Assembly: GCA_026075535.2 (NCBI GenBank)
Contig: AP026544.2
Coordinates: forward strand, 11,780,001 to 11,844,000
DNA length: 64,000 nucleotides
From: Tricholoma matsutake
Taxonomy: Eukaryota; Basidiomycota; Agaricomycetes; Agaricales; Tricholomataceae
Reading direction: 5' to 3'
Below, piece after piece: positions 1 through 64,000 of this stretch. Every line of letters starts with the position of its first letter. The stretch's first letter is position 1. The position numbers and the translations under genes are program-made. The notes beneath the pieces are model-generated. The model worked only from the letters and a program-made list of their open reading frames with translations. It searched no databases and was not told the origin of the DNA.

Positions 1-998
1 ACCTGTAAATGCTAGTCAGTATTGGTAGCATCACAGGCCAGACAAGCAAAAGTACAGCCAGAGATGACAGTAGACAGAGATGATGAGATGGAGATGGTGG
101 AGTGGGTATCATAGGATGATGTGCAGACAGTGGAGAAGTCTGAAAATGGAAAAGCATGCTTACCTAAGTATGTGCCCCCACAAATCTTTGACAGTACCAT
201 GGAGAATACAAATTTTTTCATCAGCTCTATTGTATTGTAGATCTATGGGAAGAAGCCAGAGTTTCATACAGCTGAGTCCAGGATAATGTTTGCTCTCTTG
301 TATATTCAGAGGGGAAAAGCACTATTTTGGAGAAATGAGGCTATTGATCAAATTGCTGTGGGGAATAAACCATTTGCAACTTTCAAGGAATTTTTTGGAG
401 AGATTGGGGGCACAGTTTGGGGACCCTAACCCAAAGGCAACAGCCAATGCAAAATTAAAAACCATGTGCCAAGGTTCCCTAATGGTGGATGAATTTATTT
501 TGCAGTTCAAAGTGGAAGCTTTGCAAATGGACATGGGAGAAGCTGCATTGGTAGAATTCTTGAAAGCAGGATTAAATCCCTCTCTATTCAATGCTATCTA
601 CCAACTACTTTCTATGCCAGAGAAGTTGGACAAGTGGTATAATTGGGTGATGCACCTTGATCAGCAATATTGGCAGGAACAAGCAGAATTGAAGTTGATG
701 TACAGAAGTAGTAAATTTGGAAAGCCATCAGGAGGAAAGTCTGAGAAAGGAAAGGTGCCTCAGGTGCAAACTCCGAGGGCACAGCCACCAGTCATGGCAG
801 TGACACCAATTGTTGCAGAGTCAGTAGTATCAGATACTATGGAGGTTGATCAGGTGGGGAGATGAGACCCACTTAAATGTTTTAAATGTGGGCAGTTGGG
901 ACACATTGCTAGGAATTGCAGGCAGAAAGAAAGATTAGGGAAGCTACAATCAAGGAAGTGAAGGCAGGCAGAAGAATTTTGTGGAAGAGTCCCAGTGA
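1..998 (+). pseudogene. Ty3/gypsy copy 1, gag remnant
   Basis: Degenerate gag of an LTR retrotransposon; the window opens inside it. It aligns throughout with the younger copy A gag at 18723-19820. The CCHC zinc knuckle is still readable near 877-918 (CFKCGQLGHIARNC), but a TGA lies just before it where copy A has an Arg codon. The frame ends at TGA 996-998, the same place as in copy A. Nearly all CpGs of copy A are TpG or CpA here. In life the protein would assemble virus-like particles and package RNA. No complete product is possible. Confidence 0.85.
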
Positions 999-3789
999 AA
1001 GTTTGGTGACCCAGAATTGTTACAATGTATTAGTATCCGAAGAAACCCAGAGCAAATCAGAAAAGGAAATTGATGGGGAGTACAACCATTGTGAATCACA
1101 TGATGAAGAAAATTGCCAAGCACTATTTCCGAAAACCCCTAAATTCTTTATTCACTCTGCACAAATAGAACCTGAAATCACCTTCACTGTGGATTGAAGA
1201 CAGTGGACACACATGCAGCAATTGATGTGAGAGCATTGCTCAATAGCGGTGCTACAGGATTATTTATTAATTGGTCCTTAATTACTGGAAATGGCATTAG
1301 CACATGCAAGCTATTGCAACCTATGATGGTGTACAATATTGATGGAACAGTTGATTGTGGAGGAACCATTAAGGAGGAGGTGACCATGGTACTAAGGTAT
1401 CAGGGACATCAGGAACAAGCCATATTCGAAGTATGTGATCTTGGGAAAACCAATCTAATAATAGGATGTCTGTGGTTATGGAAGCATAATCCTGAAATTG
1501 ATTGGAAGACTGGGAAAGTACAAATGACTCATTGTCTTAAGGAATGTAATGTGTATGGGAGGAAGGTGAAAAAGGAGAAGAAGGAAAAGAAAGAGAAAGA
1601 ACATCCAAGGAAGTATTCTGTTATGATGGAGGAAGTGGAGGATGAGGAAATGCCAAATGGGGAAGTTCCAATCATGATCAAGAAGGAAGAGCAGAAGCAA
1701 ACCTTTATAGAAATTCATGGAGGACAGTCATGGGATAAGAATGTCATGAAGGTGGCAAAGCCAGTGGAGGAGTGGGTACCAAAAGCATATCATGAATATC
1801 TGTCAGTCTTTCAGAAGAAGGAGTCTGAGCAAATGCTGGTGCAGAAGCCATGGGATCATGTGATTGAGATGAATCCAGGGTTTGTGCTGAAGAAGTCAAA
1901 GGTATATCTGTTATCTTTGAAGGAACAAGGAGAAGTTGATGTGTTCCTAAATGAGCAGTTATGCAAAGGATACATATGACCTTCAAAATCACCACAGACA
2001 TCACCAATATTCATTGTGCCAAAGAAAGATAAGAGAAAGAGGATGTGTACAGCTTATAGGTATCTGAATGAGTGGACAGTGAAGAATGCATACCCCCTGC
2101 CTTTGATCTCAGAAATGATTGACAAGGTGGGAAAAGCCAAGGTCTTTACAAAATTGGATCTACAATGGTGATAGAATAATGTACAAATAAGGAAAGGAGA
2201 TGAGTGGAAGGCTGCATTTGCCATGTGTCGAGGATCCTTTGAGCCACTTGTCATGTTTTTTGGGATGACCAATAGTCCCCCGACTTTCCAAAATATGATG
2301 AACAACATTTTCAAGGACATAATAGACAAAGGCATGGTAATAATATTTATTGATGACATTCTGATATTCATGGAGGATGGAGAAAATCATGAAGCAATGG
2401 TGTAGGAGGTGCTGCAGAGGTTAGCAGAGAATGATCTATTTTTGAAACTGGAGAAGTGTGTGTTTGTGGCAAGCAAGATCAAGTTCCTAGGATTATTGAT
2501 CGGCCCTGATAGAATTGAGATGGATCTGATCAAGGTACAGGTGATCACTGATTGGCCTGCACCCACCCATGTCAAGGAGGTTCTTAGGGCTTGCAAACTA
2601 TTATTGTTGCTTTGTGTATAATTTTTGCAAAATTGCTGCACCGTTACTTAACCTTACACAAAAGGGAGTAGAGTGGAGGTGTGGGGAACAGCAGCAGACA
2701 GCATATGAGGAGTTGAAGAGGAAGTTTGTGGAGGGACCAATAATAGCCCCAGTAGGTTTCATATGCCCCTTATGAGTGGAATCAGATGCATCCGACTTTG
2801 CTACTGGAGCAGTATTATCAATGCTGTGTGAGGATGACAAATGGCATCCTTGTGCATATTTGTCCCAAGGGTTGAATGATGTGGAGGAATTATGATGTGC
2901 ATGACAAAGAAATGTTGAGTATAATACAAGCATTGAAGGCATGGAGACATTATTTGGAGGGATGTATGCATAAGATTGAAATCTGGACGGATCATGAAAA
3001 TCTGCAATACTTCATGTCAGCCAAAAAGCTTAACTGCTGGCAAGTGCATTGGGCACTATTCCTATTGCTTAATTTTCACTTGGTCCACAAAGTGGGAAGC
3101 TTAATGAGGAAAGCAGATGCATTATCCAGATGTATTCATCACAAAAGGGGGGTGGAGGAGGGCAATAAAAATGTTACCTTACTTAAACCCAAATACTTTC
3201 ACATTTGTGCTATGCATCAAGGGCCTCTGTTAATAGATAGCTCAGAAGCAGAAATGTTGTCTAAAATTAGACAATGTTCAGAAATGGATGATGAAGTAGT
3301 GGAAGCCATGAAAGCTCTGAAGGGAGATAAGAAGAGCAATATTAAAGGAGATGAATGGGCTGAGGAGCAAGGGTTGGTGTTATTCTGAGGAAAGGTGTAT
3401 GTACTGAAGGATCAGGATTTGCAAAGGGAGATCATCCAGTTATATCATAATATGTTGACTGCTAGACACCCAGGAAGATGGAAGACATTAGAATTAGTGA
3501 TGAGAAATTATTAGTGGCCTAGAAGTTCTAAGTATGTGTTGGGGTATGTGGATGGATGTGATATGTGCATGAGGGGGAAGAGATTTCAAGAGAAACCTGC
3601 AGGGAAATTAATGCTGAACCCTATACCTAAAGCACCATGGCGAGATATATCTGTGGATTTTATCACTGGATTACCTGAGGCTTAAGGGTACAATGCAATA
3701 TTTGTAGTATGTGACCGCTTTACAAAGGAGGTCCATATTATTCCTACCACTACAGAAACCTCATCATTGGGCTTGGTGCACCTCTACCT
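999..3789 (+). pseudogene. Ty3/gypsy copy 1, pol remnant (protease, RT, RNase H, start of integrase)
   Basis: Broken polyprotein collinear with copy A pol. The aspartic protease motif has decayed (LLNSGATGLF near 1235, Asp to Asn). RT is split by stops, but its catalytic motif is FIDD (2352-2357, GAT GAC). RNase H (near 2780-3110) and the integrase zinc-binding region (near 3430-3560) are recognisable with several TGA and TAG codons, for example LF*GKVYV at about 3385 where copy A reads LFRGKVYV. Coding is cut at 3790 by H1 and resumes at 6073. Confidence 0.85.
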
Positions 3790-3827
3790 AAATCAGGGAG
3801 GTCTTTACACTCCCCCACCTTTCATAG

Positions 3828-4100
3828 TGGACTCCGACTGGAGTCTGACTGGACTGACCGGAGTCCGACCGGAGTCTGACTGGAGTCCACTGGGACTGGT
3901 CACCAGCGAACTGCCTGCAAAGTTGCCAGTCCAGTCCCAGTCCAGTCTGACCAGACTCCAAGTGGAATCCACTCAAACACTGGATTCCACTCGGACTGGT
4001 CCAGTGGAGTCCAGTGGAGTCCAGTTGGAGTCCAGTTGGAGTCCGGTTGGAGTCTGGTTGGAGTTCGAGTGGAGTCCGAGTGGAGTCCAGTTGGATTCCG
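3828..4100 (+). repeat. H1 left subterminal repeat array
   Basis: Dense short repeats of GGAGTCC and its complement GGACTCC, with spacers of a few bases such as GGAGTCCAGTT. Many hAT elements have arrays of short transposase-binding motifs just inside their TIRs, so binding is the likely role. Only the repetition itself is visible. Confidence 0.8.
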
Positions 4101-4121
4101 CTGAAAAAGTGTGTAAGAAAA

Positions 4122-4191
4122 GGAATGGAACCCAGATCCCCATAGGTTGCTTATGTAATCAATCATGATGCACAATATAACTGTTACGCCA
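4122..4191 (-). promoter_or_regulatory. Possible outward-facing tRNA-like Pol III promoter near left end of H1
   Basis: Read on the minus strand there is an A-box-like TGGCGTAACAGT (about ten of twelve positions fit TRGCNNAGYNGG), and about 60 nt on a B-box-like GGGTTCCATTCC. Spacing suits an internal Pol III promoter and it would fire toward the left end. H3 keeps only part of the A-box region, so this is weaker than the right-end copy. It is not a functional tRNA. Confidence 0.35.
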
Positions 4192-4433
4192 CAGTACCTT
4201 GTGTAAGGCATCATCTACTTGCATTAGGTACCGTGGTGCAGCTGTGTATGACAAAGCATATTGCCGTGTCATCAAATGTGCCAGCTCATCACTCACCACC
4301 ACCACCATCGATGCCGCCTCCCTCCCTCCTCTCTCTACCACCACCACCACTGCATGGACACCCACTGCCACTGCTCCCACACCCAATCTGCCATCATCAC
4401 CACCTGCAAACGAGCCGAATGGATGGGCCCTAG

Positions 4434-4498
4434 GTAAGTTTTTTTTTGTTTGCTTTTTGTTTTTATAAACTAACTAACCAGTTTCTTTAGTTTTCTAG
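4434..4498 (+). other. Intron-like unit 1 of H1
   Basis: GTAAGT donor at 4434, T-rich body, CTAAC-like branch site, and AG at 4497-4498. At 65 nt it has the size of an agaric spliceosomal intron. It follows GGGCCCTAG and precedes GTTATAAACTACTGGTAACG. The unit is nearly repeated at 4595-4658, which suggests a local duplication. No coding frame is evident on either side, so it may be the intron of a non-coding transcript. Confidence 0.5.
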
Positions 4499-4559
4499 GT
4501 TATAAACTACTGGTAACGACGCCACCACCCACAAACGAGCCGACTGGATGGAACGCAGA

Positions 4560-4658
4560 CCCAAACAATGCAGATCGCATTGTTTGGGCCCTACGTAAGT
4601 TTTTTTTGTTTGCTTTTTGTTTTTATAAACTAACTAACTCATTTCTTTTGTTTTGTAG
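4560..4658 (+). other. Hairpin plus intron-like unit 2 of H1
   Basis: A perfect 12-bp stem (CCCAAACAATGC at 4560-4571, GCATTGTTTGGG at 4577-4588, 5-nt loop) ends six bases before a GTAAGT donor at 4595. The intron-like body is T-rich and ends in AG at 4657-4658 (64 nt). The same arrangement, with other stem sequences, occurs at 9261-9361, 9682-9771 and 35700-35792. Confidence 0.6.
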
Positions 4659-4720
4659 GTTCTACTCTACTGGTAACGACCGACAGCCAGACGCAAGACA
4701 ACCCCACACACCCACCCCAT

Positions 4721-5245
4721 GCCTGCGAGCCCCTGCTCGTAGGGTGGATCGTGAGTGTCACCAGGACCCCCAGAACGCAAAGCAATGGGGCCAACGACAC
4801 ACCACCCACCTCCAGCCCCTTGAGCAACTGCTCGGGGGGTGGGTCACAGGTGGAATGGAGGTGATTATGGCGAACTACGACAGGGCAATGCCGACGCCAA
4901 CACGGAACGACGGGGATCAACCCAGACCCAACGACACCCATGCCAGCCCCCTCCTCCCTGTCCAAACGGGATGTGAGGGTGTCGATAAAGGGTAGGAGAT
5001 GGCAGAGGGGTAACGGGAGACCTGCGGAGCAGGATACCCACCTGGTAAGCACCCACCTACCCCCTCCCTCACATGCCACATCACTGACCCCTCCCCCCAA
5101 CCCCTCTGAACTAGGAGACCCGCAAAACTGACAACACACCCACCCCACACCGACGAGCACCTGCTCGAAGGGTGGATGGTGGGTAGACCAGGGCTACAAC
5201 AACCACGGCACCCATCCCCATGCCTACGAGCCTCTGCTCATAGGG
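4721..5245 (+). repeat. GAGC-NNYT-GCTC hairpin array in H1
   Basis: Four spaced short palindromes: 4721-4744 (GCGAGC-CCCT-GCTCGT), 4816-4839, 5148-5173 and 5223-5245. Each has a stem of about 8-9 bp closed by a 4-nt loop ending in CT and is usually followed by GGGTGGAT. The same motif recurs across the window. Function unknown. Confidence 0.7.
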
Positions 5246-5332
5246 TGGATGATGGGTGCGGCTTGCTACAGCAACAGACGCATGCGAGGAGGGGTGGGCG
5301 ATGACACCCACCCCAGACTGCATCCCCCAACC

Positions 5333-5580
5333 CCCCCTCCCCCGCATTTTGCGTGGGGAGGGGTCTTTATTATTTTTGATTTATCTCTGCCCCCCCCTCG
5401 CACTGAATGCGAGGGGTATATATATTGTAGTACTTATGAATCCCCCCCTCACGCTGAACGTGAGGGGTTTAGTTTTTTAGGTACATAGTAGTAATCCCCC
5501 CCCTCTTGCAAGATGCGAGAGGGGTTTTTTTTTGTTTATTATTATACTATACCCACTCCCTTGTGTCCTACACGAGGGAT
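5333..5580 (+). repeat. GC-rich tail hairpins of H1
   Basis: Successive imperfect palindromes of the form CCCCTCGCA-nnn-TGCGAGGGG, separated by A/T-rich spacers (near 5333-5357, 5391-5416, 5447-5469, 5497-5526, 5565-5580). H2 (7136-7282), H3 (10144-10234), H5 (46878-46950) and H6 (55122-55240) carry the same block next to the tRNA-like region, so it is part of the family's tail. Confidence 0.65.
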
Positions 5581-5689
5581 GTGGTTAATTAAAATTTTTT
5601 GATCTTAATTGTTTAAAAAATGCCTCCTCGAAGAATATGAAAAGTTGAGTCATAAATAAACCTTATATTGATCCCCAATAAATCTCCTG

Positions 5690-5762
5690 TGGCTCAAGTG
5701 GTTGAGCACACTTGTTTGGTTTGTCATGTGATTCCTTATGGTGAGGTCTTGAGTTCAATTCC
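5690..5762 (+). promoter_or_regulatory. tRNA-like Pol III promoter in H1 tail
   Basis: A box TGGCTCAAGTGG at 5690-5701 and B-box-like GAGTTCAATTCC at 5751-5762, about 60 nt apart, oriented toward the right TIR. A D-arm-like GCTC..GAGC is visible, but the T stem does not pair, so this is a tRNA-derived promoter like a SINE head rather than a tRNA gene. Related copies lie in H2, H3, H4, H5 and H6 at the same place relative to the end. Confidence 0.6.
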
Positions 5763-5861
5763 TGCAGTACACAAATTTATTTTGTGGGTACTTTATGAAA
5801 TTCACCAAGTCCGAAGTCCTTTGAGCTCATATCTAATTGACTTATCATTTGGTTGCACTTG

Positions 5862-6045
5862 GACTCCAGTTGGACTCCACTCGGACTCCACTCAGACTCC
5901 ACTTGGACTCCAGTCGGACTCCAGTTGGACTCCAATGGGGGATTAAACTCTACATGACTTAGTGTAGTTCAATTGGACTCCACTCGGACTCCACTCGGAC
6001 TCCAGTGGACTCCGGTCAGTCCAGTTGGAGTCCACTAGGACAGGT
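5862..6045 (+). repeat. H1 right subterminal repeats, 11-bp phased
   Basis: Between 5863 and 5939 seven consecutive units of 11 bp (GGACTCCAGTT, GGACTCCACTC and variants) follow one another without gaps, about one helical turn each. Further copies lie at 5970-6035 in both orientations. Probable transposase-binding array. Confidence 0.75.
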
Positions 6046-6072
6046 GGGGGACTGAAAAGTACTGAAATCAGG

Positions 6073-6564
6073 TATGGTGGTTGCATGCATTACCTGATAC
6101 CATTACCTCCAATCGTGGACCACAATTTGCTTCCATGTTTATGCAAGAATTAAACAACATATTGGGGATTCAAACTAAGTTATCTATGGCATATCACCCA
6201 CAAACTGAGGGCAGACAGAGAATTAACCAGGAGTTGGAGCAGTACCTACACATTTTTGTCAACTACCGACAACCCAACTGGCCCAAATGGTTGCCAATTG
6301 CCAAATTTTCCCACAATAACAAATTCCATTCAGCTACTTGCATGTCACCTTTCTTCACTAATTATGGGTATCATCCCTACATGGGAGTAGAACCCCAAAG
6401 GGAAGTTAAGGTACAATCGGTAGAAGACTTTGTATCTAAGATGCAAAAGGTACAGGAAGAAGCAGAGGTGGCATTGATGAAAGCACATGATGATATGGTG
6501 TGACATGCAGATTGTACTCTTGCTCTTGCTCCAGAGTACAATGTCAGTGACTTCGTATGGCTAA
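6073..6564 (+). pseudogene. Ty3/gypsy copy 1, integrase core fragment
   Basis: Continuation of copy 1 pol after H1. It reads as the end of the integrase catalytic core (NRGPQFAS, AYHPQTEGRQRINQELEQ) and its C-terminal part, matching copy A at 22650-23140. The frame ends at a TGA near 6501 where copy A has an Arg codon. The fragment stops at about 6564, where H2 begins. Confidence 0.8.
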
Positions 6565-7733
6565 AACTAACTAATTGTACTTTATTAAATTTAGGTTGTA
6601 CACTAATGGTGATGACTGCCGAATGCAAAGAACCCCTGAAACAGATGACGCATCCACCCCATGCCTGTGAGCCTCTGCTCATAGGGTGAATTGTGAGTGT
6701 GTGCAGGTGACAACAATGATGACACCGCTGCCTACCAGCACCAGAACCCCCAGAACACAAAGCACAGCCACCAACCATGATGGACGACAATGACAGGGCC
6801 AACAACACACCACCTGCCTCCAGCCCCATGAGCCACCGCTCAGGTGGTGGATTGTGGGTGGAATGGCAATGATGATGAGGGGAACCAGGAACATGCTCCA
6901 ACCACAATGCACCAACCATGACACTGAGGATGACACACCAAGGATGATGCACCCAGGGCAGTGGGGCTGCATCCCCTCCCCCTCCCCTGCATACATTTTG
7001 TGTGGGTGAGGAGATTTTCTTTTTTATTTATTTATGATGAGGTAAGGCCATAGATATTTTTTTTCTTGTCTTATTTCTTTTACCATGATGACACATGCAG
7101 GATGACAGCCACCACAATGAGACACCACCAGGCCGCCCCCTCCCCTGTGTTTTGCATGGGGAATTTGTTTTTTGTTTTCTATATATATTACTACCCCCTC
7201 GCCCATGTAGAATGTGGGTGAGGGGATTTTCTTTTTTATTTATAATTGCCACCTTCCCCTTGCATTCAATGCAGTGGGTTTTTAATATAATGAAAGTAGC
7301 TAATAAATTTTATTTGATTTTAAATATATAACAAAGCACCTCCTTCGAGAGGGTTTAAATAATTGAGTTTGAGTTTGAGTTTTGTGTGTCATACATAAAC
7401 TTTATATTAGTAACAAATAGTTCTCCTGTGGCTCAACTGGTTAAGCATGCTTGTTTGTTATGCACTGGTGACATGAGGTCTTAAGCTCAATCCTTGCTCT
7501 GCACAATCTTATTTTGTAGGCACTTCATGACTTTCATACAGTCTGAAAAGCTTGGAACTAATAAGATGTTAACTTGATGGCATGGATCCTGCACATTCTC
7601 TGCAGACTAGCACAGATTCCACATAGTCTGTGTGGACTAGCATGGACTCTGCATAGTCCATACAGATCTGTGTGGAGTCCATGTAATTCCATATGGATCT
7701 GTGTGGAACATATGGGGGAGTGTAAATTACTGC
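6565..7733 (+). mobile_element. H2: truncated member of the H family
   Basis: Inserted in copy 1. The right end reads GGGGGAGTGTAAATTACTG, the TIR variant shared with H5 and H6. The left end is missing: the element starts inside an intron-like unit (AACTAACTAATTG then AG at about 6593). About 160 bp of gypsy sequence, relative to copy A, is gone at the junction. It contains GAGC/GCTC hairpins (6663-6686, near 6825), GC-rich hairpins, a tRNA-like promoter and diverged subterminal repeats built on TGGACTC and GGATCTGTGTGG. Confidence 0.65.
7429..7493 (+). promoter_or_regulatory. tRNA-like Pol III promoter in H2 tail
   Basis: A box TGGCTCAACTGG at 7429-7440 and a decayed B box (AAGCTCAATCC) ending at 7493, facing the right TIR as in H1. 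Confidence 0.5.
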
Positions 7734-8082
7734 CCACCCACTATTCCTGGCCAAAAAACTACTCCACAATCTCCAATAATAGTAGAAGGTGCTCCAGAAT
7801 ATGTAGTTGAAGAAAATCTAGACTCGTGTCTTCAATGGAATAAATTGGAGTTCTTAATAAAGTGGAAGAACTATACCAATGAAAATCATTCATGGGAACC
7901 CAAAGAGAATTGTAGTGAGTGCATAATGTGATTGCCCAATTCTTTAAACATAATCCAAATGCTCTGTGTTGCATTGCAAGAATGGTGTATGAGGGGATGA
8001 CATTCCAGCCTTACCAAAAAATTATGGAGGGGACAGATACAATATTTTCTTACCTGAATGTCAAGGCATAAAAGGGGGGTAA
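7734..8082 (+). pseudogene. Ty3/gypsy copy 1, chromodomain end and polypurine tract
   Basis: Last part of copy 1 pol. The chromodomain-like segment (YVVEENLDSCLQWNKLEF, then KWKNYTNENHSWEP) is intact enough to recognise, followed by a frameshifted tail. A purine run (AAAAGGGGGGTAA, about 8070-8082) directly abuts the 3' LTR and would prime plus-strand DNA. In the family the chromodomain targets integration to marked chromatin. Confidence 0.8.
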
Positions 8083-8234
8083 TGTTAGGAAACAGCCCCA
8101 TTACTTAATAAAATTTCATAATTATTTTATTATGTCAACTTATGCTACACTTTGCTAGCATGAGAATTCTATTTCACATGCATCAATATGTATGTGCATG
8201 TACCAGTGCATCAGTAGCAACAATGTACAATATA
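8083..8234 (+). repeat. Copy 1 3' LTR, truncated by the Tc1-like element
   Basis: Starts TGTTAGGAAAC and aligns with the first 150 or so bases of the copy A LTRs (17852, 23653). It stops at the TA used by the Tc1-like insertion. The remaining LTR is not found to the right of that element (11429 onward), so a deletion or rearrangement followed. Confidence 0.8.
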
Positions 8235-8459
8235 CAGCGGCTCAAAAAACTGCTCCAATGTTTGCTCATTTTTCAATCATTGCACTGGTATAGAATGCTG
8301 ACATAATCCAGGATCCTGAGATTCCTGTCAAAAAGACTACATCATCTTAGCTTTCCATAACATCTTGGGTCATGTGATTTGGATAAGAACTCATGGAATA
8401 ATGGGCCAAACCAAGTTGTGACTCATTGGAGCAGTTTTTTGACCCTCTATTATTTTACT

Positions 8460-8727
8460 GTCTAGTACTTTGTATGACCTCCATTAGCCTTAATAAATGC
8501 CTTTATCTGCCTTGGCATGCTTTCTATAAGGTTTTGGCTTCCACTCCTCCACCAAGCTCTCTCCCACAATTCATGGTTCATCTTTCCTTGAACCTCCACA
8601 AGCTTCCCCACTCCATTCCACCCCATACAACCCCATACCATGAGATTGTTTCCCCCTCCATGTTTGACAGTTGGTGTTGTAGTCCAGTCAGATTTTGATT
8701 CCCCTCACTGTTTCCAGACATACTCCT
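8460..8727 (-). pseudogene. Tc1 transposase, C-terminal fragment
   Basis: Minus-strand continuation of the transposase beyond H3. It reads GGGNNLMVWGCMGWNGVGKL and later ends in SMPRQIKAFIKANGGHTKY, typical of the last part of Tc1 transposases. After KMN it jumps straight to HELWERAW. The roughly 80 residues that hold the second Asp and the third acidic catalytic residue (the DNDPKHT region of the family) are missing, so this is an internally deleted, inactive copy. Confidence 0.7.
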
Positions 8728-9260
8728 TCCCATCTGAGGTCTTTACACTCCCCCCCCCAATCCGAGCGGAGTCTGCTTGGACACTCGGACTGTACTCGGA
8801 CTGTCTGAGGACTTTGCTCGGACTTTGCTTGGACTTCTTTGGCTGAAAGTCCTGCCAAAGTAGATGTCCAGTCCGAGCTGAGTCCGAGTGTCCAAGTGGA
8901 GTCCGAGTGGACCAGCACTCGTACAGTCCTAGGACTGTCTGAGTTGCTTATATAATTGACTGAAAAATCAGTGGCTACAATTCTCATAGTCACATGATAA
9001 AGTACATTTAGGGCAACAATATAACTGTTAGACTAAAGTATCATTATAGGTAGATAGTTTTATCTCTCTATGTACTGCCCTGGCTGTGATGACAAATCAA
9101 CACAGCCGCATCGCCAACGATGATGCCAGCTCATCATCGATCATAACCAACCACCACCACCACCACCACTCGATGATGACGCCTCCCTCCCATGTCCCAC
9201 TGCTGCCACTGCCCCCTGAACACCCAACAGTCACGGGCCCATGCCAGCACACAATGAAAT

Positions 9261-9361
9261 GGGTCCAAACGACTCTATCGTCATTTGGGCCCCAGGTGAG
9301 TTTTTTCTTTTTTCTTTTCCCATGTTTTCTTTAAGCTAACACATTTTTTCATTAATTATAG
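9261..9361 (+). other. Hairpin plus intron-like unit in H3 (first)
   Basis: Stem CCAAACGAC / GTCATTTGG with one C-A mismatch that a CpG transition explains, then GGCCCCAG and a GTGAGT donor at 9296. T-rich body; AG at 9360-9361; 66 nt. Confidence 0.5.
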
Positions 9362-9681
9362 GTTATATCTATACTGTAGCAGCACAATGACCCCCAAACC
9401 ACCAAACAAGGAACAATGACGAGACCATGACCCAGCACCCACCCCTGCCAGTGCAAGCAACTGCTCGCATGGGGGAGAGCAGCTGCTAATGATGATGACG
9501 ATGACAGGGAACGATGACACCACCTGCCCCAGCCCTATGAGCCACTGCTCATAGGGTGGATGATGGGTGGAATGACAACAATTAGGAGACCCCAACAACA
9601 GCTAGCACCCCCCATAACTGCCACAGGCAACTGCTTGCAGGGTGGATGAGAGTGCAGGTACTGACAGGGAGACAAAAAAGG

Positions 9682-9771
9682 CCCAAGAGACATCAACATC
9701 TCTTGGGTCCTAGGTAAGTTTTTTTTTTCCTTTTCTCATTTCATTTTTTGATGCTAACCAACTTTTTTTAG
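9682..9771 (+). other. Hairpin plus intron-like unit in H3 (second)
   Basis: Perfect 9-bp stem CCCAAGAGA (9682-9690) / TCTCTTGGG (9699-9707), then GTAAGT at 9714 and AG at 9770-9771. The stem sequence differs from that at 4560 and 9261, yet pairing is kept. Confidence 0.55.
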
Positions 9772-9864
9772 ATACAAACTACTACTAGTGATGATGACGA
9801 TGGGGGGACACCACCAACACCACTGCTGTGAGCCCCTGCTTGCAGGGTGGAAGGTGAGGGTGAA

Positions 9865-10047
9865 GAGACAAGGGGGAAGGGAGACAAGGGGGAAGGGAGA
9901 CAAGAGGGAAGGGAGATGAGGGGGAAGGGATACAAGAGGGAAGGGAGATGAGGGGGATGGGAGACAAGAGGGAAGGGAGACAAGGGGGAAGGGAGACAAG
10001 AGGGAAGGGAGATGAGGGGGAAGGGAGACAAGAGGGAAGGGAGATGA
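9865..10047 (+). repeat. 16-bp minisatellite inside H3
   Basis: About 11 tandem copies of a purine-only-strand unit close to GGGAGACAAGGGGGAA, alternating with GAGGG and GATGAGG variants. Repetitive reading frames here are an artefact of the repeat. Confidence 0.85.
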
Positions 10048-10318
10048 CAACGAGTGGGGACACCCACGATGACACCCGCTCCACACCTACGAGCATCTGC
10101 TCATGGTGGGTGTTTTTAATTTATTTTTATAATTGATAGTTATGCCCCCTCCCCTCAAGCTTGCAAGGGGAGGGCTTACTATCATACATATTAATTACCC
10201 ACATTAATTACCCCTCACACAGATGCGAGGGGGTCAATTTAATAATCTATTCATGATATATAACAAATTAGATTTCAGTAATAAATAGATATAATGTATA
10301 TAACTTTAAATGACTACT

Positions 10319-10391
10319 TGGCTTAAGTGATAGAGTGTGCATGTTTCATTGTCATGTGATTCCTAGTCCAGAAGGCTGTTGGTTCAATTCC
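10319..10391 (+). promoter_or_regulatory. tRNA-like Pol III promoter in H3 tail
   Basis: A-box-like TTGGCTTAAGTGATAGAG from 10319 and a consensus B box GGTTCAATTCC at 10381-10391, facing the right TIR. Confidence 0.6.
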
Positions 10392-10596
10392 TGCTGTGCA
10401 CACATCATTTTGTGAGACTTATAAGACTTTCTCTAAGACTGGAACTCGGACTTTACTTGGTCAGTACTTTAAAAGGTGTAAATAAATGCACAATTGATGT
10501 TGTCCAAGCAAAGTCCGAGTGCAGTCCGAGTGTCCGAGTGTGTCCAAGCGGAGTCCACTTGGACTGGGGGGGGGAGTGTAAAGTACTGTCCCATCT

Positions 10597-11066
10597 GACC
10601 AAATCCTATTAATTTTAGTCTCATCTGACCAGAACACCCTTTTCCAATCCTCCACAGTCCAGTTTTCATGGTATCATGCAAACTTGAGCCATCCTTGATG
10701 ATGTATGAGCTTAAGCATATGCACTTTCTTCTTTGTAGCAGAGTAGAAGCCAGCCTCTTTCAATGCATTTCTGACAGTCTGAGGATGAACAGGCTGGGAG
10801 AGTGTGGAATTGATGAAATTGGTAGCCTGAACAGCATTGTCAAGCTTGCCAGAGGTGATTTGATGGAGAATGGACTGCTTGTCATGAGCAGAAAGCTTAG
10901 CAGGATGACCACCAGAGTTTTTCTCCTGGTTGGCATCAACCTCTCTACCAATCCAGCTTATGGTACCCATATCTACACCAGTTTTATCATGTATTTGACA
11001 ATGAGAATATCCTTGTTCAAGGAGAGAAAGAACAGAAGAGCATTTGGCAGCATAGATGGGTCTCAT
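10597..11066 (-). pseudogene. Tc1 transposase, N-terminal and first catalytic part
   Basis: Minus-strand frame from Met at 11066. Residues 1-110 resemble the paired helix-turn-helix DNA-binding region of Tc1 transposases (for example GYSHCQIHDKTGVDMGTISW). A TGA at 10674 replaces the Arg expected in FARYHENW. The frame then continues with VFWSDETKI, the block with the first catalytic Asp, before H3 interrupts it at 10596. Confidence 0.8.
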
Positions 11067-11428
11067 AGTGGTGGTAAAAGATCAAGAAGGTAAAGAAACC
11101 AAGGTCAACATGTCAAATGAGTACAAACAAGGTCACATGACATTGTTTATTATTCCCACAGTCCATTATTGCCTTATATTTCAGTATAACAGGAGAGAAA
11201 TTGATCAAGTAATAGAGGGTCAAAAACTGCTCCAATGAGTCTCAACTTGGTTTGGCCCATTATTCCATGTATTCTTATCCAAATCACATGACCCAAAATG
11301 TCATGGAAAGCTAAGATGATTTAGTCTTTTTGACAGGAATCTCAGGACCCTGGATTATTTCAGCATTCTATACCAATGCAATCATTGGAAAATGAGCAAA
11401 CATTGGAGCAGTTTTTTGAGCCACTGTA

Positions 11429-11764
11429 GATCAACAAATGTCAGTTATATCTCCCCTCTATGACCCAAAACATCCTGTATTATGTAAACTCAACTATCTT
11501 GATCACTAACCATGATCACTATGTCAAACAAAAGTCTCTCAATTGTCAACCCTTTTTCTTTGTAATTGGGGCCAAAAGGTCCATTCCAAATCCATGCACA
11601 GGAGATTATTCAGTATAGGGAGTCCCAATTTTGGTGAGTTTTGTTGGAGATTGACCAGGCAAATTCATAAAACAATGATAGATGCAAAAAATTCTCTATT
11701 CTGAACTTGTAAGATGGGATTTCTCTAAAGGAAGTAAGTAATACATCACTGAGAAATATTATAG
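11429..11764. other. Unassigned stretch between the Tc1-like element and element B
   Basis: It does not continue the copy 1 LTR and shows no LTR end for element B. The minus strand contains a short uninterrupted coding-like stretch (FGMDLLAPITKKKGLTIERL) that I cannot place. Element B's 5' LTR should lie near here and is absent. Confidence 0.4.
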
Positions 11765-12668
11765 ATGTATGTCATGTCTTGGGTCAGCATCACCACCAAC
11801 ATCAGCCTTGTGATAGATGTGCCAATCCTGCATTATTCCTTGGCCATCAGTCTGGCCAATGTCAATTTGGATCACCTACCCCTCAGATTCCATCCATCTC
11901 TCTTGGCTGCATTGGATGATGGTGTTGCCACAAGGAGACACAACAACAGGCTTTTAGGACGCAATTGTGGCACTTTGACATTACGATGATATATTGGATC
12001 AATCGCACATATTTTCCTCTGATGAGAAAAAGATCATATTTATCCTTTCTTATCTTAAAGGATCAGCTCTCAGTTGGTTTGAGCCTGGTCTTAATGACCC
12101 AACAGATTCCGCACACTGGGTGTGGGACTATGAGGCTTTCCTCGCCGAGCTGGAAAGTAACTTCGGCCTGCACAACCCGGTTGGAGATGCAGAAAAAGCT
12201 CTCTCTGATTTAGCAATGAAGAAAGGTGGTCATATCACGAAATATAATGTTGACTTCTGGGAATTAGCTTCTAGGGTCAACTGGAATGAAGCAGCCCTTC
12301 GTGACTGCTATTTCCACGGTCTTCCGCTCCGGCTTCGCATAGAAGTTCTCTGGGGTGGTAAACCCAACACTCTTGCAGAGCTGCGCTTCAAAGCACAGGA
12401 CAGCGACGACATCTACTGGATGCAAGAAGATGAATCCCATTTCGAAATAAAGAATTCCAGTAACATCACTAACTCTAGTCGGAAGGACTCTTCCAAAGGT
12501 CCTTCCCCACTGTCAAACCAGCAGTCTTCCGCAACAAAGAACACTCCCCAGGACAAGCCCAAGTCGTCCATCTCCGATAAGCTGGGGGAGAATGGCAAGC
12601 TTACTGGGGAGGAACAAGAACACTGCATGAGGGAAAGACTCCCTAACCATTCTTTTAACCTTTCCTGA
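11765..12668 (+). pseudogene. Ty3/gypsy element B, gag
   Basis: The main open frame 11994-12668 (224 aa) contains a retrotransposon gag core (LSYLKGSALSWFEPGL, later CYFHGLPLRLRIEVLW). 11765-11993 holds the decayed N-terminal part in other frames. No zinc knuckle was seen. The frame ends at TGA 12666-12668, just before the protease, which lies in another frame. Base composition is richer in CpG than copy 1, so the element is younger or less methylated. Confidence 0.8.
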
Positions 12669-15600
12669 CTCTTCCACCCCTTTCCGAACCCTTATTGACT
12701 CTGGCTCCTCCCACTGCTTCCTTGACTCCTCTTTCGTGTTGAATAACCAACTCAGCATGGAATCCATTAACCCAATCGGTTTATGACTCTTTGATGGATC
12801 TTGCAACTCCACCATAACTCAGATCATCAAACTTCTGGTCACCTTTCCTGCCAGTGAAGTGTTCAATTTGTCATTTTATGTAACCTCCCTTGACTCTTCC
12901 TGTTCTGCTGTACTCGGTCATAACTGGCTGAAGCAATACAATCCGTTGATTGACTGGTCTTCAAGCCAACTCGCTTTCTGCTCTGCAGATCATAGAGGTC
13001 CAGCACCCCTGACATCACCTTTGTCCCCGAACCTTCCGGTAGAAATCCTCGACTGCTCCGCATTTTCCGAACCCCCCATGCCTCCTAAGTCTACACCTCC
13101 CAACATCTCTTTCATCAATGCTGCTGCTTATGCGCGTGCTAGCAAACTTCCTGGGGCAGTAGCTTTTCAGATGACCTTCGCTCCAGAAGGGTTATCCGCC
13201 CGCTCCGCCCAATCCACTAACTCATCTGACCTCTCTGATATTCCGCCCAAGTATCACGAATTCACTGATGTCTTTAATAAGCCTAAAGCGGATACCCTTC
13301 CTCCACATCAGTCTTACGACCTCAAGATAGAGACAGAAGACAATACTCCTCTGCCTCTGGGCCACATGTATTCTCTCTCTCCCTCTGAATTAGAAGCCTT
13401 ACGAGTCTTTATTGATGAAAATGTCCGCTCAGGTTTCATCCGCCCATCCGAGTCTCTGCATGGCGCTCCGATTCTCTTTGTCAAGAAGAAGGACAGTAGT
13501 CTCTGACTTTGTGTCGACTACCGAGGACTCAATTGTCTTACAAAGAAAGACCATTGTCCCCTTCCTCTCATTTCCAACCTCCTCAACTCTCCCCGAAAAG
13601 CCTGCTTGTTCACCAAGATAGACTTGCGGCACGCTTACCACTTAGTCTGCATTGCAGACGGTGATGAATGGAAAACTACTTTCTGCACCCGCTATGGATC
13701 TTTCGAGTGGTTGGTGGTTCCCTTTGGACTCACTAATGCACCCGCAGCATTCCAGCATTTTATGAATGACATCTTCAGCAATATGCTGGCTGTTTGTGTC
13801 ATAGTATACCTCGACAACATCCTATTCTATTCCAATGACAAGGCCCAGCATGGGGCTCATGTCAAAGAAGTCCTCTGCCGTCTCTGGAAAAATGGACTTT
13901 ACGCCTCTCCACAGAAATGTGAGTTCCACAAAGACACCGTTGAATATTTAGGTTTCATCCTTTCACTGGATGGACTGTGGATGTCCGAGGATAAAGTCAA
14001 AACCGTGCTTGACTGGCCCGAGCCTAGGAAAGTTAAAGATATTCAATCCTTCTTAGGCTTTTGCAACTTTTACTGCCGCTTCATTAATGGCTATTCAGAC
14101 ATTGTCATCCCACTCACCTGCTTGACGCAGAAATCCGCACCTTGGGACTTCAACAAGAAATGCCGTGACGCCTTTGAAAGGCTCAAACAAGAATTCACTC
14201 ACGCACCAGTCTTAACTCAATGGGTACCTGACTCACAGATGGTACTCAAAACTGACGCTTCTGACTATCCCTTAGTGGCCATCCTTTCGGTTTACACTGT
14301 GGATGGAGAAATCCATCCAGTCGCTTTTCACTCCCACTCCTTTAATCCCACTGAACTAAATTACGACACCCATGACAAGGAACTCTTGGCCATCTTTGAA
14401 GCCTTCAAACACTGGCAGCAGTACTTCGAGGGTTCCGCAAACCTGGTTGATGTGGTCACTGACCACAAAAATCTTGAGTACTTCAGCACTACTAAGTTGC
14501 TCACCTGCCGCCAGGCCCGTTGGTCTGAGTACCTTTCCCAGTTCAATCTCATCATCCACTTCTGCCCCGGAAAACTAGGGGCCAAGCCAGACACGCTCAC
14601 TAGACGTTGGGATGTCTACCGCAAAGGGGGAAATAGCAACTTTGCCTCCGTAAACCCAACCAACTTCCAACCTGTATTCACACAGGAACAGCTCACCTCT
14701 TCCCTCTGCGCCACCTATTTCGCCACACCCATCCTTTGACAAGCAGTAATCATGGATGTTGAGAAACTTCACCATGACATCCGCACCTCCCTACCTCTTG
14801 ACCCCTTTTCATCCGCACATCTTCCGACACCTATTGACCCCAACTGGACCATAGACGATGCAGGTCTCCTCCGTCACTTCGACCAGATCTATGTTCTGGA
14901 TGTCGCGGATCTCTGCCTCAAGGTCCTCCAATACAAACATGATCATATTCTCTCTGGCCACTTTGGACAAAACAAAACCCAGCAGCTTGTCCACCAGGAA
15001 TATGTCTGGCCAAACCTCCGCACCTTCGTCCAGGAGTTCTGCCAATCCTGTACGACTTGTAAGCGATCCAAATTGCCTCGACACAAGCCCTACAGATTTC
15101 TAAAGCAACTTCCGGTTCTGGAACGACATCTCCATGGATTTCATTGAGCAACTACCCGACTCTAATGGTCACACCGCTATCCTGGTCATTGTTGACCGCC
15201 TCACCAAGCAAGGCATCTTCATCCCAACTGTCAATGAAATCACAGCCCAAGAACTAGCCAACTTGTTTGTCCTCCACGTCTTCTCCAAGCATGGCGTTCC
15301 ATTGCACGTCACTTGTGACCAGGGATCCGAGTTCGTCTCTCACTTCTTCCACTCCCTCGGAAAAGCGCTCAACATGCAGATCCACTTCACTTCCGGCTAT
15401 CACCCACAAGGAGATGGCCAGACAGAATGGCTCAACCAGACCTTGGAGCAATACCTCCGAATTTTCTGTAACTACCAGCAGGACAACTGGTCCCATCTCC
15501 TTCCCTTAGGCAAATTTGCCTACAACAATGCTCCTTCTGCCTCTACAGGTGTATCCCCTTTCTTTGCCAACAAAGGCTATCACCTGAACATTTCCATCTT

Positions 15601-16207
15601 TCCAGAATGCGACTTAGCTTCACAGCACGCCCGTGGGTTCATCGTTGACTTAGATGACCTTCATCAGGAGCTTCGGAAACAACTTGCAGCTGCTCAATAG
15701 CGTTATCAAGGTCCTGTGGACAAACATTGGGCACCCGCACCCAACTTCAACATTGGTGACTCTGCCTATGTCACTGCGGAAAATATCCGCACCACTCGTC
15801 CCTCCAAGAAACTTTCCGAAAAGCACCATGGCCCCTTCAAAATCATCGCCTGCCCAGGCACTCACTCAGTCACCTTGTGGCTCCTGGATCACATGCGGGC
15901 CATTCACCCTGTTTTCCATGTCTCTCAACTAGAGAAACACTCCCCGAACACAATTCCAAATCAAGTACAACCTCCACCTCCAATCACCATCGACGATGAG
16001 CTCGAATATGAGATCGCTGAAGTCCTCGACTCCAAAGTTGACAACCGACGTCACTGCAAGATTCTCTACCTCGTCCGATGGGAAGGCTACCAGGGAATCG
16101 ATGAGGAGACCTCCTGGCTACCTGTTACGGAGCTTGACCATGCCCAAGAACTCCTTGCGGATTTTCACACTTGCTACCTGCAGAAACCCGGACCATTACC
16201 TGTTTAA
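12669..16207 (+). pseudogene. Ty3/gypsy element B, pol (protease to chromodomain)
   Basis: Near-continuous polyprotein. Protease TLIDSGSSHCFLDSSF near 12695; RT 13390-13990; RNase H 14230-14600; integrase zinc finger near 14930-15060 (H..H..C..C) and DDE core 15134-15500 (GDGQTEWLNQTLEQ); chromodomain 16000-16180. Disruptions are few: TGA at about 13504 and 14737 (both fit CGA origins), TAG at about 15698, and one frameshift near 15130. The RT catalytic motif is YLDN (13813-13818, GAC AAC) instead of YLDD, so the enzyme would be dead even without the stops. Confidence 0.85.
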
Positions 16208-16497
16208 AGTCTATTCACGTTACTTATTCACTCAGTCTGAACTCAGAAACAAAATTCATTGAAAAGTTTTTTTTGGATCCAACTGGATCCCTACACTACA
16301 TCCACTTCTCCCTCTCCGTCTTCATCACCCTCTCCCCCAACTTCACCCTCTTCTCCGCCCTCGTCCTTCTCTTCACCCTCCTCACCTCCACTCTCACTCT
16401 CCTCCCCGTCATCCACACGCCTTTTCTCCAGATACCTCTGGAAGGCCGCCCAGTCATCTCTGGACTTGCGGATCCCACGTCTTTCCCACCGGGACTC

Positions 16498-17264
16498 TCA
16501 CACCACTCGCTCAACCTCCTCGGCGCTTTCTTCCTCCACCCACTCTGGGTCCAAGGCATCCCAGATCTCCCCCATCGACTCCCACACTGCATTGGCCACC
16601 TCAGCAAATCCCTTCCTTATCACCTTCATCACCTGTTGCATTACCTCCGGGTTATCCTCGGTTGCCCTGGTCGTTCCTGCTGTTTTTGCTGCAGGGGCTT
16701 CCTGCCCCTCCCACGCTACCTCCTCACACTTATGTTTGACACACATGCAGTTGTTGCACACGCATCTCTTCGCACCCATCTTGAAACATGAGACCTTTTG
16801 ATATTTGCATCTGGGCCACTTGTCAGTAAGAGAAGATGGAGAAAGGAAATCAGTATGCACCTTTTGCAAGGCAACACAGCCTGCACCTGCACCGGACTCT
16901 CCAACTCCTCCGACCCCACTCGCACTGTGGACTTGGCGACTTTCTTCTTCTTTGGGGACTTGCTCCCCTCTGCCTCATCCTCCAGACCTGCAGCCGTAGC
17001 CGCCCACTTTTTCTCCGCTCATTTTGCGGCTGAAGCCTCCTTTCTCCGCACTGCTGCCTGGCACGCCTCCTGCGCCTTCGCAGCCTCCTCTGCTGCCTTC
17101 TGCGCCTCCTGCGCCTCCTGCACCCGACGCTCCTCCTCCCTTGCTGCCTCCTCCAGTTCCCTTACCTCCCATTCCATCTGCTCTTTCATCTCCCGCTCCC
17201 TCTGTTTGTACTGAGCCTTCATTGCGGCCAGCTTGAGTTGAGCAGAACCTGCTGGGAGGGACAT
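16498..17264 (-). pseudogene. Antisense coiled-coil / Cys-rich ORF near the 3' end of element B
   Basis: Reads against pol, between the chromodomain and the 3' LTR. Met at 17264 (MSLPAGSAQLKLAAMKAQYK) starts a strongly charged Glu/Arg/Ala-rich segment, very likely coiled coil, running to a TGA at 17019. Same-frame Lys-rich sequence follows to about 16870. After a frameshift comes a Cys-rich stretch (CKYQKVSC, CVCNNCMCVKHKC) and an acidic tail. From memory, similar antisense ORFs occur in other basidiomycete gypsy elements, but I cannot name a function. One stop and one frameshift make this copy a pseudogene. Confidence 0.55.
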
Positions 17265-17398
17265 TTTGTATAGGTGATGGGAGTAGGAAGTGAACAAAAT
17301 TTTTCAACCAATTGCCACATTCGGAATTTTCAACCAACTTCCTCATTCAGACTCAAACCCTCACGTGCCTCGTAGGCTCGGCACTAAGGGGGAAATAC

Positions 17399-17851
17399 TG
17401 TCAAGAACCATTCCTCACCCGATCGGAACCTGCATCCATCTGATCCTTTTCCGCACCTCAAACCCAACTTTTGTCTATGCCTTCCATTTTCGTTCCCAGC
17501 TGCCTTGCACTGCCCACACTGCTGTGCACCAGGCCACCTTGTACAGCATCCACAGCTGCCTTCCCAGGGCTGCTGTCTCTATTGCAAATTCAACTATGGA
17601 TTCCTGTGCAGCTTCCACTAGATAATTTATCTACGCAGTCAAGACACTGCCACAGTCTTTGTTCCTGTTCCACATTATTCCAGACTACAGTATTTAAGCT
17701 TAGTTAGTTTCGCCTTGTACTCCTCAGTTCGTATATCGACATAGACTTGACTTTACCCTGCCAATCTAAACCTCCTTCTACTCCAACCTCTGTCCTCTAA
17801 GAGTCTGAACTCCATTCGACTCAACCTCTAGTCTCCCTCTGAAGTTCTAAA
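17399..17851 (+). repeat. Element B 3' LTR, first part
   Basis: Begins TGTCAAGAACC directly after a purine tract (AAGGGGGAAATAC, 17386-17398). Interrupted at 17852 by element A. The remainder lies at 24055-24265 and 24667-24718. Confidence 0.75.
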
Positions 17852-18232
17852 TGTTAGGAAACCACCCCATTACCTAATAAACTTTCATTTTTATTTTATT
17901 ATGTCGAATTAAGCTACATGACACCAAATGACGCTACATTTTGATAGCATGAGAATTTTATTTCGCATGCATCAAAATGCATGTGCATGTACGAGTACAT
18001 CGGTAACAACAATGTACAATATATGTAACATAGTATATAAACCCTAAATATATGCCTAGGGGACCCTAGTTGTGTTCTCTTAGGTATTCCACCTACATTT
18101 TTGGTGTGAAAGGCCTATCTCAACAAACTTACCTATTAATAACCCCTCGCATCACGCACGCGGATCCCACCCCCTTCTTGTAGAGAGAACCCGCATGGTC
18201 TTAGCTAGCAGATAGTGGGTGTCGCCCTAACA
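17852..18232 (+). repeat. Element A 5' LTR
   Basis: 381 bp, TGTTAGG..CCTAACA. Nearly identical to the 3' LTR at 23653-24054 except for a deletion of about 21 bp between short direct repeats near 18153 and scattered C/T and G/A changes. The flanking pentamers (CTAAA left, CTAGT right) do not match cleanly as a target duplication. Confidence 0.9.
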
Positions 18233-18722
18233 GAAGAACACAACTACCCATATCAGTGCACCTTCTCTTACTTGCGCATACGTCATTGTTTCACCGTGCC
18301 ACATCCGATTACTCATCCTTTCGGCACGAGCCAGAAGTACTTGTATATACATAATCTACCTTTTCTTTCATAAGCCGATGCCAGGCCTTGCCTTACATTG
18401 TGACTGCCAGTGATCGAGAGGCAGCACTCATCATTAGGACAGCTGCAACCAGACAACCAATCGGATCTGGTTTAGTTATGATTTACATTACTCTATTCGG
18501 ATGACTATTTTAGTTACAAGCCGAATTCAGTGATATCTCCAAGATCAGGCACTGTTGGAAGGGTTGTTGATCTGAAGTGTCAAAATAGGCGCCCGACAAA
18601 CCATTGACAAACCATTGACAAACCTCGACAAACCTTATCATGTGACCCGTAGACATTTGGAGAGGTCTCGAAGTAAAATTTTGAATTTGTCAAAGAAGTG
18701 ATTCATCACAGATTCTACAATT

Positions 18723-19820
18723 ATGTCCAAACCTTCAACTTCTAATCCCGGTCCTAATTTTGTTCCCATACCAGCACTAGAGGCGAAAATTGATGCGCTC
18801 ACAGCACAAATGTTGCAATTAGTGTCAGTATTGGCAGCATCACAGCCCAGACAAGTGGAAGTACAGCCAGAGACAACAGGAGAAAGAGATGATGAGATGG
18901 AGGAGATGGTGGAGTGGATATCGCAGGAGGATGAGACAGTGGAGAAATCCAGAAATGGAAAAGTGCGCTTACCTAAGTACGTGCCCCCGCAAATCTTTGA
19001 CGGTACCATGGAGAATACAAAATCCTTCATCAGCTCTATAGTATTGTACATCCATGGGAGGAAGCCTGAGTTTTGTACAGCCGAGTCTAGGATTATGTTT
19101 GCTCTCTCATACATTCAGGGGGGGAAAGCACAGTTCTGGAGAAACAATCCTATTAATCAAATTGCCACGGGAAATAAACCTTTTGCAACCTTTAAGGAAT
19201 TTCTGGAGAGATTGGAGGCACAGTTTGGAGACCCTAATCCAAAGGCAACAGCCAATGCTAAATTAAAGACCATGCGCCAAGGTTCCTTAACGGTGGATGA
19301 ATTTATTTTGCAGTTCAAAGCAGAAGCTTCACAAACGGACATGGGAGAAGCCACGTTGGTAGAGTTTTTGAAAGCAGGATTAAATCCCTCTTTATTCAAC
19401 TCTATCTACCGACTACCTTCTATGCCAGAGAAGTTGGATGAGTGGTATAATTGGGCAATGCACCTTGACCAGCAATATCGGCAGGAACAGGCGGAGTCAA
19501 AGTTGATGTACGGAAGTAGTAAATTTGGAAAGTCATCAGGAGGAAAGTCCGAGAAAGGAAAGGCGCCTCAGGCGCAAGCTCCGAGGGCACAGCCACTGGC
19601 CATGGCAGTGACACCTATAGTTACGGAGTCAGCAGCACCAGCACAGGCAATGGAGGTTGATCAAGTGGGGAGACGACCCCCACTTAAATGTTTTAACTGT
19701 GGGCAGTTAGGACACATTTCTAAGTATTGCAAGCAGAAGAGAAAGATCAGGGGAGTTACAATCGAGGAAGTGAAGCAGGAGGAAGGCAAGCAGGAGAATT
19801 TTGTGGAAGAGTCCCAGTGA
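18723..19820 (+). CDS. Element A gag polyprotein
   Basis: Open frame of 365 aa. A short coiled-coil-like N-terminus is followed by the gag core ([17 protein letters not shown]) and a CCHC zinc knuckle [14 protein letters not shown] at about residues 323-336. The product forms the particle and binds RNA. It ends at TGA 19818-19820, a stop position shared with copy 1. pol overlaps in the -1 frame, so translation of pol should need a -1 frameshift. Apparently intact, although its pol partner is not. Confidence 0.85.
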
Positions 19821-22800
19821 AGGTTTCCCCATTGGTGACCCAGAATTGTTACAATGTATTAGTATCTGAGGAAACCCAGAGTAAATCAGAAAAGGAAATC
19901 GAGGAGGACTACAACTGTTGCGAATCACGCAACAAAGAAAATTGTCACATGTCATTTCCGAAAACCCCTAAATTCTTTATTCACTCTGTGCAAATAGAAC
20001 CCAAAATCACCTTGACTGTGGGACTGAAGACAGTGGACACGCATGCAGCTATTGATGTGGAAGTGTTGCTTGACAGTGGTGCTACAGGATTATTTATTAA
20101 TCAATCCTTAATTACCAGAAACGGTATAAACACATGCAAGCTGGCACAACCTATAATGGTGTACAATATTGACGGAACAGTCGATCATGGAGGAACTATC
20201 AAGGAGGAGGTGACTATGGTACTAAAGTATCAGGAGCATCAGGAACGAGCCGTATTCGAAGTGTGTGATCTTGGGAAAACCAATCTAATAATAGGATGTC
20301 CATGGTTACGGAAGCATAATCCCGAAATTGATTGGAAAACTGGGAAAGTACAAATGACTCGTTGTCCTAAGGAATGTAATGTGTATGGGAGGAAGATGAA
20401 GAAAGAAAAAAGGAAAGAGAAAGAGAAAGAACGTCCGAGGAAGTATTCTGTTACGATGGAGGAAGTGGAGGATGAGGAAATGCCAAATGGGGAAGTTCTG
20501 ATCATGATCAAGAAAGAAGAGCAGAAGCAAACCTTTAGAGCAGTTCGTGGAGGACAGTCATGGGACAAGAATATCGTGAAGGTGGAGAAGCCAGTGGAGG
20601 AATGGGTGCCAAAAGTGTATCATGAACATTTGTCAGTGTTCCAAAAGAAGGAGTCTGAGCAAATGCCGGTGCGGAAGCCATGGGATCATGCGATTGAGAT
20701 GAAGCCAGGGTTTGTGCCAAAGAAGTCGAAGGTATATCCATTATCTCTGATGGAACAAGAAGAAGTGGATGCATTCCTGAAGGAGCAATTGTGCAAAGGA
20801 TACATACGACCTTCGAAATCACTGCAGACATCACCAATATTCTTCGTGCCCAAAAAAGACCAAAGGAAGAGGATGTGTACTGATTATAGGTATCTGAATG
20901 AGTGGACAGTGAAGAACGTGTACCCCCTGCCGTTGATCTCAGAAATAATTGATAAGGTGGGAAAAGCCAAGGTCTTTACAAAATTGGATTTACGATGGGG
21001 ATACAACAATGTATGAATAAAGAAAGGAGATGAGTGGAAGGCTGCATTTGCCATGCATCGAGGATCCTTCGAGCCACTTGTCATGTTTTTTGGGATGACT
21101 AATAGTCCCCCAACCTTTCAAAATATGATGAACAACATTTTCAAGGATGTAATAGACAAAGTCGTGGTAATAATATTTATTGACAACATTCTGATATTCA
21201 CAGAGGATGAAGAGAATCATGAGGCGATAGTGCAGGAGGTGTTATGGAGGTTGGCGGAGAATGATCTATTTTTGAAACCAGAGAAGTGCATGTTTGGGGC
21301 AAGTGAGATCGAGTTCCTAGGATTATTGATCGGCCCTGATGGGATCAAAATGGATCCGATCAAGGTACAGGCGATCACAGATTGGCCTGCGCCCACCCGT
21401 GTCAAGGAGGTTCAAGCCTTCTTGGGACTCGCAAATTATTATCGTTGCTTTGTGCACAATTTTTCTAAAATTGCTGCACCCTTACATAACCTTACATGAA
21501 AGGGAGTAGTGTGGAGGTGGGGAGAGCAGCAGCAGACAGTGTTTGAGGAGTTAAAGAGGAAGTTTGTGGAGGGACCAATATTAGCCCCAGTAGATTTCAC
21601 ATGCCCTTTGCAAGTGGAATCCGATGCATCCAATTTTGCTACTGGAGCGGTATTATCAATGCTGTGCGAAGATGACAAATGGCATCCTTGTGCATACTTG
21701 TCAAAAGGGTTGAATGATGTGGAGAGGAATTATGATGTGCATGACAAAGAGATGTTGGGGATAATACAAGCATTGGAGGCATGGAGGCATTATTTGGAGG
21801 GATGTACGCATCAAATTGAGATCTGGACGGATCATCAAAATCTGCAATACTTCATGTCCGCTAAAAAGCTTAATCGCTGGCAAGTGCGTTGGGCACTATT
21901 CCTATCGCATTTCAACTTTCACTTGGTCCATAAAGTGGGAAACTTAATGAGGAAAGCAGATGCCTTATCCAGACGTATTGATCATAAAAGGGGGGTGGAG
22001 GAGGACAATAAAAATGTTACCTTACTCAAACCCAAATACTTTCGCATTTGCGCTATGCGTCAAGGGCATCTATTAATAGATAGCTCGGAAATGGAAATGT
22101 TGTCCAAAATTAGACAATGTTCGGAAATGGATGATGAAGTAGTGGAAGCCGTGAAAGCTCTGAAGGGAGAGAAGAAAGGTAATATCAAAGGAGACGAATG
22201 GGCTGAGGAACAAGGGTTGGTGTTGTTTCGAGGAAAAGTGTATGTACCAAAGGATCAGGATTTGCGAAGGGAGATTGTCCAGTTAGATCACAATACGCCG
22301 ATTGCCGGACACCCAGGAAGATGGAAGACGTTGGAATTAGTAATGAGAAATTATTGGTGGCCTGGAATTTCGAAGTATGTGTTGGGGTATGTGGATGGAT
22401 GTGATACGTGCATGAGGGGGAAGAAATTTCCAGAGAAACCTGCAGGAAAATTAATGCCAAACCCTATACCTAAAGCGCCATGGCGAGATATATCTGTGGA
22501 TTTTATTACTGGATTACCTGAGGCTCAAGGGTATGATGCAATATTCATAGTATGTGACCGCTTTACAAAGGAGGTCCATATTATTCCTACTACTACAGAA
22601 ACCTCATCATTGGGCTTGGCGCGCCTCTGTCTAAATCAGGTATGGCGGTTACATGGCTTACCCGATACCATTATCTCCGATTGCAGACCACAATTTGCTT
22701 CTGTGTTTATGCAAGAACTAAACAACATATTGGGAATTCAAACTAAATTATCTATGGCATATCACCCACAGACTGATGGGCAGACAGAGAGAATGAATCA

Positions 22801-23599
22801 GGAGTTGGAGCAGTACCTACGTATGTTTGTCAACTACCGACAAGCCGACTGGCCCAAATGGTTGGCAATTGCCGAATTTTCCCACAATAACAAATTCCAT
22901 TCGGCTACTCGTATGTCACCCTTTTTCGTGAATTATGGATATCATCCTCGCATGGGAGTAGAACCCAGAAGGGAAGTCAAAGTACAGTCGGCAGAAGATT
23001 TTGTATCTAAGATGCAAAGGGTACAAGAGGAAGCAGAGGTGGCATTGAAGAAAGCATGTGATGACATGATGCGACATGCAGATCGTACTCGAGCATGCGC
23101 TCCAGAGTACAAAGTTGGTGACTTGGTATGGCTAAGTACCAAGGACCTGAATATTCCACGACCTTCGAAGAAACTTATGGAGAAACAAGTTGGCCCATAT
23201 GCGATCTCTAAAGTGATCTCGCCTAATGTGGTAGTGCTAAAATTACCCCAATCATTTAAGATTGATCCCGAGATTAACGTATCCTGCCTATGCCCTTACC
23301 GTCCGCCCACTATTCCTGCCCAACAAACTACTCCGCAACCTCTGATAATAGTAGAAGGTGCTTCAGAATACATAGTTGAAGAAATTCTAGACTCACGTCT
23401 TCGACGGAACAAATTGGAGTTCTTAATAAAGTGGAAAAACCATACCGATGAAAATAATTCGTGGGAACCCAAAGAGAATTGTAAGCAAGCGCATATCGCG
23501 ATCGCCCAATTCTTTACACGTAATCCGAATGCTCTGTGTCGCATTGCGAGAATGGTGTATGAGGGGATGAAATTCTGGCCTTACCAAAATTTCACATAG
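19727..23599 (+). pseudogene. Element A pol polyprotein, two stop codons
   Basis: One frame (-1 relative to gag), collinear from protease ([15 protein letters not shown] near 20070) through RT, RNase H (near 21600-21960), integrase (H..H..C..C near 22280-22420; DDE core 22490-22790 with QTERMNQELEQ) and chromodomain (23360-23490), ending in the family tail at 23599. Only two nonsense codons: TGA 21014-21016, in the place of Arg in YNNVRIKKGDEW, and TGA 21497-21499. The RT motif is FIDN (21182-21187, GAC AAC), so the second catalytic Asp is lost. 19727 is the first ATG in this frame, not necessarily a start; frameshifting from gag is more likely. Confidence 0.9.
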
Positions 23600-23638
23600 G
23601 GGACAAACATAATATTTTCTTGCCTGGAAGTTGAGCCA

Positions 23639-23652
23639 TAAAAGGGGGGTAA
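23639..23652 (+). promoter_or_regulatory. Element A polypurine tract
   Basis: TAAAAGGGGGGTAA directly before the 3' LTR; the same tract precedes the copy 1 LTR. Confidence 0.75.
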
Positions 23653-24054
23653 TGTTAGGAAACCACCCCATTACCTAATAAACTTTCATTTTTATTTTAT
23701 TATGTTGAATTATGCTACATGGCACCAAATGACGCTACATTTTGATAGCATGAGAACTTTATTTCGCACGCATCAAAATGTATGTGCATGTACGAGTGCA
23801 TCGGTAACAACAATGTACAATATATGTAACATAGTATATAAACCCTAAATATATGCCTAGGGGACCCTAGTTGTGTTCTCTTAGGTATTCCACCTACATT
23901 TTTGGTGTGAAAGGCCTATCTCAACAAACTTACCTATTAATAACCCCTCACATCAAAACCATCAATTTCCCCATCACGCGCGCGGATCCTGCCCCCTTCT
24001 TGTAGAGAGAACCCGCACGGTCTTAGCTAGCAGATAGTGGGTGTCGCCCTAACA
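23653..24054 (+). repeat. Element A 3' LTR
   Basis: 402 bp, TGTTAGG..CCTAACA, pairs with 17852-18232. A TATA-like run (GTATATAAACCC) in the middle suits a retrotransposon promoter. Confidence 0.9.
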
Positions 24055-24265
24055 CTAGTCTCATCTGAACTTAACCTAAGTCCCCCCATACTCCTCCGCA
24101 CATTTACCCACACTTTCCCGCTCCTACCTCTAAACCCTCAACTTGAAATTAGGACACCAGACAAGGTGAAGGGCACAGCTTCTTACAAGCTGAAGCCAAG
24201 TCCTTTCCGTTTCCCCTCCCGCAGAATCTGCATCGACCCGACAACCTCCCATTATTATCACCCGC
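24055..24265 (+). repeat. Element B 3' LTR, second part
   Basis: Continues the element B LTR after element A. Identified by position between A and the solo LTR and by the LTR end found at 24718. Confidence 0.6.
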
Positions 24266-24666
24266 TGTTAGGGCGACACCCACTATCTGCTAGCTAAGAC
24301 CGTGCGGGTTCTCTCTACAAGAAGGGGGTGGGATCCACGCTCGTGATGGGGAATTGATGGTTTTGATGCGAGGGGTTATTAATAGGTGAGTTTGTTGAGA
24401 TAGGCCTTTCACACCAAAAACGTAGGTGGAATACCTAAGAGAACACAACTGGGGTCCCCTAGGCATATATTTAGGGTTTATATACTATGTTACATATATT
24501 GTACATTGTTGTTACTGACGCACTCGTACATGCACGTACATTTTGATGCGTGTGAAATAAAATTCTCACGCTATCAAAATGTAGCGTCATTTGGCGTCAT
24601 GTAGCGTAATTCGACATAATAACATAGAAATGAAAGTTTATTAGGTAATGGGGTGGTTTCCTAACA
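24266..24666 (-). repeat. Solo LTR of the element A family, inverted
   Basis: 401 bp, reverse complement of the A LTRs. The flanks CCCGC (24261-24265) and CCTGC (24667-24671) are a 5-bp target duplication differing by one CpG transition. It arose by LTR-LTR recombination after an independent insertion in the element B LTR. Confidence 0.9.
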
Positions 24667-24718
24667 CCTGCAGTGTCTGGTCGGATTCCGAAGTGGCCTC
24701 TAGGATCAGTTCTTAACA
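24667..24718 (+). repeat. Element B 3' LTR, terminal part
   Basis: Ends in AGTTCTTAACA, the near-perfect inverse of the LTR start TGTCAAGAACC at 17399. The three pieces total about 715 bp. Confidence 0.65.
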
Positions 24719-25102
24719 ATGCCTACCAGCACCCCCCAAAGCCGACAACACACCCACCCCATGCCTACAAGCCTCTGCTCACAGGGTGGATGGGTGGTGA
24801 GAGCCCATGCCAACAAGCAGCTGCTCATCGGGTGGATGGCGGGCACACCAGGGATAAGATGACCACAGCACCCATCCCCATGCCTATGAGCAGCTGCTCG
24901 TAGGGTGGATGATGGGTGCGGCTTGCTATGGTGACAGATGCATGTGAGGAGGGGTGCGATGACACCCACTCCCTCATGTCCTACACAAGGGATGTGGTTA
25001 ATCCAAATTTTTTTATCTTAATTGTTTGAAAAATGCCTCCTCGAAGAATATGAAAAGTTGAGTCATAAATAAACCTTATATTGATCCCTAATAAATCTCC
25101 TG

Positions 25103-25175
25103 TGGCTCAAGTGGTTGAGCACACTTGTTTGGTTTGTCATGTGACTCATTATGGTGAGGTCTTGAGTTCAATTCC
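25103..25175 (+). promoter_or_regulatory. tRNA-like Pol III promoter in H4 tail
   Basis: A box TGGCTCAAGTGG at 25103-25114, B-box-like GAGTTCAATTCC at 25164-25175; almost identical to H1. Confidence 0.6.
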
Positions 25176-25233
25176 TGCAGTACACAAATTTATTTTGTGG
25201 GTACTTTATGAAATTCACCAAGTCTGAAGTCCT

Positions 25234-25414
25234 GGAAGGAAGCCAAAGCTTCCAACACTCAGGGACTGAGAACTATAAGGAACCTAATATATTTTGAGGG
25301 GGGAATCTAGAATACAGTACAAGTACTCGAAGTATAGACTATATACTATCAGAATAACATGTGATAACTGAGTGGCATGTGATAATGTAATGATGATGTA
25401 AGAGGCACTCTTAC
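25234..25414. mobile_element. 181-bp insertion with 7-bp duplication inside H4
   Basis: Absent from the otherwise matching H1 sequence near 5830. Flanked by AAGTCCT on both sides (25227-25233, 25415-25421). A small hairpin (GGAAGC-CAAA-GCTTCC) lies at its left end. Ends show only weak inverted similarity. Class unknown. Confidence 0.65.
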
Positions 25415-25643
25415 AAGTCCTTTGAGCTCATATCTAATTGACTTATCATTTGGTTGAAATGCATTCCAGTTGGACTCCAGTTGGACTCCAGTTGGACTCC
25501 AGTTGGACTCCAGTGGGGGATTGAACTCTACATGACTTAATGTAGTTCAATTGGACTCCACTCGGACTCTGCTTGGACTCCAGTTGGACTCCAGTCAGTC
25601 CAGTCGGAGTCCACTAGGACAGGTGGGGGACTGTAAAGTACTG

Positions 25644-28222
25644 CATTAAACTGTTCCCAAAATCATCAATCAGAAATACCAAACCCAGTGAATTAACACA
25701 TATTGACTTATGGGGAAAGTACTCGATCAGATCGATCAATGGCACTCAATACTACTTGCCATTTGTGGACAATGCCAAGAGATTTGCAACCATTGAATGC
25801 ATCAAGCAGAAATCTGATGCAACACAAGCCATAATAAATTATTTAGCACACCTAAAGACTCAAGGGAGGAATCTGAAGGGTATACAAATTGATAATGGGA
25901 AAGAATTCATAAACGAGAAGTTGGAAAGTTGGTGCAAGGAACACAGTATGGAAATTCATTACACTGCACTGTATTCACCTTCACAGAATGGTATTGCTAA
26001 ATGAATGAACTGTACACTGGTTGAACTCTCTGGAGCAATGATAACCACCAATGACCTTCCCAAATTTCTCTGGGAATATGCAGTCCTACATGCCGCTTAT
26101 CTCCATAATCGATCATTCACCAAACATTTCCCGAAATCTACACCTTATGAAGGCTGGTATAATAAAAGACCAAACATCTCTCATTTATGTGAATTTGGTG
26201 CACCTGTATGGATTTTATTACAGGGACAAAAAGTAGATTGAAAAATGCAACCTAAATCCAAATGGTGTGTTTACATCAGTTTTGAAGATGGCGCTGGGGC
26301 CATAAAATATTACAATGCCGAAATGCGCAATGTCCTCACCTCAAGAAATTTCAAACAGATGACACTTCCACAATCGACTCCAATCCCTGAAAACATTGAC
26401 ATCACACCCAATAGTCAGCATGAGGGGGAGTCTGTAGGGGATGCGCTGCCTAAGGGTGTAACAGGCTTGGATGACATAACTCCAACTCTTGAACCTGCCA
26501 GAAGGAAGCATAAAAGAAATGTATTAGAGGGTGATATAGACATTAATGCTCCACGGAAGACACGTGGAATTTGTATCAATTATAAAAGCCTTCAAGATCC
26601 TTATACAGAAGAAGACAATGAAAACCACTTTCTTACTATGGAGGAAGCTTATGCAATAATTGCTGGAGACAAGATGACAAGCCTCAAAGACACCAAGAGT
26701 TCACCCGATTGGCCAGGATGGGAAATTGCCATACAAGCTGAGTTCGACTTACTAAAATAGAAGGGGACTTGGGAACTTGTTGAAAAACCGCCTGATGCAA
26801 TCCCAATTGCTAATAAATGGGTATTCATCAAGAAGCGTGACAAACAAGGAAAAGTAATCAGGTACAGAGCAAGACTCGTGGCCAAAGGGTGCATGCAACA
26901 TCCAGGGTACGATTATATGGAAACATTTTTGCCTGTAGTCAGAATGGACACTCTGTGTGCAATTCTGGCTTTGGTACTGATGCAAGACCTTAAATTACAA
27001 CAAATGGATGTCAAAGGCGCATATCTCAATGGCACATTACATAAAACTATCTACATGCGACAACCTGAAGGATATGAAGATGGAACAGGCCGAGTTTGTA
27101 AGCTGGTCAAACCATTATATGGATTAAAGCAAGCTGGATGCGAATGGAACAATGAACTTGATGGGAAACTCAAGAATCATGAATATCAAAACTTAACAAT
27201 GGATCCATGTGCATATATTTGATGAGACAATGGTGACTTTGGTATTATAACCATCTGGGTTGACAACTCGCTTCTATTCACATCATTGTATCAAATGATG
27301 GATCACATGAAAAATGTGCTAAGCTCAGAATGGGAAGTTACAGATCTAGGGGAACCACACAAGATTGTTGGCATTGAAGTAATGCATACTGACAATTCTA
27401 TTTCCATTTCTCAACAAAAATATATTGAGAACCTTCTTTGCAAAGAAGAGATGCTAGGTGCGAACCCTGTTGCCATGCCTATGGACCCGAATATTAAATT
27501 TGCACAAAATCCGGATAACGATGAATTAAACCATAGCAATTCATATGCTAAATTGCTAGGGTGTTTACAATTCATCTCAAATTCCACAAGACCAGATATC
27601 AGCTCCACAGTCAACAAACTAGCCGCTGACACCGCTAACCCAGGTTTTAAACACCATGGTGCAATAAAGCGAATACTCAGGTACCTAGCAGGTACAAAAA
27701 CTCTGGGGATAACTTATAGGAATACCCCTGATGAAACTGATACTGATAACCTCTTTCATGGCTATGCTGATGCCACTTTCACAAATGCCAATGACCATAA
27801 ATCTACTACTGGCTATGTCTTCCTAGGATCAGGGGGAGCAATCACATGGAAATCAAAGAAGCAAACCATGATCACACTTTCCTCAATGGAAGCAGAATAT
27901 GTGGCTCTCTCAGAGGCTGGATGAGAAGCAACATGGCTCAGAAATTTGTATGGAGTATCAGATTTCCTCAAAAATATCCAACTATTATTAAAGGCGACAA
28001 CGATGGTTCTGTCATATTAACACACAATCTGCAATTCCATCAGCGATCAAAACACATCACCTAACGTCATCATTGGGTCCAAGATCTAGTAACCAACAAA
28101 GTCCTCGATATTCAAAACTGTTGTGACCTGGAACAAACAGCAGATGCATTAACAAAGGCACTACCAAGGCCCAAATTTATGCAACATAGGATGGAGATGG
28201 GAATACAGTTGATAAAATAACT
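25644..28222 (+). pseudogene. Ty1/copia element D, pol from integrase to RNase H
   Basis: Decayed copia polyprotein lacking gag and protease, which would lie left of the H4 junction. Integrase core: ELTHIDLWGKY near 25690, IQIDNGKEF near 25884; the catalytic Glu position reads NGIAK followed by TGA (26002), that is Glu to Lys and Arg to stop. RT near 26760-27270 (DVKGAYLNGTLHKTIY); its catalytic pair is VDN (27262-27267) instead of VDD. RNase H 27700-28200 (SKKQTMITLSSMEAEYVALS, later QTADALTKALPRPKF). At least seven stops or frameshifts. Confidence 0.85.
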
Positions 28223-28353
28223 CACTAGCTTTCCTTGTGTGTAAGTTGGTTTTTCCCACAGGGTTTTCCATCACACAGAGGTTTTAATGCACCTGAAAGA
28301 CAATCCAGTTAACCATTCCTAATAACTCAAACCATGCTTGGCTTGAAGGGGAG

Positions 28354-28620
28354 TGTTGGGATAGACAATCCAAGCCCGTGGTCTGAGGCCGGATGCCGGA
28401 TATTATTAATAGAGCAGCTGTTACAGAACATGTTTTATTTATAGCACAGCTACATACAGCCATAGTATAGGAGAAATAATAATAAGTTCCTTGTCTCATT
28501 TCCCCCACTTGTCTCTAAGAGAATTATCTCTTCTCTGTTCATTTCCCAGCCTGATTTCCAAAAAGATTCAGCCACAACCTCACATGTAATGCATCAGTGA
28601 GAAGCCTTTACTGATTACAC
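28354..28620 (+). repeat. Element D 3' LTR (right edge approximate)
   Basis: TGTTGGGATAGACAATCC starts directly after the purine tract GAAGGGGAG (28345-28353). The end is not clear; a CA lies near 28620. No partner LTR in the window. Confidence 0.5.
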
Positions 28621-30118
28621 ACCTTTGGCGAAATATTTCCATAACAGGTGTAGGAGGTAAAGAAGCAAAAATTGCAGGCTGCAGAACTGTTGAATTAGTT
28701 TCAACATGTAAAAGTCAAAGTTGCATTCTCCATTTGGAAAATGTTCTACCTGTGCCTGGAATGCAAATAGGTTGATTTCGTTGGGGCAATGGGATGACAC
28801 TGGAGGAAAATATACTGGTGGAGAGGGACAAATTGAACATTTATTCAATACAAAAGCATCTCGTATTTGTTCTACTAGTAACTCTGTCTGGTAACAGGTT
28901 GTCAGGGGCCAATGTTCAGGCAACAGCCATCAGATCCTACTCAAGTACTATTCACATGAAAAGAGTAATGGCAACTTGCATCATGATGTTACAACTCAAG
29001 ATTCCAAGTCCTTTCAAAGTCTGATGTGTGAACCAAACAAACATACATTGTTGATTCAAACCATGTGAACCTACACAACTTACTACCACTACTTCCTCCT
29101 CCCTCCGTATCTGCCCACAACAGCCACAACAACCACCGCTCTGTAAGCATCAACCTCACCCATGCTATGCCCTTTCAACCATGCTAATGTGCCCCGTCAT
29201 TTGCATTCTACAACTGCTAACTTGAAGACAAGGTAAGCCCATTATTGTAATTTTTTCCTTTTCATACTACCTTCTGTTTTTCTAGGTTATAGCTATGTTC
29301 TTAGGCACTATGGCTCCCACAACTCACCCCACCTCCGCACTTGAATGGGATGTGAGGCCATCAAGAGGGATCCCAACATGGGTGGCTCATGCAGCGGTGT
29401 ACATGCCTACCACCATCCCCAAACTTCCAACTGACCCCTCCTAGTATGAAACTGAACAAAGCTGATAGATAACTAGGACAACAAGGACGACAAAATGAAG
29501 ACCCATACCACTGCCACACCATGCACACCTGCTTGGGGGGTGACGATGTGGAGATAGGACCACAATGATGGGGACATGGGCAGTGTGACCCAGCACCCTC
29601 TACTGCCATTACTAATGGCTGCCCGTGGGGTGCTGGTGGCATACAGCATATGGGAATTGAGAATGGGGGTGGGGATGGAAGGACAACTGGTGGGGGGATG
29701 AAAGGATGATGGGAAGATGGGAATGGGCAGAGGGACAATGGGGACCCTCCCCTGTCATGTTGCCCCCCTCATGTGTTGTGCATGATCCCTTTTTTTTCTC
29801 TTTATGTGCATCCTCCCTTTTCATTCTTCAGATAGAAGCTAGTTTTGATTTAGGGAAGTGCTTTGTGTATAATATAATTACTTTTAATACTACTTTGTGA
29901 TATCTAATTGAAGTAAATGAAAAGGAATGTCAAGTAATTGGTCTTGAAAAACTTCTGAAATTCCCATTAATTGCACTAACAACAAGCTAAAAAAATCTGG
30001 ACCAGTCTAAGAATTCCTAATTCTGGGAATAGCAATAACTGTCACTTGTGGAACTTTTTTCGACTTATTTCTGTACTAAAGTTCTGGTAATATAGGTCCA
30101 TTTGGAAAACAGGTTTTT
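28621..30118. other. Unassigned, partly cargo-like repeat sequence
   Basis: No convincing gene. 29233-29285 looks like another intron-like unit (GTAAGC, T-rich body, TCTAG, then GTTATAGCTATG as in H3 after 9361). The following sequence (to about 29800) has the CCACC- and GGGTGG-rich character of H-family cargo but no clear hairpins or TIRs. Probably an old, decayed relative. Confidence 0.35.
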
Positions 30119-30832
30119 CCTGATCGTGGCGCTTGCGCAGCGCACCATCATTCATTCCTCACTCGACATTCCTTACATTGCTCTGATCAAGGGGGAGCAA
30201 GTCATTCATTGAGGGGGAGTAAGTATACTCCATTTGTTACATTCCTTTTGTCCTCATACTTCTTCATTGGAGGGGGAGTGTTGGATTTTTGGACACCATC
30301 AGACTCTGGGTATTTCTGAGTAGTTACATCTACGTAGTCTGTTTATTCATAACTCTTTACATGTTTGTTACGAGCTCAATAGGGTTGTTCACGGTAGCCA
30401 TTCTTGGGCCATTTTCAGCTCATTTTCAAACTCATTTTCGGCTCATTTTCGTGTATTTGGCAGAGGAACAAACAAAAGGGAATGAAAAATGAAATGGAAA
30501 CTGACATAAAAAATGGTTACTGTGAACACCCTGGGAAGGAAATTTTAGACAAATGGAGCAAAAATGCATTTTTCTCGCCAGGCACAGTGCCAAAAAGATG
30601 AAAAATGATCATTTTTCGGTTCCCTTTTTACAAAAGCAAGGGTGGGGTTCCATTTTACATTCATTTTACATTCATTCTCAGTTCCATTCTTGAGAAAAAT
30701 GGAATCAAAACGAAATAGAAAATGATTGAAAAATGAGTGAAAAATGAACCAAAAATGCCAACCGTGAACAACCCTAATACAAACACGAGCATCGTCGTTC
30801 ATCTCTCGTGGTCCCGCACTCGAAATCCAACA
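30119..30832 (+). repeat. 3' end and LTR of a second copia-type element
   Basis: The LTR runs from 30279 (TGTTGGATTT) to 30832 (AAATCCAACA), a perfect 10-bp terminal inverted repeat, preceded by GGAGGGGGAG as polypurine tract. Without the MITE inside it the LTR is about 160 bp. The upstream purine-rich 30190-30230 would be the end of the internal region; pol is not present. Confidence 0.65.
30382..30774. mobile_element. 393-bp MITE with TA target duplication
   Basis: Ends GGGTTGTTCACGG..CCGTGAACAACCC, flanked by TA (30380-30381, 30775-30776). The inverted arms continue imperfectly for about 60 bp (CATTTTTNNNTCATTTT pattern). No coding capacity; likely mobilised by a Tc1/mariner transposase. 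Confidence 0.8.
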
Positions 30833-31069
30833 ACATCTTGTATATACCCTGAGATTGACGATTGTGCATTTTAGTCTCTATAAGTTTGCTATAAGTATCC
30901 CTGGACTGTCCGTGATTCCACCAAACAATATGGTTCATCTACCTCAATCTTGCCTCAATCGAAAATTTATTTCAGTGCGAGTCAGCCGCTACGAGGTCGA
31001 CCACTAAGTAGGATAAGCTGGAACTTGGGATCCATTTCCTATTTTCAATCATTTGTATTTATAAAACAT
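30833..31069. other. Intergenic region 3' of the DUF6534-type gene
   Basis: No feature recognised; presumably the 3' flank of the minus-strand gene that ends at 31070. Confidence 0.4.
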
Positions 31070-33167
31070 TTACAGGGAGAGATTTTTCTGACTCTCTAAA
31101 TCAGAGTTTTTCCCGTCATCCTGTCCATCAGACTGCATGAAGGTATAGTTAGAGTCGTTATACGATATATAGCGGGGAACTGGACCCACCTGTAGCCCGT
31201 CCCGTTGACGCTTGGCCTCTACCAGTATCGAAATTTTTGGTCGTACCTTGCCAGAAGAGTGGGATGGCGACGTCACCGACTGAGGCATGGAGACAAGCAT
31301 GTGGCTGACATCGCCGACCCCCCCGGCGATATGTTTTCGGCCGTTAAGAGTTGCTAGGAACGAGTTTACGTAGACTAGGCCCAACAAGTTTTTCAACAGA
31401 TTTTAAGCAACAAGTAGATCTTGTAAACTTACGGCGTCCTATACAGAAATAGAATGGGGCGTATATTAGCGTGTTCGGCGATGCTAATACCTAGCGAATG
31501 CGTGATGAGCGGAGGTGCAGATTCACCCTGAAAAAAAGCTAACAGAAATGAAGGCAGCGATCGCAATGCAGCTAGTGATCATAAGTTCGGTTTTCGATGC
31601 GACTTAGATACCGATGAAAAGTTACCTCGTCAACCTGTTAGTTTTGAAATCAGTCGATCATCAAGGCCTGCGGCATGTACCAGCTTACACCCCAGTATTT
31701 ACGACAAACAATATCTGGAATATTACATATCAATATCGGTTATATATTGGGAGAGGCGCTGGCTGACGAGTTTATTGATTATAGTATCAGATCTGTCGAC
31801 CAGGATGAGTGATATAATTTCAAAGGTCAAAATAATGTTACCGCTTAAAGCCTGTGCGAGCTCTACTGAGTAATATAACGAGACTAGCAGCAATTATAAC
31901 ATCAGCACTAGCTGATACTGCGTTGATCGCGATTGTGAGCGGCTATACACAATACAGCGATTCAGCAATGAACGTTACAAATGAACATATGAAGTGTATA
32001 CCGCGATAGCAAGGAGATCGACCATTGCTTCCATTTGTATTCTGTGAGTCACAGACAAGTCAGAGGCACAGGTATAACGAACTGGTATACTTACGCAAGA
32101 ATAACCCAAGCTGTTAGGTGACAACATATACTTAGCAGCAAGGAGAGCCATGCGAGAAGTCAAGACACACCAAGTACGCAACCTGGAAAATATGATGTTA
32201 GAATGCTCTCAGTTTCCGTGAATGGATAACATTACCAAAACCCGCCACAACGATCAACACAATGAGCCCCGATAAGAGGTAACTTCTGCTCACTATCGCC
32301 AAGGCGTCGGCTTGGCGGTGACATGGCAGAAGGTTGACACTACTCACGATGCCACACCCGTAAAACAAAGAAGCTGATGTTGAGTTGTAAGATGTTTGAA
32401 CAGCTCGTAGATTTGAATAACATTACACATACCCTTGCACGAGCATACTGGTCAGAGCCTAGGAAAGAAGTATAAATTTGAGTGGAAAGAGAAAGAAGGA
32501 TGCCACAGACAGTGGGGAGGGCCTCTACCTGGTTCAGAATATGTTCAACACCGCCAGCCGGGTGGTGAGGAATAACTCACCGCTGCCGACCTAAGATACA
32601 GTAAGCTGGCGGTCGAGGAGTCTACAACTATCAATAACTCACCAAACCAGTTGTTCTAGGCCGCTTGGATTGCTGTCGAGGCACCGTAAAAGATGTTGTG
32701 ATGTTGACTCGAGGACATACGCACTTGAAATTCGTCACCAACCAATGATAAACTGAGATATAATTAGTGGTCCATTCAAAACGAGAAGCAAATGAGCAAC
32801 AACACTTGAATGTGAAATCAGGAGCATGTGCACCGTGTCCAATACTACGGTGGAAACCACCTGGAATAAAAGACACAATCTGACCACAAACCACAACACA
32901 GGAATGTCGACGGCGCGTACCAGTGACTTTAGATACCACGCGTCCGTCCGGCAGTCTTAAAACATCAGTGAGATCATCTTTCGGGACGCAGATTTCAGAA
33001 CGTACCTATGAAGTAATAGAACGACTGGATATACGTGACGCCCAGCAATATGCCGCTCATCAGCGTGCCAATTAACACCGCCCCCATACTAACATGAGCG
33101 TAAGAAAGTGATAGTTAGGCCTAAGACTAGCGTGTAAAAAAAAGGCTTACGTATTGTCAATGAACAT
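31070..33167 (-). CDS. DUF6534-type seven-transmembrane protein, 21 exons
   Basis: Manual splicing gives a 334-residue protein. Exon blocks (low to high coordinate; the gene is read in reverse): 31070-31374, 31433-31490, 31544-31571, 31626-31634, 31689-31714, 31768-31792, 31842-31942, 32002-32041, 32095-32110, 32171-32182, 32236-32292, 32348-32373, 32433-32458, 32511-32528, 32581-32590, 32643-32672, 32725-32752, 32806-32860, 32921-32955, 33006-33088, 33151-33167. They total 1005 nt with an open frame. All introns are 49-62 nt with GT..AG ends. Landmarks match the basidiomycete DUF6534 membrane family as I remember it: MGAVLIGT near the start, WYLKSL, VTNFNNPSGLEQLVW, VLLSRARTGFKRSDT-like region, GRLYVNSFLATLNGRK before a polar tail. 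Function unknown; probably plasma or internal membrane. Met at 33165-33167 is the first usable start. CpG content is high, unlike the surrounding transposons. Confidence 0.8.
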
Positions 33168-33825
33168 GGGAGCCAATGAATGCAGCAAGGCCTGAATCAC
33201 GAGTTTGAAGTTCCAACGACAACACCAACGTGTGGGAGGCAAGATTCGATGAATGTTCTCGAATGTGAGTGAGTAGTGCTCTTAATAAATCCCAGCGGCG
33301 TGGCACGTGCACGCGCGTGAGGTATGTAATGACGAAAACGAACCACAGGGTTAAGTACCGCTGGCCTGAGGCCAGGTGTGGCGAACTCGTATATTGAAGT
33401 AGATCGAAGTCTCCAGAGAAACGACTTACGGTGTCATCAAACGAGTCCGATGCGACCACTCGGATCATGTGGTGTCAGGCCGCTAATGCGGAACATCAGG
33501 CCTGCAGCTGCAGGTGTGGGGGTATGTACACGCCTTTAGGTAAAAAAAAAAATTAGCCGCAATTCTAAGCGTTGGCAACGCAACAGGACTGCAATAGGGT
33601 CCTTCAGGTTATTTCGTTGTTATTTTGAGATTAGTAATTTCGTTTGAATCTTGTTTGAATCACTTGCGCTAATGGGCCGTTGCTAGAAACACCGAGTTCC
33701 CTTCTGGTAAACGCAGGTAAATACCTACAATCACGTTTCCATTCGGTATATTGTCCGGTCTTGCGTTTTCATAGATTAATGATCGACCTGTCGCAATTTG
33801 TGTCCAATTTGTGTCGCAAAGAAAC
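33168..33825. other. Upstream region of the DUF6534-type gene
   Basis: No other gene seen. It should contain the promoter for the minus-strand gene. A poly-A run lies at about 33543-33553. CpG-rich like the gene. Confidence 0.4.
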
Positions 33826-34797
33826 TGGAGGACCTCGGATTATACCCCCAAAGGCCGTTCCCAAAATGTCGAAATTTGGCGATTTTTGTCCGGACGACTT
33901 TTGGCGATTTTGTCCGGATTGGAACTAGCCGTTTTCCAAATTTTCAAAATTTGTCCGGACCCGGAAACGGCATTTTCGAGGCCCCAGATTCGCGGAAACG
34001 GCCCCTCTAGAGGCCTAAAATTCGCGGGCAGGCTGCCAAAAAGCTTCTAGTAAGGAGGAATACGGTAGGACACAAGTTATAAATCAAAAATGGATATAGT
34101 GAGTTCAACATGTAATGAATATCAATGTCACGAGTCTTCGTCAAATTGCTCATCGATCGCCTCCGCCACTTTTTGTCTCTTCCTAGACATCTTCATGGCA
34201 TCCTGGAAGTTGACAACGCCGTCTTCAAGGGTTTTGAACCGATTACTATCTTCTTGTGTGAGCTCTAGAGTGCCAGTTTGAGTATGTACCTTGGGAGGCA
34301 AGGAAAGTAGGCAAAGGAATGACATCGAAGGCAGGAGGGCAAATTGCCTCGTCTGCAATCGTGAAGTTATCTCGGGAATGTGACGAAATTGGCGGCCATG
34401 CATCCATTACGTGTGCTGAGATAGGTAGGGGTGCCAAAATGGCGGATAGTGGTGACGTATATTTCCCTATATTTCCACGGGAAAAAAACCAAAGATACAC
34501 AAACAAAGTACTGGAAGTAACAATAAAATAATTGCATCGAACAGTATTCGAACTGTGAATCATTCAGAACAGAAACCCAGTAAGACCACATATTTACTAC
34601 TACACCATCAGATCATGTCCGGATGAGGATATAGCCTTATACAATGGCCTTCATCCATGTCCGGACAAACACAACAGGTATACCCTCAATTTGGACCAGT
34701 TTTGTCCGGATTGGAACATGGCCTGACGGCCAAAATCCTCAAAATCTGTCCGGATTGGCGAACACCCTTAGGGGGTATAATCCGGGGTCCTGAACCT
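33826..34797. mobile_element. TIR element with TGTCCGGA subterminal repeats
   Basis: Inverted ends share CGGATTATACCCCC (left near 33833, right end reversed near 34785), preceded by GAGGACC and CAGGACC. Copies of TGTCCGGA, or its core TCCGGA, cluster inside both ends (near 33889, 33913, 33952 and 34616, 34658, 34705, 34748). The target duplication could not be fixed. The interior holds a coding-like exon on the minus strand (34131-34281). Confidence 0.6.
34131..34281 (-). pseudogene. Coding-like terminal exon inside the TGTCCGGA element
   Basis: Minus strand: a pyrimidine-rich tract and AG (about 34282-34310) precede an open stretch starting near VHTQTGTLELTQEDSN and ending in KVAEAIDEQFDEDS then a stop at 34131. 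It looks like a last exon with a charged, helical C-terminus. I do not recognise the protein. It may be a captured host fragment or the remnant of the element's own gene. Confidence 0.45.
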
Positions 34798-35362
34798 GGT
34801 CACTTCCTTTTTAGGAATGTCAAATTTCATGCTCGACCTTGAAGTGCTTTCTGAACCTCTACATATCCAATTTGACAGAAATAAACTATAGTAATAATGA
34901 AAGCCAACTACATATTCAGCCCTGTTACCATATCATCTCGCATTCTGCACTGCAAAGATAACGTCCTATGAAATCAATATGAAATACAACATCATTACTG
35001 GTACTTTACCAATGGCATCCACATCAGGAAAATCTAGAAAAAACTTAGCCCACTTAATGTGCTTATTTCACGAATAAGCCTGTTAAGCCGCTCAAGTTGC
35101 TTATTTTTCACTTAGAGAGTTAGTTAGTAAGAGTGAGCGATAAGCTAAGCAGGTCGTAAGTACGCCAAGTGGTTGTAAAGGTGCAGGGGAGTAAATAAGC
35201 AGCGAAAACAAGTAAGACATGATAAGTACACAGGTTCATCAAGTGAACATGATAGTTTTGCCTCAGCATTGGAAACTAAGGATATCAAGTATATATGTAA
35301 GCACCTCAAGCACAATCAAGACAGAATCAGAAAGCAATCTCGAAAGCATGGTCAGCATATTT
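34798..35362. other. No feature recognised
   Basis: A/T-rich sequence without a convincing gene, repeat or RNA. Confidence 0.4.
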
Positions 35363-35370
35363 GTCGACAT

Positions 35371-36570
35371 TAGGGATGCCGAAGTTCGGTCCAGAACCTC
35401 GGTTCGAACCTTGAACCCCTGAACTGAACCTGCGGTTCTGGTTCGGTCTGGTTCTGGTTCTCTCCCTCCTCAGTAGGTTCGGTCCCAGGTTCGGCACCTC
35501 TCGCATTTATGTGAACTCGGTTCGAACGGGTTTGAACCGAGAACCGACGCAAGGTAAAATTGGCGAAAATCCTGTCCCGCGCAACTGAGTTTCAAAATAC
35601 TTGCTACTTTTGTTCAAGTTACTCGCGCAAACAAAGCCATACCACTCCACCATCAACAACTCTTCATGGTTACAAACGAACCACCTCGCGTGCAACACTG
35701 GCCCAAATGATGTGTTTGTCGTTTGGGCCCCTGTAAGTTTCTCTCTCTCTTTTTATTATACTAGCTAATTATTTTGCTTTATCTTTTTACAGTAATGATG
35801 TGATGATGACCACGAAAACGGGCATCCACGCACCTCAAATGACAAACGACGAATGAAAAGGGGGGAACAGCAGCTCCGACATATGAGGGATGGCGCTGTG
35901 TAGTGGGTGCCAGGTATGTACCCCCACCCTCATGCCTGCCATGCCACGCTAACGGCTCCCCCAAACCCCACCAAACCAGGAATTACGACACAACAACACC
36001 CAGAACTGGCAAGGAACAACCAGCACCCGCCCCATGCCTATGAGCCTCTGCTTGTAGGGTATCGTGGGTGCCAGCAACGTCGGGCAATGCCAACAGATGA
36101 TTACCCCACCATAACAAAAAGAGGAAGACGGCGCCAGGGATGGACGACAACGATGCTGAACAACACGGTACCCACCCCCACGTCTATGAGCACCCGCTCT
36201 AGGGTGGATCGTGGGTGTCTACCACGAGGGAGGAGGGAGACAGCGCCCCAGCACCTGTTTCCCACCACTGCGAGCACTTGCTCACAGGGTGGACCGGGTG
36301 CTAACAGCCATGCCCCCCTCCCACAACGATGAACAGTGGCACCCACCCCCACGCCTATGAGCCACTGCTCATAGGGTGAATCACATTTTTTTGCTAACCA
36401 CGTAGGTTCTAAGGTTCGAACCAAGTTCGAACCAGAACCAAACCTGCCAAACCTGGTTCTGTTGGTTCTGGTTCGCGGTTCTGCCCTCTCCCTGCCCACC
36501 ATCGGGTTCAGGTTCGCGGTTCGGAGAGATCTCTCAGAGAACCAGACCGAACCAAACTTTGGCATCCCTA
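35371..36570. mobile_element. hAT-like element with TAGGGATGCC ends carrying H-type cargo
   Basis: 1200 bp. Flanks GTCGACAT (35363-35370) and GTTGACAT (36571-36578) are an 8-bp duplication differing by one CpG transition. Ends TAGGGATGCCGAAGTTCGG and, reversed, TAGGGATGCCAAAGTTTGG are typical of hAT elements. Subterminal arrays consist of GGTTC and GAACC motifs (35385-35545, 36405-36540), unrelated to the GGACTCC arrays of H1. Yet the interior has the same modules as the H family: a hairpin plus intron-like unit (35700-35792) and four GAGC/GCTC hairpins (36037, 36180, 36266, 36350). No transposase. Confidence 0.85.
35700..35792 (+). other. Hairpin plus intron-like unit in the TAGGGATGCC element
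   Basis: GGCCCAAATGA (35700-35710) pairs with TCGTTTGGGCC (35719-35729) with one U-G wobble; GTAAGTTT at 35733; AG at 35791-35792 (60 nt, pyrimidine-rich 3' end). Confidence 0.55.
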
Positions 36571-36578
36571 GTTGACAT

Positions 36579-36726
36579 AGAATCTAGTAAATGTGTCAAA
36601 TGTGTCTGTGAACGAAAGAGTCTTGGAAATGTGTTCTTCACCAAACACTGGAAGGAGATGTGATGCTTGAATGACTGTATCGAGGTGGATGGATAGAGAC
36701 TGCTGCCATTGCCACGTTTAGAGATT
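36579..36726 (-). pseudogene. Fragment of a transposase-like or hypothetical coding sequence
   Basis: Minus strand reads LSIHLDTVIQASHLLPVFGE and then SKTLSFTDTFDTFTRFYVN. This resembles a conserved C-terminal segment of basidiomycete transposon proteins as I remember them. Too short to classify. It continues into the target of the 35371 element. Confidence 0.35.
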
Positions 36727-36730
36727 GGCA

Positions 36731-37257
36731 GGGGTAACCAACCCTTGGGTATTTCCATTGTTACCCTTACCCTTACCCTTCAAAACCCTTACCCTTGGTC
36801 AAGGGTAGGGGTTTTCAGGGGTAAGGGTAAGGGTACCCCAGGGTATAGAGAGTATTCAATACCCTTGGGGGTATGATGCTAGGGTTTATTTCAAATAGTT
36901 TCCTGATGATGCTCAAACATGGTCCTATCCATTTTTAGTAATTATCTGAGCTTTTAGCATGTTGAAAAGCACAAGGTAGTAGTCTAATACTGTCTTTAGG
37001 AGAATACCTTTGCCTGAATAATTCAATAGGCTGGGACCATAGAGGAAATAACCCAACTTGCACAGCAAAGAGTGGTCAGAGAGGTCATCAAGTTTCATAA
37101 GGGTTACTATACTGATATCATGGGTGGTTGTCATCTTCTAAAGTGTGACTCTGTATACCCTTGTACCCTCCTCAGGGGTAAGGGTATGTATAGGGTAGGA
37201 AAGTTCATACCCTCACCCTTACCCTTATGTACCCTTTGCCCATAGTATGTAAACCCT
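36731..37257. mobile_element. Small element with AAGGGT / ACCCTT subterminal arrays
   Basis: Inverted ends GGCAGGGGTAACC and (reversed) GGCAAGGGTTTAC, with dense ACCCTT repeats inside each end (36768-36870 and 37150-37240) in both orientations. The middle is unique A/T-rich sequence. The target duplication is unclear. The repeat unit AAGGGT is not the telomeric TTAGGG. Confidence 0.55.
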
Positions 37258-37289
37258 TGCCATTCACTAGCCACGTCACATAGCACCAC

Positions 37290-37736
37290 CAACCCACCTA
37301 TGAGCCACTGCTTGTAGGGGGAATTGGAGGTGCTGATGACAATGGCAGCCACAAATGGGGGACGACAAACAGCCAACAATGAATGCTGAGGATGACAAAC
37401 ACCAGGACAACAAAGAGTGGGGACAACAAACCATGGAGATGATAAATGGCAGGGACGATGGGGACAACAAACAGCAGGGACGACTGGGACGGACAACACA
37501 GGGACAATGAATGACAGGGACAATGAATGCAGGGATGATGGATGGCAGGGACAATGAATAGTGGGGATGATGAACATGGGGATAATGGATGGCAGGGACA
37601 ACAAATGGTGGGGACAACAAATGTGGGGACAACTAACAGCAGGGATGACGAACGTGGGGACAATGGATGGCAGGGATGACAAATGGTGGGGGCAACAAAT
37701 GTGGGGACGACAAATGGCCAGGACAACACAATGACC
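37290..37736 (+). repeat. Cargo hairpin followed by a degenerate GGGACAAC minisatellite
   Basis: A GAGC-CACT-GCTT hairpin at about 37295-37320 is followed by 20-odd degenerate repeats based on GGGACAACAAATGG and GGGATGATGAATG to 37736. The long Pro/Ser-rich frames on the minus strand are products of the repeat. marY1 interrupts this cargo at 37742; it resumes at 43794. Confidence 0.65.
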
Positions 37737-37741
37737 CACCC

Positions 37742-38167
37742 TATAAGGGCAACCTAAGCCTCTAGCAAAGGGAAATCCGAAGTTAAAATTATACTACATA
37801 ATACAGGCATTGGGGGCGCACCTAGCAAAGGGAAATCCGAAGAGAAAACTCTAAGGATCCCCTTGCCGATGCCCAGTATATGTGAAGATGACAAAAATCA
37901 AATATAACCTAAAAATAGAAAAAGGCGGAGATAGGCGGATCAAGGCCGCCGAATGACATCATACCAAGGGGTATGTGTCGGAAGGGGTACTCCGCCTCTA
38001 AATATAAAAGTGTCAACATATACAAACATGATAGCAAGGGAAAATTAGTAATAAAATCCGGAAAAATCATAGAAAATGAAGAATAGAAGGAAATGAGGTG
38101 GGGAAAAATATGGGACGAACATAAAAAATAGGAAAAACACACAGGGCACCCCCTTAGTCCCCTTACA
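37742..38167 (-). repeat. marY1-like 3' LTR
   Basis: 426 bp, on the minus strand TGTAAGGGG..CCCTTATA. Preceded (in element sense) by the purine tract AGAGAGGGGGTGA at 38168-38180. Confidence 0.9.
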
Positions 38168-38178
38168 TCACCCCCTCT

Positions 38179-41100
38179 CTAAGATGCATCGCCCCGATGC
38201 ATTCGAAATCGTATACGACCAAAGTCCGTGACTTGAATGCGACGCGGTGCAGCAGTGTGCCGTCGGTGGAATTCCTTGATTAACCGAGGGGCATTTACGT
38301 CAGACTCTTCGACCCATGAGTTCTCCTCATACCCATAACCCTTCCAATGTACCAAATACTGGAGTTTTCCTCGACGCAAACGGCTGTCCAAGATTGACTC
38401 GACTTCATATTGGGGTTCTCCCTCGATCACTGTAGGTGGTGGTGGTGGGTGTGAATGACGTCCCGGGAACGGATCTGGGGGAGCTGGAAGCAATTTGACG
38501 ACATGGAAGACGGGATGGAGTCTGGACATGGAGGCTGGGAGGCGTAGACGATAGGCATGTGTTCCAACGCACTTGACAATGGGGAAAGGTCCCAAGAAGC
38601 GATGAGCGAGTTTCTTGGATGGACGTGTAGTGGAGATGTCACTGGAGTCAAGATAAACTCGATCACCAACCTTGTACTGAGGGGTTGGGGAGTGGCGCTG
38701 GTTGTAAAATCGCGCCATGTCGTCCTTCGCCTTTGCTAAGGCTGCCCTTGCCTCCTCCAAGCTATCCCTCATGTGTTCTGTGAACTCATTCACTGTCTCG
38801 ATGTGTGAGGGAGTTTGGCGAGGTTCAAATCCCATGCGTGGATGTCGTCCAGTGTCTAAGAGAAAAGGGGTCTGTTGAGTGGAAGCATGGACATGGTTGT
38901 TGTACCCAAACTCGGCCAAAGGAAGGAGATCATCCCAATCGTCCTGGCGTTCATTGACAAAGAGGCGGATGTACTGCTCCAGTTCCTGGTTGACTCACTC
39001 CGTCTGGCCATCAGTTTGTGGGTGATAAGCAGTTGAAGCGAGGAGTTTGATCCCCAGGAGTCGGTACAGCTCACGAGTGAACTCTGCCATGAACTGAGGG
39101 CCACGATCCGAGAGGAAGGCACCAGGAAGTCCATGTAACTTCCACACGTGGTGGAGGTAGAGTCGAGCGGCACCTAGGGCACTGACAGTGGTGTGAGTGG
39201 GAATGAAGTGAGCGCGTTTTCCCACTGAGTCAACTGTGCACATCACCGCATCAAACCCGTTTGACTCTGGCAATTCCACCACAAAGTCGACGCTGACGAC
39301 ATCCCAACGACTCTCTGGAACAGGAAGAGGGTGTAGCTCACCAATAGGCTTGCGACGAGGGACCTTGGTGCATAAGCAAAGGTCACAAGTGCGACAATAC
39401 TGACCAATGAGCCGTGACATTTGTGGCCACCAATAGTTCCGTGAGGTGAGCTCCAAGGTCTTCCAGCATCCGGGGTGGCCAGCAATCTGTGAGTCATGGT
39501 GTTGGGATATGATGCGCCGGCGAAGGTCTGGGTCATTGGGAACATAGATGTGATCCCTGAAATACAACAAGTCCTCCTTTTCAGCCCACTCTGCTGCACG
39601 TAAGGAAAGGGTCGATCCCTTCCTCAGTTCCTTAACAGCTCGGGCGACAACATCCTCATGTAAACCGCTACGGTTTGCGCGACGAATGTCACGTAGAATG
39701 TCCCGCTCCTCGCCCTGGGGTACGATGCCTTCCAGTGCCCGAATGGTGAACAGGTCTGGCTGCAACAGCACAATGTTTTGGTTGTCGCCGCTGCCATCCC
39801 CATGGTCTGCACGTCGGGATAGGGCATCGGTCTTCCCCATGCTGCGACCCGGACGGTGGTGCAAGGAGAAGTCGAATCTAGATAGATACAGGGACCAATG
39901 AGCTTGACGTCGGTTCAATTTCTTGGCCGTCATGAAGTACTCGAGGTTCTTGTGATCTGTCCAAATTTCCACCTTGTGTTGGGCACCCTCGAGGAAGTGT
40001 CGCCACTCCTCAAGCGCACGCATTATCGCCAACATCTCCTTGTCATGGATCTCGTAGTTTCTCTCTACAGCACTAAGGCTTTTGGAGTAGAACACAACAG
40101 GATGCCACTTCTGGTCCTCCGGAGACTGCTGAGACAACACAGCGCCCGTCGCAAAGTCAGAACTGTCGGCTTCTACACGAAAAGGACGCGAATCGTCAGC
40201 AAAGGTAAGGATTGGAGCGGAAGTGACCATCTCCTTAAGCTTTTCGAACGCCTCCTGTTGTGCATTATCCCACCTCCATGCCTCCTTTCCTGTCAAGTCG
40301 AACAGCGGTCGTGCATGATGTGAGAAATCCTTGATAAAACGCCGATAAAAATTGATGAAGCCCAGGAAAGACTGCACCTCCTTCTTGTTCGTGGGCATAG
40401 GCCAAGCTGTGACCCCATTTACCTTGATAGGATCCATCTCCACTTGACCCTCTGAGATAATCAGGCTGAGGTACTCGATCTTGGTCCTTTCGAACTCGCA
40501 TTTGTCCTGACGAAGGTAGAGTTTGTACCGTCGAAGTCGCTCTAGGACGAGGCGCGTGATGCGACGGTGCTCTTCAACCGTGCGAGTGAAGATGAGGATG
40601 TCGTCGAGATAGATGCAGACAACGCCTTCGAGGATGAGGTCATGGAAGATGTCGTTCATCATGGTCTGAAAGGTGGCAGGGCTATTAGTAAGGCCAAAGA
40701 ACATGACAAGCGGTTCAAAAAGACCACGGTTGGTACGAAAGGCTGCCTTCCACTCATCTCCCTCCTTTATCCTCATGTTATTATAGCCCCAATGGACATC
40801 GAGCTTGGTGAAGTATCGGGCTCCACGGAGCTGGTTTACGAGTTCGGAGATGAGGGGTAGCGGGTAGCGATTTTTGACCGTGATGTTGTTGAGTCTTCTG
40901 TAGTCTTGAACCGGTCGAAGTGAGCCATCCTTCTTCTTGACAAAGAAAAAGGGAGAGGCCATGGGTGACTTCGATGGTCGAATACGTCCAGAGGCCAGGT
41001 GCTCGTCGATGAACTGGTCAAGCTGCCGTTGTTCCTCCGGAGAGAGAGGATAGACCTTGCAGGATGAAGGGGTTGCGCCGGGGGTGAGTTCAATCGCGTG

Positions 41101-42081
41101 ATCCCATGGCTTACGCGCAGGAAGAGAGTCGAATGACTCCTTGGAGAACACGTCTTCAAACTCATGGAGATGAGGGAGTAAGGAGTTAGTAGGGGATTTA
41201 GCAGCGTTGTTTTTGTGGAAGGCCTCGGCGAGGCGTTGGGATATGTTCGATGTGGCACACACCTCATGCGATGAGCGAATCGCAGTGTAGAAGATCCGAT
41301 CACCCTCCTCCACTTCCTCTGGGTCCTCATCATCATCATCCGAGTCCGGCATTAGATCAGGAACCCCTTCCAATTCTACTTCAGGTATAGGCAGGGGTCC
41401 AGCACGACACTTCTGAGTTCGTCGTATTGCCGCCTTCTGTCCACGACGTTCTTGCCTGGCTTCTGTGAAACACGTCCGACAGCGGGATGGACATCGGCTC
41501 ATGGTAACCTCCCCGGTGCGCCAGTCGACCTCTGGGTTATGGTCTCGAAGCCATGGATATCCCAAAATTGCCTTTTGCTTTCCTAATTGAGTGACAGCAA
41601 AAAGGGCACGCTCACTATGATCTTTGTAACGGAGAACCAGGTCTGCAACCTCTCGGATGGCACCAGCTTCATTTGGGGATCCATCCGCGTTATATACAGG
41701 TATCGGACGTGAGAGTGAGCGAGTATTTAGACGATGTTGTTGTACCAGATGGGAATCGATGAAGAGACCAGTCGCACCAGAGTCCAGGAGCGCAGAGACA
41801 CCGAGTATCTGTCCAGTGTCGGTTGTCTGCAGTTCGATGGCTAGGTTTAAGGAATGTGCAGAGGGAGTGGATGCCACAATATACTTGCGTGGTAGTTTAC
41901 GCTCCCATGATTTAATTTTGGGATGTGGAGTAGAAGGAGAGATGGGGAGAGCAGGTACGTCTTTAGCCAACTTCGAAGGGTCAGAGAGGGGAGCAGTCAC
42001 AGAAATGGATTCATTCTCCAGGGATTCAACTGACAAGACTTCAAAGCGGTTATGGACAGGCAGTGAGGGCGTACGATTCAC
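38179..42081 (-). pseudogene. marY1-like pol polyprotein with a single TGA
   Basis: One frame of 1300 codons broken only at 38995-38997, where TGA stands for the Arg expected in QTERVNQELEQ of the integrase core. Order: aspartic protease ([13 protein letters not shown], Asp at residue 100), RT with intact YLDD (residues 493-494), RNase H ([14 protein letters not shown]), integrase zinc finger and DDE core, GPF motif (RFLGPFPIVK), chromodomain (YEVESILDSRLRRGKLQYLV). The first in-frame start-like codon is a GTG at 42081 overlapping the gag stop, so pol is probably made by a -1 frameshift. The CGA to TGA change makes this copy non-autonomous unless it is read through. Confidence 0.9.
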
Positions 42082-43196
42082 TCGCTGCGAATAGGAAAAT
42101 CCTGCTCCTCTACAACTTCCAGCTTAACCTCCTCTGCAACTTGATCCTTCGCTTCCTCAACATCTACAAGTGCCAACAGATCTTGCAGGAGTTCGTCTCG
42201 TCCCTCGGGGGTGAGCATGCGGATATCCTGACGATGGGGACACGCTCCAGCCCTGTGTCCAGGTTCCCCACAACGGTAGCAGAGATCCAACTTACGTGCA
42301 CGGCTGCGGGCTGCATCAACATCCATTGGTACTGGGACATTGACGGCTGGTGTGGGAGTTTGACGAGCAGGAATGGGGTTAGGGCGGGGGAGGCTTCGAT
42401 TGAAGGTGTAGGGTGTATGAGTGGTAGTTGGAGCACGGAATGCAGCATTAAACGCCGCATTTGTGAGTCGGTTCTTGTCACAGAGTGAAGCAGCTTCATA
42501 CCAAGCAAGGATATCATCGTCTGCTGGGCGCCCTTCCAACATCTGTGCAATCTGGTCCTGAATTTCTCGGTTGAGTCCCCGTCGGAACTTCACCACCACT
42601 GGTAACCCACTCCCATACCCTGCCATGTCCACCAAATCCTTGAACTCATCGATATAGTCGTCCACGGATCGACGTCCCTGGTGGTAAGTGGATGACTCAA
42701 GTCGTGTCACTGCTCGGTGGCGTTCATTGAGGGGGCAGAAGTGGCGTACGAACTCAGCTCGAAAGTCACCCCAAGTGGAGAAAGGTAGAGAACCGAGTTC
42801 TTTAGTTTGACGTAGGATACGGTCCACATAGAGATAGGCGCGTTCAGATTTCATGTATGTGAAGGCCCAATAAATTTTTGCAGCCTCATCGATGAATTGA
42901 TGCGACTGGAGACTAATGTATAACTCACAGGAATTAAGGAATGCACGTCCCTGCGCACGTGCACCATTAAATTCGGCGGGGGGGGACGGTTTGATCTGGG
43001 CACGTTCCTTAGTGGACGCATTTGGCAAAACATCGTTGTTGGGTGCGCTTGGAGTCGTGAAGGGGGAACTATTAGTCGTAGGGTTAGCCTGGAGGGTCCT
43101 AACGAAGTTTTCAATCGTAGATTTAAGCGAGTCGATTTGCGCGCGCATTCCGGAAACGTCGCTTTCAAGCGCGTCGAAGCGTTCTGATGCGTCCAT
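42078..43196 (-). CDS. marY1-like gag
   Basis: 372 aa. Residues 1-45 form an amphipathic helix of the type that starts many gag proteins (SDVSGMRAQIDSLKSTIENF). The gag core follows (DFRAEFVRHFCPLNERHRAV) and a CCHC zinc knuckle CYRCGEPGHRAGAC at 306-319. An acidic tail ends at TGA 42078-42080. pol lies in the -1 frame and overlaps the stop. Intact. Confidence 0.9.
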   Translation of the reverse strand: MDASERFDALESDVSGMRAQIDSLKSTIENFVRTLQANPTTNSSPFTTPSAPNNDVLPNASTKERAQIKPSPPAEFNGARAQGRAFLNSCELYISLQSHQFIDEAAKIYWAFTYMKSERAYLYVDRILRQTKELGSLPFSTWGDFRAEFVRHFCPLNERHRAVTRLESSTYHQGRRSVDDYIDEFKDLVDMAGYGSGLPVVVKFRRGLNREIQDQIAQMLEGRPADDDILAWYEAASLCDKNRLTNAAFNAAFRAPTTTHTPYTFNRSLPRPNPIPARQTPTPAVNVPVPMDVDAARSRARKLDLCYRCGEPGHRAGACPHRQDIRMLTPEGRDELLQDLLALVDVEEAKDQVAEEVKLEVVEEQDFPIRSE

Positions 43197-43362
43197 GTCG
43201 CTAGGGAGCGCGTTTGGCGAAAATGGCGGCGCAATAAAGGCGAGAGTATCTGGAACGGTGTGTAGGGACTCTGTGGAGCTTTGGGAAGCGTCGTCCAGTC
43301 CGTACCTGCCTATTTTGGGCAGCGCGTTCGCGATTTTCGGGCCTTAGGGGAGAGTTTTCTAC

Positions 43363-43788
43363 TATAAGGGCAACCTAAGCCTCTAGCAAAGGGAAATCCG
43401 AAGTTAAAATTATACTACATAATACAGGCATTGGGGGCGCACCTAGCAAAGGGAAATCCGAAGAGAAAACTCTAAGGATCCCCTTGCCGATGCCCAGTAT
43501 ATGTGAAGACGACAAAAATCAAATATAACCTAAAAATAGAAAAAGGCGGAGATAGGTGGATCAAGGCCGCCGAATGACATCATACCAAGGGGTATGTGTC
43601 GGAAGGGGTACTCCGCCTCTAAATATAAAAGTGTCAACATATACAAACATGATAGCAAGGGAAAATTAGTAATAAAATCCGGAAAAATCATAGAAAATGA
43701 AGAATAGAAGGAAATGAGGTGGGGAAAAATATGGGACGAACATAAAAAATAGGAAAAACACACAGGGCACCCCCTTAGTCCCCTTACA
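43363..43788 (-). repeat. marY1-like 5' LTR
   Basis: 426 bp, pairs with 37742-38167. The two differences (T against C near 37890 and C against T near 37938) are both at CpG sites. No ordinary tRNA primer site is obvious immediately inside it. Confidence 0.9.
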
Positions 43789-43793
43789 CACCC

Positions 43794-44110
43794 TCGCTAC
43801 AAATGTGAGACGGTGGGCTGTTTTTTTTTCAACTCTTTTTCTTTTTTTACCCCCTTAGCAATACCCCACCGCTGTGAGCACCTGCTTGCAGGGTGCAATT
43901 GTTAAATAGTTTTATTTACTATATAATAGAATTTATTTAGCTCATAAAACCAGTCAAAACCAGTCTAAACTGGTTAACCAAACCAATGAGGACTGGTCTT
44001 CATCAGTTCGGTTATGGTCCATATGACTTAGGGTAGTGGTCTAGACCAGTTAACCCTCCTAGGGGTCGAAAAACCGGACCAAACCAAACCTTAAAACACT
44101 AAAAATACTT
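43794..44110. mobile_element. Right part of the cargo-bearing element interrupted by marY1
   Basis: A tail hairpin, a GTGAGC-ACCT-GCTTGC hairpin (43872-43893) and then an array of AACCAGT / ACTGGTT motifs (43950-44075) that looks like yet another subterminal repeat set. The end is not defined. Its left part is 37290-37741. Confidence 0.45.
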
Positions 44111-45040
44111 GTAGGAAAGGGTCAACAGCTGGTACCTCAACTAGCTAGATTGTGATACATGAGATTGAAAAGTCATTGTGTACAATTGTTCAAGAAAACA
44201 AAAGGACTTTATACTGCCCTGTCCAGATATTATTCTTCCTTAGAGCTTGCCATGCACCTATGGAACATCTGAAACCTTGCAGGAGTGGGTCAGTGCTGTG
44301 TCAAACATATGGTAAGATGGATCATGCACTGATGCATTGACTGACAGAATTGCAACATATAATATTGCCATGTGTTTATGGAAATGATATGATGCTACAA
44401 TTCACATTACTCAAAGAAACCCCAATACATGTTCCTCAAAACACATCCCTTCCACACCCCTCCAACACGTCCACAACACATCCCTACTGCCCCCCAGCAG
44501 CCACCTCAGCTACTCATCTAGCAGCCACTCCAGCTCTACCTTCAGCATGCTGCCCCTGGCATCCCAATCCTGCCCCAGCACCCCCCCTGGCACTCTCCCC
44601 AGCTCATACCCCAGCTTCCTCAGCTCCTGCCCCTGCAGGGCCCTTTGAATGTTTGCATTTGTGGACCCTCTCATCATAATGATTAATGTCTTCTGTCGTA
44701 CTAGTAATATCAATTTACAAAATCATCTACATGCAAACTTGAAATTCAGGGTCAGAAAGAGGATTCTAACTGTATATCGAATGAAACTCACAAATATCAC
44801 TCTTTTCGATCATGGTTTTTGTACACTCCATGGTTTTCTAAGAAAATATATGATAAGTAAATTACACAAAAGATGGATGAATAACTCACACCAATCAAAG
44901 CTTACAATATTGGTTGTGAAACAGGGTGTGAGAAGACCAGTACCATCCACCATTTGGGTATGCCTCAGGTGACAAGACAACAGGGTAGATGTGGAGGGTG
45001 AAGCGGGAGCATCCTCCACACTGTCCAGTGGCAGCAGTGC
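44111..45040. other. Unassigned
   Basis: Pro/Ala-rich low-complexity frame at 44440-44640 and no recognisable domain. Possibly the 3' flank of the cargo element plus unique sequence. Confidence 0.35.
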
Positions 45041-45446
45041 CTGTTGAGATTCACACAACTGATGCATTTGATGCGTGTTCTATTCTTGGAACATCACTTT
45101 GATGCACAAGACAAACACAGTATGTGATCGGCTGAGATCAGCTTCTGTGATGCGCATGCTAACATTAGCACTTCCCTTTGATGCATTCACACAAATGCAT
45201 CACAGATACCTTTTCTCTTGTCTCCCCTTTATTAGACTGAACATGTATATATACAGGTAGATAGATACATGATCACCTCAGTCACTTATACAAGGACTGA
45301 GGTGAGCATTGCCTAAATACTATTCACAGAATGATAATTACTGTACCTTAGTTTATTCTCATATATTCTAGGTACAGTCTCGTGTACTAGTCACTTATAC
45401 AAGGACTGAGTTTATTCTTGTATATTCTAGGATTGATTTTCTACAG
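45041..45446 (+). repeat. Probable copia 5' LTR
   Basis: Candidate LTR from TGTTGAGATTC to TTTTCTACA, with a TATA-like TGTATATATACAGG near 45244 and an internal duplication (TCACTTATACAAGGACTGAG twice, 45281 and 45390). The right end is supported by the primer site that follows. The left end is a guess. A similar end (AGGATTGATTTTCTATAG) at 49022-49041 may be a second, truncated LTR. Confidence 0.45.
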
Positions 45447-45460
45447 GTTATGGGCCACTG
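45447..45460 (+). promoter_or_regulatory. Primer binding site resembling half-tRNA initiator Met
   Basis: GGTTATGGGCC follows the LTR end and, but for one base, is complementary to the anticodon stem-loop of initiator tRNA-Met. Drosophila copia and Ty5 use that half-tRNA primer. Confidence 0.5.
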
Positions 45461-45477
45461 CCATCACTTCTAAGCAA

Positions 45478-46443
45478 TGGTAAAAAATCTCCTAGCCACT
45501 CAGCGTTATCTGTACATCATTTCCTTTGATGGACAATCCGATCACTTTCCCATTTTGGATCATGGACTGTCCTTTGTGCAATCAGTCCTCTCGCCTTCCC
45601 ACAAATCTATTTTTTTGGTCTATTACGAGCATGCTAGACACTACCCCTCCCTCGGTTACTTTGATCAAGCTCTCTGTACAATATTCCGGTGAGAAACTTG
45701 ACAAACTCAAGTCAAACTACAAAGAATGGTGCAAGGAAATTACTATCACTCTTTCACTGAATGGTCTCTACGAATATGTTACTGGCAAAATTCCCACACC
45801 TACTGCCTCTGAACCTTGAGTGCTGATTAACTGGAAGGCCAACTCCCATCTTGCATATGTGTTCATTGCATCCAGCATTGCCCCATCTGAGTGCCCTTTC
45901 ATTGACATAGAAAAGGCTACAACTGTAAACTGGGAGGCACTTCGTAAATGACACCAGAATGAGGGTCCTGTTTGGCAGGTCCAGTTATTACAATAAGTTC
46001 TCACCACCCAATGCAGCACTGACACTCCCCTTCCTGAGATGGCCAACAAAATTTGTGCCCTCATTGAGCATGCATTCACTATGGGGGACATGAAACCCTA
46101 CCTCCTTTGTTGCATTGTCCTTTTGAACTCCCTCAGTGGAAATTTTCCTCATGCACAATCAATTATTTCTTGTGACATCGCTGCTTCCATGAAGGAATTC
46201 CCTTATACATCGAAAGATATCTGCCTATTCCTGGAAAACAAACAGTCGCTCCTTGAGAACGACCACCACACAGATTCCAGGTCATCTGTAGCTCTCACCA
46301 CTTGTGCTAAATTGACCAAGCCATTTAATGGGCTGGTTTGTGGGAATCCCAATTGCAAAAAAGCAGGACATTCAACTGAGTACTGCATTAAAGTAGGGGG
46401 AGGAATGGCTGGGAAGACAATTGAGGAGTCTGTGGCAGCCCAG
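45478..46443 (+). pseudogene. Copia gag
   Basis: Starts near ATG 45478 and reads through several frames: DKLKSNYKEWCKEITITLSL near 45698, the gag core, and a CCHC-type knuckle at about 46335-46380 (CGNPNCKKAGHSTEYC) followed by GGGMAGKTIEES, typical of basidiomycete copia gags. Frameshifts and stops near 45590, 45817, 45950 and 45993. H5 cuts it at 46444; no protease or pol follows. Confidence 0.75.
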
Positions 46444-47360
46444 CAGTAATTTACACTCCCCCACCTATTCTGATCCGACTCTCTGGAATCCAGTTATTCT
46501 GACTGGATTCCACTGGAGTCCAATTATTCCAACCAGATTCCACTGGAGTCCAGTTATTCTGACCAGATTCCAGTTATTCCAGACTCCAAGTTATGCATGT
46601 TTAGTTTAATTAACTGACAGTATACAACAGTAGAAAGTCAAGTCAAACTTTGAGTCCTGAAGTTCCTCAGTTGCCTACAAAATTAATTGGTGCAAAGCAA
46701 GGATTGAACTCAAGGCCTCATGATAAAGTAATCATGTGATAAACCAAACACAATGCTCAACCAGTTGAGCCACAGGAGACTTATTAACTAGCTATTATAA
46801 AGTTTATTTCTGACACTCAAACTCACAACTTCATTTTTTTGAAGTAGATAATTAAGATCGATTTTAAAAAAATTTAAGCCCATCCCTCGCAGGGGATGAT
46901 TTGATTATATATATACATAAAACTAACCCCTCACATTCAGCACGAGGGGGGAGGTAAAAACGTCAAGAAAAAAAAAACCGAGAATGAGAGACATTCCTCT
47001 CTTTGTTTAACCCCCACTGCCTCTCAGCTTAGTTTTTATTTATTTATTTTGTTTGTGGCAAACCATATGTACAGGATCATATACAGTATTTTACCTATTC
47101 CTAGCATACCCCCAGAGCACCTCCAATGTATCTAGGACCTGGATGCAACACCTATGTATATATTTATTATGTAACCAATTTTATTACTCCTTCCTTCCTA
47201 TCTTCCAGCCTTAATTCTAATATTGTTCTCCAGTGTGGTGGCAGGCATGTAAGTTGGGGCTGTGGGTGTTGATGAAGTGGTGGTGGTGGTAGAGTGATGG
47301 TTGATGAGGGAGGGTGGCATTGTTGTTGAGCTGAGTGAGTGATGATTGATGAGCTGGCAG
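46444..47360 (-). mobile_element. H5: H-family element, inverted (right edge approximate)
   Basis: The outer TIR CAGTAATTTACACTCCCCC is at 46444. Inside it are subterminal TGGATTCCA / TGGAGTCCA repeats (46466-46590), a minus-strand tRNA-like promoter, the GC-rich tail hairpins (46878-46950), and cargo matching the reverse of H1 4283-4360 (near 47270-47355). So its tail faces left. No opposite TIR or duplication was found. Confidence 0.55.
46701..46772 (-). promoter_or_regulatory. tRNA-like Pol III promoter in H5 tail
   Basis: Minus strand: A box TGGCTCAACTGG (46761-46772) and B-box-like GAGTTCAATCC (46701-46711), again facing the nearby TIR. Confidence 0.55.
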
Positions 47361-49043
47361 TGCAAGTCCCTCTTCAGCATTTCCTGAGACTCATGTATTG
47401 CGCAAAGCCTGCTGGGTGAATAGTGTTCACTTACCATTAACTGTTTGATTATGTTGTTCCAAGGAACCTTACCTTGAGTCCCCAGAAGTTGAGGTGTGAC
47501 ATAGAAAGCATGCACCGTGAAAGCTAGCTTGGTGAACTGTGTCACTACCTATGGTTTTAGCAGGGTCCTCAGTGCCCTCATTGATCACTCCAAGTCCACG
47601 ATGGAAATGACGTTGTTAGATTCATAATATAGAAATATGAGTGTATGTCCAAAGAAAGTCATATGCCTTGTATTTAATTCGATGAAAATATCACTAGAGT
47701 ATGCCCCTAATCCTGAGACACAAGGTCTTCTAGCTGATCTACACCTCCCTTGTGCCTGGACCACGCTGATATGATAACTGTTGAACTACCTTCTCACCAC
47801 CCCAATGACAAAAAAGTTAGCCTTGATACTTAATAAAGAAAGGATATTCCTCAAGGATAGACCACCAGCACAGGCCCATGAAGGTCTGAAAAGCCTAGTC
47901 AGGATAGAGTCTGTTGTACATGCTCACAGGTGGATTGACATCGATGACAACCTCTCTCATATCCTGGTGGTAAAGGCGAGTGATATATGACTTATTTGTG
48001 TGTGGGCTAGGAGGTCAGATACAAAGGAGATATGGTCCACATTCTTCAATGCAGTCTAGTTCTGGGTCAGGACCATATATCTGATAATGGTGAGACAAAG
48101 GTTGCAGTGCATGAGGGTGTGAAACTCATCCCCCACCTCTCTCCCATGCCCTTGGGACGCTATAGGGCAGGCCCAAAATGGAAGTCCATCGTGTTGTGTG
48201 GCTGACATGTGACTGGGCAATTTGTCTTGTGAGGTAACTGCGGCATGAGTTAGTTACCTTCGACGCAAAGTCTAATGACATATGCACAAATAAGAGATTT
48301 GATACTAAAAGGTATCATCATTTGCTGAGTGGTTGTGGCCATGGTGGTGGTGGTGTGTTCAGAAGTGGTTGTATTGTTGTTTATTTGCTCAGAATTGCGA
48401 ACATCCTTGTCTCAAAACCACAATCATGATGACATGGATGTCAACCACCATCCCAGGACCCCTCCCCCATCTATTTTCAGGGTTATTTCTTGACATTCTC
48501 CCACATCTCCTTCTTTGCTCTCCCTACCATGGGCTCAAGGGGATGAGTTCAAGAGACTGATGATAGTGGCCTCGAGACGCAAAGATTGGCCTGCTTGCTT
48601 AATCAGTGCTGGGGATGACAAAGAAGACCTGCAAAATGTGTTGATTTCAGTTCTTTCTGCCCTTGTGTGGTTAGTACTGTCAGAGATGGCTCTGCAAAAG
48701 AGCATTATCATTCCTGCAATGTCCCAGGCTATGGAGTTTGTACAGAGCTTGAATGACTGTGAGGTTGAGGAATGGAAGAATGTGGTACAGAATGGAGATT
48801 GGGTGGGCCTGATTACACATCGTACATGCCTTTCTTGCTTCCAATGATATATATTTGTAATTGGTACTGGCACAGCAAAACTTCAGAAACCAGCTGAAGA
48901 TCTGTCTGTTGCTGGACAAGCTGAAGAGATTGGGAACATGCAAGCTTTGTTTTTCTTTATCTCTCCATTTACTTACTGTACCTCTTTACTTACTGTACCT
49001 ATAGTTAAACTCTGATTACACTAGGATTGATTTTCTATAGTCT
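47361..49043. other. Unassigned sequence with short coding-like pieces
   Basis: Frames of 60-110 codons on the plus strand (47781-47990, 48515-48847) show no family I know. The second (EFKRLMIVASRRKDWPACLI) precedes the transposon-like segment at 49044 and may belong to it. Confidence 0.3.
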
Positions 49044-49570
49044 GTGTCAATAATTTGGGAGCTTATACCCTGGAATACTCAATTTGCCCAATATGGCCAT
49101 GTGCACCAGCTGGAGGGTGGTGATGTTATGCATGCTTGTGACTTTGTTCCACTCAGATCTGACAGTCGAGATATGTCATTTGTCCAGGTAAGCCTCCCAT
49201 CACACTATTTTGTGCATATTAACTTACTCATCCTCCAGTATCAACTTGCCATTGACAAATTTGCTCATGTTGAACACCAGAGTTTGATCTGCAAGATTTC
49301 TTTGGGAAAATCCTCTGCTCTGTCATTGTCGATATCCCTCACTCCCCTATACATAACATTGAGGCCGATTCTTTCATCTATGCATTCATCAATCAGGTCA
49401 AAATTTCAGAGCCACCCAGTAATCAATGTGGGATCAACTACTATGAGGACTTGGGGCCTATGGAATTTGTTGATCTCAATCAGATAAAATGTGTAGTTGG
49501 GCGCATTAAGGACCATGGGAGGTGGTCCATTATTGACCAAAGTAGATTACTATCACAGGCTGTAGCTGAA
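49044..49570 (+). pseudogene. C-terminal segment of a basidiomycete CACTA/Plavaka-type transposon protein
   Basis: Reads FAQYGHVHQLEGGDVMHACD and DSRDMSFVQ, an intron-like gap starting GTAAGCC at 49189 with AG before YQLAIDKFAHVEHQ, then after a frameshift VDLNQIKCVVGRIKDHGRWS. I remember this block as a conserved C-terminal part of such proteins in agarics, from memory only. Disrupted; no catalytic region nearby. Confidence 0.5.
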
Positions 49571-50309
49571 TGCAATTAAATTTCTGTTATGTCATGAGAG
49601 TCATGAGAGTGCACAGAGAAGGCCATGTAAATAGTTTCGGAATGGGTGCCTTGTGCAGTGGAACAAGTGAGTGGAAGAAGAAGAGGCTCAACAATGTGGT
49701 GAAGTTGCAAGCATGGTGACATGGGCTGAGGGAGGAGAGGATGGTGGGAGAAGTGATGAGGAGATGCTGGCAATTTGGTCGGGTAGAATGTGTGAGGGTG
49801 AGGGTATGTTTTGTTCTATTTTGAATGAAGGTTGACTGACATTGGGTTGGATATTTTGTTTGGGCTGGTGAGGAGTGGTGAAGCTGATAGTTGGCTTGTA
49901 CTTGTATGATAAGCTTGTTTCTTGCTTCTGCATTCCATGTCAAAATTGCCGCTGTGAGTCCAGCATCCCTGTGTTATCTCTGGGGCATGCTGACCTTACT
50001 TGCAGTTTGCCATCTGCCATTTCCCACCTTGAAGTTCTTGATATTCTCCTATCCTCCATTGCAACTAAAAACTCTGATGGTGTTCATGGCCTGCACATCA
50101 TCAGCAGCAATGACCCCAGCACCTGCCCCTGCTGCCACGAGCCATTGCTCGTGGGGTGCATAGCAGGTGCTAGCAGATGGCAATGACGGGTGGCAGTGGT
50201 GGTGAATGGCTAACAGAAACAACATGCAAATGATGGCCCTACACACAGAGAGTTAAAGTATGAAAAGCTGACTTGGGAAACATCCTTTAGAGTTGTGAAA
50301 AAATGAACC
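49571..50309. other. Unassigned, with one cargo hairpin
   Basis: A perfect hairpin CCACGAGC-CATT-GCTCGTGG lies at 50137-50156, followed by GGTGCATAGCAGGTG, as in H-family cargo. The rest is unremarkable A/T-rich sequence. Confidence 0.4.
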
Positions 50310-50575
50310 CCCCACTAATCCCCTAGATGTCAGAAAATCACATACAGAAACATCCTGTCTTTCAGATGAAATTAATATCCTTTCAGATTGAAAACTAACC
50401 CTAGAAGTCAGAAAATCACAAGCTGAAACATCAAATCTTTTTGATGATATTCATACCCCCCCTAGATTAAAAACATCCCCTAAATGTCAGAAAATCACAT
50501 ACAAAGTAACAAAAACATCCTGTCTTTCAGATGAAGTTCATACCTTCCTGTTGGATTAAAAACATCCCCCACTTT
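50310..50575 (+). repeat. Tandem repeat of about 80-110 bp, three degenerate copies
   Basis: Each unit has GTCAGAAAATCACA, then AACATC and TCTTTCAGATGAA, then CATACC or AATATCC. Units start near 50333, 50405 and 50487. Confidence 0.6.
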
Positions 50576-51326
50576 TCATTCTTTTGTGAAATGAAATTTC
50601 ATCCCATTGACATATGGAAAATTTACACATGAATTCCATACCCTAAATGGCTTAAATATATGGGCTGAAAATTCATCCAAAATTCATCCACCACAAATTC
50701 AGCCATTTAAATTAGAAAATTCATGTTTTGGCACTTAGATGGCTGAAATTGCTACCGTGCTGGGTCCACAGTGATACTTTGTGCAACAATAGCGTAATTC
50801 TCTTGACTAGTACTGGCTAGTAAATTATTAGACCATCTTATACACCACAACTATTCAAGTGCACCAAATCAATTTTATAATGGCTATGTACTGTGGCTAG
50901 TATTATGCACTTGTCCAAGTGAATGCATGATTTGAGTGGTATTTTGAGGGGATGGGTCAATGTGGTGGAATTCAAAATCCAGTGCTTAGTCATGGAAACT
51001 TCCAAAATAGGCAGTGATCAAATCTTATTTGCAACACCAAAACAGGATGGTTACACCTAGGACTTGTATTTCAATGGGACATATCATAGCAATTCCAGAA
51101 TACTATTGCATTTAAAATAGGGACATCACACCTGAGATTACAGATGTTCAAAGCTACAGTATCAAAAGATGGGATCTCATGTCTTACCTTCTATTTCCAC
51201 ATAAACAGACCTTGTTCAGCTACTTCTTACACCCTAACTCTAAAATCAAAGCCGAGACCTTAAACAGACTGACGGGACCATCACCATCCACAATGATAGC
51301 AGTCAGGACACCTTCCCGGTGTATCT
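50576..51326. other. No feature recognised
   Basis: A/T-rich; short repeats of AAATTCATCC near 50665-50690 only. Confidence 0.35.
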
Positions 51327-52667
51327 TCACCAACTGTTAGACATCTGCTCATTGTACCAAGCAGGCATTATATTCCACTCTTGATGCTGGTGGGATTTGG
51401 GCACTGCATTGATGCTAGCATATGCACCAGTTGCATCAATTGAAGTAAAGCAGAGATATAAACAACCTATCCTGTAGACAATGGAACACTGTGCTTGCAG
51501 CTGTATTTGCAGAGGAAAAATCACCACTAGCTGCCTTTGAGTTAGCATTAACAGTGAGTTGGAGCACCTCCTTTGCCAATTGAAGACAGTCGATCCATCC
51601 AGGTGTGCTCTCGTGAGGCTTTTTCTCTGCCTTGGCTTTCCTAGTAGATATGCATCAATTCCAAATATGTAAGCCTGGAGAATGACCCAAAATATGAATT
51701 CGGCAGCAGGCCAAAGACTGAGAATGAACTTTGAAGAGTCGATACCCTCAAGGGGAGGAATGGTGAGGGTGTTGAAGGAACAGATGCCCTGATTCATTTT
51801 TGCCTTGCAAACGCCCTGAGCGAATGTAGGAGGTTTGGTACTGCCATCAAACCAAAAGAACTCGAACAACGTCCTGTCGGAAAGAAAACCATATATTGGG
51901 AAGGAGTTGAAGCCCAGGCAAGCGTTGGAGTAGTCACAGGCTAGGATGACTCAATGAGAAATGGAGGCAATGTGTTGCTTTGATTACCATCGGATTCCGC
52001 AATGACCTGCACTATGACATTCCATCGCTCTTCAGCATCTCCAATCTTGACCTTAACTTCCACAAATATGATAGTAATCCCTCTGAACAACTTGTAATGG
52101 TGTTCTATCTGGCCTTTGGTCATCATATGTCCAGGTATGATAGATTCCAGTGTGTTCTTGATCAACAGCTTAAAATGCCAGATAGCCCGGCTCCAGAGCT
52201 CAAATAGCAAGATTAGGCGCTTAATGACAGGACATAGGATTAACAGAACATACAGGTGCAAGGTATCATGACCTGGCTTCCTCATTTTTGTGCTCAGAAG
52301 GGGGCCCATACTCCTGCATATTGCTCTGAATCTCCTCAACTATCTCCTTGAAAAGGTCGGAGAGGATGCGAGCACAATTGATGTCAAACTTTGGAGCATC
52401 TAGAAACTGTCGAACAGGATTGAGACCCACGAAATGCACAATATTCTTGTATTTGACCTTGGAAAAGCTGACATTTAAAGCCTTGTCTAGTTGTGAAACA
52501 TCGTTTACTAGCTTGGCCTTGGCAGAAATGAAGGATCCCACACCTTCGATCCTGGCCTTCAGCTCATTGAGGTCACAATCATATTTCCCCATCAGGTATA
52601 TCACAGCAAGCTCCGCAGAGCCTTGAGATGCAATAGCAGACTTGAGCACTTTGGAAAGATCATTCAT
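51327..52667 (-). pseudogene. Decayed hypothetical gene with an E-x-K motif, agaric-specific family
   Basis: Met at 52667 opens 133 codons (NDLSKVLKSAIASQGSAELA.., later VHFVGLNPVRQFLDAPKFD). After a stop or splice at about 52266 the gene continues in another frame with GHMMTKGQIEHHYKLF, FVEVKVKIGDAEERWNVIVQ and VIAESD, a short intron (about 51950-51996), then FEFFWFDGSTKPPTF. I recall this order from an expanded, uncharacterised family in agarics. The EVK and following Q..E could be a PD-(D/E)XK nuclease-like core; that is inference. At least one in-frame TGA indicates decay. Confidence 0.5.
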
Positions 52668-53135
52668 AGGCAGTGGTTCTGTCTCACCATGTTGTCATTT
52701 CCTTGTAGGTGGATCCATGGTGCTCAGACAATGAGTAGGCAAACAAGAGACATGACACAATCGATGTCACGGTAATCTCTTATGGAAAACATGACCATGA
52801 CTGAACCACTGCACAGTTGACATCAGCAAACTCTGGTCAACCTACACAGCATTACATAGCACTGCATAGTGCCATAGCACTGTAGCATGGTTCTTTAGTT
52901 TTTTAGAAGGCCATAGCACCCTGTCATGTCTATGTATTGCATGGTGATAGCTACATCTGTAATGATGGTGATGTACAAACACTTTGGCGACAACTTTTGA
53001 CATGAACCTCACACAGCCTCAAGAACTCTGGCTCAACTTCAAGTAATCGAAGCCAAGGTTGAGCCCTGGAACCTGGAACTATATGTCAAAGAAGCGAAGT
53101 CACAGTGTCTCTGCAGAGTTCATTGGCCATTTTGG
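52668..53135. other. Intergenic; no gene seen
   Basis: Contains short direct repeats of CATAGCACTG (52854-52885). The last 80 bases may encode the start of the transposase that follows. Confidence 0.35.
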
Positions 53136-54545
53136 GTGGATTGGTCAATGTCTGATCCATCCATCTTTCTGATGCCTGAACCTCTGCATCATCGGCATAA
53201 GGCAATCTGGGACTATGATGCCAAGTGGTGCATTAATGCTATAGGGAGCAGAGAGATTGATTTTTGTTTCTCAGGTTTGCAATCACATACTGGCTTTTGG
53301 CACTTCAATGAAGGTATTTCAAAGCTGACACAGGTGACTGGGCAAGAACACAGAGATATTCAGGGCTACATAGTTCCTGTCATTGCAGGAGCTGTTTCGA
53401 AGCATTTCCTCATAGCAATCTGGGCACTTATGGACTTCCGCTATCTCGCGCAAGCCCCAGAAATTGATGATGACATTTGCAGGCATATTACTGAGGCTCT
53501 GAAGGAATTTCACTCACATAAATCTGCAATTATAGAAGCTCATGCACATTGTGGGAAAGGGAGAAAGGTAATTGACAACTGGTATATCCCAAAGCTAGAA
53601 TTTCTTCAGAGCATTGTGCCAAGTATCCAGGAAAATGGCATGGCCACCCAATGATATCACCGAACATGCAAACATCACTGAAATCAAAGACCCAGCCCAT
53701 GCAACAAATAACCAGAACTATAATTTCCAGATATGTCATATCCTTGACCATGCAGACAAGGGCCGATGTTTTGATCTCAGAACTGCCATTTGTGATGCTG
53801 GGGTGGACTTCCAAGTCAATGACAACACTGCAGGTATTGTGGATGGCAAGGATGAATTTGAAGATGCTGAAGCTCTGACCACCACATGCTCTCTCTTGGC
53901 ATGGATCGACCCTGTATCACCACTTACAGGCTCAACTCGTACAAAGGTGGATTACTTTGGACTTGCTCGAAAGCTTGAACAATGAGTGATTGCCAATGTG
54001 GCTTTCCCATATCACACAGTTGCTAGCACTGCAAATGTTGCTTTTCACCTGACACACAATCCAAGCTTTGTGCGAATGGGAATTGATGACATTGTGAAAA
54101 AGTTTCAGCTTCCCAATCTGTGTGCAGCGCTTTCTGACTACATCAGTTGTATAGGAGGCTCTGAAGGATTTGTCTCACTCATAGGTGGTCACCATGTAGT
54201 GTGAGATGGATTTGAACTTCCCTTTGAGCAGCTTGAAATCTGGTCGAGGGTATGACTACAAGGAAAGTCTTATCACTATCTGCATGACATTCTTCCACCC
54301 CAGACAGTCAATGTGTTACCTCCAATGAACACATTATCTCATGGGTGCAGTGATGCTGTACTTGTAAATCTCAACCCCACAGCAAACTGGCCCCATAGTG
54401 GCTTGCATGGTATGTCCAGCTTCACATATACTCAATACCTTGGCAGCTTATAATCTTGTTTTATTAGGGCATGTCATTGGACAGCTTCATCTCATTGTGC
54501 ACATTGTTGTTCCTACAAGTCCCCATCATTTTGAACTCAGTTTGG
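53136..54545 (+). pseudogene. Plavaka-type (DUF6830-like) transposase fragment
   Basis: Strong resemblance to the long C-terminal region of basidiomycete Plavaka-type proteins as I remember it: EPLHHRHKAIWDYDAKWCIN, LQSHTGFWHFNEGISKLTQV, FRYLAQAPEIDDDICRH, NWYIPKLEFLQSIVPSIQEN, then (frameshift near 53640) DITEHANITEIKDPAHATNN. Then ATANVAF-type sequence after TGA 53983, and NPTANWPHSGLHG. An intron at about 54408-54470 (GTATGT..TTAG) leads to HVIGQLHLIVHIV. The upstream catalytic portion is missing. At least one frameshift and two stops. Confidence 0.65.
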
Positions 54546-55099
54546 GTGGTAGAGTCAGTGCGAGATGTTGGTGTTGTGTTCTGTGACTGCAGGGGGGGTT
54601 CAACTCCCTCCATGCTCAATTTGGGGGCTTGGGGCTGATGCTGGGAGGCTGTGGGCAGTCCTGGGAGCATGTACCACCATTTGGGTGGTGTTGGGTCTCA
54701 TTTCACAAGGGAATCGACTGGGGGCTTCATCGTTGTTTGCTGTGACATGGCAGCAGTGGAAGGGGGGTTCTGGCCAGAAACAAGAGCTGGGAGGGGTTTG
54801 TTCTCCATTTGGCTAGCTGCCTCATTGGTACTGGGTGTGGTTTGGGTGGTCAAGTCAATGCTGGGTGCTGTCATCATGTTTTTCGATGAGTGGATGTGTT
54901 CATCATCGAGCAGCTCCATTTGTAGGGCGGCACACCAATGTTCAGGGGTGTTGTTGGTCTGCACAGTCCTTTCATCGGTCATGGGAGCTGCCTGGGTGCT
55001 AGCATCAATCCAAGTGGTCGTTTTGGGGTCAGTTTGGAATTCAGCATCATCAAGGAGGACAGCACCTTGCCACAACTCACAGATGGATTTTTTAATATG
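54546..55099. other. Unassigned, with a Ser/Thr/Gln-rich minus-strand frame
   Basis: Minus strand 54698-55075 is open for 125 codons with repeats of the type TQT and STQA/TTQT; low complexity, no family recognised. The left edge of H6 may lie here. Confidence 0.3.
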
Positions 55100-55573
55100 T
55101 ATTTAGACAATGTAGTTACCTCCCCTGTTGTGTTCAGTGTGAGAGGGGTGCTATATATATATTCTCCCTCTCACAAGATGCAAGAGGGAGGGTTTTTAAC
55201 TTATGTATATCATCCCCACATTCCTTGCATTCAATGTGAGGGATGTGGTTAAATTAAAATTTTTTGATCTTAATTATCTACTTCAAAAGAATGTATTTAT
55301 GAGTTTGAGTATCATAAATGAACCTTACATTAATAATCAATAATTCTCCTGTGGCCCAGTTGGTTGAGGACACTTGTTTGGTCTGTCATGTGATCACTTC
55401 ACTGCAAGGTCTTGAGTTCAATCCTTACTCTGTACAAATTTATTTTGTAGGCACTTGGAGAACTTTGGACTCAAAATTTGACTCTCAATTATGGTAAACT
55501 TCTAAGTTGAACATGTGGAATAACTGGAGTACAACTGGAATAACCAGAATCAGTGGGGGAGTGTAAATTACAG
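55100..55573 (+). mobile_element. H6: tail end of an H-family element
   Basis: GC-rich hairpins (55122-55147, 55163-55193, 55208-55240), a tRNA-like promoter, weak subterminal GGAATAAC/TGGAGT repeats and the terminal GGGGGAGTGTAAATTACAG. No left end or duplication found. The tail faces right, opposite to H5. Confidence 0.6.
55352..55424 (+). promoter_or_regulatory. tRNA-like Pol III promoter in H6 tail
   Basis: A box TGGCCCAGTTGG (55352-55363) is a perfect match to TRGCNNAGYNGG; B-box-like GAGTTCAATCC at 55414-55424. Confidence 0.6.
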
Positions 55574-56277
55574 TCCCTCATGGTGATGTACCTGAAACTT
55601 GACATCAATCCTTGTGCACATGGTCTGTCTATCCATGCACATGGCTTTCTGCACAGCTATGCATTTCTACCCCAACATGACAGCACTGCCAGACCCATGG
55701 CACAGCTCAAGTATGATGCACTGATGGAATACTGGGAACATGAAGGATGGCCAAACCAATCATCCTCACCTAATGTGATCATTCATTTGGTGCAGTTTTG
55801 ATTGCCCAATGGACAACAGGCACAATCTATCTGGTCTGAGTCGAACAGCAAGTCTTCCCTTTGCCAAACATCTTGTATTGAGGTAAGTCATTTATTCTTC
55901 CATGAACATTCTCTGAAAGCCACTCTAGATCAACTATGGAAGATGCATATTCTGAATGCCTCATATTACTTCTATCTACAGTTTGATGACCTGGAATATC
56001 CCCTCACTGTGGTCAGCCTGTTCTCTTTCCCCGATGTGACTCTCCTATCCCAATCAAGGTAAACTGTTTACCTTTCCAATGCATTGGAAGGTGGGACACA
56101 ATCAGAGAAGTCAGTCATCTTGATGTTTCCTGATCTGAAGGTTATGCCAGATGGAGAGTTTGTTGACACACAAAAGTTTGCATTGTTAAGGCACCCATTC
56201 ATCGAGCTCACAAAATACAATAAAGATGTTTTGTTTGAAGAAGAGGAGGATGATGAGACAGATGTGATGATAGAATA
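55574..56277 (+). pseudogene. Transposon-associated hypothetical protein fragment
   Basis: Reads INPCAHGLSIHAHGFLHSYA, YDALMEYWEHEGWPNQSSSPN, then after a stop SLCQTSCIEV, an intron-like GTAAGT..CTACAG (55882-55980), FDDLEYPLTVVSLFSFPD, and ends RHPFIELTKYNKDVLF plus an acidic tail with stop at 56276. This pattern accompanies Plavaka-type proteins in agarics in my memory, and 53136-54545 lies just upstream, interrupted by H6. Function unknown. Confidence 0.45.
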
Positions 56278-56967
56278 ATGCTACTTTTTCATGTCATCAT
56301 CTCTAAGTGTAGTGTCATCCCATGAAAAAAACCATCATGCCCAGGATTTTGTTGAGTCTTGGAGCAAGAAGTTCAAAATGTCATTAAGTATTGTAACTTG
56401 AACACTTACTGATACCATCAAAGGAGTGTTGATGCTGATTGCCACCAGGAGAGATACACATCCTGACAACAGGAACAAACAGTGTGTTGATGTTGACAGT
56501 AGAGCCAGGAGAGAAAAACTTGATGACTTGTTTCTGTGCACTTGAGGAACCATGGAAGTGGTGAGTAGTGTGAAATTGATACCAAAATGGCTGATTGTGG
56601 TTACTGCAGCTGAGTGAGTTCTTCTAAAGCTTGCAAGAGCTGCAGATTGCCACTTGTGATGAGTGTTTCCAGGTTTGCATTATGAATGGTGATGAGAAAA
56701 TCTGTATTGGTGTATTCAATGGTGGTCATGGTAGTGGTAAGTAGACTTCCTCCAATGTGTCTTGCCTTCCCTCTTGCCTTCTTCCTTTCCCCAACACATC
56801 AGATGGATTTCAGTCTTTCCACTGGCCTCAGTATGATTGACCCAACCTTGCAACACTCCAATTGGATGTTCCCTGTGGATGCCAGCAACCAACATCAGTG
56901 ATCAATCTCAGGGCCAACAGGATCGAACACTATTTCCCCACATGTAGACATTCCTGATTGTTGAACC
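56278..56967. other. Unassigned
   Basis: No coding block or repeat that I can support. The sequence is A/T-rich and CpG-poor, so old transposon debris is likely. Confidence 0.3.
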
Positions 56968-57960
56968 ATGCAGCACTCACCCACATATTGCCAGGATCCC
57001 TCCTCTACACATCTTACCCCTCATGATATCCTCAATATCATATGCCAGGCTAGTGAATTGGATCTTACCACCTCAGGTAATGCTGCATATATGCAGTTGG
57101 AACTGACTTTGGTCTCAACTGGAGGGTTTGAAGTGCTCAGTGGAAGAGGAAGTCATTTGCTTGCAATTGTGATTGCAGATGATAGAGTGAGTTCTTGTAT
57201 GATTCCTTCTTATGGCTGTTTGCAACAGGGAATCCAACAAATTCACTTGTGTGCCTATGACCTTGCCTCAGGCTGTCCACTCAAGCAACCAGACTTGGAC
57301 ACATCTTCCCCTGATGAAGGATCCTCCATCACTGCTTAATCAGCACAACTTTGATGATGTCAAGTTCTGGACCAAAAGCTCATGGAACATTTATGAGAGA
57401 GCACAATGAGGGGTGATGAATGGGAATGCAAAAAAAAACAAAGAAATGTGGCCAACCAGAGAAATAAATGCCTGACAATGACTGTAATTCACTTGAGCTG
57501 AATACTGCACATATCTATCTTGAAACAGAGGATGGTGTCCCCATGGCAAAGGCATTGATAACACAGCAAGGACAGAAGATGCAAAGTCTTTGGGCAACCC
57601 TCAGCCAACATGGCCTTGCACCAATGGTTTGGAGTGAAGCAGAAAGTCTTGCAGTAAGGCTTGTAGGTTCAGCAATGCTAAACAACCACAGGTTCTATTA
57701 CTTGCAACTGTGTGATGACAACTTGAAACTAAAACCCTGGATCTCAAAAAATCACCCCTCATGGGTAAGAAACCATCTTGCTCCTGATGGCACTGCAAAA
57801 GAAAGAGGCTCTGGATGATGAGAACTTCTTCAAGATCTCACTGGATCCATTGGACAATGAGCTCAAGATGATGCCAAATCTGTCTGATGTGATCTCACAT
57901 GCAGAATCAAGTGACACACTCAAGGACATCATGGTAGGCTTTTTCTTTTTTCTCATTAAA
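56968..57960 (+). pseudogene. Hypothetical agaric gene family member, decayed
   Basis: Several frames in series: HDILNIICQASELDLTTSGN, an intron-like GTGAGT..CAACAG (57188-57231), then HNFDDVKFWTKSSWNIYERA, and later QSLWATLSQHGLAPMVWSEA, FYYLQLCDDNLKLKPWISKN, HPSWVRNH. The FWT..SW..YE block and the Trp/His tail recall an expanded uncharacterised family in agarics. Stops and frame changes near 57340, 57410 and 57815 mark it as broken. Confidence 0.45.
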
Positions 57961-58042
57961 AGTGACCTGACTGTATGAACATTTTCTCAGATGCAGTCCT
58001 CATTGTCATCACATCCAATAATGGCTTTGAAGATTGTAGACC

Positions 58043-58060
58043 TTAGGGTTAGGGTTAGGG
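58043..58060 (+). repeat. Three telomeric TTAGGG repeats
   Basis: TTAGGGTTAGGGTTAGGG, the usual fungal telomere unit, at the 3' edge of the minus-strand Penelope-like element. Degenerate AGGGTT variants recur at 58524-58580 and 58636-58655. Confidence 0.85.
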
Positions 58061-58102
58061 AGGTGTGTACTACTACCTACAGAAGAGTATGCGAGTTGTG
58101 AA

Positions 58103-58164
58103 GGACGACAGGCACTGGGTTATCCTAGTGCATCCTGTTTCGCTTTTATAAGCTCTTCGGGTCC
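58103..58164 (-). ncRNA. Hammerhead ribozyme motif
   Basis: Minus strand, 62 nt. Stem I GGAC/GTCC (4 bp); core CCGAAGA, which is CUGANGA with C at position 4; stem II GCTT-ATAA-AAGC; GAAA; stem III ACAGG..CCTGT with inner CACT..AGTG; then C17 and the predicted cleavage site between 58107 and 58106. Everything fits a hammerhead except U4 to C, which would probably weaken or abolish cleavage. Penelope-like elements are known to carry hammerheads, and one lies next door. Confidence 0.65.
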
Positions 58165-58977
58165 GATATCTCGCGCTGATAAGAATCAGCATGACAAACA
58201 CCGAGGGTGATTTAAATCACGGCCTCGGCCATAAACAATAATCAGTCATCTTTATTATAAAGAACGCTTACCGATCGCCGAGTGGCCGATCAAAAATTTC
58301 TAGAAATAGAAAACTTTACCAAGCAAGCCGAAGCCGATGGGAGTTTCCTCTAAATATAGAAAGATAAGCAGATAAGAAAAATACTTATATACCGAGCCTA
58401 AGCAAGGCATATCTGTGCAATCCCGACTACCCCCCGCCGCCACAACAAAGTGGCATACAACGGTGAGCACTCCGACCCGCCCATTCCCGACGTCCCGACG
58501 CCGTAGGCTAACATAAACACCTTTAGGGTTCCTTTTTAGGGTTCCCGTTTAGGGTTTAGGGTTAGAGTTCGGGTTAGCTAAAGTATATATTAGTTATCTG
58601 ACTGATTTTTAATACGATTAAATATTAAGACTCACGGTTAGGGTTTGGGTTAACCACTTAAGCTATAAGTGATCCCCTAGGAATCAGTGTGCGAAAAATT
58701 ACTTCGTACAATGTCCGTGAGACAATTGTTTATTTGTCTAAAAGAACTATGTTATCATTATTGGTTAGCAGCCGCTTACTGCGTCGGCAAAAGTAGGGCG
58801 CTTACCCTACTAACGTCAACGCGTCTGAATCTTGGAACTTCACAGGGTCCACCATACTACCATCTTCCCTAAGACGCTTAAGTACTAGGAGTAGCTTACC
58901 CGAAGGCAGTTTACCACAGTGAGTGTAACAAGACCGTCTCCCTCTTGGGGTTGCGGGTCCGTACCTTTGCCGTCTGT

Positions 58978-59976
58978 TCAACGGTAACCAATAACCTGGA
59001 ATAAGTATGCAGGATCGTCAGAAGACATATCTGAGGAGCTTTCCTCGTCATCATCTTCGACGTGGTCATCTGCATCTAAAGAATCCTTATCTAACGTGGT
59101 GAGTACAGTCTTTTTCCAAAGACTGGTAAGGTCAAATAGATTTCGCGTTCGTTTACGCGAAACTATCAATTTCCGATTTGCCAGGCCTACTTTCCGGACA
59201 TCTGGGATAGGGCGGGGGCCAAGAGGGGTGGACGCCTCGACACAAAATGCCGAGTCGACCCACTCAAGGTCGCCGTTATCGCCAGTGAACTGTCCGTATG
59301 CAGATCTGCTTGAGAGCGTTCCTGCATCCGCGGCGGCAAGCCAGCTGCGCCAGTAGCCTAGGACTGTATCACCTAGTTCTTTTGCATTAAAGTAGTTCCA
59401 TGCTGTATTAAACTCGGATTTTAGTACTAAAACGTCCTCGTGCTCGCGCTTGGTATTAACCAGGCGGTTTTGCCAACGGGTTGTAATATTATTCTTAGTC
59501 CAGTTTGTAATAAGGTTCGACGGGTATCCATGCACGATGTATAAAGCACTCAGGCTCTTTATCGCATCCATGTAATGAGTATGTAAACTACACAGGGTGG
59601 CTAACCGTGACATCTCACCTAAGTATGTCCCTCGTTTAACGTCGAGGGGGTGGTGTGATATCCATGGAATTCTCTCTTGATGGGAGCGCGCTTTCCGGTA
59701 AGGCATATGCTGCACACGATTTTGCGAATCGCGATATATTGTCATATCCAAGAAGGGTAGGAATTTATCCGACGCGCCCCATTCAATCACACATCCTTCG
59801 AACTTTACATTACTCATAATTTGCACTGCTTCTTCTTCAGTAGAAGCGTAGACAATACTAATGATGTCGTCGATGAACCTCCCATAGAATGGTATCAATG
59901 GATGGCCAAGGACATTGAGTTCACGTTCAAACCACCAACCAATGTATGTTGTAACAATGAGACGGCGGCAAGACAC
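58978..59976 (-). pseudogene. Penelope-like (Coprina-type) reverse transcriptase, N-terminally truncated
   Basis: Open for 332 codons on the minus strand. RT catalytic motif YGRFIDDIIS (Asp 36-37 of the frame), FLPFLDMTIY at 72-81 and the family hallmark SHHPLDVKRG at 107-116; acidic C-terminus. The upstream RT motifs are missing: homology starts near 59955, where cargo sequence takes over. No GIY-YIG endonuclease is seen before the stop, as in telomere-associated endonuclease-deficient Penelope elements (Coprina of basidiomycetes). Telomeric repeats at its 3' side agree with that class. CpG-rich, so recent. Confidence 0.75.
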
Positions 59977-60260
59977 CCACGCCTAGGACGATGACCCAGG
60001 ACAGGACCAGGAGAACCCACCGCTGTGAGCCCCTGCTCACAGGGTGGATGGAGGGATGAATGATGAAGATGAAAATGAACCATGAGGGGGAGAGGATGAC
60101 GACAACGAACAACAAACCACTACTACAGCACCTCTAACCACCACAGCGAATGACTGCTTGTGGGGTACAAACAGGGAGCAATGAGACGGGATGACAATGC
60201 CAGGGGACCGGGATGGAGAGGGGTACAAATGACACGTGCAGTGAGGAGGAAGAGAACATA
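59956..60260 (+). mobile_element. H-type cargo fragment
   Basis: Two palindromes (GTGAGC-CCCT-GCTCAC near 60025-60045; CAGCGAATGACTGCTTGTG near 60143) followed by GGGTGGAT, as in H elements. No TIR was found. Confidence 0.5.
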
Positions 60261-60544
60261 ATAAGTTAGTGTTGGATTTTCCTGATGTAGAAAAATTCGA
60301 GCCTATTAAACTGTCTATCAAGTGACCTTAGCACATAGGTAAGCTACAGTGTATTGAATGATATGGTCTATCGAACACATACAATGTATCAAATGATACG
60401 GGTTCGATGGATGCTGTCGAACACTCTATATGTATACATATACATACTGTAGTATCAAATAAATTCACTATTACAATCCTTGCTGTCTTATACACTACAT
60501 ATGTGTAATGAATGTAATATATAGCTCAGTGACCTATGCATCAG
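60261..60544. other. Possible LTR fragment
   Basis: TGTTGGATTTTCCTGATG at 60268 resembles the copia LTR start at 30279, and the sequence has promoter-like TATA runs, but no matching LTR end was found. Confidence 0.3.
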
Positions 60545-62860
60545 ACACAATTGGCACTGGCATGGGGCATTACCAGTGGGAATCACCATTGGGAATCAGG
60601 ATGCAGTAATCAATTTGTTGTAGTATGCAGACCTACAAAATGAGGTTGGTGCCGAGTGATGCTCAGCACCCCAGTGGCTGTGGCTGATCCCGATGCCGAT
60701 GCACATGTCACTGTATGGCATCAGGATTATTTTTTCGGTGGCATTGGCATCGGCCACAACCACTAGGGTGCTAAGCACCACTCGGCACCAACCTCATTTT
60801 GTAGGTCTGCATACTACATTGAACAAGTTAATTATTGCATAAATGAGGCATCAGCATCAGGAATTCTTTTTCTGTACAACCTTTGGTATCGAGATTTTTT
60901 TTGGGTATGAAAAACTTAGTAAATGCCCTGTTTATGTGATAATTAATTTGCTGTAGGATGAAGACTTACAAAATGAGGTTGGTGCCAAGCACTGCTCGGC
61001 AACCCGGTGGCTGTGCCAATGCCGATGCCGCTGCCATCTAAAAAAAATCTCAATGCCAAAGGTTGTACAGTGTCATGTGTGATATACTCAGTAAATGCCC
61101 TGTTTATACAGTAATTAATTTGTTGTAGTATGAAGACTTACAAAATGAGGTTGGTGCCGATGCTGATGCCGATGCCACCTAAAAAAAATTTCTGATGCTG
61201 ATGCCTCTTTTATGCAATAATTAATTTGTTCAATGTAGTATGCAGACCTACAAAATGAGGTTGGTGCCGAGTGATGCTCAGCACCCCCCAGTGGCTGTGG
61301 CTGATGCTGATGCTGATGCCACCTAAAAAAAATCTTGATGCTGAAGGTTGTAGAGAAAAAGAATTCCCGATGTTGATGCCTCATTTATCCAATAATTAGT
61401 TTGTTCAATGTAGTATGCAGACCTACCAAATGAGGTTGGTGCCGAGTGTTGCTCAGCAACCTGATGGCTGTGCCAATGCCAATGCCAATGCCAATGCTGC
61501 TGCCATCTCAAAAAAATCTCGATGCTGAAGGTTGTACAGTGTCATGTGTGATATACTCAGTAAATGCCCTGTTTTATGCAATAATTAATTTGTTGTAGTA
61601 TGAACATTTATAAAATGAGGTCGGTGCCAAGTCTGCTCGGCAACCCGGTGACTGTGCCGATGCCAATGCCGATGCACCTAAAAAAATTCCTGATGCCAAT
61701 GCCTCATTTATGCAATAGTTAATTTCTTCAATGTAGTATGCAGACCCACAAAATGAGGTTGGTGCCAAGTGGTGCTCAGCACCCCAGTGGCTGTGGCCAA
61801 TGCCAATGCCAATGCCACCGAAAAAAAAATCCTGATGCCATACAGCGACATGTATAATAAACTCAGTAAATGCCCTGTTTATGTGATAAGTAATTTGTTG
61901 TAGTATGAAGACTTACAACATGAGGTTGGTGCTGAGTGGTGCGCAGCACCCCAGTGGCTGTGGCCAATGCTGATACTGATGCCACCAAATTAAAAATCCC
62001 AATGCCATACAGTGACATGTATGATAAACTCAGTAATTGCCCTGTTTATGCGATAATTAGTTTGTTATAGTATGAAGACCTACAAAATGAGGTCGGTGCT
62101 GAGTGCTGCTCAACAACCCAGTGGCCCATGCCACCTAAAAAAATTCCCAATGCCAACAGTTGTACAGTGTCACATATGATAAACTCAGTAAAGGCCTCAT
62201 TTAAGTGATGATTAACTTGTTGTGGTATGCAGACCTAGACAATGAACTCAGTGCTGAGGGCTGTTCGGCCCCCCTGTTGCCATGGCCAATGCTACCAAAA
62301 GAAAATTCCTGATGCTGTACAGTGACATGTATGAGAAACTCAGTAAATGCTTTCGTTTATGCAATGATCTCTATTCACACCAATTGTATACTAACCCTCA
62401 ACTCCATCCCCTCCATCGCCATGCCCATCCATCAAAGTTATTCAACCTCCAGACTTGGATGTAATTTCCTCCAACATCATACCTCATTCTGTAAGGTCTG
62501 CATACTACAACAAAATGTAAATGAGGCTTTGACTCCATTGAATACATAAATCATACACCACACTGTGCACCTGGCAGCATTGAGAAATTTTCATAGGTGG
62601 CATTGGCCAAAGCCACCAGGTTGCTGAGCAGCACTCGGCACTGACCTCATTGTCTAGGTTTGCATACTACAACAAGTTAATTATGACTTAAACGAGGCCT
62701 TTACTGAGTTTATCATATGTGACACTGTACAACCTTTGGCATTGGGATTTTTTTAGGTGGAATCGGCCACAGCCAATGGGATGCTGAGTGGCACTCAGGA
62801 CAGACCGCATTTTGTAAGTCTTTCTACTAAAACAAATTAATTACTGCATTGGGATTTTTT
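60545..62860. repeat. Array of 110-185-bp hairpin-rich repeats, both orientations
   Basis: About ten units share ACAAAATGAGGTTGGTGCC, a GGTGC-GAG..CTC-GCACC hairpin, a (TGCCGA)n-like stretch, a short A-run, and CTCAGTAAATGCCCTG followed by ATTAATTTGTTGTAGTATG. Unit starts lie near 60637, 60969, 61142, 61251, 61427, 61611, 61751, 61922, 62085 and 62237. The first unit faces an inverted copy (60623-60818) and another inverted copy lies at 62600-62690. No coding. Confidence 0.75.
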
Positions 62861-62929
62861 ATTTAAACCTTAAAATTTTTGACTTTGGCTGTATCCCCCT
62901 TACATTCTCCCCCTCTAGATTTGTCACTT

Positions 62930-63740
62930 TCAACTTAGGGGAGGCCAATTCTGATTTAGGGCAGGAAATTTTGACTTAGCAGAATTCAGCACAAAGGTAT
63001 AAACAAATACAAACAAATCCACTTGAAACATCAGGCCCATTCTGATTTAGGGCAGGAAACTTTGACTTACACAAGAGGCAGAGCAATATATTACCCTGGA
63101 GAATATTTTAGGAATAATAGGAGAAAAAGACACTTTTCCACTAGGGAAAAATAAAAGGAACCATCAGTAAAAAAATGTTGTTTCCCCACACTTTCTCTTT
63201 GCTCTTGCTCAGCAAAAATAACTCATCTATTCCTGGGAGAAAATCAGGTGAAAATGGAGGGGAAATGTATCTTTTTTTCCACATTTTCTTTATTTCTGGG
63301 GGAAATAGCATTTTTTCTCCTGACTTCCACAAATTTTTTGCCTAGAAACAGATTAGTTATTTTTCCACAGAAAAAAAAGTGGGAATCTGTGGGAAAATGA
63401 CCTTTTTCTCCCTAATGTTCACAAGTTTTTCTTCTGGAAACAGATTAGTTGTTTTTCTGCAGCAACCAAATGGACAAAGTGTGGGAAAATAAGATATTTT
63501 TACTGATGGTTCCTTTTATTTTTCCCCATTGAAAAAGTGTCTTTTTCTTGCATTATTCCCAACATTTTCTCCAGGGCAATATATTGCTCTGCCTCTTGTG
63601 TTAGCAGAATTCAGCACATGGATATAAACAAATACAAACAAATCCACTTGAAATATCAGGCTCATTCTGATTTAGGGCAGGAAACTTCAACTTAGCAGAA
63701 TTCAGCACAAGGATATAAACAAATACAAACATTTCACCAG
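62930..63740 (+). repeat. Tandem repeat of about 110 bp, about 2.5 copies, split by a MITE
   Basis: The unit includes TTCTGATTTAGGGCAGGAAA, ACTTAGCAGAATTCAGCACA and ATAAACAAATACAAACAAAT. Copies at 62950-63069, then after the MITE 63601-63720 and on. Confidence 0.7.
63070..63600. mobile_element. Harbinger-like MITE, 531 bp
   Basis: Inverted ends CACAAGAGGCAGAGCAATAT, the similarity extending about 110 bp inward, flanked by TTA on both sides (63067-63069, 63601-63603). A 3-bp TWA duplication is characteristic of PIF/Harbinger elements. No coding. Confidence 0.75.
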
Positions 63741-64000
63741 AGTGGAAGGCCCCCTGAGTCATAACTCTGTTTGTTGCTGCCCTATCTAGCATGGGGAGAT
63801 AGTGAGCACATAGTGCTTTTGAGTTGCAGAGCACTCAATGGCCTCCTGGAGGCCAAGGAGCAGGAACTGCCCTGCCAGGCAGCCTCAAAGTTGGACATGT
63901 GACTTCTGGGGGTGCCCCTGACCCACCACAATTTTCCTGGGATTTATTGATAGGCAGGAAAAAAGGTTCCCACACTCCGGTACTGCAATGATTACGTTAG
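63741..64000. other. No feature recognised
   Basis: Unique-looking sequence with a small palindrome (GGCCTCC-TGGAGGCC near 63840). Nothing else. Confidence 0.35.

What the first reader, a model, noticed from the sequence alone, without database searches (positions are those of the whole stretch)
3798..6064. A modular non-autonomous hAT-like family with five kinds of internal structure
H1 has 8-bp duplications and TIRs of a hAT-like element but, instead of a transposase, an ordered set of structural modules: phased subterminal repeats, hairpin plus intron-like units, GAGC/GCTC hairpins, GC-rich hairpins and an outward tRNA-like promoter. H3 repeats most of the order, and H2, H4, H5 and H6 repeat parts of it. 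The order and orientation are seen directly. That the modules act in transcription or mobility is inference. I recall a Tricholoma element, megB1, said to carry a Pol III-like domain; it should be compared before calling this new.
Basis: partly seen in the sequence, partly recalled or inferred. Interest (0 to 1): 0.9.

Follow-up and report, generated by a model that had tools for sequence, protein, structure and literature searches.

The report
Mushroom transposons sharing a noncoding hairpin-intron cassette
A 2.3-kb mobile DNA element of the matsutake mushroom, found in dozens of closely related copies, carries no gene for moving itself but an ordered noncoding cassette of intron-like units and hairpins between two outward-facing, predicted tRNA-like promoters; related pieces of the cassette sit inside other transposons with different ends, so the cassette has likely been passed between transposon lineages, and the element is likely moved by a borrowed hAT-type enzyme.

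Summary
The host assembly matches Tricholoma matsutake TMA_r1.1 in total and five contig lengths. H1 (3798-6064) is flanked by AAATCAGG twice; a related retrotransposon copy in the window shows the empty site. Of 39 further copies read, 33 have both ends; 24 of these have identical 8-bp flanks, 31 match at 7 or more of 8. Module order is not random: six complete elements of four lineages repeat it. I add: (1) an outward tRNA-like unit also at the left end (both ends in 26 of 40 copies, inward in 0); (2) a stem ends 1-4 nt before the 5' splice site in 13 of 17 intron-like matches; (3) the hairpin-intron plus GAGC cassette also sits beside a hAT transposase gene (L073 group) and inside a second element here (35371-36570) whose ends belong to a hAT family with transposase copies. 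So related cassettes occur in three chassis. Against strong functional claims: copies decay mostly by CpG loss, without RNA-specific bias in stems or a dip in CpG loss near the tRNA-like units, and the interior does not look coding. No transposase with H1's own ends was found in partial searches. By its description megB1 is different (Alu-like, rDNA spacer).

The parts
3790..3797 (.). left target-site duplication AAATCAGG
3798..3820 (+). left terminal inverted repeat GAGGTCTTTACACTCCCCCACCT
   Evidence: its first 18 bases have 963 exact matches genome-wide
3828..4099 (.). left subterminal phased 11-bp repeats (3828-3893, 3999-4099)
4110..4201 (-). left tRNA-like unit, outward (box A, box B, TTTT); the family consensus matches both box patterns without mismatch
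4434..4498 (+). intron-like unit 1 (GTAAGT..CTAAC..AG); its hairpin is lost in this copy but present in the family consensus
4560..4658 (+). hairpin (4560-4588) directly before intron-like unit 2 (4595-4658)
4717..4747 (+). GAGC/GCTC hairpin 1
4811..4843 (+). GAGC/GCTC hairpin 2
5045..5114 (+). C-rich intron-like stretch (GTAAGC..CTGAC..CTAG); a counterpart was seen by eye in 35371-36570
   Evidence: read; not tested statistically
5145..5175 (+). GAGC/GCTC hairpin 3
5208..5259 (+). GAGC/GCTC hairpin 4 with outer stem
5334..5584 (+). five GC-rich hairpins (5334-5363, 5394-5416, 5445-5467, 5500-5524, 5553-5584), T-runs or AT-rich stretches after several
5684..5784 (+). right tRNA-like unit, outward (box A, box B, TTTT)
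5856..6013 (.). right subterminal phased 11-bp repeats (5856-5934, 5975-6013)
6042..6064 (-). right terminal inverted repeat (reads CAGTACTTTTCAGTCCCCCACCT from the end inwards)
6065..6072 (.). right target-site duplication AAATCAGG
6605..7732 (+). H2: left-truncated relative (left limit approximate) with 2 GAGC hairpins, right tRNA-like unit and right TIR
8736..10588 (+). H3: complete element of another lineage, 8-bp TSD TCCCATCT; its left tRNA-like unit lacks box B
24733..25643 (+). H6: H1-family copy truncated on the left (left limit approximate), with GAGC hairpins, right tRNA-like unit and right TIR
35371..36570 (+). second chassis: element with TAGGGATGCC ends (TSD GTCGACAT / GTTGACAT, 7 of 8) carrying one hairpin-intron and three GAGC hairpins; no tRNA-like unit found
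46444..47440 (-). H4: truncated relative with TIR and tRNA-like unit (inner limit approximate)
55080..55573 (+). H5: truncated relative with GC-rich hairpins, tRNA-like unit and TIR (left limit approximate)

Best explanation
H1 is a 2,267-bp transposon flanked by an 8-bp target duplication and lacking a recognisable transposase gene, likely moved in trans by a hAT-type transposase, whose interior is a noncoding cassette (predicted introns, with a hairpin abutting the predicted 5' splice site, then GAGC hairpins, then GC-rich hairpins) framed by two predicted outward Pol III units. Shown: ends, TSDs, empty site, copy family, shared order and orientation of modules in four lineages, and related hairpin-intron/GAGC cassettes beside a hAT transposase gene and between the ends of a separate hAT family. 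Inferred: the cassette is transcribed left to right and spliced; the tRNA-like units are transcribed by Pol III and stop at the conserved T-run before the subterminal repeats; the cassette moved between hAT-type chassis by recombination or gap repair and persists in source copies because a structured RNA or DNA hairpin helps the element multiply. Individual copies appear to decay neutrally after insertion.
For: 8-bp TSDs and ends in 33 of 39 copies read (24 at 8/8, 31 at 7/8 or better); empty site. Module order shared by H1, H3, L088a, L088b, L090 inner and L090 outer. tRNA-like units with a strict pattern in 40 copies: both ends outward 26, right only 11, left only 3, inward 0 (2 hits in the middle); 2 hits in 43,850 bases of other window sequence, 0.075 per shuffled copy. 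Right units of nine elements: identity box A 0.847, box B 0.775, T-run 0.824, rest 0.626; the 12 best of 135 ten-column windows lie on these three signals. A stem ending 1-4 nt before the donor in 13 of 17 intron-like matches (z -2.4 to -9.6). GAGC arms: 0.880 of cells pair against a maximum of 0.852 in 1000 re-dealings (27 distinct of 40 units). Cassette homology: 36k interior versus H1 score 87 against a maximum of 35 in 60 shuffles; L073 (hAT) versus H1 84 against 38; L073 versus 36k 66 against 41. hAT domain beside the cassette: (1.9e-13), one continuous repeat of 2.4 kb shared by L073 and L074 at 90%; full GAGC hairpins in 4 of 20 hAT loci and 0 of 20 KDZ loci, both strands. The 36k ends match hAT copies while its interior is not listed there.
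Against: No H1-type end was found near hAT genes: 0 of 20 hAT loci with 1.5-kb flanks and 0 of 10 hAT hits on C1 within 6 kb inside a listed exact end; those lists are partial and leave out H1's own right-end type. Recalled hAT end consensus (YARNG) is not clearly met by GAGGT/CAGTA. In stems of 36 copies C>T and G>A at CpG are equal (279/1101 and 282/1099; outside stems 670/2304 and 539/2305), and double compensatory changes (71) lie within shuffles (mean 58.7, maximum 73), so no RNA-level constraint on copies is seen. CpG loss shows no dip near the tRNA-like units (bins 0.44-0.65). ARAGORN finds no tRNA; the best Rfam tRNA match has 18 bits, below the 29-bit cut-off. The strict tRNA-like pattern misses H2, H4, H5, one end of L088b and the left end of H3; all but the last were recovered by alignment or with a pattern widened after seeing them. 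36k also scores above shuffles against reverse-complemented H1 (42 against 31), as hairpins would give. No RNA data.
Confidence: 0.6

Rival explanations
1. The modules are inert relics: one ancestral non-autonomous transposon happened to contain tandem repeats, captured introns and tRNA or SINE pieces, and the present lineages inherited them without any function.
For: Copies decay without sign of constraint; lineages are related in sequence; tandem duplication explains repeated hairpin and intron units; SINE pieces inside DNA transposons are known (MER6 with a V-SINE domain, abstract of PMC6887750); donor-hairpin covariation is only suggestive.
Against: Pol III signals are the best conserved columns across nine right units, a stem abuts the donor in 13 of 17 intron-like matches, GAGC arms stay paired between diverged units, and the cassette occurs in three chassis.
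Confidence: 0.27
2. The element is mobilised by a KDZ (Zisupton-type) or other transposase, not hAT.
For: Zisupton also makes 8-bp TSDs (passages of PMC12730594); KDZ hits are abundant here (165 matches with 150 of 831 candidates scored).
Against: 0 of 20 KDZ loci carry a full GAGC hairpin, against 4 of 20 hAT loci (the bare GAGC..GCTC core alone occurs in 9 KDZ loci); 0 of 21 KDZ hits on C1 lie within 6 kb inside a listed end, 3 lie outside one. Five MULE hits on C1 below 12.3 Mb, compared by eye, lie inside none.
Confidence: 0.13

Closest known systems
hAT superfamily non-autonomous elements / hAT MITEs
   Same: 8-bp TSDs, short inverted ends, subterminal repeats (recalled as typical), no transposase, many copies
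   Different: 2.0-2.5 kb in 28 of 33 copies; ordered noncoding cassette; outward tRNA-like units at both ends; partner transposase with the same ends not found
Helenus/Ajax/Cassandra (TRIMs with Pol III promoters)
   Same: small-RNA-gene-like promoter embedded in a non-autonomous mobile element, promoter motifs conserved without a functional tRNA in most families (passages of PMC10886601)
   Different: those are LTR retrotransposons with PBS/PPT and 4-5 bp TSDs for Helenus; H1 has inverted ends and 8-bp TSDs
MER6 MITE with a V-SINE domain
   Same: DNA transposon carrying SINE-derived sequence (abstract of PMC6887750)
   Different: Mariner-derived; no module cassette and no paired outward units mentioned in the abstract
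megB1 of Tricholoma and other Agaricomycetes
   Different: described as dimeric Alu-like, in rDNA IGS1 of many Agaricomycetes and outside the rRNA gene in section Caligata (passage of PMC10627285); sequence not compared
Zisupton/KDZ transposons
   Same: 8-bp TSD for Zisupton (passage)
   Different: no full GAGC hairpin in 20 KDZ loci; one of the 20 has an H1-type end nearby, facing away

Membership tests
hAT superfamily | 8-bp target-site duplication | tested here: met
   31 of 33 copies with both ends match at 7 or more of 8
hAT superfamily | end sequence of the YARNG type (recalled) | tested here: inconclusive
   H1 ends read GAGGT and CAGTA; the 35371-36570 element has TAGGG
hAT superfamily | hAT transposase in a partner with the same ends | tested here: inconclusive
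   none found for H1-type ends, but searches were partial; found for the 35371-36570 chassis
KDZ / Zisupton | 8-bp TSD | tested here: met
   TSD length for Zisupton
KDZ / Zisupton | KDZ transposase in a partner with the same ends | tested here: inconclusive
   0 of 21 C1 hits inside listed ends; one end lies beside a KDZ match in L062/L089 but faces away
SINE | no inverted ends, variable-length TSD, retroposed 3' tail (recalled) | tested here: not met
   fixed 8-bp TSD and inverted ends
TRIM with Pol III promoter (Helenus type) | LTRs and 4-5 bp TSD | tested here: not met
   terminal matches are inverted and TSD is 8 bp
MITE | short (under about 0.8 kb, recalled), no internal genes | tested here: not met
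   33 copies with both ends span 1.7-2.8 kb, 28 of them 2.0-2.5 kb
megB1 | dimeric Alu-like element of rDNA IGS1 | not testable with these tools
   only its description was available

The most novel reading that the evidence does not exclude
The hairpin-intron plus GAGC cassette is a noncoding RNA gene that behaves as a second-order parasite or helper: it is exchanged between hAT-type chassis with unrelated ends, is kept structured in source copies by selection, and lets transposase-less elements outnumber their transposase-bearing kin; H1-type elements add a Pol III unit at each end.
Probability: 0.27. Interest if true: 0.88.

Novelty: new variant of a known kind. Interest (0 to 1): 0.68.

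Why it matters
Non-autonomous DNA transposons are usually seen as ends plus filler. Here the filler keeps its architecture across diverged lineages and turns up in chassis with different ends, which makes it testable whether transposons can carry and trade noncoding genes. If the tRNA-like units work, Pol III promoter capture, known from SINEs and TRIMs, would extend to both ends of a cut-and-paste element. The family may also account for part of the 25.4% of the matsutake genome listed as unclassified repeats; that share was not measured.

Tried and rejected
Protein-coding cassette: not supported. In the longest open frame of the first exon-like stretch, non-CpG changes by codon position are 34, 60 and 41; the excess of indels in multiples of 3 there (25 against 4) sits in a CCA-rich tract; in the rest of the interior 53 of 59 indels are not multiples of 3. 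RNA-level selection on individual copies: not seen. Methylation shield by TFIIIC near the tRNA-like units: not seen. Known RNA family: nothing at gathering level in the window; the strongest sub-threshold hits are miRNA models on palindromes. KDZ and MULE as partners: no support. Ends of the L073-type hAT: not reached (L091, 801 bases upstream, shows no H1-type end by eye); five cassette copies of that type on C1 were compared by eye with the listed ends, and one (C1:11386614) has a left end 1.5 kb away, in an orientation that does not fit H1's. Donor-hairpin covariation: weak. The first run, with two misparsed rows, gave 0.780 against a mean of 0.693 and maximum of 0.840; after I retyped the arms of those rows, 47 of 2000 re-dealings reached the observed value. 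Rows left out: four of 40 copies (L039, L044, L046, L047; more than 10% from consensus); the GAGC units of L089. The GC-hairpin pattern under-detects (none in H1, although folds five). One search scanned one strand only; one search repeated it on both.

Full report
Where it is. The window lies in a 161,040,721-base assembly of 13 contigs. The total and five contig lengths (C8-C11 and C13) equal those printed for Tricholoma matsutake TMA_r1.1 in PMC10211490 (passages seen). That paper lists 25.4% unclassified repeats, 13 SINE copies and 2342 'small RNA' copies; which class holds these elements I do not know.

The element. H1, 3798-6064, is flanked by AAATCAGG on both sides. Joining its flanks with one TSD gives 400 bases that match a related Ty3/gypsy copy at 22441-22843 from end to end (90%), so H1 inserted into a retrotransposon. 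Of 39 further copies read, chosen as the best matches, 33 have both ends; 24 have 8/8 TSDs and 31 at least 7/8. The commonest ends are GAGGTCTTTACACTCCCCCACCTT and, read inwards, CAGTACTTTACAGTCCCCCACCTG. The exact 18-base left end occurs 963 times in the genome and 0 times reversed. The 24 perfect TSDs lean weakly to CANNNNTG. Of 18 left-right end pairs within 15 kb on C1, 13 lie 1.05-2.53 kb apart.

Module order. In H1, H3, L088a, L088b, L090 inner and L090 outer the order is: TIR and subterminal repeats, left outward tRNA-like unit (broken in H3), hairpin-intron unit(s), GAGC hairpins, GC-rich hairpins, right outward tRNA-like unit, subterminal repeats and TIR. In the H3/L088a lineage hairpin-introns and GAGC hairpins alternate. 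H2, H4, H5 and H6 are truncated and keep the right part. All ten elements with a right end show the right tRNA-like unit, with a pattern widened after seeing them. The left unit is found by pattern in H1, L088a, L088b, L090 inner and L090 outer; H3 lost box B. L090 is a nested case: a complete element of another lineage sits in the left subterminal region of an H3-type element with TSD CTTCTTTG (read).

tRNA-like units. A strict pattern (box A at most 1 mismatch, box B at most 2, TTTT within 60 bases) finds outward units at both ends in 26 of 40 family copies, right only in 11, left only in 3, inward in 0, plus 2 hits in the middle; other window sequence gave 2 hits in 43,850 bases and shuffled consensus 0.075 per copy. 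The pattern misses H2, H4, H5 and the right unit of L088b, which alignment recovers. Across nine right units, box A, box B and T-run are conserved (0.847, 0.775, 0.824) above the rest (0.626), and the 12 best of 135 ten-column windows lie on them. They are not recognised as tRNA genes: ARAGORN none, Rfam tRNA 18 bits at best.

Hairpin-intron units. A scan for intron-like stretches gave 17 matches; in 13 of them, in H1 (consensus), H3, 36k, L088a, L088b, L090 inner, L090 outer and L073, a stem ends 1-4 nt before the GT donor, with z from -2.4 to -9.6 against shuffles. The four without are two inside the hAT gene region (L073, L074), one in L089, and the L074 counterpart of the L073 unit. Stem sequence varies with partly compensatory changes (A-T to G-C, C-G to A-T), but re-dealing arms reaches the observed pairing in 47 of 2000 trials, so covariation is only suggestive here. 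For GAGC hairpins it is stronger: 0.880 against a maximum of 0.852 in 1000; the units are related, so this is not a probability.

What the copies tell. In the interior, 1799 of 2416 differences from consensus are at CpG; about half of CpG sites are lost, without trend along the element (bins 0.44-0.65). In stems C>T and G>A at CpG are equal, so hairpins in single copies show no RNA-strand protection. Near-perfect pairing in the consensus therefore reflects source elements. The interior does not evolve like coding sequence.

Links to hAT. Four of 20 hAT-domain loci (L073, L074, L075, L083; one repeat family) carry full GAGC hairpins next to the 3' end of a transposase gene, convergent with it; none of 20 KDZ loci does, both strands searched (the bare core occurs in 9 KDZ loci). 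L073 also has the hairpin-intron and L083 GC-rich hairpins. L073 and L074 share modules and gene in one repeat of 2.4 kb at 90%; the domain scores 1.9e-13. A second element of this window, 35371-36570, has ends TAGGGATGCC, TSD GTCGACAT/GTTGACAT and one hairpin-intron plus three GAGC hairpins. Seven full-length copies, the window's included, are listed. Its outer 178 and 185 bases match other elements that enclose hAT domain hits: with both end regions C2:4045191-4046151, C3:8117017-8118060, C4:5839873-5840837 and C7:2961833-2962863; with one end region, the other end by pattern, C2:6141352-6145591 and C2:11095763-11100028. The C3 one, held as L081, has an 8-bp TSD ATAATTAC. In these only end regions are listed as matches, not the cassette, so in 35371-36570 the cassette lies between hAT ends where the others have transposase sequence; the search may miss diverged interiors. 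Alignment scores between cassettes of the three chassis exceed 60 shuffles each (87 against 35, 84 against 38, 66 against 41). Thus related cassettes sit in three chassis; how they moved is inference.

Not settled. Transcription, splicing and Pol III use are predictions. megB1 was compared only by its description. Paper searches in open-licence PMC listed no paper that by its title or abstract start describes such an element; Min et al. 2020 (PMC6980582) holds none of six terms such as hAT, MITE and SINE; Repbase and subscription journals were not searched.

Noticed in passing
window 25234-25414: H6, an H1-family copy, carries an extra stretch of about 180 bases between the tRNA-like unit and the right subterminal repeats (gap in the match), with a short repeated motif (AAGTC..) at its borders; possibly a small insertion.
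   Followed up: no
window 50138 and 60026: Two isolated GAGC/GCTC hairpins of the cassette type outside any recognised element; possible remnants of further chassis.
   Followed up: partly
L090 289-368: An almost perfect 80-base palindrome inside the left subterminal region of the nested element; sub-threshold miRNA-model hits in Rfam reflect it.
   Followed up: no
G000:C6:9332059-9332865 and C9:4795486-4795997: The right subterminal block (H1 positions 2059-2244) matches several times in a row beside some copies, so subterminal repeats seem to expand in tandem.
   Followed up: no
L022 and L023 (C2:12406441, C2:12376907): Two copies 30 kb apart in opposite orientation share the same TSD CAAGAGGG, so one insertion was probably copied by an inverted segmental duplication.
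   Followed up: partly
L091 (C8:99850-100650): Upstream of the L073 cassette lie a further intron-like stretch and a CCTCCTCCCTGTCCAAATGGGATGT motif resembling H1 near 4948, so the cassette of the hAT-bearing repeat may be longer than the part compared here.
   Followed up: partly
L080 and L086, position 1298: Another hAT family with a shared boundary TAAGGCTCCAACC, unlike H1-type ends.
   Followed up: no
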